NCBI GenBank assembly: GCA_902603475.1
Contig: CACKUZ010000001.1
Span: 18,726 to 82,725, forward strand
Length of the DNA: 64,000 nucleotides
Source: an uncultured Pelagibacteraceae bacterium
Lineage (GTDB): Bacteria > Pseudomonadota > Alphaproteobacteria > Pelagibacterales > Pelagibacteraceae
Direction: 5' to 3'
The translations under genes and the position numbers were made by a program. This document shows positions 1-64,000 of this stretch, piece after piece; the first letter of the stretch is position 1, and every line of letters starts with the position of its first letter. Under the pieces are notes generated by a model. That model saw only the letters and a program-made list of their open reading frames with translations. It was not told where the DNA came from and did not search any database.

Positions 1-239
1 TCAATCTCGATCAATTACAAACTTTTGTAGAAAATAAACGAATTAATACATCTGACCAAATAAATTTAGAAAGTTTAAAAAAGAACAAAATTATAAAAAA
101 AATATATTCAAAACTTAAAATTTTAGCGAATGGTAATCTAAATTCAAAAATAAATATAGAAGCAGATTTTTATTCAGTCGCAGCAAAAGACAAGATTGAA
201 AAACTTGGTGGGATAATAAAAATTAAAAATCATAAATAA
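1..239 (+). CDS. rplO: 50S ribosomal protein L15, C-terminal part (truncated at window edge)
   Basis: Open frame from position 3 to TAA 237-239 (..DFYSVAAKDKIEKLGGIIKIKNHK*), directly upstream of secY as in the spc operon. Confidence 0.8.
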   Translation, partial: NLDQLQTFVENKRINTSDQINLESLKKNKIIKKIYSKLKILANGNLNSKINIEADFYSVAAKDKIEKLGGIIKIKNHK

Positions 240-1520
240 ATGAGTGAGTCATCACAAACAAATGATTTAAGAAATAGAATTCTATTTACTGTATTTATAC
301 TTGCAATTTATAGGCTAGGAACGTTTGTTCCACTTCCAGGTATTGATCCAGAACAACTACAAATAATGATGGACAGCAATCAAAAAGGATTGCTTGGAAT
401 GTTTAATGTTTTTGCGGGTGGTGCTGTTAGCAGAATGGCAATTTTTGCACTTGGAATAATGCCATATATTTCTTCATCAATTATTATTCAATTATTGACA
501 GGTGTTACTGAGTATTTTAAAAATCTTAAAGCACAAGGTGAAATCGGTAGACAAAAAATTACTCAAATTACAAGATATGGAACAGTCTTATTGGCAACAG
601 TCCAAGGTTATGGGTTAGCAGTTGGTCTTGAATCATCTGCAGATTTGGTAATTAACCCAGGATCTTTTTTTAAAATTTCAACTGTAACTACAATTGTTGC
701 AGGGACAATTTTTTTGATGTGGTTAGGAGAACAAATTACACAAAGAGGTATTGGTAATGGTATTTCATTAATTATTTTTTCAGGTATTGTAGCAGAAATT
801 CCAAGAGCTTTAGTTACCACATTTGAACTAGGTAGAACTGGTGCCATTTCTACTTTAATGATAATATTTATATTTCTACTGCTTATTTTTACTATCTTAT
901 TTATTGTTTTTATGGAGAGAGCACTAAGAAAAATTTTAATAAATTACCCCAAAAGACAAATGGGTAATAAAATGTATGGAGGTGAATCATCACACTTACC
1001 TCTTAAAATAAATTCAGCAGGAGTTATTCCTGCAATTTTTGCTTCCGCTCTATTACTGTTACCAGTAACATTTTCAAATTTTAATATTTCACAAAATGAA
1101 ACCTTTTTAAATATATCTTCATATTTTTCTCAGGGCCAACCCCTGTATATGATATTATATGCGTCTGGTATTATTTTCTTCACTTTTTTTTATACCTCAA
1201 TAACTTTCAACCCGAACGAAACAGCAGAAAACTTAAGAAAGTATGGTGGATTTATCCCTGGAATAAGACCTGGTGAGAGTACTGCATTGTATATAGATAC
1301 AATTCTAACAAGGTTAACGACTATAGGAGCTTTATATTTAACGCTAGTTTGTTTAATGCCAGAATTTTTAATAGCTAATTATCCAATACCTTTTTATTTA
1401 GGTGGCGCATCTGTATTAATTGTAGTTGTAGTCGCTATTGATACTGTAACTCAGGTTCAAACAAGATTAATGAGTTCACAATATGAACAATTAATTAAGA
1501 AAACAAAATTTGGAAGATAG
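240..1520 (+). CDS. secY: Preprotein translocase subunit SecY
   Basis: 426 aa multi-TM protein; FVPLPGIDP, GIGNGISLIIFSGI and PAIFASALLLLP motifs typical of SecY. Confidence 0.97.
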   Translation: MSESSQTNDLRNRILFTVFILAIYRLGTFVPLPGIDPEQLQIMMDSNQKGLLGMFNVFAGGAVSRMAIFALGIMPYISSSIIIQLLTGVTEYFKNLKAQGEIGRQKITQITRYGTVLLATVQGYGLAVGLESSADLVINPGSFFKISTVTTIVAGTIFLMWLGEQITQRGIGNGISLIIFSGIVAEIPRALVTTFELGRTGAISTLMIIFIFLLLIFTILFIVFMERALRKILINYPKRQMGNKMYGGESSHLPLKINSAGVIPAIFASALLLLPVTFSNFNISQNETFLNISSYFSQGQPLYMILYASGIIFFTFFYTSITFNPNETAENLRKYGGFIPGIRPGESTALYIDTILTRLTTIGALYLTLVCLMPEFLIANYPIPFYLGGASVLIVVVVAIDTVTQVQTRLMSSQYEQLIKKTKFGR

Positions 1521-1525
1521 TCCAA

Positions 1526-2089
1526 GTGAATGTTATTATTTTTGGACCACCAGGTGCAGGCAAAGGTACACAAGCCATCAATATTTCGAATAAACTAAAT
1601 CTTTTTCAAGTTTCAACTGGCGATCTTTTAAGAAGTGAAGTGAAAAATAAAACAGATATTGGTAAGGATATTGAAAATACAATTTCAAAAGGTGATTTTG
1701 CAACTGACGAAATTGTTAATGATTTAATAAAAAAAGTTGTTTTTGATCCTGAAAAAAAAAATAAATTAATATTTGATGGATATCCGAGATCTTTAAGCCA
1801 GGCTAAAAACTTGGAAATATTATTAAAAAAATCCAATCAAAAAATAGAATTTATTTTTTTTCTAAATGTTAAAAAAGAAACAATCATAAAAAGAATTGAA
1901 AAAAGAAGCCTTCTTGAAAATAGAGCGGATGATAACCTATCTACTATTCTTAAAAGGTATGATGCATACATGGAGACGACCAAACCCGTCTTGGATTTTT
2001 ACTCTAAAAATGAAAATTTTTATGAAATTGATGGAAGCGAGGAAATTACCGAAATATCTACTAAAATCGAACAAATTCTGTCTGTTTAA
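1526..2089 (+). CDS. adk: Adenylate kinase
   Basis: GPPGAGKGTQ P-loop, FDGYPRS, GTG start; follows secY. Confidence 0.96.
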   Translation: MNVIIFGPPGAGKGTQAINISNKLNLFQVSTGDLLRSEVKNKTDIGKDIENTISKGDFATDEIVNDLIKKVVFDPEKKNKLIFDGYPRSLSQAKNLEILLKKSNQKIEFIFFLNVKKETIIKRIEKRSLLENRADDNLSTILKRYDAYMETTKPVLDFYSKNENFYEIDGSEEITEISTKIEQILSV

Positions 2090-2145
2090 GACATTGACTT
2101 TAAAAGAACTTATTATATAAAAGTCTAAATTTTTATCTCAATAAT

Positions 2146-2529
2146 ATGGCTCGTATAGCAGGTGTAAACATACCACAAAACAAATTAGTTAGAATTGGTC
2201 TAACTTATATATTTGGTATTGGAGAAAAAAACTCTAACGACATTTGTAGATCATTAGATATACCAGAAACAAAAAGAGTTAACGAGTTAACAGACGAAGA
2301 AATTCTTAAGATTAGAGAATTTATAGATCAAAAATTTACCGTAGAGGGTGACTTGAGAAGAGATACATCTCTTAATATTAAAAGACTCATTGATCTTGCA
2401 TCTTATCGAGGTTCTAGACATAGGAAAAAATTGCCAGTCAGAGGACAAAGAACTAGATGTAATGCACGAACACGTAAAGGTAAGGCAATTGCTATAGCGG
2501 GTAAAAAATTAACTCCACTTAAAAAATAA
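2146..2529 (+). CDS. rpsM: 30S ribosomal protein S13
   Basis: [13 protein letters not shown]..., [14 protein letters not shown]. Confidence 0.98.
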
Positions 2530-2542
2530 TATAGAAATTAAA

Positions 2543-2986
2543 ATGGCAAAAGATAAAACAGAAAAAAAAGATCAACCTACAGAGTCACAGCCAAAACAAA
2601 AAAAAAGCTCTTATTCAAAAAAGAAAAAAAATAAAAAAAACATTCTTAACGGAATTGCTTATGTTCAATCAACTTTTAATAATACAATTGTAACTATTGC
2701 TGATACCAGTGGAAATGTAATATCATGGGCTTCTGCTGGTCAAAAAGGTTTTAAAGGTTCAAGAAAATCAACACCCTATGCTGCTCAAGTAGCAGCAGAC
2801 TCAGCAGCCGCAAAAGCGCTTGAAGTTGGCATGAAAATTTTATCAGTCGAGGTAAAAGGTCCTGGCTCTGGTAGAGAAACTGCGTTACGTGCACTGCAGG
2901 CAAGAGGTTTTAAAATTATTTCTATTAAAGATACAACACCAATGCCACATAACGGTGCAAGACCACCAAAAAAAAGGAGAGTATAA
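2543..2986 (+). CDS. rpsK: 30S ribosomal protein S11 with Lys-rich N-terminal extension
   Basis: [19 protein letters not shown]..., [14 protein letters not shown]-terminus. Confidence 0.97.
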
Positions 2987-2987
2987 A

Positions 2988-4016
2988 ATGGATACAACTG
3001 AAGTGAATATAAAAAATTGGAAATCACTAATAAGACCACCAAAACTTGATGTAAATTTAAGTGAAGACAAGTCTTATGCTAAAATAATAGCTGAACCATT
3101 AGAAAAAGGATATGGCTTAACACTTGGAAACTCATTAAGAAGAATTCTTTTGTCATCTATAAGAGGTACTGCAGTAACAGCAATACAAATTGATGGTGTC
3201 TTGCACGAATTTACTTCAATTAAGGGTGTAAGAGAAGATGTTACAGATATAGTATTAAATGTTAAATCTCTGGCATTAAAGAGTAATTCAGAATCAGTGA
3301 ACAAATTAATCCTAGATGCAAAAGGACCGGGCGAAATTAAAGCTTCAAATATTACAACCACTGCTGATATAGAAATTCTTAATCCAGATTTAGTAATATG
3401 TAATTTAGATGAAAACACTAATTTTCATATGGAAATGACTGTTAGCAATGGTAAAGGTTATGTTTCAGCTGACATGAACAAGCCAGATGAACCACCTTTA
3501 GGACTTATTTCAATAGACTCTTTATTTAGTCCAGTAAAAAAAGTCTCATATTCTATTAGTACCGCAAGAGAAGGAAAGGCACTAGATTATGATAAACTTA
3601 CGATGGAAGTTGAAACAAATGGATCAATCTCAGCTGAAGATGCTGTAGCTTACTCTGCAAGGATATTCCAAGATCAACTTGGTATGTTTGTTAACTTTGA
3701 TGAACCTCAAGAAGTTATTGTTAGAGAACAACCAACAGAACCAGAATTTAATAAAAACTTATTAAGAAAAGTAGATGAATTAGAACTTTCTGTTAGATCA
3801 ATGAATTGTTTAAAAAATGATAATATAATTTATATTGGTGATTTAGTTCAAAAATCAGAAGGTGAAATGTTAAGAACACCTAATTTTGGAAGAAAATCAT
3901 TAAATGAAATTAAAGAAGTATTGACTGGAATGTCATTATATCTAGGAATGGAAATACCCAATTGGCCACCTGACAATATTGCTGAATTATCTAAAAAACT
4001 AGAGGAAGCTATCTAA
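2988..4016 (+). CDS. rpoA: DNA-directed RNA polymerase subunit alpha
   Basis: [20 protein letters not shown]; alpha-[15 protein letters not shown]. Start set to ATG 2988 rather than the longer ORF start at 2889. Confidence 0.97.
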
Positions 4017-4462
4017 TGCGACACAAAATGGGCTATAAAAAGCTCAATAGAACCTCTGAACACAGAAAAGCATTAATAAAAAATATGCTTAATTCTCTTG
4101 TGAAATATGAACAAATTACTACAACACTTCCAAAAGCAAAGGTTTTAAAACCACAGGCTGATAAATTAATTACTTTAGGCAAGAAAGATACGCTTCAAAA
4201 TACAAGAGCTTTGATTTCTAAGCTTCAAGATGAGGCATCAGCAAGCAAAATTAGAAAAACATTATCAAAAAGATATGAAAATAGAAAAGGTGGATATACA
4301 AGAATAATTAAGGCAGGGTTTAGATATGGAGATAATGCTCCTATGGCAGTAATAGAATTCGTAGACCGTGATATAGAAGCAAAAAAAGTAGATAAAAAGA
4401 AAAAAGAAAAATCTACAGCAACTGATAAAAAAACAGAAACACCTAAAGAAGCTACAGCCTAA
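4016..4462 (+). CDS. rplQ: 50S ribosomal protein L17
   Basis: [20 protein letters not shown]; Lys-rich tail. Confidence 0.97.
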   Translation: MRHKMGYKKLNRTSEHRKALIKNMLNSLVKYEQITTTLPKAKVLKPQADKLITLGKKDTLQNTRALISKLQDEASASKIRKTLSKRYENRKGGYTRIIKAGFRYGDNAPMAVIEFVDRDIEAKKVDKKKKEKSTATDKKTETPKEATA

Positions 4463-4474
4463 ATAATCCTCACT

Positions 4475-5380
4475 ATGAAAAAAACTATCAACGTAGATAC
4501 TACGTATGCTGGTATGCGTATTGATAGATTTCTTCGAAAACAGTTTGAGTCGGTACCTCAGAGTTTAATTGAGAAAAGTCTTAGAAGTGGAAAAATTAAA
4601 CTTAATAAAAAAAAAATCAAAAGCTCTACTAAACTTCAACTTAATGATTTAATTGAACTTTATAATTTTGAAATTAAAAAAAAAATTATAAAAAATAAAG
4701 TAAAATTTAAACCTTCAGATACAATAATTAAGGAAAACGAAGATTTTATCATCGAAAATAATGATGACTTTATTGTTCTTAATAAGCAAGCAGGCATATC
4801 TGTTCAGGGTGGAACAAAATCAAAAAAAAATCTTATAGATATTTTTTCTAATAGTGACATTTTTAAAGACGATAAGCCATATTCAGTACATAGACTTGAT
4901 AAAGAAACATCCGGAGTATTTTTAATAGCAAAAAATAGATCAACTGCACAACTACTCACAACACTTTTTAGATTAAGAAAAGTTTATAAAACTTATATAG
5001 CAATATGTCATGGGGAAATCACTATGAAGAACAAAGGTTTAATTAAAAATAATCTTATAAGATACGACGAAACTAAAAAGATAGTTGAGAATGCAGAGAC
5101 TTATTATGAAATTTTAGATAAAAATAATAATTCTACCTTTATTCAACTTAAACCGATCACAGGAAGAAAACATCAGCTAAGAAAGCAATTATTTGATTTA
5201 GGTCACTCAATTATTGGCGACAAAAAATATAATTCCTACAAAATACAAAAAAATAATAAAAATTTAATGCTTCATTCTTATGAAATTAAATTTAAAATGA
5301 ATGAAAAAAAATATACATTTCGAGCTATACCACCTGAATATTTTAGAAATATGTTAAAAGCAAAAAGACTTAATTTTTAA
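4475..5380 (+). CDS. RluC/RluD-family 23S rRNA pseudouridine synthase
   Basis: S4-like N-terminus, [18 protein letters not shown] catalytic motif, [11 protein letters not shown]. Confidence 0.92.
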
Positions 5381-6002
5381 TTTCTTTCAAAAATTTTTCA
5401 ATTAACGTGTCTGATATATAATTGTATCTTTGTTTTTTAATTTTAATGAGATTTGTAATTTCTTTATCTTTAATACCACAAGGAATTATTTTTTTATAAG
5501 CATCCAAGTTATTTGAAATATTTAGTGCAAAACCATGGTAAGCAATCCACTTCTTAACTTTAATACCTATGGCTGCAACTTTTTCAATTTTAATTTTATT
5601 ATCAAATTTTCTTTTATGCCAAATACCTACATTTTTTCTATCTGCAAAAACTTTAATATTAAATTCTTTTAAAGTATTAATTATAGCATTTTCTACTGAA
5701 GAAATAAGTTTTCTAATGTTTTTTTCTCTTTTATTTAAATCAATCACAAAATAAAAAACTAATTGGCCAGGACCGTGGTATGTTATTTTTCCACCTCTAT
5801 TTGTTTTGATTAACTTTATTGATTTATCTAACAACTCGCTATTTTTATAACTTGTTCCTGCTGTATAAACCTCTTTATGTTCTAAAATCCATATTAGTTC
5901 ATTTTTTTTTTTGACGTGAATTTCATTCAATCTTTTTTCTAATAATGCAATAGCATTTTCGTATTTTATTGGTTTTATTGACTTTTTGATCTCTATTATC
6001 AT
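5370..6002 (-). CDS. lipB: Lipoyl(octanoyl) transferase
   Basis: [22 protein letters not shown] motif; [23 protein letters not shown]. Confidence 0.95.
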
Positions 6003-6062
6003 TATAAATTTGTAATATTAATATTTTGTATTAATAGTGCCAACTAAATTATAGATAAAATT

Positions 6063-7436
6063 ATGACTTTAGTAAAAAAAATTAAAGATAAAAAAGTTAA
6101 CTCTGAGTTTAATAAAGAATTTATTAAGGTAGTCACTGATAAGATTTCTTCTAATGATGCAGAATTTATTACCAATTCGTTTAATGATATGCATCCAGCA
6201 GATGCTGCAGACATTATTGAACATTTAAGTGAAAAGGATAGAGAAGATTTAATTAAATTAAATAATTTTAAAGTTGATCCTGAAGTTTTTGTTGAACTTA
6301 ATGAGTCAATACAATCAGAATTAATTGCTTATTTATCGTCAGAGTCCATTGTAAATATATTGAAAAACTTAGAGTCTGATGATGCCATTAAAATTTTAGA
6401 AAATGTTGATGAAAAAGATAAGAATACTATTTTAGGATCTCTTCCACCAAAGGACAGATTTGCTTTATTAGAAAGTTTAAGCTACCCAGAAGACTCAGCT
6501 GCACGAATAATGCAAAGAGAATTTACCGCCATTCCAAGCAATTGGTCAGTAGGTCAGACAATAGACTATTTAAGAGAAAATAAAGATTTACCTGAAGAGT
6601 TTCTAGAAATCTTTATTGTAGATGAGAACTTTAAGCCTATTGGAACTGTGCCATCTTCAAAAGTACTAAGAACTCCAAGAGAATCAAAAATGATGTCAAT
6701 AATGTCTGAGTCTCAACTTTTAATACCTGTTGATATGGATAAAGAGGAAGTTGGAAATTTATTTGAAAATTATAATTTAAGCTCTGCTGCAGTCACGGAT
6801 AAAAATGATAAATTGGTTGGCATGATAGCTTATGATGATGTTTTAACTGTACTTAAAGAAGAAGCTGAAGAAGATGCTTTAAGACTTGCTGGAGTAGGCG
6901 ATGAAGAAATAACTGATGGTGTAATTACAAAAACTAAGCGAAGATTTAATTGGCTTTTATTAAATTTATTTACAGCCTTTTTAGCCACTTATTGTATTAG
7001 TTTATTCGGCGCTACCATAGAACAGATGGTTGTTTTAGCTTTTTTAATGCCTATTGTTGCGTCAATGGGCGGCAATGCTGGTATGCAAACACTAGCCGTA
7101 ACTGTAAGATCTTTAGCTACACAAGATTTAACAAAAAATAATTTTTCTAATAATATAATTAAAGAATTTAACATCGGTATTTTAAATGGAATTATCTTTG
7201 CAATTATAAGTTCAGTAATTGTTTATTTCTGGTTTAATGACATTCAACTTGCATTAATAATATCAATATCAATGGTTTTAACTATGATAGTTGCTGGACT
7301 TTTTGGAATTTTAATACCAGTAACTCTAAAAAAAATGAATATAGATCCTGCTATTTCCTCAAGTGTTTTTGTGACTACAATTACAGATGTAATAGGTTTT
7401 GTTTCTTTTTTAGGTGTTGGCGCTTATTTCTTATAA
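6063..7436 (+). CDS. mgtE: Magnesium transporter MgtE
   Basis: MgtE N-domain repeats, CBS pair, TM domain with PIVASMGGNAGMQTLAVTVR. Confidence 0.95.
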   Translation: MTLVKKIKDKKVNSEFNKEFIKVVTDKISSNDAEFITNSFNDMHPADAADIIEHLSEKDREDLIKLNNFKVDPEVFVELNESIQSELIAYLSSESIVNILKNLESDDAIKILENVDEKDKNTILGSLPPKDRFALLESLSYPEDSAARIMQREFTAIPSNWSVGQTIDYLRENKDLPEEFLEIFIVDENFKPIGTVPSSKVLRTPRESKMMSIMSESQLLIPVDMDKEEVGNLFENYNLSSAAVTDKNDKLVGMIAYDDVLTVLKEEAEEDALRLAGVGDEEITDGVITKTKRRFNWLLLNLFTAFLATYCISLFGATIEQMVVLAFLMPIVASMGGNAGMQTLAVTVRSLATQDLTKNNFSNNIIKEFNIGILNGIIFAIISSVIVYFWFNDIQLALIISISMVLTMIVAGLFGILIPVTLKKMNIDPAISSSVFVTTITDVIGFVSFLGVGAYFL

Positions 7437-8249
7437 CTAATAATTATCAATTAATCTAACATTGTCTATTTTATAAGCAACAAAAAGCCTATATTTATTT
7501 TTGAAATTATTAAGCTTTAAATTCTTTTCGTCTCTAAATTCTAAATAATCTATTTTTATATTGTATTTTTTTTCTAATTCTTTTTTGTAATCAGGTAAAT
7601 TAAAGGCTAATTTAGAACCATGTAATTTTGATTTATACTTTAATTTTTTTAAAAATAATGCAATTTCTGAGGCTTTTTTAAAGGATCTCTTTTTTAATAA
7701 TCTGTTTCGTGTTGATAACGCAATTTTATTATTTATTCTGATAGTTGGGCATGAATTAACACGTACTTTAAATTTTTTTGATAGGAATTTTTTTATTAGA
7801 TATAACTGCTGATAATCTTTTTCACCCATATATAAATCTTTTGATTTAATAATGGTCAGTAATCTATTCATAACATTTAGAACACCCTCAAAATGACCAA
7901 CTCTAAATTTCGCACATAAAATCTTGTCTTTTTTTTTTAAATTAAATTTCTTAGCTTTAAATTTGTAAATATCTTTGGAATTAGGTGTGAATAAATATTC
8001 TACATTTAATTTTTTTAATATAGCAATATCATTCTGAATATTTCTTGGATATTTCTCAAAATCATCTTTTTTATTGAATTGAGTAGGATTCACAAAAATA
8101 CTTACAATAGTCATTCTTTTTTTATTTTGTGAAGCTTTTATTAAGGATTTATGACCCTCATGTATTCCACCCATGGTAGGCACAAATCCAATATTTTTAT
8201 AGTTTTTAATCTCTTTATTTAAATCAAAAATGCTTGTAATTATTTTCAT
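7437..8249 (-). CDS. panC: Pantothenate synthetase
   Basis: FVPTMGGIHEGHKSLI, SIFVNPTQF, GEKDYQQ. Confidence 0.94.
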   Translation of the reverse strand: MKIITSIFDLNKEIKNYKNIGFVPTMGGIHEGHKSLIKASQNKKRMTIVSIFVNPTQFNKKDDFEKYPRNIQNDIAILKKLNVEYLFTPNSKDIYKFKAKKFNLKKKDKILCAKFRVGHFEGVLNVMNRLLTIIKSKDLYMGEKDYQQLYLIKKFLSKKFKVRVNSCPTIRINNKIALSTRNRLLKKRSFKKASEIALFLKKLKYKSKLHGSKLAFNLPDYKKELEKKYNIKIDYLEFRDEKNLKLNNFKNKYRLFVAYKIDNVRLIDNY

Positions 8250-8283
8250 TTTCTTAATATATGTTTATAAATAAATTATCTTT

Positions 8284-9099
8284 ATGATTAAACAAGCCAT
8301 AATTCCACTAGCTGGATTAGGAACAAGACTTTTGCCATTGACTAGTGTCTTTGCTAAAGAGTTATTACCTATAAATGGCAAGCCTGGAATTGAATATATT
8401 CTTGATGAGTGCATAGATGCTGGAATTACAGAAATAATTTTCATTATTTCCAAAAAAAAGGAAATGATAAAGAAATATTTTTATAATGACATTTTTTATA
8501 AATCATTAATCAAAAAGAAAAAAGATCCAAGAATAATTAAAGAATATAAAAAAATTTTACAGTATAAAAAAAAAATCAAATTTGTTTATCAAAACAAACC
8601 CTTAGGAACTGGAGACGCTGTTTTAAAAACCAAAAAATTTATTAAAAATAAATATTTTTTAATGCTTCTTCCAGATGACTTAATTATGAAAAAGAATTGC
8701 TCAAAAGATATGATTAAAATACATAAAAAATATAAAGCCTCTGTAATGGCTAGTATGACAGTCAGGAAAAATAATGTAAATCGCTGGGGTATATATTCTT
8801 CATCCAAAAAACTTAATAATCAGAATTTTATAATTTCAGATGTTATTGAAAAACCAAACACTAAAGAAGCTCCATCAAATAACGCTGTAATTGGAAGATA
8901 TATACTGTGCAAGGATATATTTAAAATTCTTAAAAAACAAAAAAAAGGCAAAGGTGGCGAGATTCATATTACTGACTCAATTAAAACAATGATTGATAAT
9001 AAATCACTATTCATTGGTCATAAATTTTCAGGAAAATATTTAGATTGTGGTTCTATGAGTGGTTATATTAATTCAACGTTAGAAATTGCAAAATTATGA
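8284..9099 (+). CDS. galU: UTP-glucose-1-phosphate uridylyltransferase
   Basis: IIPLAGLGTRLLPLTSVFAKELLPINGKPGIEYI. Confidence 0.94.
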   Translation: MIKQAIIPLAGLGTRLLPLTSVFAKELLPINGKPGIEYILDECIDAGITEIIFIISKKKEMIKKYFYNDIFYKSLIKKKKDPRIIKEYKKILQYKKKIKFVYQNKPLGTGDAVLKTKKFIKNKYFLMLLPDDLIMKKNCSKDMIKIHKKYKASVMASMTVRKNNVNRWGIYSSSKKLNNQNFIISDVIEKPNTKEAPSNNAVIGRYILCKDIFKILKKQKKGKGGEIHITDSIKTMIDNKSLFIGHKFSGKYLDCGSMSGYINSTLEIAKL

Positions 9100-10391
9100 A
9101 AATATGTGTGATTGGATCAGGTTATGTGGGATTAGTCAGTGGCGCATGTTTTGCTGAACTTGGTAACAATGTCATTTGCGTAGACAAAAACCTAAGTAAA
9201 ATATCTAATCTAAAGAAAGCAGTAATTCCAATTTATGAACCAGGACTAGAAGAATTAATTCAAAGAAATGTAAAGCAAAAAAGACTTCAATTTTCAATAA
9301 ATATATCAAAGTCAATTATAAAATCAGATATTATATTTATATGTGTTGGCACTCCAACAAAAATTAAATCTAACGAAGCAGATCTAAAATATATATTTCA
9401 AGTAGTAAAAGATTTAAAAAAGAATTTAAATAAATATAAAATAATTGTTACTAAATCTACAGTACCAGTAACTACTTGTGACAAAATTCAAAAATTATTA
9501 ACAACTAAAACAAATAAAAAATTATTCGACGTTGTTTCGAATCCAGAATTTTTAAGGGAAGGTGAAGCTATCAGGGATTTTATGTATCCTGATCGAATTG
9601 TAGTTGGAACAAATAGCAATAAGGCTAATAATGTTTTAAAAAATTTATATTCTCCAATAATTAAAAAAAAGGGTAGATATTTTAATACATCAAGACGTGC
9701 AGCAGAGGTTATAAAATATGCAGCTAATGCATTTCTAGCAACAAAAATTACATTTATTAATGAAATTGCAAATTTATGTGAAAAACTTAACGTGGACGTT
9801 ACCGATGTTTCGTTAGGCATAGGAACTGATGAAAGAATTGGAGCAAGATTTTTAAGAGCAGGACCAGGTTACGGTGGTTCTTGTTTTCCAAAAGATACAC
9901 GTGCTTTAATTTCTACCTCAAAAAAATTTAAAACTAATTTATCTATAGTCAAATCAACTATTAACTCTAATGAAAATAGGCACAAATATTTATTAACTAA
10001 AATTAAAGAAATATTAAATAATAATCTCAAAAGCAAGAAAATTACTTTTTTGGGTGTTACTTTCAAGGCTGGTACTGATGATATGAGGGACTCAGCATCT
10101 CTAAAATTAATTCCATATTTGTTAAAAAAAGGTTCAATAGTTTCTTACTATGAACCTACAGGAATTAAAAAAGAATTTGATAAAAAAAAAGTAGTTTATT
10201 TTAATAATATTAAAGATGCATGTAAAAATAGTGACCTTTTAATTATTCATACGGAGTGGAATGAGTTTAAACAACTAAACTTTAATAGGTTGAAAAATAA
10301 AAAAAAATTTAAGATTTATGATTTAAGAAATCTATATTCACCCAAAAAAATGAAAAATAAAAATATTGATTACTTTAGCGTAGGTAGATAA
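9096..10391 (+). CDS. ugd: UDP-glucose 6-dehydrogenase
   Basis: MKICVIGSGYVGLVSGACFAELG; GPGYGGSCFPKDTRAL catalytic motif. Confidence 0.96.
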   Translation: MKICVIGSGYVGLVSGACFAELGNNVICVDKNLSKISNLKKAVIPIYEPGLEELIQRNVKQKRLQFSINISKSIIKSDIIFICVGTPTKIKSNEADLKYIFQVVKDLKKNLNKYKIIVTKSTVPVTTCDKIQKLLTTKTNKKLFDVVSNPEFLREGEAIRDFMYPDRIVVGTNSNKANNVLKNLYSPIIKKKGRYFNTSRRAAEVIKYAANAFLATKITFINEIANLCEKLNVDVTDVSLGIGTDERIGARFLRAGPGYGGSCFPKDTRALISTSKKFKTNLSIVKSTINSNENRHKYLLTKIKEILNNNLKSKKITFLGVTFKAGTDDMRDSASLKLIPYLLKKGSIVSYYEPTGIKKEFDKKKVVYFNNIKDACKNSDLLIIHTEWNEFKQLNFNRLKNKKKFKIYDLRNLYSPKKMKNKNIDYFSVGR

Positions 10392-10853
10392 TTAATTAAT
10401 TTCAAATATTGCATCAACCTCAACCGCAACACCTAAAGGCAAACTATTAGTACTTACTGCTGCACGTGTGTGTGTACCATTATTACCAAAGACATCTTTA
10501 ATTAAGTCTGATGCACCATTAATTACTTTTGGTTGTTCGATAAAGTCGTCAGTTGAATTAACAAAACCTGTTAATTTAATGCATGATTTAATTTTTGATA
10601 AATCATCTGAGCATGCTTTTTTAGCCTGAGAAATTATATTTAATGCACATCTTTGTGCTGCTTTGTAAGCTTGTTCTGTATTAAAGTCTTTTCCGACTTT
10701 CCCCTTTATTAATTTGCCATCAGCATCGATTGATATTTGTCCAGAAATATAAAGTAAATTTCCAGAAATTTTTGTAGCAACATATGAACCAACTGGATCA
10801 GTTGCTTTAGGCAAAACTAAACCCATTTCTTTTAATTTTGTATCAATAGACAT
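10392..10853 (-). CDS. RidA/YjgF-family protein
   Basis: GNLLYISGQISIDADGK, THTRAAVSTNSLPLGVAVEVDAIFE. Confidence 0.9.
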   Translation of the reverse strand: MSIDTKLKEMGLVLPKATDPVGSYVATKISGNLLYISGQISIDADGKLIKGKVGKDFNTEQAYKAAQRCALNIISQAKKACSDDLSKIKSCIKLTGFVNSTDDFIEQPKVINGASDLIKDVFGNNGTHTRAAVSTNSLPLGVAVEVDAIFEIN

Positions 10854-13414
10854 TATTTACCTTTCTTTTTCTTTTTATTCTTATCGTACTCTTTTCTTTT
10901 CTCAATTAAAATAAGAGCCTCCTCCATTGTTAATTCAATTGGGTCTTTTTCTTCAGGTATAGTAGCGTTTAATGATTTGTATTTAACATACGGCCCATAT
11001 TGACCTTTCATAATTCTTACTGGTTTTTTATCTTCGGGGTGCTCACCGAGATCCTTAATCAAAGATGATGAAATTCTTCCAGGTTTTGCCTCAGCTATTA
11101 GAGTTACGGCTCTATTAAGACCAATACTAAATATTTCTTCAACATTTTCTAAACGTGCAGATTTATTTTCACACTTTAAATAAGGCCCAAAACGACCAAC
11201 ATTTACAGTAATATCTTTGTCATTTTCTGGATTTTTACCTAAACTAATTGGAAGTGAACATAAATACTTAGCTCTATCTAAATCTATATTTTTAACATCA
11301 ATTCCCTTGGGTATAGATACATTTTTAAAATTATTTTCTTCTTTTTTTAATTTTTTCTTTTTCTTGTACTTTTCTTCAACATCTTCAATTTCTTTCTCAT
11401 ATTGAAGATAGGGACCAAATCTTCCATTTTTTAAATATATGTCTTTACCGCTGTCATTTTGACCAATAAATTTTGGTTCTGCCAAAGTCAATTGTTGAGC
11501 TGCTTTAGACTTTGAAAGAGGTCTTGTAAATTTACAATCTGGATAATTTGAACATCCAATAAAAGCACCACCACGAAAACTATTTTTTAAACTTAATTGA
11601 CCACTATCACAAAGATTACATTTTCTATTTATTTTTCCATCTTTGTCGACTTCAAATATTAATGAGCCTAAACTTTCGTTAAGCATATCTAAGACTTCTC
11701 TAGTACGTTTTTCTTTAACGTCCAATACATTTAAATTAAAATCTCTCCAAAATTCCTCCAAGACTTTAATCCAATTTTCTTTGCCTGCTGTTATATCGTC
11801 TAATTGATTTTCCAATTTTGCAGTAAAATCATAATCCACATATTTTGAAAATAATTTTTCAAGAAAAGCAGAGAGTAACTTACCTCTATCTGTTGGAAAA
11901 AATCTTTTATTTTCTATATCTGCATAACCTCTATTTGAAATAACTGATATGATACTAGCATATGTTGAAGGTCTTCCAATTCCCAATTCCTCCAACTTTT
12001 TAACAAGACTTGCTTCCGAATATCTTGGTGGTGGTTGAGTGAAATGTTGTTCATCTGTAAAATCTTTAAACTCTACTTCACCTTTGTCAACTTCAGGTAA
12101 TATGTTCTCATCTTCTTTATTTTCATCTAATCTTGAAACCTTTAAAAAACCATCGAATTTTAAAGTTGAACCACTAGCCTTACATATATTTTTATTATCC
12201 TCGGATGTTATTGTTATAGTTTTTCTATCAAATTTTGCAGACTCCATTTGTGACGATAATGATCTTGACCATATCAAGTTATAAAGTTTGTATTGATCTG
12301 TGCTTAAATATTTTTTCATATCTTCAGGCACTCTATTAATTTCCGTTGGTCTAATAGCTTCATGTGCTTCTTGTGCATTTTTTGCCTTTTTACCTGAATA
12401 GTTTAAAGGGGAGGGTGGCAAGTATATTTCACCATAATTCTGAGTAATAAAATTTCTAAAAGTTGACACAGCGTCCTTTGATATATTGGTTCCATCTGTA
12501 CGCATATAAGTAATTAATCCAACGGTTTCTCCATCAATATCTATACCCTGATAAAGTCTTTGCGCAATTTGCATTGTTCTAGAGGCTCCAAAACCCAATT
12601 TACTAGATGATGTTTGTTGCAAAGTTGAAGTAGTGAAAGGACCTGAAGGGTTTCGTGTATAAATTTTAGATAGTATGTCTGTAATATTATATTTTTTATT
12701 TTTAATTAAATCTAAAGCATTATTAATATCTTCTTTATTTTTAAATGAAAATTTTTCAATTTTTTTACCATCTAATTGAGTAATAGATGTATTTATATTT
12801 AGATTTTCCTTTGTTAAGAAATTTAGGTTAAGTGTCCAAAATTCTTCTGGTTTAAAAACTTCTATTTCATGTTCTCTCTCAGTTAACAATCTAAGAGCAA
12901 CAGACTGAACTCTTCCTGCTGACTTAGATCCTGGTAATTTTGTCCATAAAATTGGCGATATATTAAAACCTACTAAATAGTCTAGCGCTCTTCTTGCCAT
13001 ATAGGCATCTACAAGTTCATTTTCTATTTTTCTTGGATTGTCTATTCCGTTTGTTACAGCTTTTTTTGTAATTTCATTAAAAACTACACGTTCTACTTTT
13101 TTATCTTTTAGAAGTTTTTTTTCATTTAAAAATTCTTTGACATGCCAAGCAATTGCTTCACCTTCTCGATCTGGGTCAGTAGCTAAAATAATTTTTTCTG
13201 AATTTTTTACAGTATCTGTAATTTCTTTTAAATATTTTTTTGAGAAACTGTCCACTTCCCAAATCATTTTAAAAGAATTTTCTGGATCAACAGAACCATT
13301 TTTTGATGGAAGGTCCCTAATATGACCATAACTTGCTAACACTGTGTAATCAGAACCTAAATATTTGTTTATAGTTTTAGCTTTTGCGGGACTTTCAACA
13401 ATTACAAGATTCAT
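10853..13414 (-). CDS. topA: DNA topoisomerase I
   Basis: MNLVIVESPAKAKTINKYLG; LITYMRTDG active site; C-terminal zinc-finger region. Confidence 0.98.
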   Translation of the reverse strand: MNLVIVESPAKAKTINKYLGSDYTVLASYGHIRDLPSKNGSVDPENSFKMIWEVDSFSKKYLKEITDTVKNSEKIILATDPDREGEAIAWHVKEFLNEKKLLKDKKVERVVFNEITKKAVTNGIDNPRKIENELVDAYMARRALDYLVGFNISPILWTKLPGSKSAGRVQSVALRLLTEREHEIEVFKPEEFWTLNLNFLTKENLNINTSITQLDGKKIEKFSFKNKEDINNALDLIKNKKYNITDILSKIYTRNPSGPFTTSTLQQTSSSKLGFGASRTMQIAQRLYQGIDIDGETVGLITYMRTDGTNISKDAVSTFRNFITQNYGEIYLPPSPLNYSGKKAKNAQEAHEAIRPTEINRVPEDMKKYLSTDQYKLYNLIWSRSLSSQMESAKFDRKTITITSEDNKNICKASGSTLKFDGFLKVSRLDENKEDENILPEVDKGEVEFKDFTDEQHFTQPPPRYSEASLVKKLEELGIGRPSTYASIISVISNRGYADIENKRFFPTDRGKLLSAFLEKLFSKYVDYDFTAKLENQLDDITAGKENWIKVLEEFWRDFNLNVLDVKEKRTREVLDMLNESLGSLIFEVDKDGKINRKCNLCDSGQLSLKNSFRGGAFIGCSNYPDCKFTRPLSKSKAAQQLTLAEPKFIGQNDSGKDIYLKNGRFGPYLQYEKEIEDVEEKYKKKKKLKKEENNFKNVSIPKGIDVKNIDLDRAKYLCSLPISLGKNPENDKDITVNVGRFGPYLKCENKSARLENVEEIFSIGLNRAVTLIAEAKPGRISSSLIKDLGEHPEDKKPVRIMKGQYGPYVKYKSLNATIPEEKDPIELTMEEALILIEKRKEYDKNKKKKKGK

Positions 13415-13451
13415 AATTAGTCAAACTACTTATAACTATTAATCTGTCAAA

Positions 13452-14027
13452 TTAATAAATTTTACTCTTAGTTTCTTCTTTGTTTATTAATCTTTTTATA
13501 TTTTCTCTATGTGTATAAAAAATTAGAACAAACATTATTATATAAAAAAATATATTACCTTGATTAATGATTAATAGGTAGATTGGAATTGAAATTGAAG
13601 CAATTAAAGAGGATAAAGATGAATATTTTGATATCAAAAAAGTTAAAATCCAAACAATTCCAAAAACTACCGCATAATAAATATTTATTGAAATCAAAAT
13701 TCCAACAAATGTTGCAACACCTTTACCACCCTTAAATTTTAACCAAATAGGGAACAAATGTCCTAAAAAAGCACAAAGCGCTGATATGTACATTAAATCA
13801 GGATAATTGATCTTTATGTAGATAACAGGTGCAACAGCTTTTGCTATATCTAATATAAGAGTCAAATAACCCAATGACTTATTGCCAGTTCTCAAAACAT
13901 TTGTAGCACCAATATTTCCTGATCCTACATTTCTAATATCTTTTTTAAGTAAAATTTTTGTGAATAGATATCCAAAAGGAATAGACCCAAATAGATAAGA
14001 TATTAAAGCTGTTATTATATAATCCAT
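13452..14027 (-). CDS. plsY: Glycerol-3-phosphate acyltransferase PlsY
   Basis: LFGSIPFGYL, GSGNIGATNVLR, KFKGGKGVATFVG. Confidence 0.95.
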   Translation of the reverse strand: MDYIITALISYLFGSIPFGYLFTKILLKKDIRNVGSGNIGATNVLRTGNKSLGYLTLILDIAKAVAPVIYIKINYPDLMYISALCAFLGHLFPIWLKFKGGKGVATFVGILISINIYYAVVFGIVWILTFLISKYSSLSSLIASISIPIYLLIINQGNIFFYIIMFVLIFYTHRENIKRLINKEETKSKIY

Positions 14028-15316
14028 TATTCAGATTTAAATAATTCTTCACCATTAACAAATGTGCTTATTACTTTACCTTGAAGTTTTTTGTCTTCAA
14101 TTGGGGTGTTTTTTGATTTTGATATTAATTTATCTTTTTTAACAACCCATGGCTTATTAATATCTACAATACAAAAATCAGCATCATTTCCTATTGATAA
14201 ATTGCCTTTATTTATTTTAAGTATTTCTGCTGGCTTAGATGTTAAAGCTTTTATTATAGTTTCCAACTCTACTGATCCATTATGATATAATTCTAAGCTT
14301 AACGGTAATAAAGTTTCAATTCCTGAGGCGCCAGTTTCAGCTTGAGCAAAAGTTAATCTTTTATTTTCTTCATCCTCTGGTTTGTGATCAGAAACAATAA
14401 CGTCAATTGTTTCATCATTTAATCCTTGAACTAATGCATTCCTATCAGTCTCTGTTCTTAAAGGAGGTGATAATTTTAAAAAAGTTTTAAAATCACCAAT
14501 GTCATTTTCATTTAATGATAAATTGTTTATAGAAACACCACAGCTGAAGTTTACTTTATTCTTTCTTTCTCTGATTATATTTACAGAGTTTGCGGATGAA
14601 ATCTGTGCAATATGGTACCTACAATTATTATATTCAAGTAATGTTAAGTCTCTTTCTATAATTAATAATTCTGCACTTATTGGAATCCCTTGTAGACCAA
14701 GTTTTGTTGCTATGATGCCATCATTAATCATTCCATCTTTTGATAATTCTGCATCTTCAGCATGTTGTATTACCAAGGATTTTAAATCTGATGCTGAACT
14801 CATAATCCTATTCATAATTCTTGGATTTTGAATTGTTTTTACTCCATCTGTGAAACCTATTATCCCTTTACTCTGTAATAATCCAAATTCAGTCATATTT
14901 TCTCCCTCTGCATTTACTGTTAATGCAGCTGTTGGATAAATATTAATTTTAGATTTATCTCTTCCTCTTCTTTTAAGAAAATCAACTATTGAAACATTAT
15001 CAATTACTGGGTTTGTATTAGGCATTGTAACAACTGATGTTACACCACCTGATAAGGCAGCCTCGCTAAGCGTTCTAAAATTCTCTTTATATTCATATCC
15101 TGGTTCACCCACAAAAACCCTCATGTCAACAATACCTGGAAATATATATTTTTCATTTAAATCGATTACTTTTTCTCTAGATGGAATGTTATTGGTATTT
15201 ACTTTTTTTCCGACAGCTTCAATTTTACCATTTTCTCCAATTATTATTCCTCCAATTTCATTCAAGGAATTATAAGGGTCAATTATGTTTGCATTTATAA
15301 AGTATTTTTTTTTCAT
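14027..15316 (-). CDS. pyrC: Dihydroorotase (PyrC family)
   Basis: YIFPGIVDMRVFVGEPGYEYKE..., VIVSDHKPED; adjacent to pyrB. Confidence 0.9.
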   Translation of the reverse strand: MKKKYFINANIIDPYNSLNEIGGIIIGENGKIEAVGKKVNTNNIPSREKVIDLNEKYIFPGIVDMRVFVGEPGYEYKENFRTLSEAALSGGVTSVVTMPNTNPVIDNVSIVDFLKRRGRDKSKINIYPTAALTVNAEGENMTEFGLLQSKGIIGFTDGVKTIQNPRIMNRIMSSASDLKSLVIQHAEDAELSKDGMINDGIIATKLGLQGIPISAELLIIERDLTLLEYNNCRYHIAQISSANSVNIIRERKNKVNFSCGVSINNLSLNENDIGDFKTFLKLSPPLRTETDRNALVQGLNDETIDVIVSDHKPEDEENKRLTFAQAETGASGIETLLPLSLELYHNGSVELETIIKALTSKPAEILKINKGNLSIGNDADFCIVDINKPWVVKKDKLISKSKNTPIEDKKLQGKVISTFVNGEELFKSE

Positions 15317-16258
15317 TTATTCACAAAAAATCTTTAAACAGGCCATCCTTACTGCTACGCCTAATTCAACTTGTTCTTTTATTACACTTTTGTTTATATC
15401 GTCTGCTAAGTTTGTATCAATTTCAATTCCTCTATTCATCGGTCCTGGATGCATTATTAAAGCATCCTCTTTAGCATATTGAATTTTATCAGGAGTTAAT
15501 CCATAATACTCATAGTATTCTCTGTTGGATGATAGAAACGAGCTTGACATTCTTTCGTTCTGTAATCTTAACATCATTACTATGTCACAATCTTTAACTC
15601 CTTTTTTCATATCAGAAAAAATATTTACACCAAATTTTTCAATTTCATTTGGCATCAAATTTGTAGGGGCCACAATATTCACTTCTGCACCCAACATGTT
15701 TAGAAGATAAATATTTGATCTTGCCACTCTTGAATGTAGTATATCTCCACATATTGCAATTTTAAGACCTTCTATTTTTTTTCTTCTATTTATAATTGTC
15801 AAAGCATCCAATAATGCTTGTGTGGGATGTTCTCTTCTACCATCTCCTGCATTTAGCACTGCACAATTAACTTTTTGAGATAGAAGGTTACAAGCCCCTG
15901 AGTCTTGATGTCTTATTACAATTATATCTGGGTGCATTGCATTTAAGGTCATTGCTGTATCAATTAACGTTTCACCTTTTTTGATAGCAGAATTTGTAAT
16001 ATTCATTGACATTACATCTGCACCTAATCTTTTTCCTGCTAATTCGAATGAACTCTGTGTTCTTGTTGATGGTTCAAAAAATAAATTTATTTGGGTTTTC
16101 CCTTTTAAAATATTAATTTTTTTATTTTTACTTTTATTTAATTCTATGAATTTAGAGGCTTCATTCAGAATAATGTTAACATCACTAACAGATAAATCCT
16201 GGATACCTAATAAATGTTTTTGGGATACTTTAATAGCTTTTTTGGATTTAGTTGCCAT
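15317..16258 (-). CDS. pyrB: Aspartate carbamoyltransferase catalytic subunit
   Basis: [44 protein letters not shown]. Confidence 0.97.
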
Positions 16259-16300
16259 TAAAATTAACTCTATAACTATATAGTATTAACTATGCAACCA

Positions 16301-16756
16301 TTAATTTTGGATAAAATCTAAAGCACCTTGTAAAATAAAAGCTGCTGCAAACTTATCAATATCTTTCTGTTTTTTACTGACATTTATATCTAATTCACTT
16401 GATAAATTAAAAGCACCAACAGTAGATAATCTTTCATCCCACAAAGACACAGGAATATCAAATTTATTTGAAATATTGATTGCTGTATCTTTAGCTGATT
16501 GTGAAGATTTTCCGTAGGTGCCATCCATATTTATTGGATTACCTATAATAATTCCTTTTATGTCATTTTCTGTAATAATACTTTCTAGTTCATCAATTAA
16601 TTTACCTTGTTTAGATTTATCTAAGGTTTGGAGGGGAGTGGCAATTTTTTGATTATAATCACTAATGGCAATCCCAATCCTTTTTGTACCTAAATCTATA
16701 CCCAATAATCTTGAACCACTTGATAATTTGTTTTTGAATTCATCAATTGTGATCAT
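16301..16756 (-). CDS. ruvX: Holliday junction resolvase-like YqgF/RuvX
   Basis: LLGIDLGTKRIGIAISD, LWDERLSTVGA. Confidence 0.93.
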   Translation of the reverse strand: MITIDEFKNKLSSGSRLLGIDLGTKRIGIAISDYNQKIATPLQTLDKSKQGKLIDELESIITENDIKGIIIGNPINMDGTYGKSSQSAKDTAINISNKFDIPVSLWDERLSTVGAFNLSSELDINVSKKQKDIDKFAAAFILQGALDFIQN

Positions 16757-16806
16757 ATTGTATATTTTTAACTTAAGTGGTAGTTTGCGACATTATTTTT
16801 TACCAT

Positions 16807-17094
16807 ATGACAATAGATCTTAAAACAGTAAAACACATATCAAAATTAGCAAGGATCTCACTTGAAGAGAAAAAAGCTGAAAAATTAGCAAATGATATGA
16901 ATTCTATATTTGAATTTATTGAAAAATTAAACGAGCTTAAAACAGAAAATGTTGATCCATTAACTTCTATTGCTGAAACAACTTTAAGATTTAGAGAAGA
17001 TAAAATTACTAGCGATAATATAAGAGAAAAGATTCTTAAAAATTCTCCTGAAAAAAACGACGATTTTTTTGTTGTACCGAAAGTAGTTGAGTAA
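16807..17094 (+). CDS. gatC: Asp/Glu-tRNA amidotransferase subunit C
   Basis: [23 protein letters not shown]; start set to ATG 16807; followed by gatA and gatB. Confidence 0.94.
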
Positions 17095-18551
17095 TGACAG
17101 AAATAACATCTTTAAGTCTTTTTGAATTAATTAAAAATATTAAAGAAAAGAAAATATCATCAAATGAGGCGGCAAAATCTTTTGTTGATAGATCTGAAAA
17201 GTCAAAAAAACTAAATGTATATGTAACTGAAAATTTTGAAAATTGTCTTAAACTTTCAAAAGAATTTGATAACAACCCAAATTTTGATTTAAAACTTCCA
17301 GGCATTCCAATTGCAGTTAAAGATTTATTTTGTACAAATGAAGTAAGAACAACTGCTGGAAGCAATATCTTAAATAATTTTGTCCCAAGCTATGAGTCTA
17401 CTGTAACAAAAAATATATGGAAAGAAGGTGGTATATTGCTTGGTAAACTTAATTGTGATGAATTTGCAATGGGCTCATCTAATGAAACAAGTTTTTTTGG
17501 TAACGTTCAAAATCCAATTGCAAAAGATTTAGTTCCTGGCGGATCATCAGGTGGTTCTTCAGCGGCTTTAGCAGCTAATTTAACACCTGTAACAATAGGT
17601 ACTGACACTGGTGGATCTATTAGGCAACCAGCCTCCTTCACTGGTACTGTAGGACTAAAACCTACTTATGGCAGCTGTTCAAGATATGGAATTGTTGCTT
17701 TCGCATCGTCTCTAGATCAAGCAGGTCCAATGAGCAAAGATGTCAAAGATAGTTCCATTCTTTTAGAAGTGATCTCATCATTTGATAAAAAAGATTCAAC
17801 CTCAATTGATTTTAAAAGAAATAATTATTCATCAGAGTTAACTAGAAATATTAAAGGTTTAAAAATTGGTATTCCAAAAGAATACAGAGTTGATGGGATG
17901 CCAGACGAAATTGAGAAACTTTGGGAAAAAGGTATTGAATATGCAAAAGATTGTGGAGCTGAAATAATTGATATTTCATTACCTCATACTAGCTATGCTT
18001 TGCCAACTTATTATATTGTAGCGCCAGCTGAGGCATCATCTAATTTAGCAAGATATGATGGTGTTAAATATGGTCTAAGGTCTTCCGGTAAAAGTTTAAT
18101 TGATATGTATGAAAAAACCAGATCAGAAGGTTTTGGTGAAGAAGTAAAGAGAAGAATAATGATAGGAACCTATGTTTTATCATCAGGATATTATGATGCT
18201 TACTATCTTAAAGCTCAAAAGGTTAGACAATTAATTAAACAAGATTTCGATCAAGCTTATAATAAAGTAGATGCTATTTTGACACCTTCAACACCTAGTT
18301 CTGCATTTAAAATTGGAGAAAAATCTAATGATCCAGTTTCAATGTATTTAAATGATATATTTACTGTTCCAGTAAACCTTGCAGGTTTACCTGGAATTTC
18401 AATACCTGCAGGTGTAGATAAAAATAATTATCCATTGGGTTTACAAATAATAGGTAAACCGTTTGATGAACAAACAGTTTTAAATATTGCTTATTCAATG
18501 GAGGAAAAAATCAATTATAAAAATAATATAACTGATTGGTGGATGAAATAA
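17094..18551 (+). CDS. gatA: Asp/Glu-tRNA amidotransferase subunit A
   Basis: Amidase signature [32 protein letters not shown]. Confidence 0.97.
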
Positions 18552-20026
18552 TGTCTAAAAATAATTCTGAATATTTAATTGAAAGAAATGATAATGTTTA
18601 TGAAGTTGTTATAGGACTTGAAGTTCATGCTCAAGTAACATCAGATTCAAAGCTTTTTTCATCTTCTTCTACAAAATTTGGTGCCGAACCTAATACTCAA
18701 GTAAGCTTAGTTGATGCAGCTTTTCCAGGCATGCTGCCAGTAATAAATGAATTTTGTGTTAAACAAGCCATAAAAACTGGTATTGGTTTAAAAGCTAAGA
18801 TTAATAATAAGTCTGTTTTTGATAGAAAGAATTATTTTTATGCAGATTTACCTCAGGGTTATCAAATTTCACAATATAAATACCCCATTGTGGGTGAGGG
18901 TAATGTTATTTTGGATATGCCCGAAGGTCAAAAACAAGTTGGAATAGAAAGATTACATTTAGAGCAGGATGCAGGAAAAAGTATTCATGATGTTGATCCG
19001 AGTAACACACTAGTTGATCTTAATAGATCGGGTGTAGCCTTAATGGAGATTGTTAGTAAGCCTGATCTAAGATCACCAGATGAAGTGAATGCTTATATAA
19101 AAAAACTTAGATCTATTATGAGATATTTAGGAACTTGCGATGGGAACATGCAAGAAGGATCATTAAGAGCTGATGTTAATGTGTCTGTAAGAATAAAAGG
19201 CTCAACAAATTTAGGAACAAGATGTGAAATAAAAAATGTTAATTCTATAAAATTTATGCAAATGGCAATTATTTATGAAGCAAATAGACAAGTTGATTTA
19301 ATAGAAGAAGGTGTAGAAATAGATCAAGAAACAAGGCTTTTTGATACAAAAAAAAATGAAACAAGATCAATGAGGTCAAAAGAAGATGCTCATGATTATA
19401 GATATTTTCCAGATCCAGATTTACTTCCATTAGAAATTACGGATGAATTTATTGATTTACTAAAATCTGAAATCCCTGAATTACCAGATGACAAAAAGAA
19501 AAGGTTTATTGATGAATTTAAAGTGTCACCTTATGAAGCAACAATATTGGTCTCTGATATTGATACAGCTAAATATTTTGAAGAAGTTGTTGCCAAAATG
19601 GGTAAAAACCGTGATATGAAATTAGCAGTAAATTGGATTACAGGAGAATTATTTGCTGTTTTAAATAATAAAAATATTGAAATTGCTCAAAGTCCCATAA
19701 GTGCAAAAAATTTAGCAAAATTGATTAATTTAATTAAAAATGGAACAATCTCAGGAAAAATTGCTAAGACAATATTTGAACTAATGTTGGATGGTGACAT
19801 AGATCCTCAAATAATTGTTGAGGAAAAAGGGTTAAAGCAAGAAAGTGATCCTAAGGCACTAGAGGCATTAATTGATAAAATAATCAATGATAACAGAGAA
19901 AAAGCCATTGAGTATAAACAAGGAAAAGAAAAGCTATTTGGTTTCTTTGTGGGCCAAGCAATGAAAGCTTCTGGTGGAAAAGCTAACCCTCAATTAATTA
20001 ACGAAATATTAAAGAAGAAACTTTAA
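18551..20026 (+). CDS. gatB: Asp/Glu-tRNA amidotransferase subunit B
   Basis: [18 protein letters not shown]; start set to ATG 18551, overlapping the gatA stop. Confidence 0.97.
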
Positions 20027-20064
20027 TTTTAACGAAACCTATAGTCATTATATAATTAAAATAG

Positions 20065-20715
20065 ATGGGTAAGAATATAGAAATTTCTGAAAAAATAGAA
20101 AAATATATTAATAATTTTAGTTTTAAACTTAACTCAGTTCAAAAAGAAATTATAGATTATAATAATACCCTTGGAAATGAAAAGAGAATGCAAGTAGCAA
20201 TATCTCAATGTCATTTTCTCCATTTAATAATAAAAATATCTAATATAAAAAATGTGCTTGAGATTGGAACTTTTACTGGTTTAAGTGCACTTTCGATTGC
20301 TCTTGCACTTCCTGATGATGGAAAGCTTACAGCACTTGATAAAGACAAAGAGACAAACAAGATTGCGGTAAGTTTTTTTAAGAAAGCTAATCAAGATAAA
20401 AAAATTCAAACGATTATAAAACCTGCGCTAGATAGTTTGGACGAATTAAAAAAACAAAGATATGATATGGTTTTTATTGATGCTGATAAGCTTAACTATA
20501 AAGAATATTATGAAAAATCGTTAAAGATAATAAAAAAAGGTGGTTTGATCATTATTGATAATGTTTTATGGCATGGAGAAGTTGCAGATGAAGATAATAT
20601 GGATAAATTTACATTAAACATTAGAGAATTAAATGAGCATGTATCAACTGATAAAAGGGTAGAACAAATAATTATTCCATTAGGAGATGGAATGACTGTT
20701 TGTAGGGTTTTATAA
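20065..20715 (+). CDS. Class I SAM-dependent O-methyltransferase (caffeoyl-CoA OMT-like)
   Basis: VLEIGTFTGLSALSIALALPDDGKLTALDKD; IIIDNVLWHGEV. Confidence 0.9.
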   Translation: MGKNIEISEKIEKYINNFSFKLNSVQKEIIDYNNTLGNEKRMQVAISQCHFLHLIIKISNIKNVLEIGTFTGLSALSIALALPDDGKLTALDKDKETNKIAVSFFKKANQDKKIQTIIKPALDSLDELKKQRYDMVFIDADKLNYKEYYEKSLKIIKKGGLIIIDNVLWHGEVADEDNMDKFTLNIRELNEHVSTDKRVEQIIIPLGDGMTVCRVL

Positions 20716-21617
20716 TGTTCAATATTTTTGGTTTTTATAAATTTAAAAAACTTAATAATCTTAAAAAATTAAAAAAAAGATTAGAAAATAATCTTAAAGA
20801 TTATGAAATTAGAGGAACAATAATAATTTCATCCGAAGGTGTTAATGGAACAATTTCAGATAAAAAAAATAACCTTTCAAAACTCAATAAACTTCTAAAA
20901 AAAATATTAGCTATAAAAAAATTTAATTCAGAAAATAATTCTAATAGTAAATTTAATCCATTTCATAAACTTAAAATTAAAATCAAAAAGGAAGTTGTTC
21001 CAATGGGTTTTAAAGTTAAAAACTACAATTATCCTAAGAACAACCTAAATCCAAGGGAATGGAATAAAATAATTAAAAAAAAGGACACAGTTTTGATAGA
21101 TGCACGGAAATCTTTTGAGTATGATGTGGGTACTTTTAAAAAATCTTTAAATCCAAATTTAGAAAACTTTCGCGAATTTCCTAAATATTTAAATCAATTT
21201 AAAAATAGCGAAAGTATAGCAATGTTTTGTACAGGTGGTATCAGGTGCGAAAAAGCAAATGTTTATTTGAAAAAAAAAGGATTTAAAAATGTATATGTTT
21301 TAAAAGGCGGAATTATCAACTATCTTAATAATATTAATAAAAAAAATAGTCAATGGAACGGCGAATGTTTTGTTTTTGATAATAGAGTTTCAGTAAAACA
21401 TGGTTTAAAGCAAGGAAGTTATTCAATTTGTAGCGGTTGCAGAAAACCTCTTTCTATCAAAGAAAAAAAATCTTCTAAATATTTAGAAGGCATTCATTGT
21501 CCAAAATGTCACGATTATTTAACTGATGATCAAAAATCAAGATTTGCAATGAGACAAAAGCAAATAATACTTGCAAAAAAAACTGGCAAGAGACATATCT
21601 TTAAAAAAGAATATTAA
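20715..21617 (+). CDS. trhO: Rhodanese-domain tRNA uridine hydroxylase (TrhO/YceA-like)
   Basis: Rhodanese Cys loop MFCTGGIRCEK, KGGIINYL, C-terminal C-x2-C pairs. Confidence 0.88.
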   Translation: MFNIFGFYKFKKLNNLKKLKKRLENNLKDYEIRGTIIISSEGVNGTISDKKNNLSKLNKLLKKILAIKKFNSENNSNSKFNPFHKLKIKIKKEVVPMGFKVKNYNYPKNNLNPREWNKIIKKKDTVLIDARKSFEYDVGTFKKSLNPNLENFREFPKYLNQFKNSESIAMFCTGGIRCEKANVYLKKKGFKNVYVLKGGIINYLNNINKKNSQWNGECFVFDNRVSVKHGLKQGSYSICSGCRKPLSIKEKKSSKYLEGIHCPKCHDYLTDDQKSRFAMRQKQIILAKKTGKRHIFKKEY

Positions 21618-21633
21618 TTAAATTATAATTTTT

Positions 21634-22995
21634 ATGGATTTGCTTAAAGAAAATATACCTTTACTTGTTAGAAAACTTGCAATTCCAGCAAGTGTAGGTA
21701 CGCTTTTTCAAACATTATACAATATTGTCGATACTTTTTATTCAGGATTAATCTCGCCAGAAGCACTTTCTGCGCTCAGTAAATCATTTCCAATATATTT
21801 TATTATTGTAGCAACATCTATTGGAGTAACAGTTGCGGGAACTTCCTTAATAGGGAATAGCATTGGAGAAAAAAATGAAAAAAATGTATCTTATTATTTC
21901 ACTCATATTATTATCTATGGACTGATCATATCAGTTTTTATTACATGCATAGGTTTATATTTTGCTGAAAAGGTTTTTAACATAATGGGTTCAAATGAGG
22001 AAATTACAAATTTAGGACTTCAATATACAAATATTATGTTTTATGGGTCATTTCTTTTTTTTCTTGTTGTATCACTTAACTCTTTATTACATGCAGAAGG
22101 AGATACAAAAACATACAGAAATGTTTTGGTTTTAAGTTTTTTGCTAAATATAATTTTAAATCCTATCTTAATATTTGGGTTTTTATTTATTCCAGCAATG
22201 GGAATGATGGGAATAGGCTTATCAACAATTATTGCGCAATTAATCGCATTTCTTATTATTCTTTTTAAAGTTTTACAAAACCCACGAGTTAAAAAAATTA
22301 CAATTGAATTTTTTAAAGTAAAATTAATTTTTTTAAAAAATATATTATTTCAATCAATGCCAATATCAATTGCAATATGTGGATATGCAGTTGCTGCTAC
22401 ATTTATATTTACTTATGTTGGTCAGACAAATGAACTAGCAGTTGCTGGTTATGGTGCAGCTACGAGAATAGAACAGGTTGTTTTACTGCCAATACTGGGA
22501 ATAAATACTGCAATAATCTCAATTATAGCTCAAAACTATGGTGCAAATAATTTTGATAGAGTTAAAGAAACTTACTTCGTTTCAATTAAATATGGGCTTT
22601 TCTTAATGGTTTTTTCAGGAATATTAGTTTATTTAACAGCTGATATAGTTCCAAGATTTTTTTCTAGCAACGAAGTGGTATTAGAATATGGAAGAAGGTA
22701 TTTAAAAATTGCAGCGTTTATATTGCCAGCTTACCCAATTTTCTTTTTATCAAATGGTTTTTTTATGGGATTAAAAAAATCTAATTATGCAATGATAAAT
22801 AATATGTTGCGAAATGTTCTTGTTCCAATATGTGTTTTTTACTTAGCCAAATATCTATCTGCAGATTTTGATAGTTTCTTTTGGTTGTGGTTTATTTTTC
22901 AATGGACGCTTTCGATACTATTATTTAGTTATGTGAGTTATTATATTAAAAAAAAATTAGATAAACCTAGAGCTATCCTTAATCCACAACCATAA
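21634..22995 (+). CDS. MATE-family efflux transporter
   Basis: ~12 TM, IPASVGTLFQTLYNIVDTFYSG, GLSTIIAQ. Confidence 0.93.
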   Translation: MDLLKENIPLLVRKLAIPASVGTLFQTLYNIVDTFYSGLISPEALSALSKSFPIYFIIVATSIGVTVAGTSLIGNSIGEKNEKNVSYYFTHIIIYGLIISVFITCIGLYFAEKVFNIMGSNEEITNLGLQYTNIMFYGSFLFFLVVSLNSLLHAEGDTKTYRNVLVLSFLLNIILNPILIFGFLFIPAMGMMGIGLSTIIAQLIAFLIILFKVLQNPRVKKITIEFFKVKLIFLKNILFQSMPISIAICGYAVAATFIFTYVGQTNELAVAGYGAATRIEQVVLLPILGINTAIISIIAQNYGANNFDRVKETYFVSIKYGLFLMVFSGILVYLTADIVPRFFSSNEVVLEYGRRYLKIAAFILPAYPIFFLSNGFFMGLKKSNYAMINNMLRNVLVPICVFYLAKYLSADFDSFFWLWFIFQWTLSILLFSYVSYYIKKKLDKPRAILNPQP

Positions 22996-23502
22996 TTCTT
23001 CTGAGAAGGATCTTCTTACAAAAAGATTAATTTCATTAATCTCTTTATGGTGGATAATCACATCTGTATGGTTTAACAGAGTTTGGGTAACTGAATTTTT
23101 AGTTTTTTTGAAATTGTTAAAATTAAATGGCGATCCAGACGAAAGAAGATCAAAAGTTTTATTTCCTTTAATATTAATACAAATCCATTGATTTGAAACA
23201 TCAACGACTGAACCAAAATTGAATTTTGAAATTTCATTAAAAAGATTATTGAATAATTGTCGATCTTCACCAACAAAATATACTAACCATTCGTCTGTAC
23301 TTAGCCACAGCGTATTATATTGTTGATTTGATGAACTTGTATTCGGCTCAATAGGTAAAATTATAGATAAGATTTTTCCTATTTTGGTAAAAAATTCTTT
23401 CTTTTTTCCTCTTAAATTTATTTTTACAATTGGTTCAGATAAGGAAATTTCGAGACCTTCAAATGAACTTTTTTCAAATTTAGGATATTCTTGATTAAGC
23501 AT
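22957..23502 (-). CDS. soxG: Sarcosine oxidase gamma subunit
   Basis: TLWLSTDEWLVYF, VVDVSNQWICINIKG; end of soxBDA operon. Confidence 0.88.
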   Translation of the reverse strand: MLNQEYPKFEKSSFEGLEISLSEPIVKINLRGKKKEFFTKIGKILSIILPIEPNTSSSNQQYNTLWLSTDEWLVYFVGEDRQLFNNLFNEISKFNFGSVVDVSNQWICINIKGNKTFDLLSSGSPFNFNNFKKTKNSVTQTLLNHTDVIIHHKEINEINLFVRRSFSEELWLWIKDSSRFI

Positions 23503-26497
23503 TAATCCTCTTATTTTCTTTATCTAGAAAAACTGTGTCAGACACTATTACATTTATGCTTTTATTTTCCATTGGTACAATAAGTTTTTGGCCATGCATT
23601 TTTTTTCCACTTTTAACTACAGCAAGTGCAATTGATTTATTTAAATTTGGGCTAAAGTAACTCGATGTTACATGTCCAATCATTTCTATTGGTTTTTTGT
23701 TCATATCAGAAACAATCTGGGCTCCTTCTTCTAAAACTTCATTTGGATCATCTGTGAGTAATCCTACAAGTTGTTTTCTATCTTCTCTTATAGTATCGCT
23801 TCTATAAAGAGATCTTTTTCCAATAAAATCGTATTTTTTCTTGCTAACTATCCAGTCCATTTGAAGGTCGATTGGTGTCATGGTACCATCTGTATCTTGA
23901 CCAACAATAATAAAACCCTTTTCAGCTCTTAATAAATGCATTGTTTCTGTTCCGTAAGGAGTAATTTTAAATTCTTTTCCTACCTCAATGCATTTCTCCC
24001 ATAACGATTTTCCGTATTTTGACTCTATATTAATTTCATAACTAAGTTCACCAGTAAAACTTATTCTCATTATTCTACAATTAATCTCATCAATTTTAGC
24101 ATTTTGGTAAGACATATGTGGAAAAGCCTCATCACTAAAATCTTTATCAGGAAATATTTTGGTTAATATTTTTTTAGAGTTTGGACCACATATACTTACT
24201 GTCGAGTAGTGGTCAGTGACTGAAGTTAAATAAACATCTAACTCAGGCCACTCTGTTTGTAAATAATCTTCAAGTTTTGAAAGAACATTCGCTGCTCCAC
24301 CTGTTGTTGTGGTCATTAAGTAATGATTTTCACCTAATCTTGTCGTAACACCATCATCATAAACCATGCCATCTTCATTTAACATCAATCCATATCTGCA
24401 TTTTCCAATTCCTAATTTTGACCATGCATTTGTGTAAACTCTATTTAAAAATTCAGATGCGTCAGTTCCTTGAATATCTATTTTTCCAAGTGTAGAAGCA
24501 TCTAAAATTCCGGCACTATCTCTAGCTGCCTTACTTTCTCTTTGAACAGCATCATGAAGACCTTCGTTATTAATAGGGTAGTACCAAGGCCTTTTCCATT
24601 GTCCAACATTTTCGAATTTAGCATTATTTTCACTATGCCATTCATGAATTGACGTTTTTCTTATAATATCAAAAAATTTACCTACACTTCTTCCAACTAT
24701 TGACCCAAAAGTTAATGGTGTAAACGGTGGTCTAAATGTTGTTGTTCCTAATGTACCCATTTTAACACCAGCAGTATCTGCAATAATCCCCAATGCATGC
24801 ATGTTGGATAGTTTACCCTGATCAGTTGCCATACCAGTTGTTGTGTAACGTTTTACATGTTCAATAGATTTAAAACCTTCTCTAAGTGCAAGCTTTATAT
24901 CTTTTGCAGTAGAGTCATTTTGAAAATCAATAAAAGATTTGCATTTACCCTCTGATATATAATTTGGTAGTAGCCATATATTTCTTTTATCTAATTCTTT
25001 TGAGTTTAGCACAGAAGTGTTGTCAAATTCAGTTTCGCTGACCTTCAAAAAATTCTTCACCTTTTTATTTGTATTATTAATTATTTCTTCAAGTTCAAAG
25101 TCACCATTACATGAACCAACATTAATATGATTTTCGTCGATTTCAGTTGGTATAAAAGTTTGATCATTTTCTCTAAAATCTAATTTTCCACCAGATTGAG
25201 TATGCATGTGAACCATTGGTGTCCAACCTCCACTTACTGCTAAGCAATCACAGTTCATTCTATTTTTATCTCCAACAATATTTGATCCATCTTCTGATAA
25301 ATTCATTATCTCAATAGAATTTATTTTTCTATGACCAAAAGTGTTAACTATTGTTGAGTTCCAATAGATTTTAATTCCAAGTTTTTCAGCATTTTTAACA
25401 ATTTTGGAATTAGATTTTTTTCTTATATCTATTATTTCGACAGATATTCCTTTTTCTCTCATTGAAACAGCTGTTTCGTAAGCACTATCATTATTAGTAA
25501 ATATCACATTATTAAATCCACAAGATACACCATAAAAATCTAAATATTTTTTTACAGAGTTAGCAAGCATTATTCCTGGTCTATCGTTATTATTAAATAT
25601 AAGGGGTCTTTCAATAGCACCTGTTGCTACTATTACTTTATGAGCTCTAATTTTCCATAATCTCTGTCTGATGTCACCATTTCTTTTGTCCAATGGTAGG
25701 TGGTCTGAAATATTTTGTTTTGCTAAGAGGTAATTATAACTATGATAAGCTGCTAAGCTTGTTCTAGTTTTGATTGTTAAATTATCTAATTTTTTAAGTT
25801 CTTCTATCTCCTCATCTATCCATTCACCAGAATATTTAGCATTAATTTTATAATTTTCATTCTTTTGAAATATTGTTGATCCTCCAAGAATATTTTTATC
25901 TTCAATCAATATTGTTTTTAAATTGTTTTTAGCAGCAATTTTTGATGCTATAATTCCAGAAATACCACCACCTATAATTAATACATCACAATGAACATGT
26001 TTATGGTCATACAATTCAGGATCGGGTTTTGTTGGTGATTTCCCTAGTCCCGCAGACATTCTTATTAATGGCTCATAAATTTTTTTCCAGAAACTTTTAG
26101 GCCACATAAAAGTCTTATAATAAAAACCTGCAGGTATAAATGGAGATATAAAATTGTTAATTCCTCCTATATCAAAATTAACACTGGGCCAACAATTTTG
26201 ACTTGAGGCTTTTAAACCTTCATACAATTCAATCTCTGTGGCTCTAACATTAGGTTCTGTTAAATCTGTATCTTCGTTTATTTGACATATCGCATTAGGT
26301 TCTTCGGATCCACTAGACATTATCCCTCTTGGTCGGTGATATTTAAAGCTTCTACCAACTAAATGTACTCCATTTGAAAGCAGGGCAGATGCCAAAGTAT
26401 CACCGTCAAAACCGTGATAAGATTTTCCATCAAAATGGAATGAAACTGTTTTAGTTTGATCTACATGTTTTGTCTTATTTACTCTGTATTTCATCAT
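23495..26497 (-). CDS. soxA: Sarcosine oxidase alpha subunit
   Basis: 1000 aa; NAD/FAD domain DVLIIGGGISGIIASKIA plus C-terminal GcvT-like domain. Confidence 0.95.
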   Translation of the reverse strand: MMKYRVNKTKHVDQTKTVSFHFDGKSYHGFDGDTLASALLSNGVHLVGRSFKYHRPRGIMSSGSEEPNAICQINEDTDLTEPNVRATEIELYEGLKASSQNCWPSVNFDIGGINNFISPFIPAGFYYKTFMWPKSFWKKIYEPLIRMSAGLGKSPTKPDPELYDHKHVHCDVLIIGGGISGIIASKIAAKNNLKTILIEDKNILGGSTIFQKNENYKINAKYSGEWIDEEIEELKKLDNLTIKTRTSLAAYHSYNYLLAKQNISDHLPLDKRNGDIRQRLWKIRAHKVIVATGAIERPLIFNNNDRPGIMLANSVKKYLDFYGVSCGFNNVIFTNNDSAYETAVSMREKGISVEIIDIRKKSNSKIVKNAEKLGIKIYWNSTIVNTFGHRKINSIEIMNLSEDGSNIVGDKNRMNCDCLAVSGGWTPMVHMHTQSGGKLDFRENDQTFIPTEIDENHINVGSCNGDFELEEIINNTNKKVKNFLKVSETEFDNTSVLNSKELDKRNIWLLPNYISEGKCKSFIDFQNDSTAKDIKLALREGFKSIEHVKRYTTTGMATDQGKLSNMHALGIIADTAGVKMGTLGTTTFRPPFTPLTFGSIVGRSVGKFFDIIRKTSIHEWHSENNAKFENVGQWKRPWYYPINNEGLHDAVQRESKAARDSAGILDASTLGKIDIQGTDASEFLNRVYTNAWSKLGIGKCRYGLMLNEDGMVYDDGVTTRLGENHYLMTTTTGGAANVLSKLEDYLQTEWPELDVYLTSVTDHYSTVSICGPNSKKILTKIFPDKDFSDEAFPHMSYQNAKIDEINCRIMRISFTGELSYEINIESKYGKSLWEKCIEVGKEFKITPYGTETMHLLRAEKGFIIVGQDTDGTMTPIDLQMDWIVSKKKYDFIGKRSLYRSDTIREDRKQLVGLLTDDPNEVLEEGAQIVSDMNKKPIEMIGHVTSSYFSPNLNKSIALAVVKSGKKMHGQKLIVPMENKSINVIVSDTVFLDKENKRINA

Positions 26498-26773
26498 TTA
26501 TTCTATCGGTGGTTTTTCGCCCATTTTATAAACCGCATGTATTTTGTCATTTGATGTGTCTCTAACCATATTAAACCATTTCCTACATCCATGAGCATGG
26601 TTCCATCTTTCGAACTGAATTCCTTTAATATTCTTTCTCATAAATAGATATTCTGCCCATTGATCATCACTTAGCTCAGTTGGTTGTTTGGGTCTAACTA
26701 TGTGAGCTTCACCTCCGCATGAAAATTCACTTTGGTCTCTTTCACCACAATATGGACAATTTATTAAAAACAT
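26498..26773 (-). CDS. soxD: Sarcosine oxidase delta subunit
   Basis: INCPYCGERDQSEFSCGGEAHIVRP; HAHGCRKWFNMVRDT. Confidence 0.95.
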   Translation of the reverse strand: MFLINCPYCGERDQSEFSCGGEAHIVRPKQPTELSDDQWAEYLFMRKNIKGIQFERWNHAHGCRKWFNMVRDTSNDKIHAVYKMGEKPPIE

Positions 26774-28026
26774 TAGTGTGCCACAGCGGCTGCACCATGT
26801 TCGTCAACTAGATCTCCACTTACAAATCTGTTTAGATTAAATGCTGCATTTAATTCATGTGGTTCATTATTAGCAATAGTGTGTGCAAATAAATCACCAG
26901 ATCCAGGTGTTGCTTTAAAACCTCCTGTGCCCCAACCACAGTTAAAATAGAGTCCTTTTATATTTGTTTTACTAATTATTGGACTTGCATCAGGACATAT
27001 ATCAACAATTCCACCCCATTGTCTCAACATTTTCATTCGGCTAAAAATAGGGTACAGCTCCAATATTGCTTTTAATGTTCCTTCAACAACATCGTGACTA
27101 CCTCTTTGAGTATAAGAAACATAAGCGTCCGTTCCAGCGCCAATTACTAGTTCACCTTTATCAGACTGACTAACATATGCATGTACAGCGTTGGACATTA
27201 CTACAGTATCAATTATTGGTTTGACTGGTTCTGAAACTAATGCCTGTAAAGGTTTGCTTTCCAGTGGCAATCTTAATCCTGCCATGTTAGCAATTACACT
27301 CGAGTGTCCTGCTGCAACAACACCAATTTTTTTTGTTTTAATAAATCCTTTTGATGTTTCAACACCTTCAACTTGATCTCCATTTCTTTTTATACCTTTA
27401 ACTTCACAATTTTGTATTATATCAACTCCCATTTCATCTGCACCTCTTGCATAACCCCATGCAACAGCATCATGTCTAGCAGTTCCCGCTCTTCTTTGTA
27501 ATGTTCCACCAAGAACAGGGTATCTTATATCTGGAGAAGTATTTATTATTGGACAAAATTCTTTTACTTGATTTGTACTTAACCACACTGCATCAATACC
27601 ATTAAGTCTGTTTGCGTGTGTTCTTCTTTTTAAATCTCTTACATCTTGAAGGTTATGAGCTAAATTCATAACTCCTCTTTGACTGAACATAACATTGTAA
27701 TTTAATTCTTGAGATAAATTTTCCCAAATTTTTAATGCATGGTCGTATAATCCAGCACTTGCATCCCACAAATAATTTGATCTAATAATTGTAGTATTTC
27801 TTCCTGTATTACCTCCACCAATCCAGCCTTTTTCTAACACAGCAATATTTCTCATGTTATGCTTTTTAGCTAGGTAGTAAGCTGTTGCTAAACCGTGGCC
27901 ACCACCACCAATTATAATAGCTTCATATTCTCTTTTTGGCTCAGGATCTCCCCAAGCTTGCTTCCAGTTTTCATGCTGCGAAAAAGCATTTTTAATTAGT
28001 GAGAATATCGAATATTTGTTTTTCAT
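26773..28026 (-). CDS. soxB: Sarcosine oxidase beta subunit
   Basis: DAO-family FAD motif [36 protein letters not shown]. Confidence 0.95.
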
Positions 28027-28090
28027 AATTGCCAGAAATTACTTGATTAATATTGAATATTCAATGATTTCAAGTTACACATCTACGTAC

Positions 28091-28185
28091 GGAAGGATGG
28101 GTGAGCTGGTTGAAACCAGCGGTTTGCTAAACCGCCGTACGCTTGAAAAGGTGTACCGAGGGTTCGAATCCCTCTCCTTCCGCCA
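28091..28185 (+). tRNA. tRNA-Ser(GCT)
   Basis: Acceptor GGAAGGA/TCCTTCC + G + encoded CCA; anticodon stem-loop CGGTTTGCTAAACCG (GCT); long variable arm; T-loop GGGTTCGAATCCC. Confidence 0.95.
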
Positions 28186-28402
28186 TTTAAATAATCGCCA
28201 GTATCAACAATGATTTTCCAGAGTTTACGCTAGTTTTCCTTGTTCATAACCACTTAAACTTTGTTTTATTTCGAATGTCTATAGTCTGGACACTAGTTTG
28301 TTACATAAATTGATGAGTCTTTATGCGAATTATTTTTACTTCAATTTCAATTATCCGCTTAACTAGTGCGAGATAGTGTGAAGTAGTGTGTCCCGCTAGA
28401 AC

Positions 28403-30589
28403 TTAATATAGTGGCTTATTTTTAAAAAAATCGCTGAGATAAATTGGTTTTTGAGACAATATGTACCTATAAACATTATAATTTTCTAAAACTCTTTGAA
28501 CGTAATTTCTGGTTTCTTTGAATTTTATTAGCTCAACCCAATCCACATAATCTATTTGTTTTTTTTGGGGATCCTTGTTTAATTTCTTCCAGTACTTAAC
28601 TCTTTTCGGTCCTGCATTATATGCAGCTGTAGCAAAAGGGTAGGAACCTTTATAATTACTAATTAATCCAGCTATATAATGAGATCCTAAATTTATATTA
28701 TATTCAGGGTCGGTTGTTAATTTTGATTTAGAGTAACCAAGTTTAGCTTGTTTTGAAACTGTTTTAGCAGTGTATGGCATAAGCTGCATTAATCCTTGAG
28801 CACCAACTCTGCTTCTAGCAGAAGTATCAAATTCACTTTCCTGTCTTATAATAGATAATATTAAAGCTGGATCAGGAATTTTCCTGCCGCCAACAAATTT
28901 TGGCACACTCATGATTGGGTAATTAAATTGGTTATGAAATCTTTTTTTGTATGAAGCTATTTTAGAAACTTGTATTGCAAAATCAAACCGTGAAATATCG
29001 GACGCCAGTTTCGCAGCCAAAACCTCGCTTCCCTTTTCTATATTATCATTAGCTAAATGTCTTAATATATGTTTGGTATATTTATCTTTATTTAAGTAAT
29101 CAAGTAGATCCACAATTGCGACAAGTTTTTTTAAATAAAATTCTTGCTCATATTTATCATCAACAAACATTAATTTATCTAGTTCAAATTTTTCTTGCGG
29201 TTTAACTTTCATATGTGAAAGTTGACCATAATAAGTCGTTAAATAATTTGATCCTTCAAAATACCATTTGTAAGAATTTTCTTTATCACCAATTTTTTCA
29301 TAAGTTCTTCCTAACCAGTAAGCACCTCTTGAAAGACTTATTGGGTAGTTAACACTGTAATAAAAATTTTTAAAATGGTTTTCTGCCAGCTCAGGTTTTT
29401 TCAAAAAACTCAATGCTATCCAGCCGCTCATCCATTCGGCCTCAGCATATTCAGGGCCTTCTGACATTGCATGTTTTGAAACTACTTTATAAGCAGTATT
29501 ATATTTTTTTTTATATAATAAAGATCTTCCAATTATTGATCTTTCTTTCCACCATTTATCTGGTCTAACTAAATATTTCTTTGTATTTTGAATATCATTT
29601 AATATTTCTAATGAACTATCTACACGACCTTTTTTCCGTCTCCATTTTAATCTGTCATATTTTAGGCCAGGATCCTTTTTTAATTTTTTTGGTACTTTTT
29701 TTATTGCCTCATCAACACCGTAGCCTCTACTTATTAAAATTTGTCTAGCTGTATAAAGTAATTGATAATCTTTTGGTAAATATTTAATAATTCTTTTAAG
29801 GTCCCAGTGTTTACCTTCCCACGCATAATAATCTGCTCGTTTGATATAATCTGAAGTATCTAAAATGTTTTTAAATTTTTTTCTAAAATATTTTAGACTA
29901 TTTTTATTTAAGTCAGCATTTACAAAACCTTCTTTGATGAGTTTAATACCTTCCCCCGATTTACCAATTTTTAACAAACTTTCACCTAACATCATTTTTC
30001 CATATCCACTTAATGGCTCGTTACTTTGAAACCAATTAATGATTTCTGTAGAAGAATGGTTTTGTAAATTTATTTTGTGTTCAGCAAGATATTTAATTCT
30101 ATTAAATCTTGGATAATCATTAACTCTTTCGATAAACCTTTTATATTCAGAAAAAGTTGCTTTATTTCCTGAAGTAAGTAGATGTCTCCATTCAATGAAA
30201 TCATATATGGATTGAGCTCTAGCTTTTTTTGCTGTATTTTTTGCATCTTTCCAATTAGATTTTTCCATAAATCTAATTGCTTGTTTTGCATATTCAAAAT
30301 CTCTCTCGCTATAGTATTTTGTTTTCTTTGCAGTTCTTAATAACTGTTTTTTAACAATAAGTGGTTTTTTTGGAGGTAATAAAATTCCAAATATCTCTTT
30401 AGGTAAATCTTTATCATCTCTTAAACTTTGTTTTTCATTAAATGTTCCAGGTTTAAAGGGAGGTACAACTATCTGACTTTTAAACTCAGGTTTTTTCTTA
30501 GGTATTATTATTTCATTTGAATATGATGATTGAAAAAAGCTTAAAAAAAATATAGTTGTTAGTAGTATTTTAGATTTTCTAAAAATCAT
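28403..30589 (-). CDS. slt: Soluble lytic murein transglycosylase (Slt70-like)
   Basis: N-terminal signal peptide; SLT motif IIRQESEFDTSARSRVGAQGLMQLMPYTAK; AAYNAGPKRV. Confidence 0.93.
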   Translation of the reverse strand: MIFRKSKILLTTIFFLSFFQSSYSNEIIIPKKKPEFKSQIVVPPFKPGTFNEKQSLRDDKDLPKEIFGILLPPKKPLIVKKQLLRTAKKTKYYSERDFEYAKQAIRFMEKSNWKDAKNTAKKARAQSIYDFIEWRHLLTSGNKATFSEYKRFIERVNDYPRFNRIKYLAEHKINLQNHSSTEIINWFQSNEPLSGYGKMMLGESLLKIGKSGEGIKLIKEGFVNADLNKNSLKYFRKKFKNILDTSDYIKRADYYAWEGKHWDLKRIIKYLPKDYQLLYTARQILISRGYGVDEAIKKVPKKLKKDPGLKYDRLKWRRKKGRVDSSLEILNDIQNTKKYLVRPDKWWKERSIIGRSLLYKKKYNTAYKVVSKHAMSEGPEYAEAEWMSGWIALSFLKKPELAENHFKNFYYSVNYPISLSRGAYWLGRTYEKIGDKENSYKWYFEGSNYLTTYYGQLSHMKVKPQEKFELDKLMFVDDKYEQEFYLKKLVAIVDLLDYLNKDKYTKHILRHLANDNIEKGSEVLAAKLASDISRFDFAIQVSKIASYKKRFHNQFNYPIMSVPKFVGGRKIPDPALILSIIRQESEFDTSARSRVGAQGLMQLMPYTAKTVSKQAKLGYSKSKLTTDPEYNINLGSHYIAGLISNYKGSYPFATAAYNAGPKRVKYWKKLNKDPQKKQIDYVDWVELIKFKETRNYVQRVLENYNVYRYILSQKPIYLSDFFKNKPLY

Positions 30590-30616
30590 TTTTAATAACT
30601 TATGATATAAATATTT

Positions 30617-31504
30617 ATGTTTAAAGGTTCAAATGTAGCTTTAGTAACACCATTTAAAGGCAATAGTCTGGATGAGGAAACTTATATAAAGATTATTAAT
30701 TTTCATTTAGAAAATGGAACTAATGGACTTGTGCCAGCAGGTACAACAGGTGAGTCCCCAACCCTTTCTCATAAAGAACATGAAAAAGTTATAGAACTAT
30801 GCATACAAGAAGCTAAAGGAAAAATTCCAGTGATTGCAGGTACTGGCTCAAATTCAACGACAGAAGCCATATCACTCACAGAGCACGCTGAAAAGGCTGG
30901 GGCAGATGGAGCTTTGATAGTGACACCTTATTATAACAAACCTACTCAGGAAGGCTTATATCAACATTACAAGGCTATAAATGACAAATGTGGCATACCA
31001 ATCATAATTTATAATATTCCTGGTAGATCAGTTATTGATATGACTGTCGATACTATGGCAAGGTTATTTGAACTGAAAAATATAGTTGGAGTAAAAGATG
31101 CAACTGGTGATTTGAATAGAGTAGATGAGACTTTCAACAAAATTGGCACCGAATTTATCCAATTAACAGGTGAGGACGGTCTTGCTTACGAATATAATAA
31201 AAGAGGTGGCGTAGGGTGCATTTCAGTTACAGCCAACATAGCTCCTAAAATGTGCTCTGATATGCAAAAATTTTCAAAATCCCAGGATAAAAATGAGCAA
31301 AAAAAAGCTGAAGAGATAGATAAAAAACTTCAACCTGTTCATAAATCTTTATTTATTGAGAGCAACCCGTCACCAGTTAAATATGCAGCTAAATTGATCG
31401 GTCTCTGTGATGATAATGTGAGATTACCTTTGGTAACAGTTTTAGATGAAACAAAAGCTGAGGTAAAAAAAGCTCTTATATCTGCTAAATTAATAAATGA
31501 ATAA
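30617..31504 (+). CDS. dapA: 4-hydroxy-tetrahydrodipicolinate synthase
   Basis: [40 protein letters not shown]. Confidence 0.97.
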
Positions 31505-31967
31505 AAAAACCAATTCTGGTTTAAAAATTATAACAATCAATAGAAAAGCATCCTTTAATTATTTTTTTAAAGAGATATTTGAGGCAGGTATTGTTTTAAA
31601 AGGCTCTGAAATAAAATCAGTAAGATCAGGTAAAATTAATATATCAGATTCTTATGCTGTTGATAAAGATGGAGAAATTTTTTTAATTAATTCTCACATA
31701 CCTATTTATAAACAAGCTAGTTATTCAAACCATAACCCTTACTCTGAAAGAAAACTTTTATTAAATAAGAGAGAAATTAATAAAATTATTGGTAGAATAC
31801 ATGAAGATGGTTTAACTATTGTGCCAACAAAAATGTATTTTAAAAAAGGTAAGGCAAAATTAGAGATTGCAGTAGCCAAAGGTAAAAAACAATATGATAA
31901 AAGACTGACAAAAAAAACAAGAGATTGGAACCGTGAAAAAGCAAGGTATATTAGAAAATCAAGTTAA
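31497..31967 (+). CDS. smpB: SsrA-binding protein
   Basis: [37 protein letters not shown]-like C-terminus. Confidence 0.95.
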
Positions 31968-32463
31968 TTTAGTATATCTAGCTTTGGGATCTAATTTAGG
32001 AGATAAGATAAATAATCTAAATAAAAGTATAGATTTAATCAAAAAAGAGGGAATTTTAATAAAGAAAAGATCAAAATTTTACAGCACAAAATCTTGGCCA
32101 AATAAAAATTTTCCAAACTTTATTAATTCTATCATATTGGTTAAGACAAAATTAAATATAGCTGAATTATTTATAAAAATTAAAAAAATCGAAAAAAAAT
32201 TAGGTCGAACTAAGTCAAAAAGAAATCATCCAAGAGTGTGCGATATTGACATAATTGATTATAATGGTGAAATAATCCATAAAAAACATGGAAATTATAA
32301 ACTTAATATTCCTCATAAAAGAATGCATAACAGAAATTTTGTTTTGTTTCCTTTATATGAATTAGATAAAAATTGGGTTCACCCTAAACTTAATAAAAAT
32401 ATAGTCATTTTATTGTCAAATTTAACCTCAGATCAGTTATTGGGTATTAAAATTGCCCAATAA
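31933..32463 (+). CDS. folK: HPPK, folate biosynthesis (FolK); start uncertain
   Basis: [42 protein letters not shown]. Confidence 0.92.
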
Positions 32464-32479
32464 AATGATATAAACAATA

Positions 32480-34222
32480 ATGCTTAAATCTGAAGAATTG
32501 ATTAATAAGGTAAAAAATTATAACAAATTTCTTAACCCAGAAACTTTGTCAAAAGCCTATGATTTTGCTTTAAAGGCCCATGAAAAACAAAAAAGAGATG
32601 AGGGCTCACCTTATATTATTCACCCAATAGCAGTTGCAAATATTCTGACTGAGTTAAAGCTAGACAGTGCAACTATAGCCACTGGTTTGCTTCATGACAC
32701 AATAGAAGATACTTACGCAACTTATAACACAATAGAAGCAGAATTTGGAAAAGAGGTTGCAGATTTAGTTGATGGTGTTACAAAAATTTCTGAGTTTGAA
32801 AATCAGGCTATATCAAACTCTAAAGCAGAAAATTTTAGAAAATTAATACTAGCGACATCAAAAGACATCCGGGTTTTACTGGTGAAACTTGCAGATAGAC
32901 TACACAACATGCGCACAATCAAAGTTGTTGATAAAGAAAAGCAAATTAGAAAAGCAAAAGAAACTATGGAAATCTATGCTCCACTTGCAGATAGGATGGG
33001 GATGCATCGTATAAGAGATGAATTAGAAGACCTTTCTTTTGAGGTTCTAAATGAAGATGCAAGAAAATTGATAAAAGATAGATTGGACAAAATCAAAGAA
33101 AATAATCTTATTAACTTTAATAATATTTCTGATGAGTTTTTTGAAATACTTAAAATTAAAAATATAGAGCCAAAAATAGTTGGAAGAGAGAAAACTCCCT
33201 TTTCAATTTGGAGAAAAATCCAAAAAAAAAGAACTTCTCTTGAACAAATAACAGACATAATTGGTTTTAGGATTATTTTAGATAATATTGATGATTGCTA
33301 TAAAGCTTTAGGAATTTTTCATAGTAAATGGAATTGTATTCCAGGTAAATTTAAAGATTATATTTCATCTCCTAAAATCAATAAATATCAATCATTGCAC
33401 ACAGCTATTATTGGACCAAATAAAAGACCAATTGAAATACAATTAAGAACAAAGCAAATGCATGAGTTTGCAGAAAGAGGTATTGCTTCTCACTGGAGAT
33501 ATAAATCATCAGAAAAATTTAATTCCTTGACTTGGAAAGAGTATGATTGGTTAGCAGATTTAGTGGAAATTATTGATAAAAACGAAAATCCAGACGACTC
33601 ATATGAATATACAAAACTCCAGATGTTTCAAGAAAACGCTTTTTGTTTCACACCAAAGGGTTCAATTATAAAACTACCTAAAAATGCTACACCAATAGAT
33701 TTTGCTTATGCTGTACATACTCAAATCGGAGATGCCGCTGTTGGTTGCGAAATAAATGGGAATGGCAGTGCTTTGCAATCCATATTAAGAAACGGAGATG
33801 TAGTTAAGATTATTACCTCCAAAAAAGCTTCTCCTTCATTACATTGGTTAACCAGTACCAAAACAGGAAAAGCTCGTGCTGCAATTAGACGTTATTGGCA
33901 ATACCGTGAAAATAGCAAACCTATCAAGGAAAAAAGATATAACACTACACTTTGGATTTCTCTTCCAGACGAACCAGGCAAAATGGGTGATGTAACAACT
34001 ATGATTGGAGAAAACTTTGTTAATATTTCAAGTGTTGAAATGGTAGAAAAACTCAATGGAAGGATTAATTTTAAATTTAATTTAATTATTCATGATCTTA
34101 AGAACTTTACAAAATTGATAAGTGAACTAAAACAAAAAGAATATAAATTTAAAATTATTAGACATAAAAATAAAAAATATGCTTTCTTTAAAAAACTCTT
34201 TAGCAGTTTTAAGAAAAACTAA
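32480..34222 (+). CDS. RelA/SpoT-family (p)ppGpp hydrolase/synthetase, short form
   Basis: HD motif LLHDTIEDT, synthetase region KDYISSPKINKYQSLHT, TGS and ACT domains; 580 aa. Confidence 0.93.
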   Translation: MLKSEELINKVKNYNKFLNPETLSKAYDFALKAHEKQKRDEGSPYIIHPIAVANILTELKLDSATIATGLLHDTIEDTYATYNTIEAEFGKEVADLVDGVTKISEFENQAISNSKAENFRKLILATSKDIRVLLVKLADRLHNMRTIKVVDKEKQIRKAKETMEIYAPLADRMGMHRIRDELEDLSFEVLNEDARKLIKDRLDKIKENNLINFNNISDEFFEILKIKNIEPKIVGREKTPFSIWRKIQKKRTSLEQITDIIGFRIILDNIDDCYKALGIFHSKWNCIPGKFKDYISSPKINKYQSLHTAIIGPNKRPIEIQLRTKQMHEFAERGIASHWRYKSSEKFNSLTWKEYDWLADLVEIIDKNENPDDSYEYTKLQMFQENAFCFTPKGSIIKLPKNATPIDFAYAVHTQIGDAAVGCEINGNGSALQSILRNGDVVKIITSKKASPSLHWLTSTKTGKARAAIRRYWQYRENSKPIKEKRYNTTLWISLPDEPGKMGDVTTMIGENFVNISSVEMVEKLNGRINFKFNLIIHDLKNFTKLISELKQKEYKFKIIRHKNKKYAFFKKLFSSFKKN

Positions 34223-34769
34223 TGCTTTGTTAGATGGACATTTTGTATTGTCATCTGGACTACATTCACCATCTTATGTGCAATGTGCAAAATTATTAAG
34301 CTTTCCAAACAAATCTGAAAAATTTACAAAATCTTTAGCAAGTAAAATAAAAAAAACATTTAAAAATATTGATTTAATTCTTTCACCAGCGATGGGTGGA
34401 ATTGTAATTGGTTATGAAATCGGAAGAGTTTTAAAAAAAGAAACAATCTTTTGTGAACGTGTTGAGGGAAATTTTAAGTTAAGAAGAGGTTTTTATATTA
34501 AAAAAAAATCAAGAGTTTTAATTATTGAAGATGTTATAACTACAGGAAAATCCAGTTTAGAATGTGCCAAATTAATAAAAAAATCTGGCGCAATTTTATT
34601 AGGATTTGCGTGTTTAATTGATAGATCTAGTAAGCAAACTTTAAAAATAAAAAGAAAAAATATAATTTCACAAGTAAAATTAAAAATTCCAACTTTCAAA
34701 AAAAAAAATATTCCAGAAAGTCTAAAGAAAATTCCAATTACCAAACCTGGAAGTAGATTTTTAAAATGA
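34179..34769 (+). CDS. pyrE: Orotate phosphoribosyltransferase
   Basis: GHFVLSSGLHSPSYVQCAKLL; PRPP loop VLIIEDVITTGKSS. Confidence 0.94.
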   Translation: MLSLKNSLAVLRKTNALLDGHFVLSSGLHSPSYVQCAKLLSFPNKSEKFTKSLASKIKKTFKNIDLILSPAMGGIVIGYEIGRVLKKETIFCERVEGNFKLRRGFYIKKKSRVLIIEDVITTGKSSLECAKLIKKSGAILLGFACLIDRSSKQTLKIKRKNIISQVKLKIPTFKKKNIPESLKKIPITKPGSRFLK

Positions 34770-35485
34770 AAAAGAGACTAGGTGTAAATATTGACCATGT
34801 TGCAACGTTGAGAAATGCTAGAGGTGAAAAACATCCTGATCCCTATTCTGTAGCTTTAGATGTTTTAAAGGCTGGCGCAGACTCTATTACTGTTCATTTA
34901 AGAGAGGATAGGCGGCATATTAATGATATGGATTTAAAAATTCTCTCATCAGATAAATCAATACCTATTAATTTGGAAATAGCTTCAGATCCAAAAATGA
35001 TTAATATTGCATTAAAAAATAAACCTTCTTTTATTTGTCTTGTTCCTGAAAAAAGAAATGAAGTTACTACTGAAGGAGGATTAAATTTGAAAAAGAATAA
35101 AAATAAAATCAAAAAAATATTAGAAATTTTTAATAGAAATAATATTAGAACAAGCTTATTTATAAATCCATCTCTGCAAGATATAAAATTATCAAAAATC
35201 TTAGGAAGCAAATGTATAGAAATACACACAGGTAAGATTTCTAACCAAATAAAACAAAAAAAAAATTATACTAAAGAGCTAAATAAAATTAAAAAATGTG
35301 CCTTTTATGGAAATAAAATAGGTTTAGAGGTTCATGCTGGACATGGTATGGATTATAAGACAACAAAAATACTAAATAAGATAAAACATATTGAGGAATT
35401 CAATATAGGTCACTTTATAATTGGAGAGTCTGTCTCACATAGTATCTCAAAAGTAGTTAAACAATTTATTAAAATATTAAGATAA
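34766..35485 (+). CDS. pdxJ: Pyridoxine 5'-phosphate synthase
   Basis: LGVNIDHVATLRNARGEKHPDP; HAGHGMDYKT. Confidence 0.96.
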   Translation: MKKRLGVNIDHVATLRNARGEKHPDPYSVALDVLKAGADSITVHLREDRRHINDMDLKILSSDKSIPINLEIASDPKMINIALKNKPSFICLVPEKRNEVTTEGGLNLKKNKNKIKKILEIFNRNNIRTSLFINPSLQDIKLSKILGSKCIEIHTGKISNQIKQKKNYTKELNKIKKCAFYGNKIGLEVHAGHGMDYKTTKILNKIKHIEEFNIGHFIIGESVSHSISKVVKQFIKILR

Positions 35486-35874
35486 TGCATATAATAGGAA
35501 ATGGTGTTGATATTATTAAAAACAGTAGAATAAATAATTCATTAAAAATTAAAGGTTTTTTAAAAAGAATTTTTACAAAAAATGAAATTCGACATGGAAA
35601 AAAATTAAAAAATAAAATTAATTTTTATGCGAAAAGATTTGCTGCAAAAGAGGCATTTGTTAAGGCAATTGGGACTGGCTTTAGATCAGATATAAATTTT
35701 ATAGATATTGAAATTAAGAATTATAGAAATGGAAAACCATATATTTCTCTATCAAAAAAATTAAACAATTTTTTGCAAAAAAAATTTAAAATACAAAAAT
35801 ATAAAATCTTTTTATCACTTTCTGATGAAAAAGATTATTCAATAGCGTTTGTTGTTATAGATAAAAAAATATGA
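35485..35874 (+). CDS. acpS: Holo-[acyl-carrier-protein] synthase
   Basis: IIGNGVDIIKNSRI; FAAKEAFVKAIGTGF; HFxLS-equivalent region. Confidence 0.93.
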   Translation: MHIIGNGVDIIKNSRINNSLKIKGFLKRIFTKNEIRHGKKLKNKINFYAKRFAAKEAFVKAIGTGFRSDINFIDIEIKNYRNGKPYISLSKKLNNFLQKKFKIQKYKIFLSLSDEKDYSIAFVVIDKKI

Positions 35875-36599
35875 AAAAAATAATAATTGAAAATCTTAAA
35901 ACTATCTTTTATGCACTTATCATTGCAGTTTTAATTAGATCTATTTTGTTGCAACCTTTTTACATTCCTTCATCGTCAATGGAACCAAATTTATTAGTTG
36001 GAGATAGACTTTTTGTCACTAAATTCACATATGGTTATAGCAAACATTCCTTTCCATTTAGTCCACCAATTTTCGAAAACCGTATTTTTACTAATAATCC
36101 TGAAAGAGGTGACGTTGCAGTATTTAAAACACCGGCCGACAATAGAACGGATTATATAAAGCGTGTTATTGGTTTACCAGGTGATACAATTCAGTTTATT
36201 AATGGTGATCTTTATCTTAATGGAAATCAAATTTTAAAAACAATTAAATCTAAAAATATCACTAATTATTGTGGTAAATCAAAAATAAAAGTTAACACAT
36301 TTGAAGAAAAACTTCCAAACGGTAAAGTTTATTTGGCATCATATAGAACAGATATTACTTTCGCTAATACGGATAAATACCTAGTTCCAAAAGATCATTT
36401 ATTTTTCTTAGGAGATAATAGGGATTGCTCAAAAGACAGTAGATTTTTATCTGAAGTTGGATATGTCCATAAAAATAATCTTGTAGGTGAGGCTCAAATA
36501 TTGTTTTTTTCATCAGATCCATTTGTAGGAAGCATTATCAAATTTTGGAATTGGAATGAAATATTAAGGTTAAATAGATTTTTCAAATTAATTGATTAA
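35871..36599 (+). CDS. lepB: Signal peptidase I
   Basis: IPSSSMEPNLLVGDRLFV; KRVIGLPGD; GDNRDCSKDSR. Confidence 0.96.
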   Translation: MKKIIIENLKTIFYALIIAVLIRSILLQPFYIPSSSMEPNLLVGDRLFVTKFTYGYSKHSFPFSPPIFENRIFTNNPERGDVAVFKTPADNRTDYIKRVIGLPGDTIQFINGDLYLNGNQILKTIKSKNITNYCGKSKIKVNTFEEKLPNGKVYLASYRTDITFANTDKYLVPKDHLFFLGDNRDCSKDSRFLSEVGYVHKNNLVGEAQILFFSSDPFVGSIIKFWNWNEILRLNRFFKLID

Positions 36600-36601
36600 T
36601 T

Positions 36602-37267
36602 ATGAGCACTCTTAAAAACCTTCAAAAAAAAATTAAAATAAATTTCAAAAATGAAAAAATCCTTTTACAAGCCATCACCCACAAGAGTTATGATCCAAAT
36701 AATAATTATGAAAATCTTGAATTTTTAGGTGATAGAGTGCTAGGACTTGTTGTTTCAAAAAAATTATATGAACTTTATCCAAACGAAAAAGTAGGGTCTT
36801 TAGATAAAAAATTAGCTTCATTGGTTAACAAAAATAAATGTTTAGAAGTAGGAAATTCATTAAGCCTTAAAGAATTTGTAATTACAGGTAATTCTAAGTC
36901 GAGCAAAAACATTGTTGAAAATAAAATTATCTCGGATTGCTGCGAGGCTTTAATTGGAGCAATTTATTTAGATAAAGGATTAGAAGTTTCTAAAAGTTTT
37001 ATTCTTAAACTATGGAAAGATTTAATAAACGATGCAGAAACTACATTTGTTGATGCCAAAACGCAACTGCAGGAATACTCTTTAAAAAATTTTAAAATAT
37101 TGCCTATTTATAAATTAGTTTCTAACACAGGGCCAAGACATAAGCCAAATTTTAAAGTTGGGGTAAAACTTAAAAATAGTACATATGTTTACGCAATTGG
37201 ATCTTCAAAAAAAAATGCAGAGCAATCTGCAGCCTTAGAACTTCTTAAAAAAATTAAGCAAAAATGA
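36602..37267 (+). CDS. rnc: Ribonuclease III
   Basis: NLEFLGDRVLGLVVS; dsRBD with GSSKKNAEQSAALELLKK. Confidence 0.96.
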   Translation: MSTLKNLQKKIKINFKNEKILLQAITHKSYDPNNNYENLEFLGDRVLGLVVSKKLYELYPNEKVGSLDKKLASLVNKNKCLEVGNSLSLKEFVITGNSKSSKNIVENKIISDCCEALIGAIYLDKGLEVSKSFILKLWKDLINDAETTFVDAKTQLQEYSLKNFKILPIYKLVSNTGPRHKPNFKVGVKLKNSTYVYAIGSSKKNAEQSAALELLKKIKQK

Positions 37268-37938
37268 ATTGGCAAGATAAAGGATATTTATTGTCTTCGA
37301 ATAAATATAATGAAAATTCATCAATAGCCGAATTTTACACAGAAAATAATGGAAAAATAGTTGGTGTAATTTTTGGATCAACTTCAAAAAAGATTAAAAA
37401 TTATTTGCTTATAGGTAATAAATTTCACATAAATTCGAAACTAAGAGAGGATGGCAGACTTGGCTATCTAAAGGTTGAGATTGATGAAATTAAGACGCCT
37501 GTTTATTTAGAAAATAAAAAAAAACTATTTTGTATTATATATTGTATGAATTTGATTAAAATTCTTACTGCTGAAAATGAGAATAATATTGAAATATATA
37601 ATCTAATAGAAAAATTATTCAAAATAATTGAACTTGATAATTGGCTAGTTGAATTTTTATATTTAGAGCTAAATATATTAAAGTCTGTAGGATACGATAT
37701 TAACTTTAAAGATTATGTGGTTGGTAAAAGCATAAATGGTCAAACAAAATATATTGTAGACTCAAGTCAAAAAATCATACCCAATTTTTTAATAGATAAA
37801 AATATTATTCCTGAAAATTTAAAAGATATATACAGTGGCTTTTCCATAGTTGGAGATTTTTTGGATAAAACAATTATCAAACCTAATAACAAGAATTATC
37901 CATCTTCAAGAAATGATTTTGTTAATTTGTTGAAATAA
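37264..37938 (+). CDS. recO: DNA repair protein RecO
   Basis: OB-like N-terminus WQDKGYLLSSNKYNENSSIAEFYT; position after rnc. Confidence 0.85.
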   Translation: MNWQDKGYLLSSNKYNENSSIAEFYTENNGKIVGVIFGSTSKKIKNYLLIGNKFHINSKLREDGRLGYLKVEIDEIKTPVYLENKKKLFCIIYCMNLIKILTAENENNIEIYNLIEKLFKIIELDNWLVEFLYLELNILKSVGYDINFKDYVVGKSINGQTKYIVDSSQKIIPNFLIDKNIIPENLKDIYSGFSIVGDFLDKTIIKPNNKNYPSSRNDFVNLLK

Positions 37939-38919
37939 TTAAAGATCAATTTGATCGGCAAAATAAGTTACAATGCCGTTTGCTCCAGCTCTTTTAAACG
38001 AAATAAGAGACTCTTTTATTGAGGCTGTATCTATTAATTTTTTATTAATTCCATTCATTATCAAACTGTATTCTCCAGAAACTTGGTATGCAAATACTGG
38101 TATTTTGAAATTATCTTTTACTTTTTTTATTATATCAAGATAGGGCATTCCAGGTTTTACCATCACCATATCAGCACCTTCTTTTATATCTAATGAAACT
38201 TCTCTCAAAGATTCATCTGAATTTCTAAAATCCATTTGGTATGTTTTTTTATCACCTTTTAGTAATTTTTTTGATCCAACAGCATCTCTAAATGGTCCAT
38301 AAAAGCTAGATGAAAATTTAACTGCATATGATAATATTTGCACGTCATTTAAATTATTTTTATCTAATGCTGATCGAATTTTACCAATTCTGCCATCCAT
38401 CATATCTGAAGGTGCGATAACATCACATCCCATTTTGGCCTGCAGCACTGCTTGTTTGGTAAGTATTTCTAAAGTCTTATCATTTAGAATATTGCTTTTA
38501 TTTAATAATCCATCATGTCCATGAGAAGTGTATGGATCTAGAGCCACATCGCACATAATACCAATTTTGTTCTTAAATTTCTTTTTAATAAAGTTTATCC
38601 CTCTGCAAACTAAATTGTCTGGATTTAAAGCTTCAGATCCTTTTTCATCTTTCTTTGTTGGACTTGTGTATGGAAATAAAGCAACCATAGGTATTCCTTT
38701 TTTTATTGCTTTACCCACAACTGTATTAAGTTTATCTACACTATATCTAAATACATTTGGCATAGATTTTATTGATTCTTTTTTATTTTTTCCTTCAATT
38801 AAGAAAATTGGCAGTATCAAATCACTATAAGATAAAGAACTTTCTTGAACTAATTTTCTAGACCAAGCATATTTTCTTGATCTTCTAAGCCTTAAATTTG
38901 GGTATTTACCTGTAATCAT
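37939..38919 (-). CDS. hemB: Delta-aminolevulinic acid dehydratase
   Basis: NLRLRRSRKYAWSRKL; DVALDPYTSHGHDGL; MVKPGMPYLDI. Start set to the internal ATG at 38919. Confidence 0.96.
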   Translation of the reverse strand: MITGKYPNLRLRRSRKYAWSRKLVQESSLSYSDLILPIFLIEGKNKKESIKSMPNVFRYSVDKLNTVVGKAIKKGIPMVALFPYTSPTKKDEKGSEALNPDNLVCRGINFIKKKFKNKIGIMCDVALDPYTSHGHDGLLNKSNILNDKTLEILTKQAVLQAKMGCDVIAPSDMMDGRIGKIRSALDKNNLNDVQILSYAVKFSSSFYGPFRDAVGSKKLLKGDKKTYQMDFRNSDESLREVSLDIKEGADMVMVKPGMPYLDIIKKVKDNFKIPVFAYQVSGEYSLIMNGINKKLIDTASIKESLISFKRAGANGIVTYFADQIDL

Positions 38920-38987
38920 ATTGTATTTTATAATGCGACAAAATCTATTATACAAATATATATATAAATGAGTAGAAAACAATCTTC

Positions 38988-39632
38988 ATGATAGACAATA
39001 AAGAAAAAATCGTAAACTTAAACCTACATAATCAAGCTGACAGAGTTTTAAACTTTAGTGATTTTCAAAAACAGACAATACAATTTGATATTGATAAACT
39101 TCAAGATGCTTATAACCAAATCATACAAATCAAAAAATTTGATGATGGAGGTGGCGTAACTAACTTTGGTGCAATTTCTTTAACACAAATACCAGGAGAC
39201 CCAGACTCAATAAAAGGTAGTAAAGCTCGAGGTGTTTATTGGACTAAGCCAGATAAATCTGGAAAAGAAGTTTCAAGAGATGTGGATATAGACGAGTCTA
39301 AATACAGTGAATTCATAAGAGATTATGAAAATACTTATTTTAAAGAAGTTTATGATGTTCTTTCATCAAAATATAAATTAGGTAGAGTGAGAATTTTATT
39401 AAAAGAACCAAGATCAACATTAAGCTGGCATAGAGATCCAGAGCCTAGATTGCATATACCAATTATAACAAATCCAGGTTGCTTGATGGTTATCGATAAT
39501 GTAGCTAAGCATATGCCTGCCGATGGATCAGTTTGGGTTACTAACAATACAAAATATCATAATGCGTTTAATGGTGGTGAAGAAAATAGAATACACCTAG
39601 TTGCGTGTGTTTTAGATTATAAATTTAATTAA
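38988..39632 (+). CDS. Putative 2-oxoglutarate/Fe(II) oxygenase (Asp/Asn beta-hydroxylase-like fold)
   Basis: HRDPEPRLHIPI (HxD) and distal H..R in YHNAFNGGEENRIHLVACV. Confidence 0.65.
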   Translation: MIDNKEKIVNLNLHNQADRVLNFSDFQKQTIQFDIDKLQDAYNQIIQIKKFDDGGGVTNFGAISLTQIPGDPDSIKGSKARGVYWTKPDKSGKEVSRDVDIDESKYSEFIRDYENTYFKEVYDVLSSKYKLGRVRILLKEPRSTLSWHRDPEPRLHIPIITNPGCLMVIDNVAKHMPADGSVWVTNNTKYHNAFNGGEENRIHLVACVLDYKFN

Positions 39633-39633
39633 T

Positions 39634-40053
39634 TTGAAAAAAATCTTTATTGCATCAGATCACGCTGGTTTTAAATTAAAAGAAAGTATTAAAAAAAATT
39701 TTTCTACAAAGTTTAATGTTTTAGATTTAGGACCAAAAAATTCAAAAAAATCAGTAAACTATCCAGATTATGCCCATAAATTATCCAAAAAGATAAAAAA
39801 AGAGGATGTTGGCATTTTAGTATGTGGTTCTGGTATGGGTATGGCAATGACTGCAAATAAGCATAAAAATATAAGAGCGGCATTATGTTATTCGGTAAAA
39901 AACGCTAAATTATCTAGATTGCATAATGATGCAAATGTTATTACATTAGGAGAAAGGTTGATTAGTAAAAATTTAGCCTTTAAATGTATAAATACATTCT
40001 TAAGCACTGAGTTTGAGGGTGGAAGACACTTAAAAAGAGTTAAAAAAATATAA
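39634..40053 (+). CDS. rpiB: Ribose-5-phosphate isomerase B
   Basis: [44 protein letters not shown] start. Confidence 0.94.
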
Positions 40054-40057
40054 AATT

Positions 40058-41368
40058 ATGTCAAGTGAAACAAAATATTTGAATAGTGAGTATAAAGACT
40101 TTTTTGAAAAAAGTTTATTAGATAGTGATCCTGAAATTTATAAAGCTATTAATGACGAGCTAGTTAGACAACAAAATCATATCGAGCTAATTGCATCTGA
40201 AAATATTGTATCTCAAGCAGTTTTAGAAGCTCAAGGATCGGTCTTAACAAATAAGTATGCAGAGGGTTATCCTGGCAAAAGATATTATAATGGTTGTGAA
40301 CATGTGGATGTTGCGGAACAATTAGCTATAGATAGACTTAAAGAATTATTTAATTGTAAATTTGCCAACGCTCAACCTCACTCAGGTGCACAAGCAAACG
40401 GTGCTGTGTTTTTAGCTTTGTTAAAACCTGGTGATACTTTTATGGGAATGAGTTTGAATTCAGGAGGACATATTACTCATGGTTTAAAAATTTCTATGTC
40501 AGGAAAATGGTTTAATGCAATTGGATATGAAGTTGACAAAGTATCTGAACTTATTGATTATGATAATGTTGAAAAACTTGCACTAGAGCACAAACCTAAA
40601 CTTATAATTGCTGGTGGAAGTGCTTATTCAAGAGTAATTGATTTTAAAAGATTTAGAGAAATAGCTGATAAGGTTGGAGCATACTTAATGGTTGATATGG
40701 CTCATTTTTCAGGTTTAGTTGCTGGTAAAGGATACCCAAATCCTTGTGACTATGCACATGTAGTTACATCAACTACTCACAAAGTATTTAGAAGTGCAAG
40801 AGGCGGAATTATATTAACCAATCATGAAGATCTATCCAAAAAATTTAATACTGCAGTTTTCCCTGGATACCAAGGAGGACCATTAATGCATATTATAGCT
40901 GCCAAAGCTGTTGGATTTAAAGAAGCACTAAAACCAGAATTTAAAGATTATATAAAAACAGTTTTAGCTAATGCAAAAATTTTAGCTGAGACATTAAAAA
41001 ATAATGGTTTTAAAATTTATTCAGGCGGAACTGATACTCATCTGATGTTAGTTGATTTAAGACCTTTTAATGTAAAAGGCAATGTTGCTGCTGAAAGCCT
41101 TTCTAGAGCCAATATTACATGCAATAAAAACGGTATCCCATTTGATAGTGAAAGCCCAATGATAACATCTGGTATAAGACTTGGATCGCAGGCTGCTACA
41201 ACAAGAGGATTTGGGTTAAAGGAATTTCAAATAGTAGGTGATTTAATAACAAAAACTATAAAAGGGTTAGCTGAAAACCCTGAAGATAACTCTAAAACTG
41301 AAGATGAAGTAAGAAAAGAAGTTGTAAGTCTTTGTTCTAATTTCCCTATCTATAAACACTTAGGCTAA
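40058..41368 (+). CDS. glyA: Serine hydroxymethyltransferase
   Basis: [48 protein letters not shown]. Confidence 0.98.
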
Positions 41369-41376
41369 ATTAATTT

Positions 41377-41835
41377 ATGATTTGTCCATGCAGCAAAAAA
41401 GGCGACACTTCAGTTGTTGATTCAAGACCCACAGAAGATGGAACTGCAATTAGAAGAAGAAGACTATGTAGCTGTGGTGAAAGATTTACAACATTTGAAA
41501 GAGTTCAATTTAGAGAACTCACAGTTGTTAAAAAAAACGGAAGAAAATCATCTTTTGATAGAGAAAAACTTTCAAAATCAATTTATGTCGCCTTAAAGAA
41601 AAGACCTATTGATACTGAGACGGCAGAAAAATTCATCTCTAAAATTAGTAGATCATTAGAAGAATTAGGTCAAAGCGAAATTTCATCTAATACGATTGGC
41701 ACAATGGTTATGGAGGGTTTAAAAGAGCTCGATCCTGTTGCATATGTCCGATTCGCATCAGTCTATAGAAACTTCAGAGAAGAAAAAGACTTTGTTCAAT
41801 TTGTGGATAGAATTGATGTCTTTAAAAAAAGATAA
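41377..41835 (+). CDS. nrdR: Transcriptional repressor NrdR
   Basis: [30 protein letters not shown]-cone. Confidence 0.96.
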
Positions 41836-42913
41836 TTATAAATCATCAGATAAAAAAATTATGAACTTTGCTATAAATTTAGCAGAGAATAATAAGTATT
41901 TAACTGGCACAAATCCATCAGTTGGATGTGTAATTGTAAAAAATAATAAAATTTTATCTTTCGCAACAACAAACCATGGTGGTAGACCACATGCTGAAAG
42001 CATTGCCTTAAATAAAAATAGATATAATAAAGGAACATCGCTTTACTCGACACTCGAACCCTGTTCTCATCATGGTGAAACACCTCCTTGTACTAATGCA
42101 ATAATAAAAAATAAAGTTAAGAGAGTTTATTATTCAATTGAGGATAAAGATTTACGAACCTTCAATAAAACTAAAAAAATTTTAAAGTCTAAAAAAATAG
42201 TTACAATTTCTGGGCTACAAAAAAGAAATGTTAAGAAACTCTACAATGAATATAATTATATAAGATCTAAGAAAGCCCCTTATATAATAGGAAAAATTGC
42301 AAGTTCATCAAATTCATATATTTTAAGAAACAATTCTCATATAACAAATGAACATTCAAGGAGTGTTTCGCATATTTTAAGGTTTCAAAATCATGCAATA
42401 TTAACTTCTTACAAAACTATTAATACAGACAACCCCAAACTCAATTGTAGATTAAATGGATTAGAGAAATTTTCACCTACTGTGGTTGTAATCGATAAGA
42501 ATTTAAAAATAAAAATTAACTCTTATGTGATTAAAAATTCTACAAAAAGTAAATTAATTATATTTCACTGTTCTAAAAATATCTCAAAAATTAAATTACT
42601 AAAAAATAGAGGTGTTAAACTTATTTATCAAAAACTAGAAAATAAGACTAACTTTAACCTTAGAAAAGTTACACAAAAACTTTATACATTGGGTTTACAC
42701 AGGCTTTTGATAGAGGCTGGTAAGGATTTATTGACTAATCTTCTTAATGAAAATTTATTAAATGAATTCTATTTCTTTAAAAGCGACAAAATAATCTCTA
42801 ATAGAGATAAAATTAATATATCTTCATTATTAAAAATGATTAATAAAAACTACAAAAATAAAAAAAAAATAAACACATATTTAGATAAAGATATACTCAC
42901 TCACTACTATTAA
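41816..42913 (+). CDS. ribD: Riboflavin biosynthesis deaminase/reductase RibD
   Basis: [28 protein letters not shown]; start set to ATG 41816. Confidence 0.93.
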
Positions 42914-42914
42914 A

Positions 42915-43508
42915 ATGTTTAATGGAATTATATTTAATAAAGGAATAATTAACGAAATCAAAAAAAGGGCAAAAGGAGTTAATCTATTTATAAAATCTTC
43001 ATTGAAAGTTTCGAATAAAGATCTTGGGATTTCAATTTCTTGTGATGGAGTTTGTCTTACTTTAATTTCTTATAAGAATAAGACTTTAGAATTCTATCTA
43101 TCAAATGAAACGTTGGCTAAATCAAAATTTAGAAATATTAAAATTGGAGATGAAATTAATTTAGAAAAACCCTTAAAATTTGGTGACAATATTTCAGGAC
43201 ACATCTGCCAAGGTCATGTTGATACTGTTTGTTCTGTAAAAAATATTAAGAAAGTTGATAAATCAAATATTTTTGAATTTAAAATAACAAAATCACTTAA
43301 AAAGCAATTAGTAGAAAAAGCTTCTATATTAATAAATGGAGTGTCACTAACAATATCAAAAATAAAAAAGAATTCTTTTGAAATATGGATTATTCCTCAC
43401 ACATTAAAACTAACTAATTTAATCAAATTAAAAAAAAATGATTTGGTTAATGTCGAGATTGACATTATGTCAAAATATGTAAAAAAATTTATCAATGAAA
43501 AAAAGTAA
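42915..43508 (+). CDS. ribE: Riboflavin synthase alpha chain
   Basis: MFNGIIFNKGIINEI; GHICQGHVDTV; duplicated lumazine-binding domains. Confidence 0.94.
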   Translation: MFNGIIFNKGIINEIKKRAKGVNLFIKSSLKVSNKDLGISISCDGVCLTLISYKNKTLEFYLSNETLAKSKFRNIKIGDEINLEKPLKFGDNISGHICQGHVDTVCSVKNIKKVDKSNIFEFKITKSLKKQLVEKASILINGVSLTISKIKKNSFEIWIIPHTLKLTNLIKLKKNDLVNVEIDIMSKYVKKFINEKK

Positions 43509-44610
43509 TTTTAGCTCAATAGAAAGTATAATTAAGACAGTTAAAAAAAATGGAATGTTTATTCTTGTTGACGATGAGAGCAAACATGAAGAAATGGAAA
43601 ATGAAGGTGATTTAGTAATTTCCACATCTGCTGTTAATCCTAATCATATTAATTTTATGGCTAAACATGCAAGAGGATTAATTTGTTTAGCAATGGATAA
43701 TACACAATCAAAAAAAATTGGATTAACTTTGGCCTCACCGATAAATCAATCTAGAAGCAAAACTGCTTTTACTTACTCTATAGAAGCTAAAAAAGGTGTT
43801 ACAACAGGTATATCAGCTTATGATCGTGCTAAAACAATTAAAGCTGCATCAAATAAAAATGCAAAAAAAAATGATATTGTATCTCCGGGACATGTTTTTC
43901 CAGTTATAGCTAGAGATGGAGGTGTACTTGTTAGAGCAGGACATACTGAGGCCTCTGTTGATATATCAAAACTTGCTAAAAAAAATAATTCAGCTGTTAT
44001 TTGTGAAATTATGGCAGATGACGGAAAAATGGCGACAGGTAAAACATTATTTAATTTTGCTAAAAAACATAAACTTAAAATAGGTAAGATCGAAGATTTA
44101 ATTGCTTATAGGTTAAAGAGAGAGAAACTTGTTAAATTAAAAAAAACTTCTTCAATAATTGTTCAAAAACAGAAATTTAAAATAAAAGTATTTGAAAATG
44201 TACTTGATGGATCGGAAAACTTTGCATTGATAAAAGGATCATTAAAAAAAGGAGTTATCCCTAGATTAAGAGTAATATCATCTAACGTAGTTCAAAATTA
44301 TTTAATTAATCAAAAACTGCCAAATTCATTTGATAAAACAATCTCATATTTCAAAAAATATAATAATTGTGTTCTTGTGTTTATAAGAGACCCTAATTTA
44401 AAGTCTGTAACTCAAACACTTAAACAGTACAAAAGTAAAACTTTTTATGAGAAAGGTCATGACAAATTGATTAGAAACTATGGTATAGGAGCTCAAATTA
44501 TTAAATCTTTAAATATTAAAAATATGATACTTGTTACTAGATCTAAAAAAAAAGTGATAGGTTTAGAAGGATATGGCATTAAAATTAAAAAACAGGAAAT
44601 TATAAAGTGA
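43495..44610 (+). CDS. ribB: 3,4-dihydroxy-2-butanone 4-phosphate synthase fused to a divergent GTP cyclohydrolase II-like domain (RibBX-type)
   Basis: ENEGDLVISTSAVNPNHINFMAKHARGLICLAM; GHVFPVIARDGGVLVRAGHTEASVD; C-terminal domain lacks the expected GCHII Cys ligands. Confidence 0.92.
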   Translation: MKKSNFSSIESIIKTVKKNGMFILVDDESKHEEMENEGDLVISTSAVNPNHINFMAKHARGLICLAMDNTQSKKIGLTLASPINQSRSKTAFTYSIEAKKGVTTGISAYDRAKTIKAASNKNAKKNDIVSPGHVFPVIARDGGVLVRAGHTEASVDISKLAKKNNSAVICEIMADDGKMATGKTLFNFAKKHKLKIGKIEDLIAYRLKREKLVKLKKTSSIIVQKQKFKIKVFENVLDGSENFALIKGSLKKGVIPRLRVISSNVVQNYLINQKLPNSFDKTISYFKKYNNCVLVFIRDPNLKSVTQTLKQYKSKTFYEKGHDKLIRNYGIGAQIIKSLNIKNMILVTRSKKKVIGLEGYGIKIKKQEIIK

Positions 44611-44993
44611 AAAAAAAAATTTTAATTGTTGTTGCAGATTATTACGAAACTATTGCTAGATCTTTATTAAATAGTGCAAAAAATAAAATAAAAAATAAAT
44701 GTAGTATAAAGGTAATTAATGTACCGGGTGCATTTGAGATACCTGTAACTATAGCAAAAAATTTAAATAAATTTAATGGGTTTATTGCTTTAGGATGCGT
44801 GATTAAAGGTGAAACACCTCATTTTGATTTTATATCAAAAGCAACTACTGATGCATTAATGACATTATCAATTACATCTAAGAAACCTGTGGGAAACGGT
44901 GTAATTACCTGCTTAAACAAAAAACAAGCATTTGCACGTGGCAAGAAAGGTTCAGAGGCTGCGGAGGCAGTTTTGTCTGTTCTTTCTCAATAA
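44607..44993 (+). CDS. ribH: 6,7-dimethyl-8-ribityllumazine synthase
   Basis: VPGAFEIPVTIAKNL; ALGCVIKGETPHFDFIS; RGKKGSEAAEAVL. Confidence 0.95.
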   Translation: MKKKILIVVADYYETIARSLLNSAKNKIKNKCSIKVINVPGAFEIPVTIAKNLNKFNGFIALGCVIKGETPHFDFISKATTDALMTLSITSKKPVGNGVITCLNKKQAFARGKKGSEAAEAVLSVLSQ

Positions 44994-44996
44994 ATT

Positions 44997-45401
44997 ATGA
45001 CAGTTCCATTTTCACCACAAAGAAATCCTAGGGTAATAATTATACAAAAACTTTATGGGAAACTTTTTAATAACGAAGAAAATATAACTTTTCCTAAACA
45101 TAGATTTAAAAAGTTTATCAAAGATATCGTTAATGGAACTATCGAGAGAGAAGAGTTAATAAATACAGAAATAAATAATCATTTGGAACAAGATTTAAAA
45201 ATAAAAAATATGGATAAAGTTTTTCAAATTATAATTAAAAGTGCAATTTTTGAATTTTTATATAAACCAAACACTTCAATCAAAATTATTATTAACGAAT
45301 ATTTGAAAGCATCAAATTTTTTCATTGATGACTCACAAACTAAATATTTAAATGCTTTATTAGATAAAATTTCAAAAAAAATTAGAATTAGCAATGAATG
45401 A
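44997..45401 (+). CDS. nusB: Transcription antitermination protein NusB
   Basis: PRVIIIQKLYGKLF; INEYLKASNFFID; between ribH and thiL. Confidence 0.85.
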   Translation: MTVPFSPQRNPRVIIIQKLYGKLFNNEENITFPKHRFKKFIKDIVNGTIEREELINTEINNHLEQDLKIKNMDKVFQIIIKSAIFEFLYKPNTSIKIIINEYLKASNFFIDDSQTKYLNALLDKISKKIRISNE

Positions 45402-46353
45402 ATTTGCTCTAATTGAAAAGTACTTTAAAAAATTAACTTATAATAACCCATCAGCATTAGAACTAAATGATGACGTTTTTTTTGATAAAAAACATAACGT
45501 AGTTCTTTCCACTGATACTTATGTGGAAGGCGTTCATTTCTTAAATTTTAAGAATCCTGATTTAGTAATAAAAAAAATAATAAGATCTTCAATATCAGAT
45601 TTATATTGCAAGGGTGTAAAACCAAAATTCATTTTTATAGGTGCTAGTGGAAACAATAATTCTTTTTCAAAAAAAAATCTCAATATTATTTCTAAAAGTC
45701 TTAAAGAGGAACAAAAGAAATATGATCTTAAACTATCTGGTGGAGATACTACAAAGTCAAATAAAACAATTTTTACAATAATATCATTAGGTTATTCAAA
45801 AAAAATAGTTCAAAGAAATAAATGTAATGATGGTGATGACATATATGTAACTGGAAACATTGGTGATAGCTATTTAGGATTACAAATTTTAAAAAGAAAT
45901 ATTTTATTAAATAAAATAAAGTATAACTATTTTGTTAAAAAATACTATTTACCCGACTTACCTACTAAGATCAGCTCGAAACTTTTAAACTTTGCAAATT
46001 CCTCAATCGATATTTCAGATGGTTTATTTGGAGATTTAAACAAACTAATCAATAAAAGTAAATTATTTTACAAAGTTGAATTAAATAAAATTCCAATTTC
46101 AATAAATTTGAGAAAATATCTCTCTAAATCAAAAAAAAAGAAGATCAATTTCATTTCAAAGGGCGATGACTATCAAATTTTATTTACATCTCCAAAGTCA
46201 AAGAGAAATTATATTCAAAAATTTTTCAAAAAAATGAATCAAAAAGTAACACTAATTGGCAATTTAACCAAAGATGCAAAAAATAATGAAATTATTGACG
46301 GTGATAAGCGAATAAAACATGCATTTAATGAAGGATATTCACACAATTTCTAA
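45394..46353 (+). CDS. thiL: Thiamine-monophosphate kinase
   Basis: LSTDTYVEGVHF, SISDLYCKGVKP, LSGGDTTKS, SIDISDGLFGDL. Confidence 0.94.
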   Translation: MNEFALIEKYFKKLTYNNPSALELNDDVFFDKKHNVVLSTDTYVEGVHFLNFKNPDLVIKKIIRSSISDLYCKGVKPKFIFIGASGNNNSFSKKNLNIISKSLKEEQKKYDLKLSGGDTTKSNKTIFTIISLGYSKKIVQRNKCNDGDDIYVTGNIGDSYLGLQILKRNILLNKIKYNYFVKKYYLPDLPTKISSKLLNFANSSIDISDGLFGDLNKLINKSKLFYKVELNKIPISINLRKYLSKSKKKKINFISKGDDYQILFTSPKSKRNYIQKFFKKMNQKVTLIGNLTKDAKNNEIIDGDKRIKHAFNEGYSHNF

Positions 46354-46427
46354 CAAAGTTAAATATTGCGTTTTATATCATATTTTGTATTACATGTTTT
46401 TCATAACTTTAATTAACAAAGGAATCA

Positions 46428-48533
46428 ATGAACACATCAACTGAAACAATAATGTATTATATTATAGCGGCTGGAATATTATCCATCGTTTACGGTTTTA
46501 TAACAGGACGAAATATTTTAAATTCAAGCTCAGGTAATGCTAAAATGCTTGAAATCGCATCTGCAATTCAGGAAGGTGCTAGAGCATATTTAAACAGACA
46601 GTACAAAACTATTGCAATTGTTGGTGTTGTAGTTCTAATTGTAATTACAATTTTGTTTAGTCCTTTAGTTGGATTAGGTTATTTAATCGGAGCTACATTA
46701 TCAGGTATTGCAGGTTACGTAGGTATGATTGTATCTGTTCAAGCAAACGTTAGAACTGCTGAAGCATCAAGAAAAAGTTTAGCTAGTGGTTTATCAATTG
46801 CATTTAAATCAGGTGCAGTTACCGGTATGTTAGTAGCTGGATTAGCTTTACTTGCAATAGCTGTATATTATTATTTTTTAGTAAAAAATGGAGTTGATGA
46901 GAGAGAAATAGTTAATGCTTTAGTTGCATTAGGCTTTGGTGCTTCATTAATCTCAATTTTTGCAAGACTGGGTGGAGGAATTTTTACAAAGGGAGCAGAC
47001 GTTGGTGCTGATTTAGTAGGTAAGGTTGAAGCTGGTATACCCGAAGATGATCCAAGAAATCCAGCTGTTATAGCTGACAATGTTGGTGATAATGTTGGTG
47101 ATTGTGCAGGTATGGCAGCAGATCTTTTTGAAACTTACGCTGTCACTATTGTTGCTACAATGGTTCTTTCATCTATATTCTTTGTAAATGATTTTAATAT
47201 GATGATCTATCCTTTAGCAATTGGCGGTGCTTGTATTTTAACGTCAATTCTTGGAACTTTTTTTGTTACTCTTGGTAGTGATAAAAATATTATGAAAGCT
47301 ATGTATAAAGGTTTTGTGATAACAGCTATTAGCTCATTGGTAATTCTATTTCCAATAACCAAGCATGTTATAGGCTTTACTACGGAATATGTAGCTAATG
47401 GAAAGTCATTCAATGGTTTAAGTCTTTATTTTTGTGGTATCATTGGTTTAGTTATAACAGGATTAATAATTTGGATTACAGAATATTATACGGGAACTGA
47501 TTACAGACCTGTTAAAAGTGTTGCTCAATCATCAACAACAGGACATGGTACAAACGTTATCCAAGGTTTGGCAGTTTCTATGGAAGCAACTGCTGTTCCG
47601 GCATTAATAATTGTTGGTGGTATTTTATGGACCAACCATATCGCAGGCCTTTATGGTATTGCTATTGCTGTAACTACTATGCTTGCTCTAGCTGGTATGG
47701 TTGTAGCTTTAGATGCTTATGGTCCTGTTACTGATAACGCTGGAGGTATTGCAGAAATGTCAAATCTTCCTAAAAACGTACGTAAAACTACTGATGCTTT
47801 AGATGCAGTTGGAAATACCACAAAAGCAGTAACAAAAGGCTACGCTATTGGTTCTGCTGGTCTTGGAGCGTTAGTTCTTTTTGCAGCATATACTGAAGAT
47901 ATTAAACATTTTTCAAAAGTTGCTGGTTCAAATTTGGAAGGGATAGCTGTTACTTTTGATTTATCCAACCCTTATGTAGTAGTTGGTCTTCTTATTGGCG
48001 GTATGCTCCCTTATCTATTCGGATCGATGGGTATGCAAGCAGTAGGTAGGGCAGGTGGAGCTGTTGTCGTTGAGGTAAGAAGACAATTTAAAAAAATACC
48101 TGGAATAATGAAAAGAAAAGCCAAACCTGATTATGGAAAGCTTGTTGATCTTTTAACAAAAGCTGCAATTAAAGAAATGGTTATTCCATCATTATTACCA
48201 ATATTATCACCGATAGTTCTATACATAATAATCTATTTTATTGGTGGACAAGTAGCAGCTTTATCATCACTTGGAGCGATGTTATTGGGAGTTATTATTA
48301 CTGGTCTTTTTGTTGCTGTTTCTATGACAGCAGGAGGTGGTGCATGGGATAATGCAAAAAAATATATTGAAGATGGTAAATTTGGTGGTAAAGGTTCAGA
48401 GGCTCACAAAGCAGCAGTAACAGGTGATACTGTTGGTGATCCATACAAGGATACAGCTGGACCAGCGGTTAACCCTATGATTAAAATTACAAACATTGTA
48501 GCATTACTTTTATTAGCGGTCATAGCTGGATAA
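46428..48533 (+). CDS. hppA: Membrane-bound H+-translocating pyrophosphatase
   Basis: [54 protein letters not shown]. Confidence 0.98.
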
Positions 48534-48541
48534 AAATTATT

Positions 48542-49498
48542 CTACAATTTTTGAAAGTTTTTTTGCCATAAGTTCGTCCAATTTTCTGTAGTAGCTGGAA
48601 CATGTCTATTTATATGATAAGATAATGATCCTATAGGAGCCAAACATGTTTCTTTAGAATAAATGTCATGTAAAGGTTTTTCAAAAGGATCATTTATCCT
48701 TTCACCTACCATACGAATATTTTTTCGAAAATCATTTAATACATTCTTCGAGAACATAAATGTTAACAATGTTTCTTTTACGTCTCTCCATTTATAGTTC
48801 ATTCCTAAATATATTGAGGTGTTATAACTCGAGTCATAATAAAAAGGATAGTCACTTGGACATAGAAAAATGTCTTTTTTAAAAAGAGTTGACAATCTAG
48901 AGTATGTAAAAATCATTTCTTCAATACAATTATCTTCAAATAAATAATCATCTTCTATGAAAAAAATAAGATCCCTTGCATTTTCAGCACAATCACAGCA
49001 CTCTAGATAAGTACCTCTATTTCCTTTAATTTTAGATTTAATAAATTTTATATTAATCTTTTTATCCTCTAATTTTCTTAATATTTCGTTGTCAAACTGA
49101 TCATCTGAAACATCTGAAATCAAATTTAAAGTAATATTTAATTTATTTTTTCTCAAAAAATTTAAAATACTCTCATTCAAACTAATAAGCGAAGTTAAAA
49201 TAAGTTGTTTTTTGTTAATATTGGGAATAATCCTTTTCCATCTATCTGATGAGTTCCAAAGTTGATTATTTGGAGCATATCTATAATAAATATCTAAGTT
49301 CTCTATTTTTCTATCAAGATTTAAATAACCTTTTGATAGTATTATTGATTTATCATTTAAAGAGAAATAATTTGAATTAACATTTTTATAATTAGGATTT
49401 ACAAGATTAAGACTCTCCTTGTCTAGAGCATAAACGTTTAATATTTTGAGAATAAATCTTTTAATTTTACTAAGTTTTTTATAATTTCTTGGGAACAT
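48542..49498 (-). CDS. Putative glycosyltransferase (GT-A-like)
   Basis: FIEDDYLFEDNCIEEMIF DxD-like motif; C-terminal CLAPIGSLSYHINRHVPATTENW; lies in glycan gene neighbourhood. Confidence 0.6.
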   Translation of the reverse strand: MFPRNYKKLSKIKRFILKILNVYALDKESLNLVNPNYKNVNSNYFSLNDKSIILSKGYLNLDRKIENLDIYYRYAPNNQLWNSSDRWKRIIPNINKKQLILTSLISLNESILNFLRKNKLNITLNLISDVSDDQFDNEILRKLEDKKINIKFIKSKIKGNRGTYLECCDCAENARDLIFFIEDDYLFEDNCIEEMIFTYSRLSTLFKKDIFLCPSDYPFYYDSSYNTSIYLGMNYKWRDVKETLLTFMFSKNVLNDFRKNIRMVGERINDPFEKPLHDIYSKETCLAPIGSLSYHINRHVPATTENWTNLWQKNFQKL

Positions 49499-49545
49499 AA
49501 AAATTTATATTTATATATTTTATTATTAAATATATAAAAATCATA

Positions 49546-49803
49546 ATGATATATTATGTTTATCTAATAATATCAAAAAAATTAAACAAATATAGATCTT
49601 ATGTTGGTTATACTAATAATATAAAAAAACGAATTTTGCTTCATAACTCTTCAAAAGGTGCAAAGTTTACCAGAGGAAATAAATGGAAATTAATTTACGT
49701 AAAAAAATACTATGAAAAAAGTACCGCTATGAAAGAAGAATATAAATTAAAAAAAAATTACTTACTTAGAAATAAAATAAAAAAAGAATTTATAAATAAA
49801 TGA
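49546..49803 (+). CDS. GIY-YIG domain protein (UPF0213/YhbQ-like)
   Basis: YYVYLIISKKLNKYRSYVGYTNNIKKRILLHNSSKGAKFTRGNKWKLIYV, 85 aa. Confidence 0.88.
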   Translation: MIYYVYLIISKKLNKYRSYVGYTNNIKKRILLHNSSKGAKFTRGNKWKLIYVKKYYEKSTAMKEEYKLKKNYLLRNKIKKEFINK

Positions 49804-50753
49804 AAATTTCAGTATTATTGCCATACAAGGAGAATTATTCACCTACATATTCAGGAGCTGTGTCTATATTTATTCATGGCGTAACAAAATATAGTAAATA
49901 CAAAAAAAATATAAGAATATTTGGTAATACTAATTTAAAAAATAAATTATCAAAAAATTATATAAATATACCACTTAGAAAAAAATATTTTAAAAGTTCT
50001 ACAAAAATTTACTTAAGTAATTTTTTGCAAATTGAAGATAGGAGAAATTCAAATATAATTGAAATACATAATAGACCTAAATATTTACAATCACTTAAAC
50101 ATTTAAAAAATAGAAAATTTGTACTTTATTTTCATAATGATCCTCTTTCTTTATCAGGATCTGAAAGTGTAGATGAAAGAATTTCTTTATTAAATATTTG
50201 CGATAAAATCATATTTAATAGCAACTGGACAAAGAACCAGTTTAATAAAAATCTTGGGAAATTTTACCAAAATTCAACAAAATCAATTGTAATACATCAA
50301 TCAACAAATTTGAAAAAGATTAATTTGAATAAAAAGAAAAAAATTATAACATTTGTAGGAAAGCTTAACTCATCTAAGGGATATGATCTTTTTGGTAAAG
50401 CTGTAATTAAAATATTAAACAAATATAAAGAATGGGAAGCTCATGTTTTTGGTGATGAGCCTAGAGAAAAACTCATATTTAAACATCCAAAGTTTTTAAA
50501 TTTTGGATTCAAGCAACATGATTTTGTTCTTAAACATTTAGAAAAATCCTCAATATCAATAGCTTGCTCAAGATGGGAGGAGCCTTTTGGTAGAACAAGT
50601 TTAGAAGCCTCGAGCAGGGGATGTGCTGTGATTATTAGTGATAAAGGCGGTTTAAAAGAAACTGTAACAGATCCTATAATAATCAAAAAATTAAATTATT
50701 TAAATATTTATAAATCTATAAAAAAACTGATTGATAACAAAAAAAATGCTTAG
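49800..50753 (+). CDS. Glycosyltransferase, GT4-like
   Basis: ITFVGKLNSSKGYDLFGKAV; SIACSRWEEPFGRTSLEASSRGCAVIISDKGGLKE. Confidence 0.88.
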   Translation: MKISVLLPYKENYSPTYSGAVSIFIHGVTKYSKYKKNIRIFGNTNLKNKLSKNYINIPLRKKYFKSSTKIYLSNFLQIEDRRNSNIIEIHNRPKYLQSLKHLKNRKFVLYFHNDPLSLSGSESVDERISLLNICDKIIFNSNWTKNQFNKNLGKFYQNSTKSIVIHQSTNLKKINLNKKKKIITFVGKLNSSKGYDLFGKAVIKILNKYKEWEAHVFGDEPREKLIFKHPKFLNFGFKQHDFVLKHLEKSSISIACSRWEEPFGRTSLEASSRGCAVIISDKGGLKETVTDPIIIKKLNYLNIYKSIKKLIDNKKNA

Positions 50754-51903
50754 ATCTATGCAGAATAAATGTTTAAAAAATTTTTATTTAACAGATAAAT
50801 TTATATCAAAGAAAATTGATAATTATCGTGAATTATTTTTTAAAAATCATTTAACTAAAAATAAGAATAAAAAAATAATTCATGTTACAAATTTTAATTT
50901 AAGACATAATGCTAGGTTATTTTATAATACAGGTAGAAGAATAAACAACGGATTAGTAAGAAGTATTAATTCTGTGGTTACATTAAGTGATAGAGATACT
51001 GTCAGTTACGAAAAATCTATTAAAGATATAACTGGATCAAATTCATTAAATAATAAACTTCTTGAAATGACTGCCAATTTTAAACCTGATTTAATTTTAT
51101 TTGGTCATGCTGATATGATTTCCAGTGATACTATTTTAAAAATAAAAAAGTTTTATCCTAATATAAAATTTGCCCAATGGTTTTTAGACAAAATGGATAA
51201 CAAGGAATGGCTTCATAATAAAAAAAGATTTATGGATAAATTTAAACTTATGGATAGTAATTTTTGTACGACGGATCCAAAAGCAATCAAATTGGATAAT
51301 AAAGTTTGTTTTTATATACCCAATCCTGTTGATAAAGCTTTAGATAATCTAAAAATTTTTAAAAATAAAAATTTTATTTATGACGTTTTTTTTGCAATGT
51401 CACATGGTGTTCACAGAGGTGTTTTAAAAAAAGGAAAAATAGATGTTCGTGAATATTTTATTAAGAAGTTAATACGTGAGAATCAAAATATTAAATTTGA
51501 TATTTACGGTATCGACAATATACAGCCAATATGGTCTGATGAATTTAAAAATAAATTACAGATGTCAAAGATGGCACTAAATTTAAGTCAAGGTAAACCA
51601 ATTAAATTTTACAGCAGTGATAGAATTGCCCAATTAATTGGAAATGGTATTTTAACATTTGTTGAGCGAGAAACAGAATTGAACAGAATATTTAGCGACA
51701 AAGAAGTTGTTTTTTACTCTAATTTGAGTGATTTATCAAAAAAAATCAAAAAATATTCTGAAAATGATAGTTTGAGAATAAAGGTATCCAGAGCTGGTTA
51801 CAGCAAGTATCATAAACACATGAATTCTAATATTGTTGCTGAGTATATGATTAATAAAATTTTCAAACATAACACTAATAAAAAATATATTTGGGAGTTA
51901 TAA
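50746..51903 (+). CDS. Glycosyltransferase-like protein (CgeB-like); exact start uncertain
   Basis: IKFAQWFLDKMDN, FYIPNPVDK, C-terminal IKFYSSDRIAQLIGNGILTFVERET. Confidence 0.65.
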   Translation: MLRSMQNKCLKNFYLTDKFISKKIDNYRELFFKNHLTKNKNKKIIHVTNFNLRHNARLFYNTGRRINNGLVRSINSVVTLSDRDTVSYEKSIKDITGSNSLNNKLLEMTANFKPDLILFGHADMISSDTILKIKKFYPNIKFAQWFLDKMDNKEWLHNKKRFMDKFKLMDSNFCTTDPKAIKLDNKVCFYIPNPVDKALDNLKIFKNKNFIYDVFFAMSHGVHRGVLKKGKIDVREYFIKKLIRENQNIKFDIYGIDNIQPIWSDEFKNKLQMSKMALNLSQGKPIKFYSSDRIAQLIGNGILTFVERETELNRIFSDKEVVFYSNLSDLSKKIKKYSENDSLRIKVSRAGYSKYHKHMNSNIVAEYMINKIFKHNTNKKYIWEL

Positions 51904-51904
51904 A

Positions 51905-52615
51905 TTGATTATACCGGTATTAATGTATCATTCGATTTCAGATGATAGGTCAAATCTTTCTGTGAGTGTTAATAATTTTGAGAGACAAATACAATATCTC
52001 TATACTTCTGGATTTAAAACAATACAATTTAATAGTATTGATGAAAAAATTAAAAAACCCTTAATAATTACCTTTGACGATGGTTATAAAGATAACTTAA
52101 TAAACGCACTTCCTATCTTAAAAAAGTATAATTTTACATCAATATGTTTTGTAGTTTCTGATCTAATAGGCAAGTCAAACATTTGGGATAAAAATAATAG
52201 TAATTATGTTTACAAAGAGCTTCTTTCTAAAAATGATATTAAAGTATGCTTAGATAACGGCATGTTTATAGGATCTCATGGCAAAAGTCATAGATCTTTA
52301 ATTGAATTAAATACAGATGAAATTATAAGGGAAATTAAAATTTCAAAAACTGTTTTAGAAAATATTATAGGAAATAAAATCGATTGTTTTAGTTATCCAT
52401 TTGGTAGTGTCACCAAATTATCTGCAAATTTAGTAAATAAATCTTATCATTTTGCAGTATCTACAATGAGATCAAGATTTGACACTAATAAACACAAAAA
52501 CTATTTCATTCCAAGAGTACATATGTCCAATAATTTAAATAGATTTAAACTTTTTATGAAAATTAAAACTTTTTACGAAGATATAAAATATAATGAAAAG
52601 CAGCTACATATGTAA
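51905..52615 (+). CDS. Polysaccharide deacetylase (NodB-like)
   Basis: PVLMYHSISDD; ITFDDGYKDNLINALPIL; IGSHGKSHRSL; TTG start. Confidence 0.92.
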   Translation: MIIPVLMYHSISDDRSNLSVSVNNFERQIQYLYTSGFKTIQFNSIDEKIKKPLIITFDDGYKDNLINALPILKKYNFTSICFVVSDLIGKSNIWDKNNSNYVYKELLSKNDIKVCLDNGMFIGSHGKSHRSLIELNTDEIIREIKISKTVLENIIGNKIDCFSYPFGSVTKLSANLVNKSYHFAVSTMRSRFDTNKHKNYFIPRVHMSNNLNRFKLFMKIKTFYEDIKYNEKQLHM

Positions 52616-53234
52616 TTGTAAGCATTACGATTTTTACAACAAGAATTTTCTTTATTGGGAAAATAGAATTGTTACAAGTGATGAAAAATCTATAATAAAA
52701 TATATTGAAAAACAAAACTATAAAAAAAAACTAAAAATACTTCATATTGGTGTTGGAAATTCTTATGCATATGAAAAATTGAATGTAAACCACATTATTA
52801 CTGGAATAACACTATCAAAAGGTGAAATTAAAAAATCAAAGTCATATAATGATGAAAATTATATAGTTTATTATTGTGATAAGATGTCAATGAACTTTAG
52901 AGAAATATTTAGTAAATTTAAATTTGATATCATTATTGATAATAATTTAAAATCATACTCATGTTGTCAAAAATCATTTGAATATATGTTTGAAAATTTT
53001 GTTAAAGTGTTAAATAACAACGGTATAATCATATCAAATAAAAATGGTATGAACTGGGTAAAAAAGTTAAAACCTAAAATATCATTTAACTTTAAAAATT
53101 TTTTTCATCATAAAATGAGAGAAATAGATGGTAATGTCGAGAACATATTTTCAATGGAGGAAGCTAGTAAAATAAGTAATAAATTTTCTTTGAAATTGAT
53201 TTTAGAAAATGATGTAGTCATATTTAGTAAATAA
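52593..53234 (+). CDS. Putative SAM-dependent methyltransferase
   Basis: LKILHIGVGNSYAYEKL; FDIIIDNNLKSYSCCQKSFEYMFENFVKVLNNNGIIISN. Confidence 0.6.
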   Translation: MKSSYICNCKHYDFYNKNFLYWENRIVTSDEKSIIKYIEKQNYKKKLKILHIGVGNSYAYEKLNVNHIITGITLSKGEIKKSKSYNDENYIVYYCDKMSMNFREIFSKFKFDIIIDNNLKSYSCCQKSFEYMFENFVKVLNNNGIIISNKNGMNWVKKLKPKISFNFKNFFHHKMREIDGNVENIFSMEEASKISNKFSLKLILENDVVIFSK

Positions 53235-53236
53235 TT

Positions 53237-54097
53237 ATGAAAGCAGTTATTCTAAATGCATCTGCCTGGATGATTGTTCCATTTATGGATGCTATTGCAA
53301 AATATTTAAGTTCTTCAATGGATGTTTTGCAAATTACTTGGGCTAGATATTTTTTTACAGTTGTTTTTGCCCTTTCCATAATGCTCTTTTTTGATAGAAA
53401 ATCTCTCGTTTGGAGTAAAAAACCTATGCTTCAATTGATACGAGGTTTAATCTTTGTATTTTCCACATATTTATTCTTTTTTGCAATATCTGAGATATCA
53501 TTACCTAAAGCTTTAACATTAGCATTTATTGCCCCAATTTGTGTAACCGCAATGTCACCTTTTTTTTTAAATGAGAAAGTAGGTTTAAGAAGGTGGACAG
53601 CCGTATCCATGGGTTTTATTGGTACATTAATTGTTATTAGACCTGGCTTTATAGAGATTAATTTAGCTACATTAGCAGCCTTGGGTAATGGTATTTGCTA
53701 TGGTTTTTATTTAATTATTACAAGAAAATTAAGTACCTCTGATAATTCTCTATTAACTTTATTATTTGCTGGCACAGTAGGGACTATTGTCATGTCTTTA
53801 TTTATGCCCGGTGTTTGGATACAGCCATCAAATAGTCAGTGGATTATGATGGCTTTAATTGGCTTTATAGCAGGTATTGCCCACCTTTTTATCATTTTGT
53901 CTCTTAAATACGCTGATGCTTCTAAATTAGCTCCCCTTGGCTATACTGAAATTATTACTAATATTTTGCTCAGTTATTATATATTTAAAGAATTGCCCGA
54001 TAATTGGACATATTTAGGTCTTTCTATAATAGTCCTCTGTGGTATTTATATTTCTAGAAGAGAGTATTATTTATCAAGACTCTATTTAGGTAAGTAA
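53237..54097 (+). CDS. EamA/DMT-family transporter
   Basis: ~10 TM; QITWARYFFTVVFALSIM; LPKALTLAFIAPICVTAMSPFFLNEKVGLRRW. Confidence 0.9.
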   Translation: MKAVILNASAWMIVPFMDAIAKYLSSSMDVLQITWARYFFTVVFALSIMLFFDRKSLVWSKKPMLQLIRGLIFVFSTYLFFFAISEISLPKALTLAFIAPICVTAMSPFFLNEKVGLRRWTAVSMGFIGTLIVIRPGFIEINLATLAALGNGICYGFYLIITRKLSTSDNSLLTLLFAGTVGTIVMSLFMPGVWIQPSNSQWIMMALIGFIAGIAHLFIILSLKYADASKLAPLGYTEIITNILLSYYIFKELPDNWTYLGLSIIVLCGIYISRREYYLSRLYLGK

Positions 54098-54597
54098 TAT
54101 TTACTAATATATTAATGTAGCACTTTAGATTTATACTATATATAATTGAAATTTAACGCTTTTTCAAAATAAATATAATTATAGAATTTTTTTCATTTTT
54201 TTATCTTAGTAATTAATACCTTAAAAAAAGTCTTATTTTTAATGAATTAATTTATAATTTTTTCCAAATTAGAAAAGATCTGACGAGAGTAGAGTAGGAA
54301 ATAAATACCAGTTTATAAATAAAATTAGAATTACTAAAACTTAGTGATAAATAACTTAAAACACAGGCAAATATGCCAATATTTTGATAATTACATGTTT
54401 CAAAGACATTTTATTAAAGTTTTTTTTAAATAATCATAATTAAATTTTTAGGAAAAAAAGCAGATTTTGAAATAGCTCTGCAATATTCGAATATACCGTT
54501 TAAAAGCCCAAAGTTGGGTCTATTTTAAGCATTTGTAATTTTACGGTGCAACTTGTAGGTGATATTATAAAATCAATACTAAATATTGTATATTTAT

Positions 54598-54637
54598 AAA
54601 AAAACGTTGGTATTTAACATTTTTAGAGCAAAATACC
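54598..54637 (-). terminator. Candidate Rho-independent terminator of the ogt-like gene
   Basis: Minus strand GGTATTT (54637-54631) pairs with AAATACC (54615-54609), then AACGTTTTTTT; overlaps the ogt stop region. Confidence 0.4.
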
Positions 54638-54898
54638 TTCTAATTTTAGCAATTTTCTCTTGGTTTTTATGCCACCTTTACCTGAATAACCGCCTAAAGA
54701 GCCATCAGACCGTATCACTCGATGACAGGGTATTTTTGGTGCATATGGATTTTTTCCTATGGCATTTGCCACAGCCCTCACTGCTTTTGGCTTTTTGATT
54801 GCATTTGCTACCTGAGAATAGGTCCTTACCTGACCTTTTGGTATTTTTCTTAAATGTTTCCAAACCTTTATTTGAAATTTTGTGCCTTTCAAGAACAT
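54623..54898 (-). CDS. Methylated-DNA-[protein]-cysteine S-methyltransferase, catalytic/DNA-binding domain only
   Basis: FQIKVWKHLRKIPKGQVRTYSQVANAIKKPKAVRAVANAIGKNPYAPKIPCHRVIRSDGSLGGYSGG-like; PCHRV active-site motif; 91 aa. Confidence 0.88.
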   Translation of the reverse strand: MFLKGTKFQIKVWKHLRKIPKGQVRTYSQVANAIKKPKAVRAVANAIGKNPYAPKIPCHRVIRSDGSLGGYSGKGGIKTKRKLLKLEGILL

Positions 54899-54904
54899 AA
54901 ATAG

Positions 54905-54948
54905 AAAAAAACCCTGTTTCCTTGCACCTTTTCAGGTACAAAGAACAG
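54905..54948 (-). terminator. Rho-independent terminator at the 3' end of the candidate structured RNA
   Basis: Minus strand CTGTTCTTTGTACCT-GAAA-AGGTGCAAGGAAACAG pairs over 15 bp with one bulged A and two G-U pairs, followed by GG and T7. Confidence 0.75.
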
Positions 54949-55092
54949 TAGTTTTTGGCACGTCGTTGTATGCGCTACCGCCATGCCGTCCACCCTGCAA
55001 TTTTAGCGCTACTCTGCAGAGCTTTCTGCCCTCTGGGCTTGAACCTCTCGGTTTTTCCCCAGCTGGTCAGTTAAGAGTTGCCTCTTAATTCA
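54905..55092 (-). ncRNA. Candidate structured non-coding RNA / leader RNA, family unknown
   Basis: GC 66/120 at 54961-55080 against 15/60 at 54841-54900 and 17/60 at 55141-55200; consecutive hairpins with GCAA, GAGA and GAAA loops on the minus strand; ends in hairpin + T7; TAAAAT -10-like box at 55097-55092. Confidence 0.7.
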
Positions 55093-55195
55093 TTTTAGAC
55101 AATATCAGATAGAGTAGGTTGTATGTATCACTTTATCGTTGAATATAGTTAGTTTTTCACAGGGTTGAATAATGGGGATAACTTAATCTAAAGGT

Positions 55196-55669
55196 TTAAT
55201 TAAACCATCTAAAACCTTCATACATAGCAATTCCATAAATTGAGTGTCTGATTAGAAACATAATTGATGTTTTAATGGGTATTCCAGTCTTATTTGCAAA
55301 CACTCCCTGTCCAGTAAATGGTAGAAATATCAGTAATGGAGCTAGTGTTGTTAGAGCTCCAAAAATAAAGCCTGAAAAATATGTCATTTTTAGGCCTACC
55401 ATTAAAAAACAAAAATAATAGATTACAGCCCAACAAAGCGATACATAATAGTGAAAAATCCAACCAAGTAAGACCTCATACTTAAAATTGGGCATTTGTG
55501 CAATATTTGGGTTATAAAAAGTAGCATTTTTTAGCATATAATAGGTCCATCTTCCAACAATTCCCCAGGATGGTTCAGGTATACCAATCAATTTGAGTAA
55601 ATAACCCAGAATATCAAGAATTATGCACGAAAATATTCCAGCAACTAAAATACTAATTATATCTAACAA
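55196..55669 (-). CDS. DUF2938-like integral membrane protein
   Basis: 157 aa, TM-rich; PEPSWGIVGRWTYYM and HSIYGIAMYEGFRW; TTG start. Confidence 0.6.
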   Translation of the reverse strand: MLDIISILVAGIFSCIILDILGYLLKLIGIPEPSWGIVGRWTYYMLKNATFYNPNIAQMPNFKYEVLLGWIFHYYVSLCWAVIYYFCFLMVGLKMTYFSGFIFGALTTLAPLLIFLPFTGQGVFANKTGIPIKTSIMFLIRHSIYGIAMYEGFRWFN

Positions 55670-55675
55670 ATAACC

Positions 55676-55840
55676 TCAAAACATTAATAAAAATAGTAAA
55701 ACAAATATGCTTATAAAAAATATGCCAAAAATAACCATTAATATTCGATTTTTTGTTTGTTCTTTTAATTTTGGCCAATAATTCATGATAAGGAATGTTC
55801 CAATCACAACAATTAATCCAATTATTACATATTTAGGCAT
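55676..55840 (-). CDS. Small (54 aa) predicted membrane protein
   Basis: Hand translation MPKYVIIGLIVVIGTFLIMNYWPKLKEQTKNRILMVIFGIFFISIFVLLFLLMF*; two hydrophobic segments; ends 6 nt before the DUF2938-like start; below the ORF-track size cutoff. Confidence 0.6.
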   Translation of the reverse strand: MPKYVIIGLIVVIGTFLIMNYWPKLKEQTKNRILMVIFGIFFISIFVLLFLLMF

Positions 55841-55925
55841 AAATATTCTTCTACATTAAATGCTTGACTTGTTAAATGAGTTATATTATTACTAGTGATA
55901 ATTAATTGTTATCAATAGTGATTAA

Positions 55926-56879
55926 ATGAATGAACTAACAACAGACCTAAAATTGCTTCATGAGGCAACTGTAAATAACCTCAAAAGTTCTAAAGCAAAT
56001 AACACGTTAAGAGCTTATAAATCAGACTTTAGAGATTTTGGAGCTTTTTGCATTAAGCATGGTTTTAACTCTTTACCTTCAGAACCTAAAATAGTTTCTT
56101 TATATATTACTCACCTTTCTAAAAATTCAAAAATAAGCACATTAAGAAGAAGGTTAGTATCAATTAGCATGGTTCATAAACTTAAAGGTCATTATCTCGA
56201 TACAAAACATCCAATCATTGTCGAAAACTTAATGGGAATAAGAAGAGTAAAAGGAAGTATTCAAAAAGGTAAAAAACCATTATTAATCAGTCATTTAAAA
56301 TCAATAATTAATGTAATAAATGAACAAAATATTGAGTATATTAAAAAGTGTAGAGATAAATCAATAATCTTAATCGGCTTTGGAGGTGGATTTAGACGAA
56401 CAGAACTAATTTCAATAGATCATGAAGATTTAGAATTTGTAACTGAGGGGCTCAAAATCACTATAAAAAAATCAAAAACTGATCAATTCGGTGAAGGGAT
56501 GATTAAAGGACTACCCTACTTTAATAATGAAACTTATTGCCCAATTGTAAATCTTAAAAAATGGTTAGAAGTTTCTAAAATTAAATATGGACCAATTTTT
56601 AGAAGATTTTCTAAAGGTTCATCATTAACTGACAAAAGATTAACAGATCAATCAGTAGTTTTATTAATGAAAAAATACTTAAATTTAGCAGGTATAGAAA
56701 ATAGAAACTTTGCTGGTCATAGTCTTAGATCTGGTTTTGCTACAGTTGCAGCAGAAGCTGGCGCGGATGAAAGAAGTATTATGGCAATGACTGGTCATAA
56801 GACAACACAAATGGTAAGAAGGTACATAAGAGAAGCAAATATCTTTAAAAATAACGCTTTAAACAAGATAAAAATTTGA
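55926..56879 (+). CDS. Tyrosine recombinase / phage-type integrase
   Basis: Catalytic set R (GFRRTEL), K (KKSKTDQ), HSLRSGF, GHKTTQMVRRYIRE; N-terminal core-binding domain. Confidence 0.93.
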   Translation: MNELTTDLKLLHEATVNNLKSSKANNTLRAYKSDFRDFGAFCIKHGFNSLPSEPKIVSLYITHLSKNSKISTLRRRLVSISMVHKLKGHYLDTKHPIIVENLMGIRRVKGSIQKGKKPLLISHLKSIINVINEQNIEYIKKCRDKSIILIGFGGGFRRTELISIDHEDLEFVTEGLKITIKKSKTDQFGEGMIKGLPYFNNETYCPIVNLKKWLEVSKIKYGPIFRRFSKGSSLTDKRLTDQSVVLLMKKYLNLAGIENRNFAGHSLRSGFATVAAEAGADERSIMAMTGHKTTQMVRRYIREANIFKNNALNKIKI

Positions 56880-57583
56880 TCAATCTAATTAAAAAACTTT
56901 ATTACGAAAAATATACTAAAAAATCTTACTCAATAAGCAATGTTGATTTAATTATTGATAGACTGTTTTCAAAAGTTAAAAAAGGTTGCTTTATAGACCT
57001 GGGATGTAATCACCCTATAAAGTTTAATAATACATATTTACTTTATAAAAGAGGCTGGAGAGGAATAAATATTGATTTAGATAAAGAGTCTATAGATGAA
57101 TTTAATAAAATTCGAGATAAGGATTATAATGTTCAATCACTAATTTCAACAAATATAGGTGAAGAGAAAGAAATTTATTATTATCATTCAAGGTCTGCAA
57201 TAAATACTCTTAGTAGCGAACTGCTAGAACAAAGAAAAACTAAAAAGGATAGTATAAAAATATTAAAAGAAAAAACAAACACCCTAGAAAATATTATTGA
57301 AAAATCTCCATTTAAAAATCAAAAAATAAATTTATTATCTATAGATATTGAAAACCATGAATATGAAGCATTGAAAAATTTTAATTTTTCAAAATTTAGA
57401 ATTGATGTAATTGTGATTGAAATTCATGATTTAAGTCAAAAAAAACTAGAAATTTACAATCAGTCATTAGATTTTGTAATAAATTCTAATATATACAAAT
57501 TACTTACTAATAATGGTTATAAATTAATTAATTGGGTAAATTCAGATTTTGTATTTGTTTTAGAAGATTTAAATTTAAATTAA
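56876..57583 (+). CDS. FkbM-family methyltransferase
   Basis: GCFIDLGCNHPIKFNNTYLLYKRGWRGINID; LLSIDIENHEYEALKNF; TTG start overlapping the integrase stop. Confidence 0.85.
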   Translation: MINLIKKLYYEKYTKKSYSISNVDLIIDRLFSKVKKGCFIDLGCNHPIKFNNTYLLYKRGWRGINIDLDKESIDEFNKIRDKDYNVQSLISTNIGEEKEIYYYHSRSAINTLSSELLEQRKTKKDSIKILKEKTNTLENIIEKSPFKNQKINLLSIDIENHEYEALKNFNFSKFRIDVIVIEIHDLSQKKLEIYNQSLDFVINSNIYKLLTNNGYKLINWVNSDFVFVLEDLNLN

Positions 57584-58570
57584 ATTTAAAATATCTTTAG
57601 CAACATTTTGAAAATTTGATCGGTAAAGTAAAGTATGGTTAGTAAAATGATAGGTCCAATTACGAAAAAGTTGATCTTCACTATTGTCTATAATATCAAT
57701 TAGAACTTTATCATACATGTTAGTTAAATGTGATGATGCCCCATGACATGTTACAACAATTTTTGATTTTGAAATTAAATATTCTAAATTAAAAATATTA
57801 ATTTTATCAACTAAAAATATTGAAAAATTTTGATTTTTATATTGATAAATATTTGTACTTACTTTGTGGTATTTTGACTTTAAATCTAATATTAAATGGT
57901 TCTCTTTTAAGCCAGTAGATAATATCAAGTGACATTTACTTTTGATTAAAAATTTTTCTAAAAAAGATTGTAAATTACCTATATTTGGTTGAATATTTTG
58001 ATATGTTTTAATGTAATGATCGTGAATCCATTTCTCGTCAAAATGAAATAAATTAAAATTATTAACTTCGTTAACAATACTTAAAATTTTCTGATCAGGA
58101 TTAATGTTTATATTTCTATACTTTGCCAATGTTATATTTAATTTAATTTTAAGATATGATGAAATTAATTTCAATTCGTTTATTTTATTTGTATTTCTAG
58201 GAGAATAAAAAATTTTATTAAAAAAAATATTTAAATATTTTTTATAGTTTTTCTTATTTGTTAATAAAATTTTATCATTACTTTTTAACAGTATGGAACT
58301 GATAATTGATTTATTTTTACCATCTAAGACGATAGTTTTATCATATCTTGACCTAATTATATTTAGGTAAAATTTTAAACGTTTAAAAAAATTAGACGGT
58401 ATTATAATTGCTTCATCAACAATGTCTGAGTTTTTAATGTAATTATAATTTTTGTTAGAACATATTACAGTGATATGGTTAGACTTATTATTTTTCTTTA
58501 TATTATTAATTAATATAGAAGACAAAAGAAAGTCGCCTATCCTGTCATATCTAAATATAATTATTTTCAT
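57575..58570 (-). CDS. GT9-family (heptosyltransferase-like) glycosyltransferase
   Basis: MKIIIFRYDRIGDFLLSSILINNIKK; VVTCHGASSHLTNMYDKVLIDII. Confidence 0.8.
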   Translation of the reverse strand: MKIIIFRYDRIGDFLLSSILINNIKKNNKSNHITVICSNKNYNYIKNSDIVDEAIIIPSNFFKRLKFYLNIIRSRYDKTIVLDGKNKSIISSILLKSNDKILLTNKKNYKKYLNIFFNKIFYSPRNTNKINELKLISSYLKIKLNITLAKYRNININPDQKILSIVNEVNNFNLFHFDEKWIHDHYIKTYQNIQPNIGNLQSFLEKFLIKSKCHLILSTGLKENHLILDLKSKYHKVSTNIYQYKNQNFSIFLVDKINIFNLEYLISKSKIVVTCHGASSHLTNMYDKVLIDIIDNSEDQLFRNWTYHFTNHTLLYRSNFQNVAKDILNLI

Positions 58571-59469
58571 TAACTAAAATATTTTAATGCAAAGTATACA
58601 GTTATTGGAACTGTTACCAAAGACATGATAGTAGAAACAACAATTGTACTTGAAATATTGTCTACTATTTCTTTAGGTGAATACATAGAAGCAATCAAAT
58701 AACAAAGTATAGCACTTGGCATTGATGACTGTATTAATAGAACGCCTGCAGCAAAACCTGATAGATTAAAAAATGAAATTAGAGAAAAACCAATTAATGG
58801 TCCAATTATAACTCTTCCAGTAGATGTAATTAAAGCATCTTTAAAAGAGAATACTTTCATTTGAGTTAGAGAGACACCTAGAGACATTAAAATCATCACT
58901 ATCATGCCATAAGCAAGCAGCATCACAGTATTCAAAACAAATTGTGGCAATGGAATTTCTTGGTATAAAAATAATATAGTACCAATTATTGCATAAAATG
59001 AGGGACTTTTTACTATTACATTTAAATCAAATTGTCTTTTTGCTAAAAAAATATTTAAAGTAAAATGAAGAAGTACAACCAATGATGATATAGCTGCAGC
59101 AATGCCCATTCCTAATTTACCATATGCAAATAAGCATATTGGAATACCCATATTGCCTGTATTAGGTAAAAAAAATGTGGGCAATTCTCTTAAGTAATCT
59201 TTTTTCATTAAAATTAAAAAAGCTAGACCAACAATTAAAAAGGAGAATAAAAGAATTAATGCATATAAAAAATACTCAGAGAACATTGAAAAAGTTACAC
59301 CACTCGCTGATATAGAGAATATTACTATAGAGGGTGTTCCAAAATTAGCAGAATAAGTGGTTATAAATGATGTATCAAAATTTGGATTTTTTTTTCCTAA
59401 AAAATATCCAATACCAACTATAAAAAAAACTGGAAAAAGAACTTCAAATAATTTTATATAAAGTTCCAT
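58570..59469 (-). CDS. AEC-family (auxin efflux carrier-like) transporter
   Basis: ~10 TM; PNTGNMGIPICLFAYGKLGM; SSMPSAILCYLIASMY. Confidence 0.9.
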   Translation of the reverse strand: MELYIKLFEVLFPVFFIVGIGYFLGKKNPNFDTSFITTYSANFGTPSIVIFSISASGVTFSMFSEYFLYALILLFSFLIVGLAFLILMKKDYLRELPTFFLPNTGNMGIPICLFAYGKLGMGIAAAISSLVVLLHFTLNIFLAKRQFDLNVIVKSPSFYAIIGTILFLYQEIPLPQFVLNTVMLLAYGMIVMILMSLGVSLTQMKVFSFKDALITSTGRVIIGPLIGFSLISFFNLSGFAAGVLLIQSSMPSAILCYLIASMYSPKEIVDNISSTIVVSTIMSLVTVPITVYFALKYFS

Positions 59470-60758
59470 TAAAATAATCGAATAAGAACAGGATTTTTAA
59501 TAATATTTTTATTTGATTTAAATGACTTAACGCATCTTTGTGCGTCTAACTCATTTGCATTATGTGTTATAAGAACAATCGAAGCTGTCTTACTTTTATG
59601 ATCAGGTATTTGTATTAATCTCTGAATTGAAATTTTATATTTTGCAAGAATCTTTGTTATTGAAGATAGAACCCCTGGTTTATCTTTAACTTCTAATCTT
59701 ACATACAAAGAATTTGATGAATTATCTTTATTAAATACTTTAGGTTTTAATCTTTTATTTTTGGATATACCAAAGGGATATTTTATATTTCCTCTCAGTA
59801 TAGATAATAGGTCAGACATCAATGCAGATGATGTTGGTCCTGGTCCAGCCCCAGCTCCTTGTAATACAGACTCTCCAATAGGTGTACCATTTAATATCAC
59901 TGCATTCATTACACCATCTACATTTCCTATGTAAGAATCTTTTTTAACTAAACATGGATGAACTCTCTCAAAAATACTATTATTTATAATATCAGTAATA
60001 CCTAATAATTTTATTCTAAAATCTAACTGATCAGCAATTTTAATATCTCTATACTCAATGTTTTCAATACCTTCCATTAAACATTCAGATTTTGAAATTT
60101 TCTTATTGAAAGCTAGTGATGTCAAAATCTTTATTTTAGCTAACGCATCATAACCGTTAAGATCTAATTTTGGATTACCAGGTTCAGCGTAACCTAGTTT
60201 TTGTGCCATCTTCAAAACATTTTTGAAACTATCTTTGGTTCTCTCCATTTCTGACATAATATAGTTGCAAGTACCGTTAAGAATGCCATAAACTTTTGTG
60301 ATTTTGTTTGTTGCCAAACCTTCTTTAATTGTTCTTACAATTGGAATGCCACCTGCAACAGATGCTTCAAATTCTAAATTAACTTTATTTTTCTCTGCTA
60401 ATTCTCCCAGTTTATCACCATGTTTGGAAATTAACGCTTTATTTGGAGTAATTACATGAATTTTATTTTTTAGAGCTGTTTCAACAATTTTTTTTGATAT
60501 ACCATCTGATAAACCTATAGCTTCGATTACTATATCTAGGTTTTTAATCTTCAAAATATCTAGAGGATTTGAAAAAAAAACTTTTTTATTTATTTTAAAT
60601 TTTCTTTTCTTATTTTTATTTTTAGCTGATATAGCTATAACTTTAATCCTCTTTCCAGTTTTAGTTTCAATGTCTTTTTTTTTTGTATTTAACTCATTTA
60701 AAAGATATGAACCAATTTGACCAAGTCCAATAACAGCAATATTTATATTTTTATTCAT
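59469..60758 (-). CDS. hom: Homoserine dehydrogenase
   Basis: IAVIGLGQIGSYLL; ASVAGGIPIVRTIKEGL; ILNGTCNYIMSEM; C-terminal ACT domain. Confidence 0.97.
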   Translation of the reverse strand: MNKNINIAVIGLGQIGSYLLNELNTKKKDIETKTGKRIKVIAISAKNKNKKRKFKINKKVFFSNPLDILKIKNLDIVIEAIGLSDGISKKIVETALKNKIHVITPNKALISKHGDKLGELAEKNKVNLEFEASVAGGIPIVRTIKEGLATNKITKVYGILNGTCNYIMSEMERTKDSFKNVLKMAQKLGYAEPGNPKLDLNGYDALAKIKILTSLAFNKKISKSECLMEGIENIEYRDIKIADQLDFRIKLLGITDIINNSIFERVHPCLVKKDSYIGNVDGVMNAVILNGTPIGESVLQGAGAGPGPTSSALMSDLLSILRGNIKYPFGISKNKRLKPKVFNKDNSSNSLYVRLEVKDKPGVLSSITKILAKYKISIQRLIQIPDHKSKTASIVLITHNANELDAQRCVKSFKSNKNIIKNPVLIRLF

Positions 60759-60762
60759 TAAA

Positions 60763-60969
60763 TTAATCTAATTTTGGAAAGTCGCTAATATTACCATATT
60801 TAATAACATTTTTTTTAAATTCTTCAAAAGATGTTTCATTTTCGAAATTTAATTTTGAGATATCGCTGTTAGTGCTTTCCTCCTCAATATTCCACATAGA
60901 AACGGGATGATTGAGTGAACAATGTGATAATGATAATATTAATAAAATTATAAAAGTATATTTAGACAT
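60763..60969 (-). CDS. Small putative lipoprotein
   Basis: 68 aa; signal peptide with lipobox-like LSLSHC; overlaps argC end by 8 nt. Confidence 0.55.
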   Translation of the reverse strand: MSKYTFIILLILSLSHCSLNHPVSMWNIEEESTNSDISKLNFENETSFEEFKKNVIKYGNISDFPKLD

Positions 60970-61987
60970 TTAAACCTTCACTCTGATTAAAATCGTAATA
61001 ATTATTCATATTTTGTACAGCTTGTCCTCCACCACCTTTAATCAAATTATCAATTACAGACAATATTATTATTTTATCTTTATATTTGCTTTTACATACA
61101 GAAATTAAGCAATTATTAGTATTGATCACATCGTTTGTGCTCAAGAATGTATTTATTTTACTAATTTTAATAAATTTTTGATTCTTATATTGGACATTAA
61201 GAACTTTAATAATTTTGTTAATGTTAATACCCTTTTTTAAATCAATATAAATTGTACTTAAAATACCTCTAAACATTGGTGTAAGATGAGGTGTAAAATG
61301 AAATTTATTTTTTTTTCCAGTTTTGTGATCAAGCTCTTGTTGAATTTCTGAATTATGTCTATGATTTGCTAATCCATATGCACTTAAAGACTCATATAAA
61401 TTTTTATCCTTATATTTTTTATGCACTCCTCTACCTGCTCCAGAATAACCAGATTTTGAGTCAATAATAATTGTTTGATTATTAATTAGGTTTTTTTTTA
61501 TTAAAGGGATTAATGGAATTAATACAGATGTAGGATAGCATCCAGGACAAGATACAATTTGAAATTTTTTAATTAATTGACCACTAATTTCGGGTATAGA
61601 GTAAATACTTTTTTTAATTTGATTTAATGCTTTGTGTTTAATTTTATACCATTTTTCATAATCTTTTTTATTATTAAGTCTAAAATCAGCTGCTAAATCT
61701 ATTAGTAAATTTTTTTTATTTAAAAGTTTTGAAATAGATTGTGCCTCACCATTTGGCAATGCTGTAAATATTATATCCACATTTGATAGATATTCTTTTT
61801 TAAATTTTGATATTTTTGGTAATTTATATTTTTTTAATTCTTTTTCGTAAGAATCTATTTTTTTTCCAACAGAAGTACTTCCACACAAATATTTAATATT
61901 TATTTTTTTATGTGTGCAAAGAAGTTTAGTTAGTTGTAATCCTATATAACCAGTTGCACCACATATTAGAACATTTTTCTTGCCCAT
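60962..61987 (-). CDS. argC: N-acetyl-gamma-glutamyl-phosphate reductase
   Basis: VLICGATGYIGLQLTKLL; VSCPGCYPTSVLIPLIPL; SGYSGAGRG. Confidence 0.96.
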   Translation of the reverse strand: MGKKNVLICGATGYIGLQLTKLLCTHKKINIKYLCGSTSVGKKIDSYEKELKKYKLPKISKFKKEYLSNVDIIFTALPNGEAQSISKLLNKKNLLIDLAADFRLNNKKDYEKWYKIKHKALNQIKKSIYSIPEISGQLIKKFQIVSCPGCYPTSVLIPLIPLIKKNLINNQTIIIDSKSGYSGAGRGVHKKYKDKNLYESLSAYGLANHRHNSEIQQELDHKTGKKNKFHFTPHLTPMFRGILSTIYIDLKKGININKIIKVLNVQYKNQKFIKISKINTFLSTNDVINTNNCLISVCKSKYKDKIIILSVIDNLIKGGGGQAVQNMNNYYDFNQSEGLNV

Positions 61988-62020
61988 AATTTAATATAAC
62001 AGTTGAAATTTAAAAAGAAA

Positions 62021-62452
62021 TTATCTTTTAGAAAACTGGTAGCTTTTTCTTGCTTTCGCTCTACCTGGTTTTTTTCTCTCTACAGATCTTGAATCTCTTG
62101 TTGTGAGTTTTTCTTTACGCAAAGTTGATTTTAAAGATTCATCAAATTTTAATAATGCTCTTGATATCCCATGAACCAAGGCACCAGCTTGACCTGTTTG
62201 ACCTCCACCTACGACTTTGGATCTAACATCATAATCTGTTGGTTGGTTAATGATTTCAAATGGTCTCAAAATTTGCATTACATGATTAGCCCTTGGAAAA
62301 TAATCATTTAACAATTTTCCATTCACATAAAATTTGCCAGAACCCTTTTTCAGCCAAACCTTAGCAATTGATTTTTTTCTTCTTCCTGTTGCGTATTTAC
62401 TATCTTTAAAGTCTAAATTTATTTTAGGTGAAGATGTTTGAGAAGTTTCCAT
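62021..62452 (-). CDS. rpsI: 30S ribosomal protein S9
   Basis: YATGRRKKSIAKVWLKKGSGKFYVNG; ARKSYQFSKR C-terminus. Confidence 0.98.
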   Translation of the reverse strand: METSQTSSPKINLDFKDSKYATGRRKKSIAKVWLKKGSGKFYVNGKLLNDYFPRANHVMQILRPFEIINQPTDYDVRSKVVGGGQTGQAGALVHGISRALLKFDESLKSTLRKEKLTTRDSRSVERKKPGRAKARKSYQFSKR

Positions 62453-62453
62453 G

Positions 62454-62912
62454 TTAATTTCTTACAATATTTTTTTTATTAAGTTTACCGATTTCAATTA
62501 TTTTTGGATTTTGAGCAGTGTGAGGGTGATCCTCTCCTGAAAAAATTTTTAATTTTGTTAATTGTTTTTTCCCTAGTGCACCTGAGGGCAACATTCTTTT
62601 AACAGCTAACTTTAATACTTCACCTGGTTTTTTTTCACTCAACTTTTCAGGTGTTATTTCTTTAATACCTCCAGGATATCCAGTATGTCTATAATATTTT
62701 TTATTTAGAAATTTATTTCCTGTAAATTTAATTTGGTCTACATTTTTGATTACAACAAAATCTCCGTGATCCATGTGAGGAGTATATGTTGTTTTATTCT
62801 TCCCTCTTATAATTTTCGATACAACTGTTGCTAGTCTTCCAACAACTGCACCTTTTGCATCTATTTCAAACCACTCGCTATTTATCTCATCTTTTTTAAC
62901 AAACTTTGTCAT
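62454..62912 (-). CDS. rplM: 50S ribosomal protein L13
   Basis: EWFEIDAKGAVVGRLATVVSKIIRGKNK; start set to the internal ATG (MTKFVKK). Confidence 0.96.
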   Translation of the reverse strand: MTKFVKKDEINSEWFEIDAKGAVVGRLATVVSKIIRGKNKTTYTPHMDHGDFVVIKNVDQIKFTGNKFLNKKYYRHTGYPGGIKEITPEKLSEKKPGEVLKLAVKRMLPSGALGKKQLTKLKIFSGEDHPHTAQNPKIIEIGKLNKKNIVRN

Positions 62913-63060
62913 GATTGCGGGATTAATACTTATAATTACATATATTGTCAAATTATTATATTTTTACTTGGACTGAATGGTTGATTGAATTATGAGCATT
63001 TATTAGTAATAATAACGTTGATAAAAACGAATTCACTAAATTATAAATTAAAGGAGACTA

Positions 63061-64000
63061 ATGAGTGATAAAAAAAAAGAATTAAAACCAAATACGTATA
63101 AATTTGATACCCTTAGTTTACATGCTGGATATCAACCTCACAAAAATGCTGGCTCAAGACAAGTACCAATATATCAAACCACATCATACCTTTTTGATGA
63201 TGTAGATCACGCAGCTGCTCTATTTAATTTAGAAAGAGGTGGACATATTTATAGTAGAATTTCAAACCCAACTGTTGGCGTATTAGAAGAAAGAGTTGCT
63301 TCACTTGAGGGTGGTACAGCAGCATTAGCTACATCTTCGGGAATGAGCGCAATATTCTTGACAGTAATGACATTATGTGAAGCAGGTGACCATTTAGTTG
63401 TATCATCTCAACTTTATGGAGGCACTGTAAACTTATTTAGATTAACTTTACCTAAATTTGGAATTAAATGTACGTTTGTTAAACCGAGAGATACTGAAGG
63501 ATTTAAAAAAGCAATTCAAAAAAATACCAAAGGTATTTTTGGGGAACTTGTTGGAAATCCAGGTAACGAAATAATGAACATGCCTGAAATTGCTAAAATA
63601 GCTCATGATGCTGGAATTCCATTGATGGTTGATGCAACTTATCAAACTCCTTATTTATGTAAACCTTTTGAACATGGTGCTGATATAGTAATTCATTCAC
63701 TAACTAAGTGGATGGCAGGACATGGATCTTCAATGGCAGGAATATTAGTTGAAGGTGGAAAATTTGACTGGATGCAAAATGATAAATTTCCAACAATGAC
63801 AAAACCTTATGAAGGATATCATGGATTATCTTTCGCTGAAGAATTTGGCCCCACAGCTTTTACAATGAAAGCTAGAGCTGAGGGCATGAGAGACTTTGGT
63901 CCTTGTTTAAGTCCGCAAAATGCATGGAATGTTTTACAAGGCATAGAAACTTTGTCAGTAAGAATGAAAAAACATTGTACTAATGCAGAAGAAATGGTTA
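63061..64000 (+). CDS. metY: O-acetylhomoserine (thiol)-lyase / PLP-dependent Cys/Met metabolism enzyme, truncated at window end
   Basis: DTLSLHAGYQPHKNAGSRQVPIYQTTSYLFDD; IYSRISNPTVGVLEERVASLEGG; HSLTKWMAGHGSSMAG PLP-lysine region; AAGGAG RBS. Confidence 0.93.
   Translation, partial: MSDKKKELKPNTYKFDTLSLHAGYQPHKNAGSRQVPIYQTTSYLFDDVDHAAALFNLERGGHIYSRISNPTVGVLEERVASLEGGTAALATSSGMSAIFLTVMTLCEAGDHLVVSSQLYGGTVNLFRLTLPKFGIKCTFVKPRDTEGFKKAIQKNTKGIFGELVGNPGNEIMNMPEIAKIAHDAGIPLMVDATYQTPYLCKPFEHGADIVIHSLTKWMAGHGSSMAGILVEGGKFDWMQNDKFPTMTKPYEGYHGLSFAEEFGPTAFTMKARAEGMRDFGPCLSPQNAWNVLQGIETLSVRMKKHCTNAEEMV

Follow-up and report, generated by a model that had tools for sequence, protein, structure and literature searches.

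IMES-2 RNA of SAR11 bacteria: a predicted kissing-loop core and a conserved upstream region with DnaA-box-like sites

What does a short GC-rich block encode in the otherwise AT-rich DNA of an uncultured SAR11 bacterium? The stretch analyzed here (the window, 64,000 nucleotides) has a mean G+C content of 28% (18067/64000), and positions 54961-55080 contain 66 G+C in 120 nucleotides, a count from a preliminary description of the sequence that proved exact. No 120-nt segment of the window exceeds 67 (at 54951), and the 19 starting positions reaching 66 or more all lie inside the same block. Folding of the minus strand between 54900 and 55100 gave −76.5 kcal/mol compared to −50.9 ± 4.0 kcal/mol for dinucleotide shuffles (z = −6.41), none of the 200 shuffles being as good. 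The preliminary description had read the block as a previously unassigned structured RNA on the minus strand, had proposed an Rfam search that included the marine IMES families and had accepted that a confident match to a known family would remove the novelty. In a cmscan of the whole window, the Rfam family IMES-2 (RF02035) was found at 54955-55095 on the minus strand with 162.3 bits (E 9.2e-43; gathering cut-off, 54.7 bits), the match covering model positions 1-141 of 141; the RNA is therefore not new. The block is, with near certainty, an IMES-2 gene; it shares the stems and conserved loops of the model and is an unremarkable member of a known family.

At gathering cut-offs the window contains two families only, IMES-2 and one tRNA elsewhere, and relaxing the threshold to E = 10 at the locus returned nothing else of weight. 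Models of tmRNA, RNase P RNA and SRP RNA had no match at the locus up to E = 10 and none in the window at gathering cut-offs, and the 6S RNA model (RF00013) had no match at the locus up to E = 10, in agreement with the earlier failure to recognize any of these four RNAs. Plus-strand coding, which the preliminary description had named as evidence against an RNA, was ruled out, as the frames are open in just 0-2 of 87 distinct homologues. IMES-2 itself is already known, having been catalogued from ocean DNA, and IMES RNAs are reportedly abundant in sea-water transcriptomes. To our knowledge, no function has been assigned to IMES-2 since its description from ocean metagenomes, and a literature search by its name found no relevant paper. 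IMES-1 (RF02034), named in the same series of marine RNAs without a known function, is a different family.

The fold of the RNA was assessed by comparing homologues. A total of 109 IMES-2 copies were gathered, of which 87 were distinct and 63 were aligned, and pairing was scored on the Rfam structure with an added pairing between loops 3 and 4. Over the whole structure, including this kissing helix, 94.5% of cells are paired and double changes occur at 26 of 45 pairs, a level reached in 0 of 500 shuffles that ignore kinship. Covariation among diverged homologues, the test put forward in the preliminary description, was thus found and, together with the terminator described below, backs its call of a minus-strand structured noncoding RNA.

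All four predicted IMES-2 stems were shown by the alignment to be supported by covariation. Stem 1 (55071-55088, minus strand; TTAAGAG-GCAA-CTCTTAA) is paired in 100% of cells with double changes at three of seven pairs, and its GNRA loop, GCAA, is invariant across the 63 rows. Stem 2 (55026-55070, minus strand) carries an internal loop and an inner GAGA-capped hairpin (55042-55053), with 94.4% and 91.3% of cells paired and double changes at 9 of 15 pairs; the inner loop is replaced by GCAA in copy L034 and by GCGA in L226, both still GNRA, with AAGA in L230 as the lone exception. Stem 3 (54992-55022, minus strand) has eight pairs, all with double changes, 96.2% of cells paired and a 15-nt loop containing GTAGCGCTA. 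Stem 4 (54957-54987, minus strand), with nine pairs and a 13-nt loop containing GTAGCGC, is paired in 88.7% of cells and has double changes at three pairs and one constant mismatch. Every minus-strand hairpin listed in the preliminary description is present in this sequence, although two of them take a different place in the family fold. The hairpin GCAGA-AAGC-TCTGC is not conserved (67.9% paired, zero double changes), as its two halves go to different stems, GGCAG to stem 2 and AGCTCTGC to stem 3. The second, GCGCTA (55004-55009) with TAGCGC (54972-54977), is real as a pairing but joins two hairpin loops and forms no hairpin of its own.

GCGCTA in loop 3 and TAGCGC in loop 4, both on the minus strand, very probably form a kissing helix, as judged by comparison of the copies. 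Its cells are paired at 96.8%, compensatory double changes occur at three of its six positions, and one of 500 shuffles reaches three (kinship again ignored); sliding the partner lowered pairing to 57% or less. Compensatory versions include GUACUA/UAGUAC in L036 (genus g5) and L048 (g6), GCACUA/UAGUGC in L047 and UCGCUG/UAGCGA in L034, and the very divergent g2 copies L031 and L032, outside the alignment, have GCACUU/UAGUGC, with an A-U replacement. The evidence favours the helix and is good, not overwhelming: double changes are found in only seven cells, and the innermost-listed GC pair is broken in 11 of 63 rows, most of which could form a bulged 7-bp helix instead. The same loops may also pair between two molecules. 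In L034 and L047, loop 3 has lost its self-complementarity and kept its pairing with loop 4, which favours the loop 3-loop 4 contact over self-dimerization. The cmscan structure line of IMES-2 contains no loop-loop pairing, promoter or terminator, and cmscan output displays no pseudoknots; the contact between loops and the conserved control region are additions to the catalogue entry that come from comparing the copies. In purine riboswitches, two closely linked hairpins of similar length are joined by a loop-loop helix, and the part of IMES-2 formed by stems 3 and 4 may fold similarly. IMES-2 differs from them in having no constant downstream gene and no sequence relation, and it is no riboswitch on this evidence.

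The sequences on either side of the core suggest how the RNA is made. An extended −10-like element, TGATATTGT (55099-55107, minus strand), resembles TGnTAnnnT and would act as the promoter; most upstream regions have such a motif at almost the same position. Farther upstream, near the −35 region, is the conserved element TCAACGATAAAGTGATAC (55125-55142, minus strand), whose AAGTGAT core nearly all homologues retain in their different gene contexts. A regulon marker role for TCAACGATAAAGTGATAC was ruled out, as no second site with fewer than three mismatches was found in the 65% complete source genome. At the 3′ end, the GAAA-capped hairpin and T7 tract noted in the preliminary description (54905-54954, minus strand) recur as a hairpin followed by a U-rich tract in every clade folded; the hairpin sequences are unrelated between clades, so the element is kept for its shape, as expected of an intrinsic terminator. 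IMES-2 is thus predicted to be an independent minus-strand transcription unit, and probably is one, with an extended −10 promoter, an RNA of ~180 nt and its own terminator.

An ogt-like gene lies 57 nt downstream of IMES-2 in the window, raising the alternative that the RNA is a cis-acting leader or riboswitch for that gene. In genus g1 the gene order is recombinase (divergent), a small or DUF2938 gene, IMES-2, the ogt-like gene and an EamA transporter gene, and in every complete g1 locus the ogt-like gene is next on the same strand, as a leader would require. However, the terminator hairpin stands between IMES-2 and ogt, and many IMES-2-free g1 genomes still have ogt, which there almost abuts the small gene with no intervening RNA. 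In g5 and g6, moreover, the gene preceding IMES-2 has a product read as MnmA-like and the gene after it usually lies on the opposite strand, and in g2 the surroundings differ again, with the downstream gene usually on the opposite strand. The leader reading is accordingly very improbable. An RNA with its own terminator and with neighbours that differ between genera points instead to action in trans, of which we are quite confident. Two g5 copies, L050 and L052, have extra same-strand genes (284 aa and 338 aa) directly 3′ of IMES-2 and absent from their relatives, suggesting insertion. Separately, a conserved noncoding element around GGGTCTATTTTAAGC and GTGCAACTTGTAGGTGA lies between ogt and the EamA gene (window ~54480-54570, plus strand); it is also found in L200-L216 and L219, with or without IMES-2, and has no Rfam match.

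The control region extends beyond the promoter. Two head-to-tail DnaA-box-like 9-mers, TTATCCCCA and TTATTCAAC, lie at 55164-55181 on the minus strand; each departs from the DnaA-box consensus, the similarity being one of sequence only. Going towards the core, the upstream sequences of the copies have a DnaA-box-like pair, a variable stretch of ~25 bases, then TCAACnATAAAGTGATAC or a variant close to it, and last the extended −10-like element. In a set of 26 upstream regions with mutual identity below 75%, TTATnCACA with at most one mismatch is present in the first 60 bases of 25, compared to a shuffle mean of 2.0 and maximum of 7 (500 runs), and in 2.9% of random genomic 60-mers. In 22 of the 26 regions the two best sites follow one another head to tail at a 9-nt pitch. 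As the DnaA-box-like sites and the upstream element are kept across unrelated neighbourhoods, they belong to IMES-2. Location at oriC was ruled out as the reason for the sites, as the position of IMES-2 on the sampled GC skew (20 stretches per genome, a coarse measure) differs between genomes: in G015 it falls close to the maximum, and in G007 and G001 it is ~150-180 kb away from the minimum. Control of IMES-2 by DnaA is therefore a plausible reading of these motifs, to which we give slightly less than an even chance.

The distribution of IMES-2 bears on what such an RNA could do. The source genome (823 kb, 65% complete) has a single copy, and IMES-2 was found, always as a single copy, in 146 of 298 sampled genomes of the order, in 4 of 11 genera and within family f1 only; both carriers among 290 genomes of the class also belong to f1. 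A DNA pattern for stem 4 matched mainly SAR11 records labelled uncultured Pelagibacteraceae, with few other taxa listed. Strongly diverged copies (62-69 bits) occur in the complete genome G007 (1,237,371 bp), which we take to be HIMB114-like, and in its congener G001. IMES-2 is absent from many complete relatives, including G011 (1,308,759 bp; presumably HTCC1062-like) and G013 (1,456,888 bp; presumably HTCC7211-like), which shows that the genus as a whole does not require it, in contrast to tmRNA or SRP RNA. A metatranscriptome study that mapped SAR11 reads to HTCC7211 could not have detected the RNA, given its absence from G013. The absence from G011 fits the list of GC-rich intergenic regions of HTCC1062, which has no IMES-2 and in which the only region of comparable G+C is tmRNA (PMC2704228). 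Genomes without IMES-2 have no replacement Rfam RNA at the empty locus. IMES-1 was ruled out as a substitute, as no match above cut-off was found in 148 genomes of the order.

6S RNA (RF00013) was undetected in all 78 genomes of the order that were searched, while the same search worked in five controls including the alphaproteobacterium Caulobacter; it has been lost or has diverged beyond the model. IMES-2, like 6S RNA an independently transcribed noncoding RNA of similar length, could then be a functional stand-in that binds RNA polymerase. Against this, many genomes lack both RNAs, there is no match in sequence or structure, and IMES-2 does not have the promoter-mimicking form of 6S, a long end-to-end helix with a central bubble. 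We consider a role as stand-in for 6S RNA quite unlikely.

The main rival to a protein-bound RNA is a trans-acting antisense RNA, in which the GUAGCGC loops would pair with mRNAs and the loop 3-loop 4 contact would be an autoinhibited state with which targets compete. A near-identical exposed heptamer in two loops would suit such a mode, and an independent promoter and a U-rich terminator are typical of small RNAs. The loops, however, co-vary (GCGCUA to GUACUA, among others) to keep their mutual pairing, a change that fixed mRNA targets would hinder, and nearly the whole of IMES-2 RNA is structured. Antisense action is thus possible, at roughly one chance in four in our judgment, and function through protein binding rather than base pairing stands at about an even chance. 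We infer that IMES-2 is probably a compact regulatory RNA, bound by protein and transcribed in keeping with growth or replication state. In such a mechanism the kissing contact would lock stems 3 and 4 side by side into a compact fold, and the GNRA-capped stems 1 and 2 would offer further docking points. The RNA would bind a protein or protein complex in trans instead of regulating its neighbour, and its amount would be coupled to growth or replication state by DnaA or by a different factor at TTATCCACA-like sites. The most specific version, a DnaA-controlled trans-acting SAR11 RNA whose synthesis follows the state of replication initiation and whose kissing-loop core is the working part, is tentative and, taken as a whole, rather unlikely. 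If true, it would tie a noncoding RNA to replication initiation in some of the most abundant bacteria of the ocean. With defined places in SAR11 genomes, a testable kissing helix, a control region bearing DnaA-box-like sites and complete genomes with and without it, this orphan motif is now open to deletion, probing and pull-down.

The divergent neighbour of the IMES-2 block is a tyrosine recombinase gene (PF00589; 55926-56879, plus strand), so IMES-2 could also be cargo of a mobile element or its attachment site. The g1 recombinase lies ~150-830 nt from IMES-2, and the presence of IMES-2 is patchy on the recombinase tree. By parsimony on that tree, a proxy for the species tree, presence changes ~10 times, at least three of them forced by well-supported branches, so that IMES-2 has been repeatedly gained or lost. 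The recombinase, on the other hand, occurs as a single copy in nearly all genomes (123/148), including some without IMES-2, and in g5, g6 and g2 IMES-2 is located elsewhere. We therefore regard the cargo or attachment-site reading as the least probable of the alternatives. A mobile-element or phage origin is likewise disfavoured, as searches for IMES-2 in viral contigs (two patterns) and phage records gave no match.

The recombinase scored far below the equivalog cut-offs of the XerD, XerC and XerS models. Of 10 genomes tested, 8 have it as their sole XerD-type match and 2 have a second, weaker one. In three complete genomes its position is close to the GC-skew maximum, as sampled from 20 stretches per genome. 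A near-palindrome, GATAACnATTAATTATC, at 55897-55913 in the window, is present as a single copy just upstream of the recombinase in 9 of 10 genomes. Together, the recombinase and GATAACnATTAATTATC look like a candidate single-Xer/dif chromosome-dimer system of the XerS/XerH kind. A 2009 survey reported Pelagibacter ubique to be without a dif/Xer system (PMC2731167), a statement that the single-recombinase reading would correct. Genes of polysaccharide deacetylase, methyltransferase and glycosyltransferase type, which vary between genomes, flank the recombinase and IMES-2 block at window positions 51905-58570, apparently forming a variable surface-glycan island beside a putative replication terminus.
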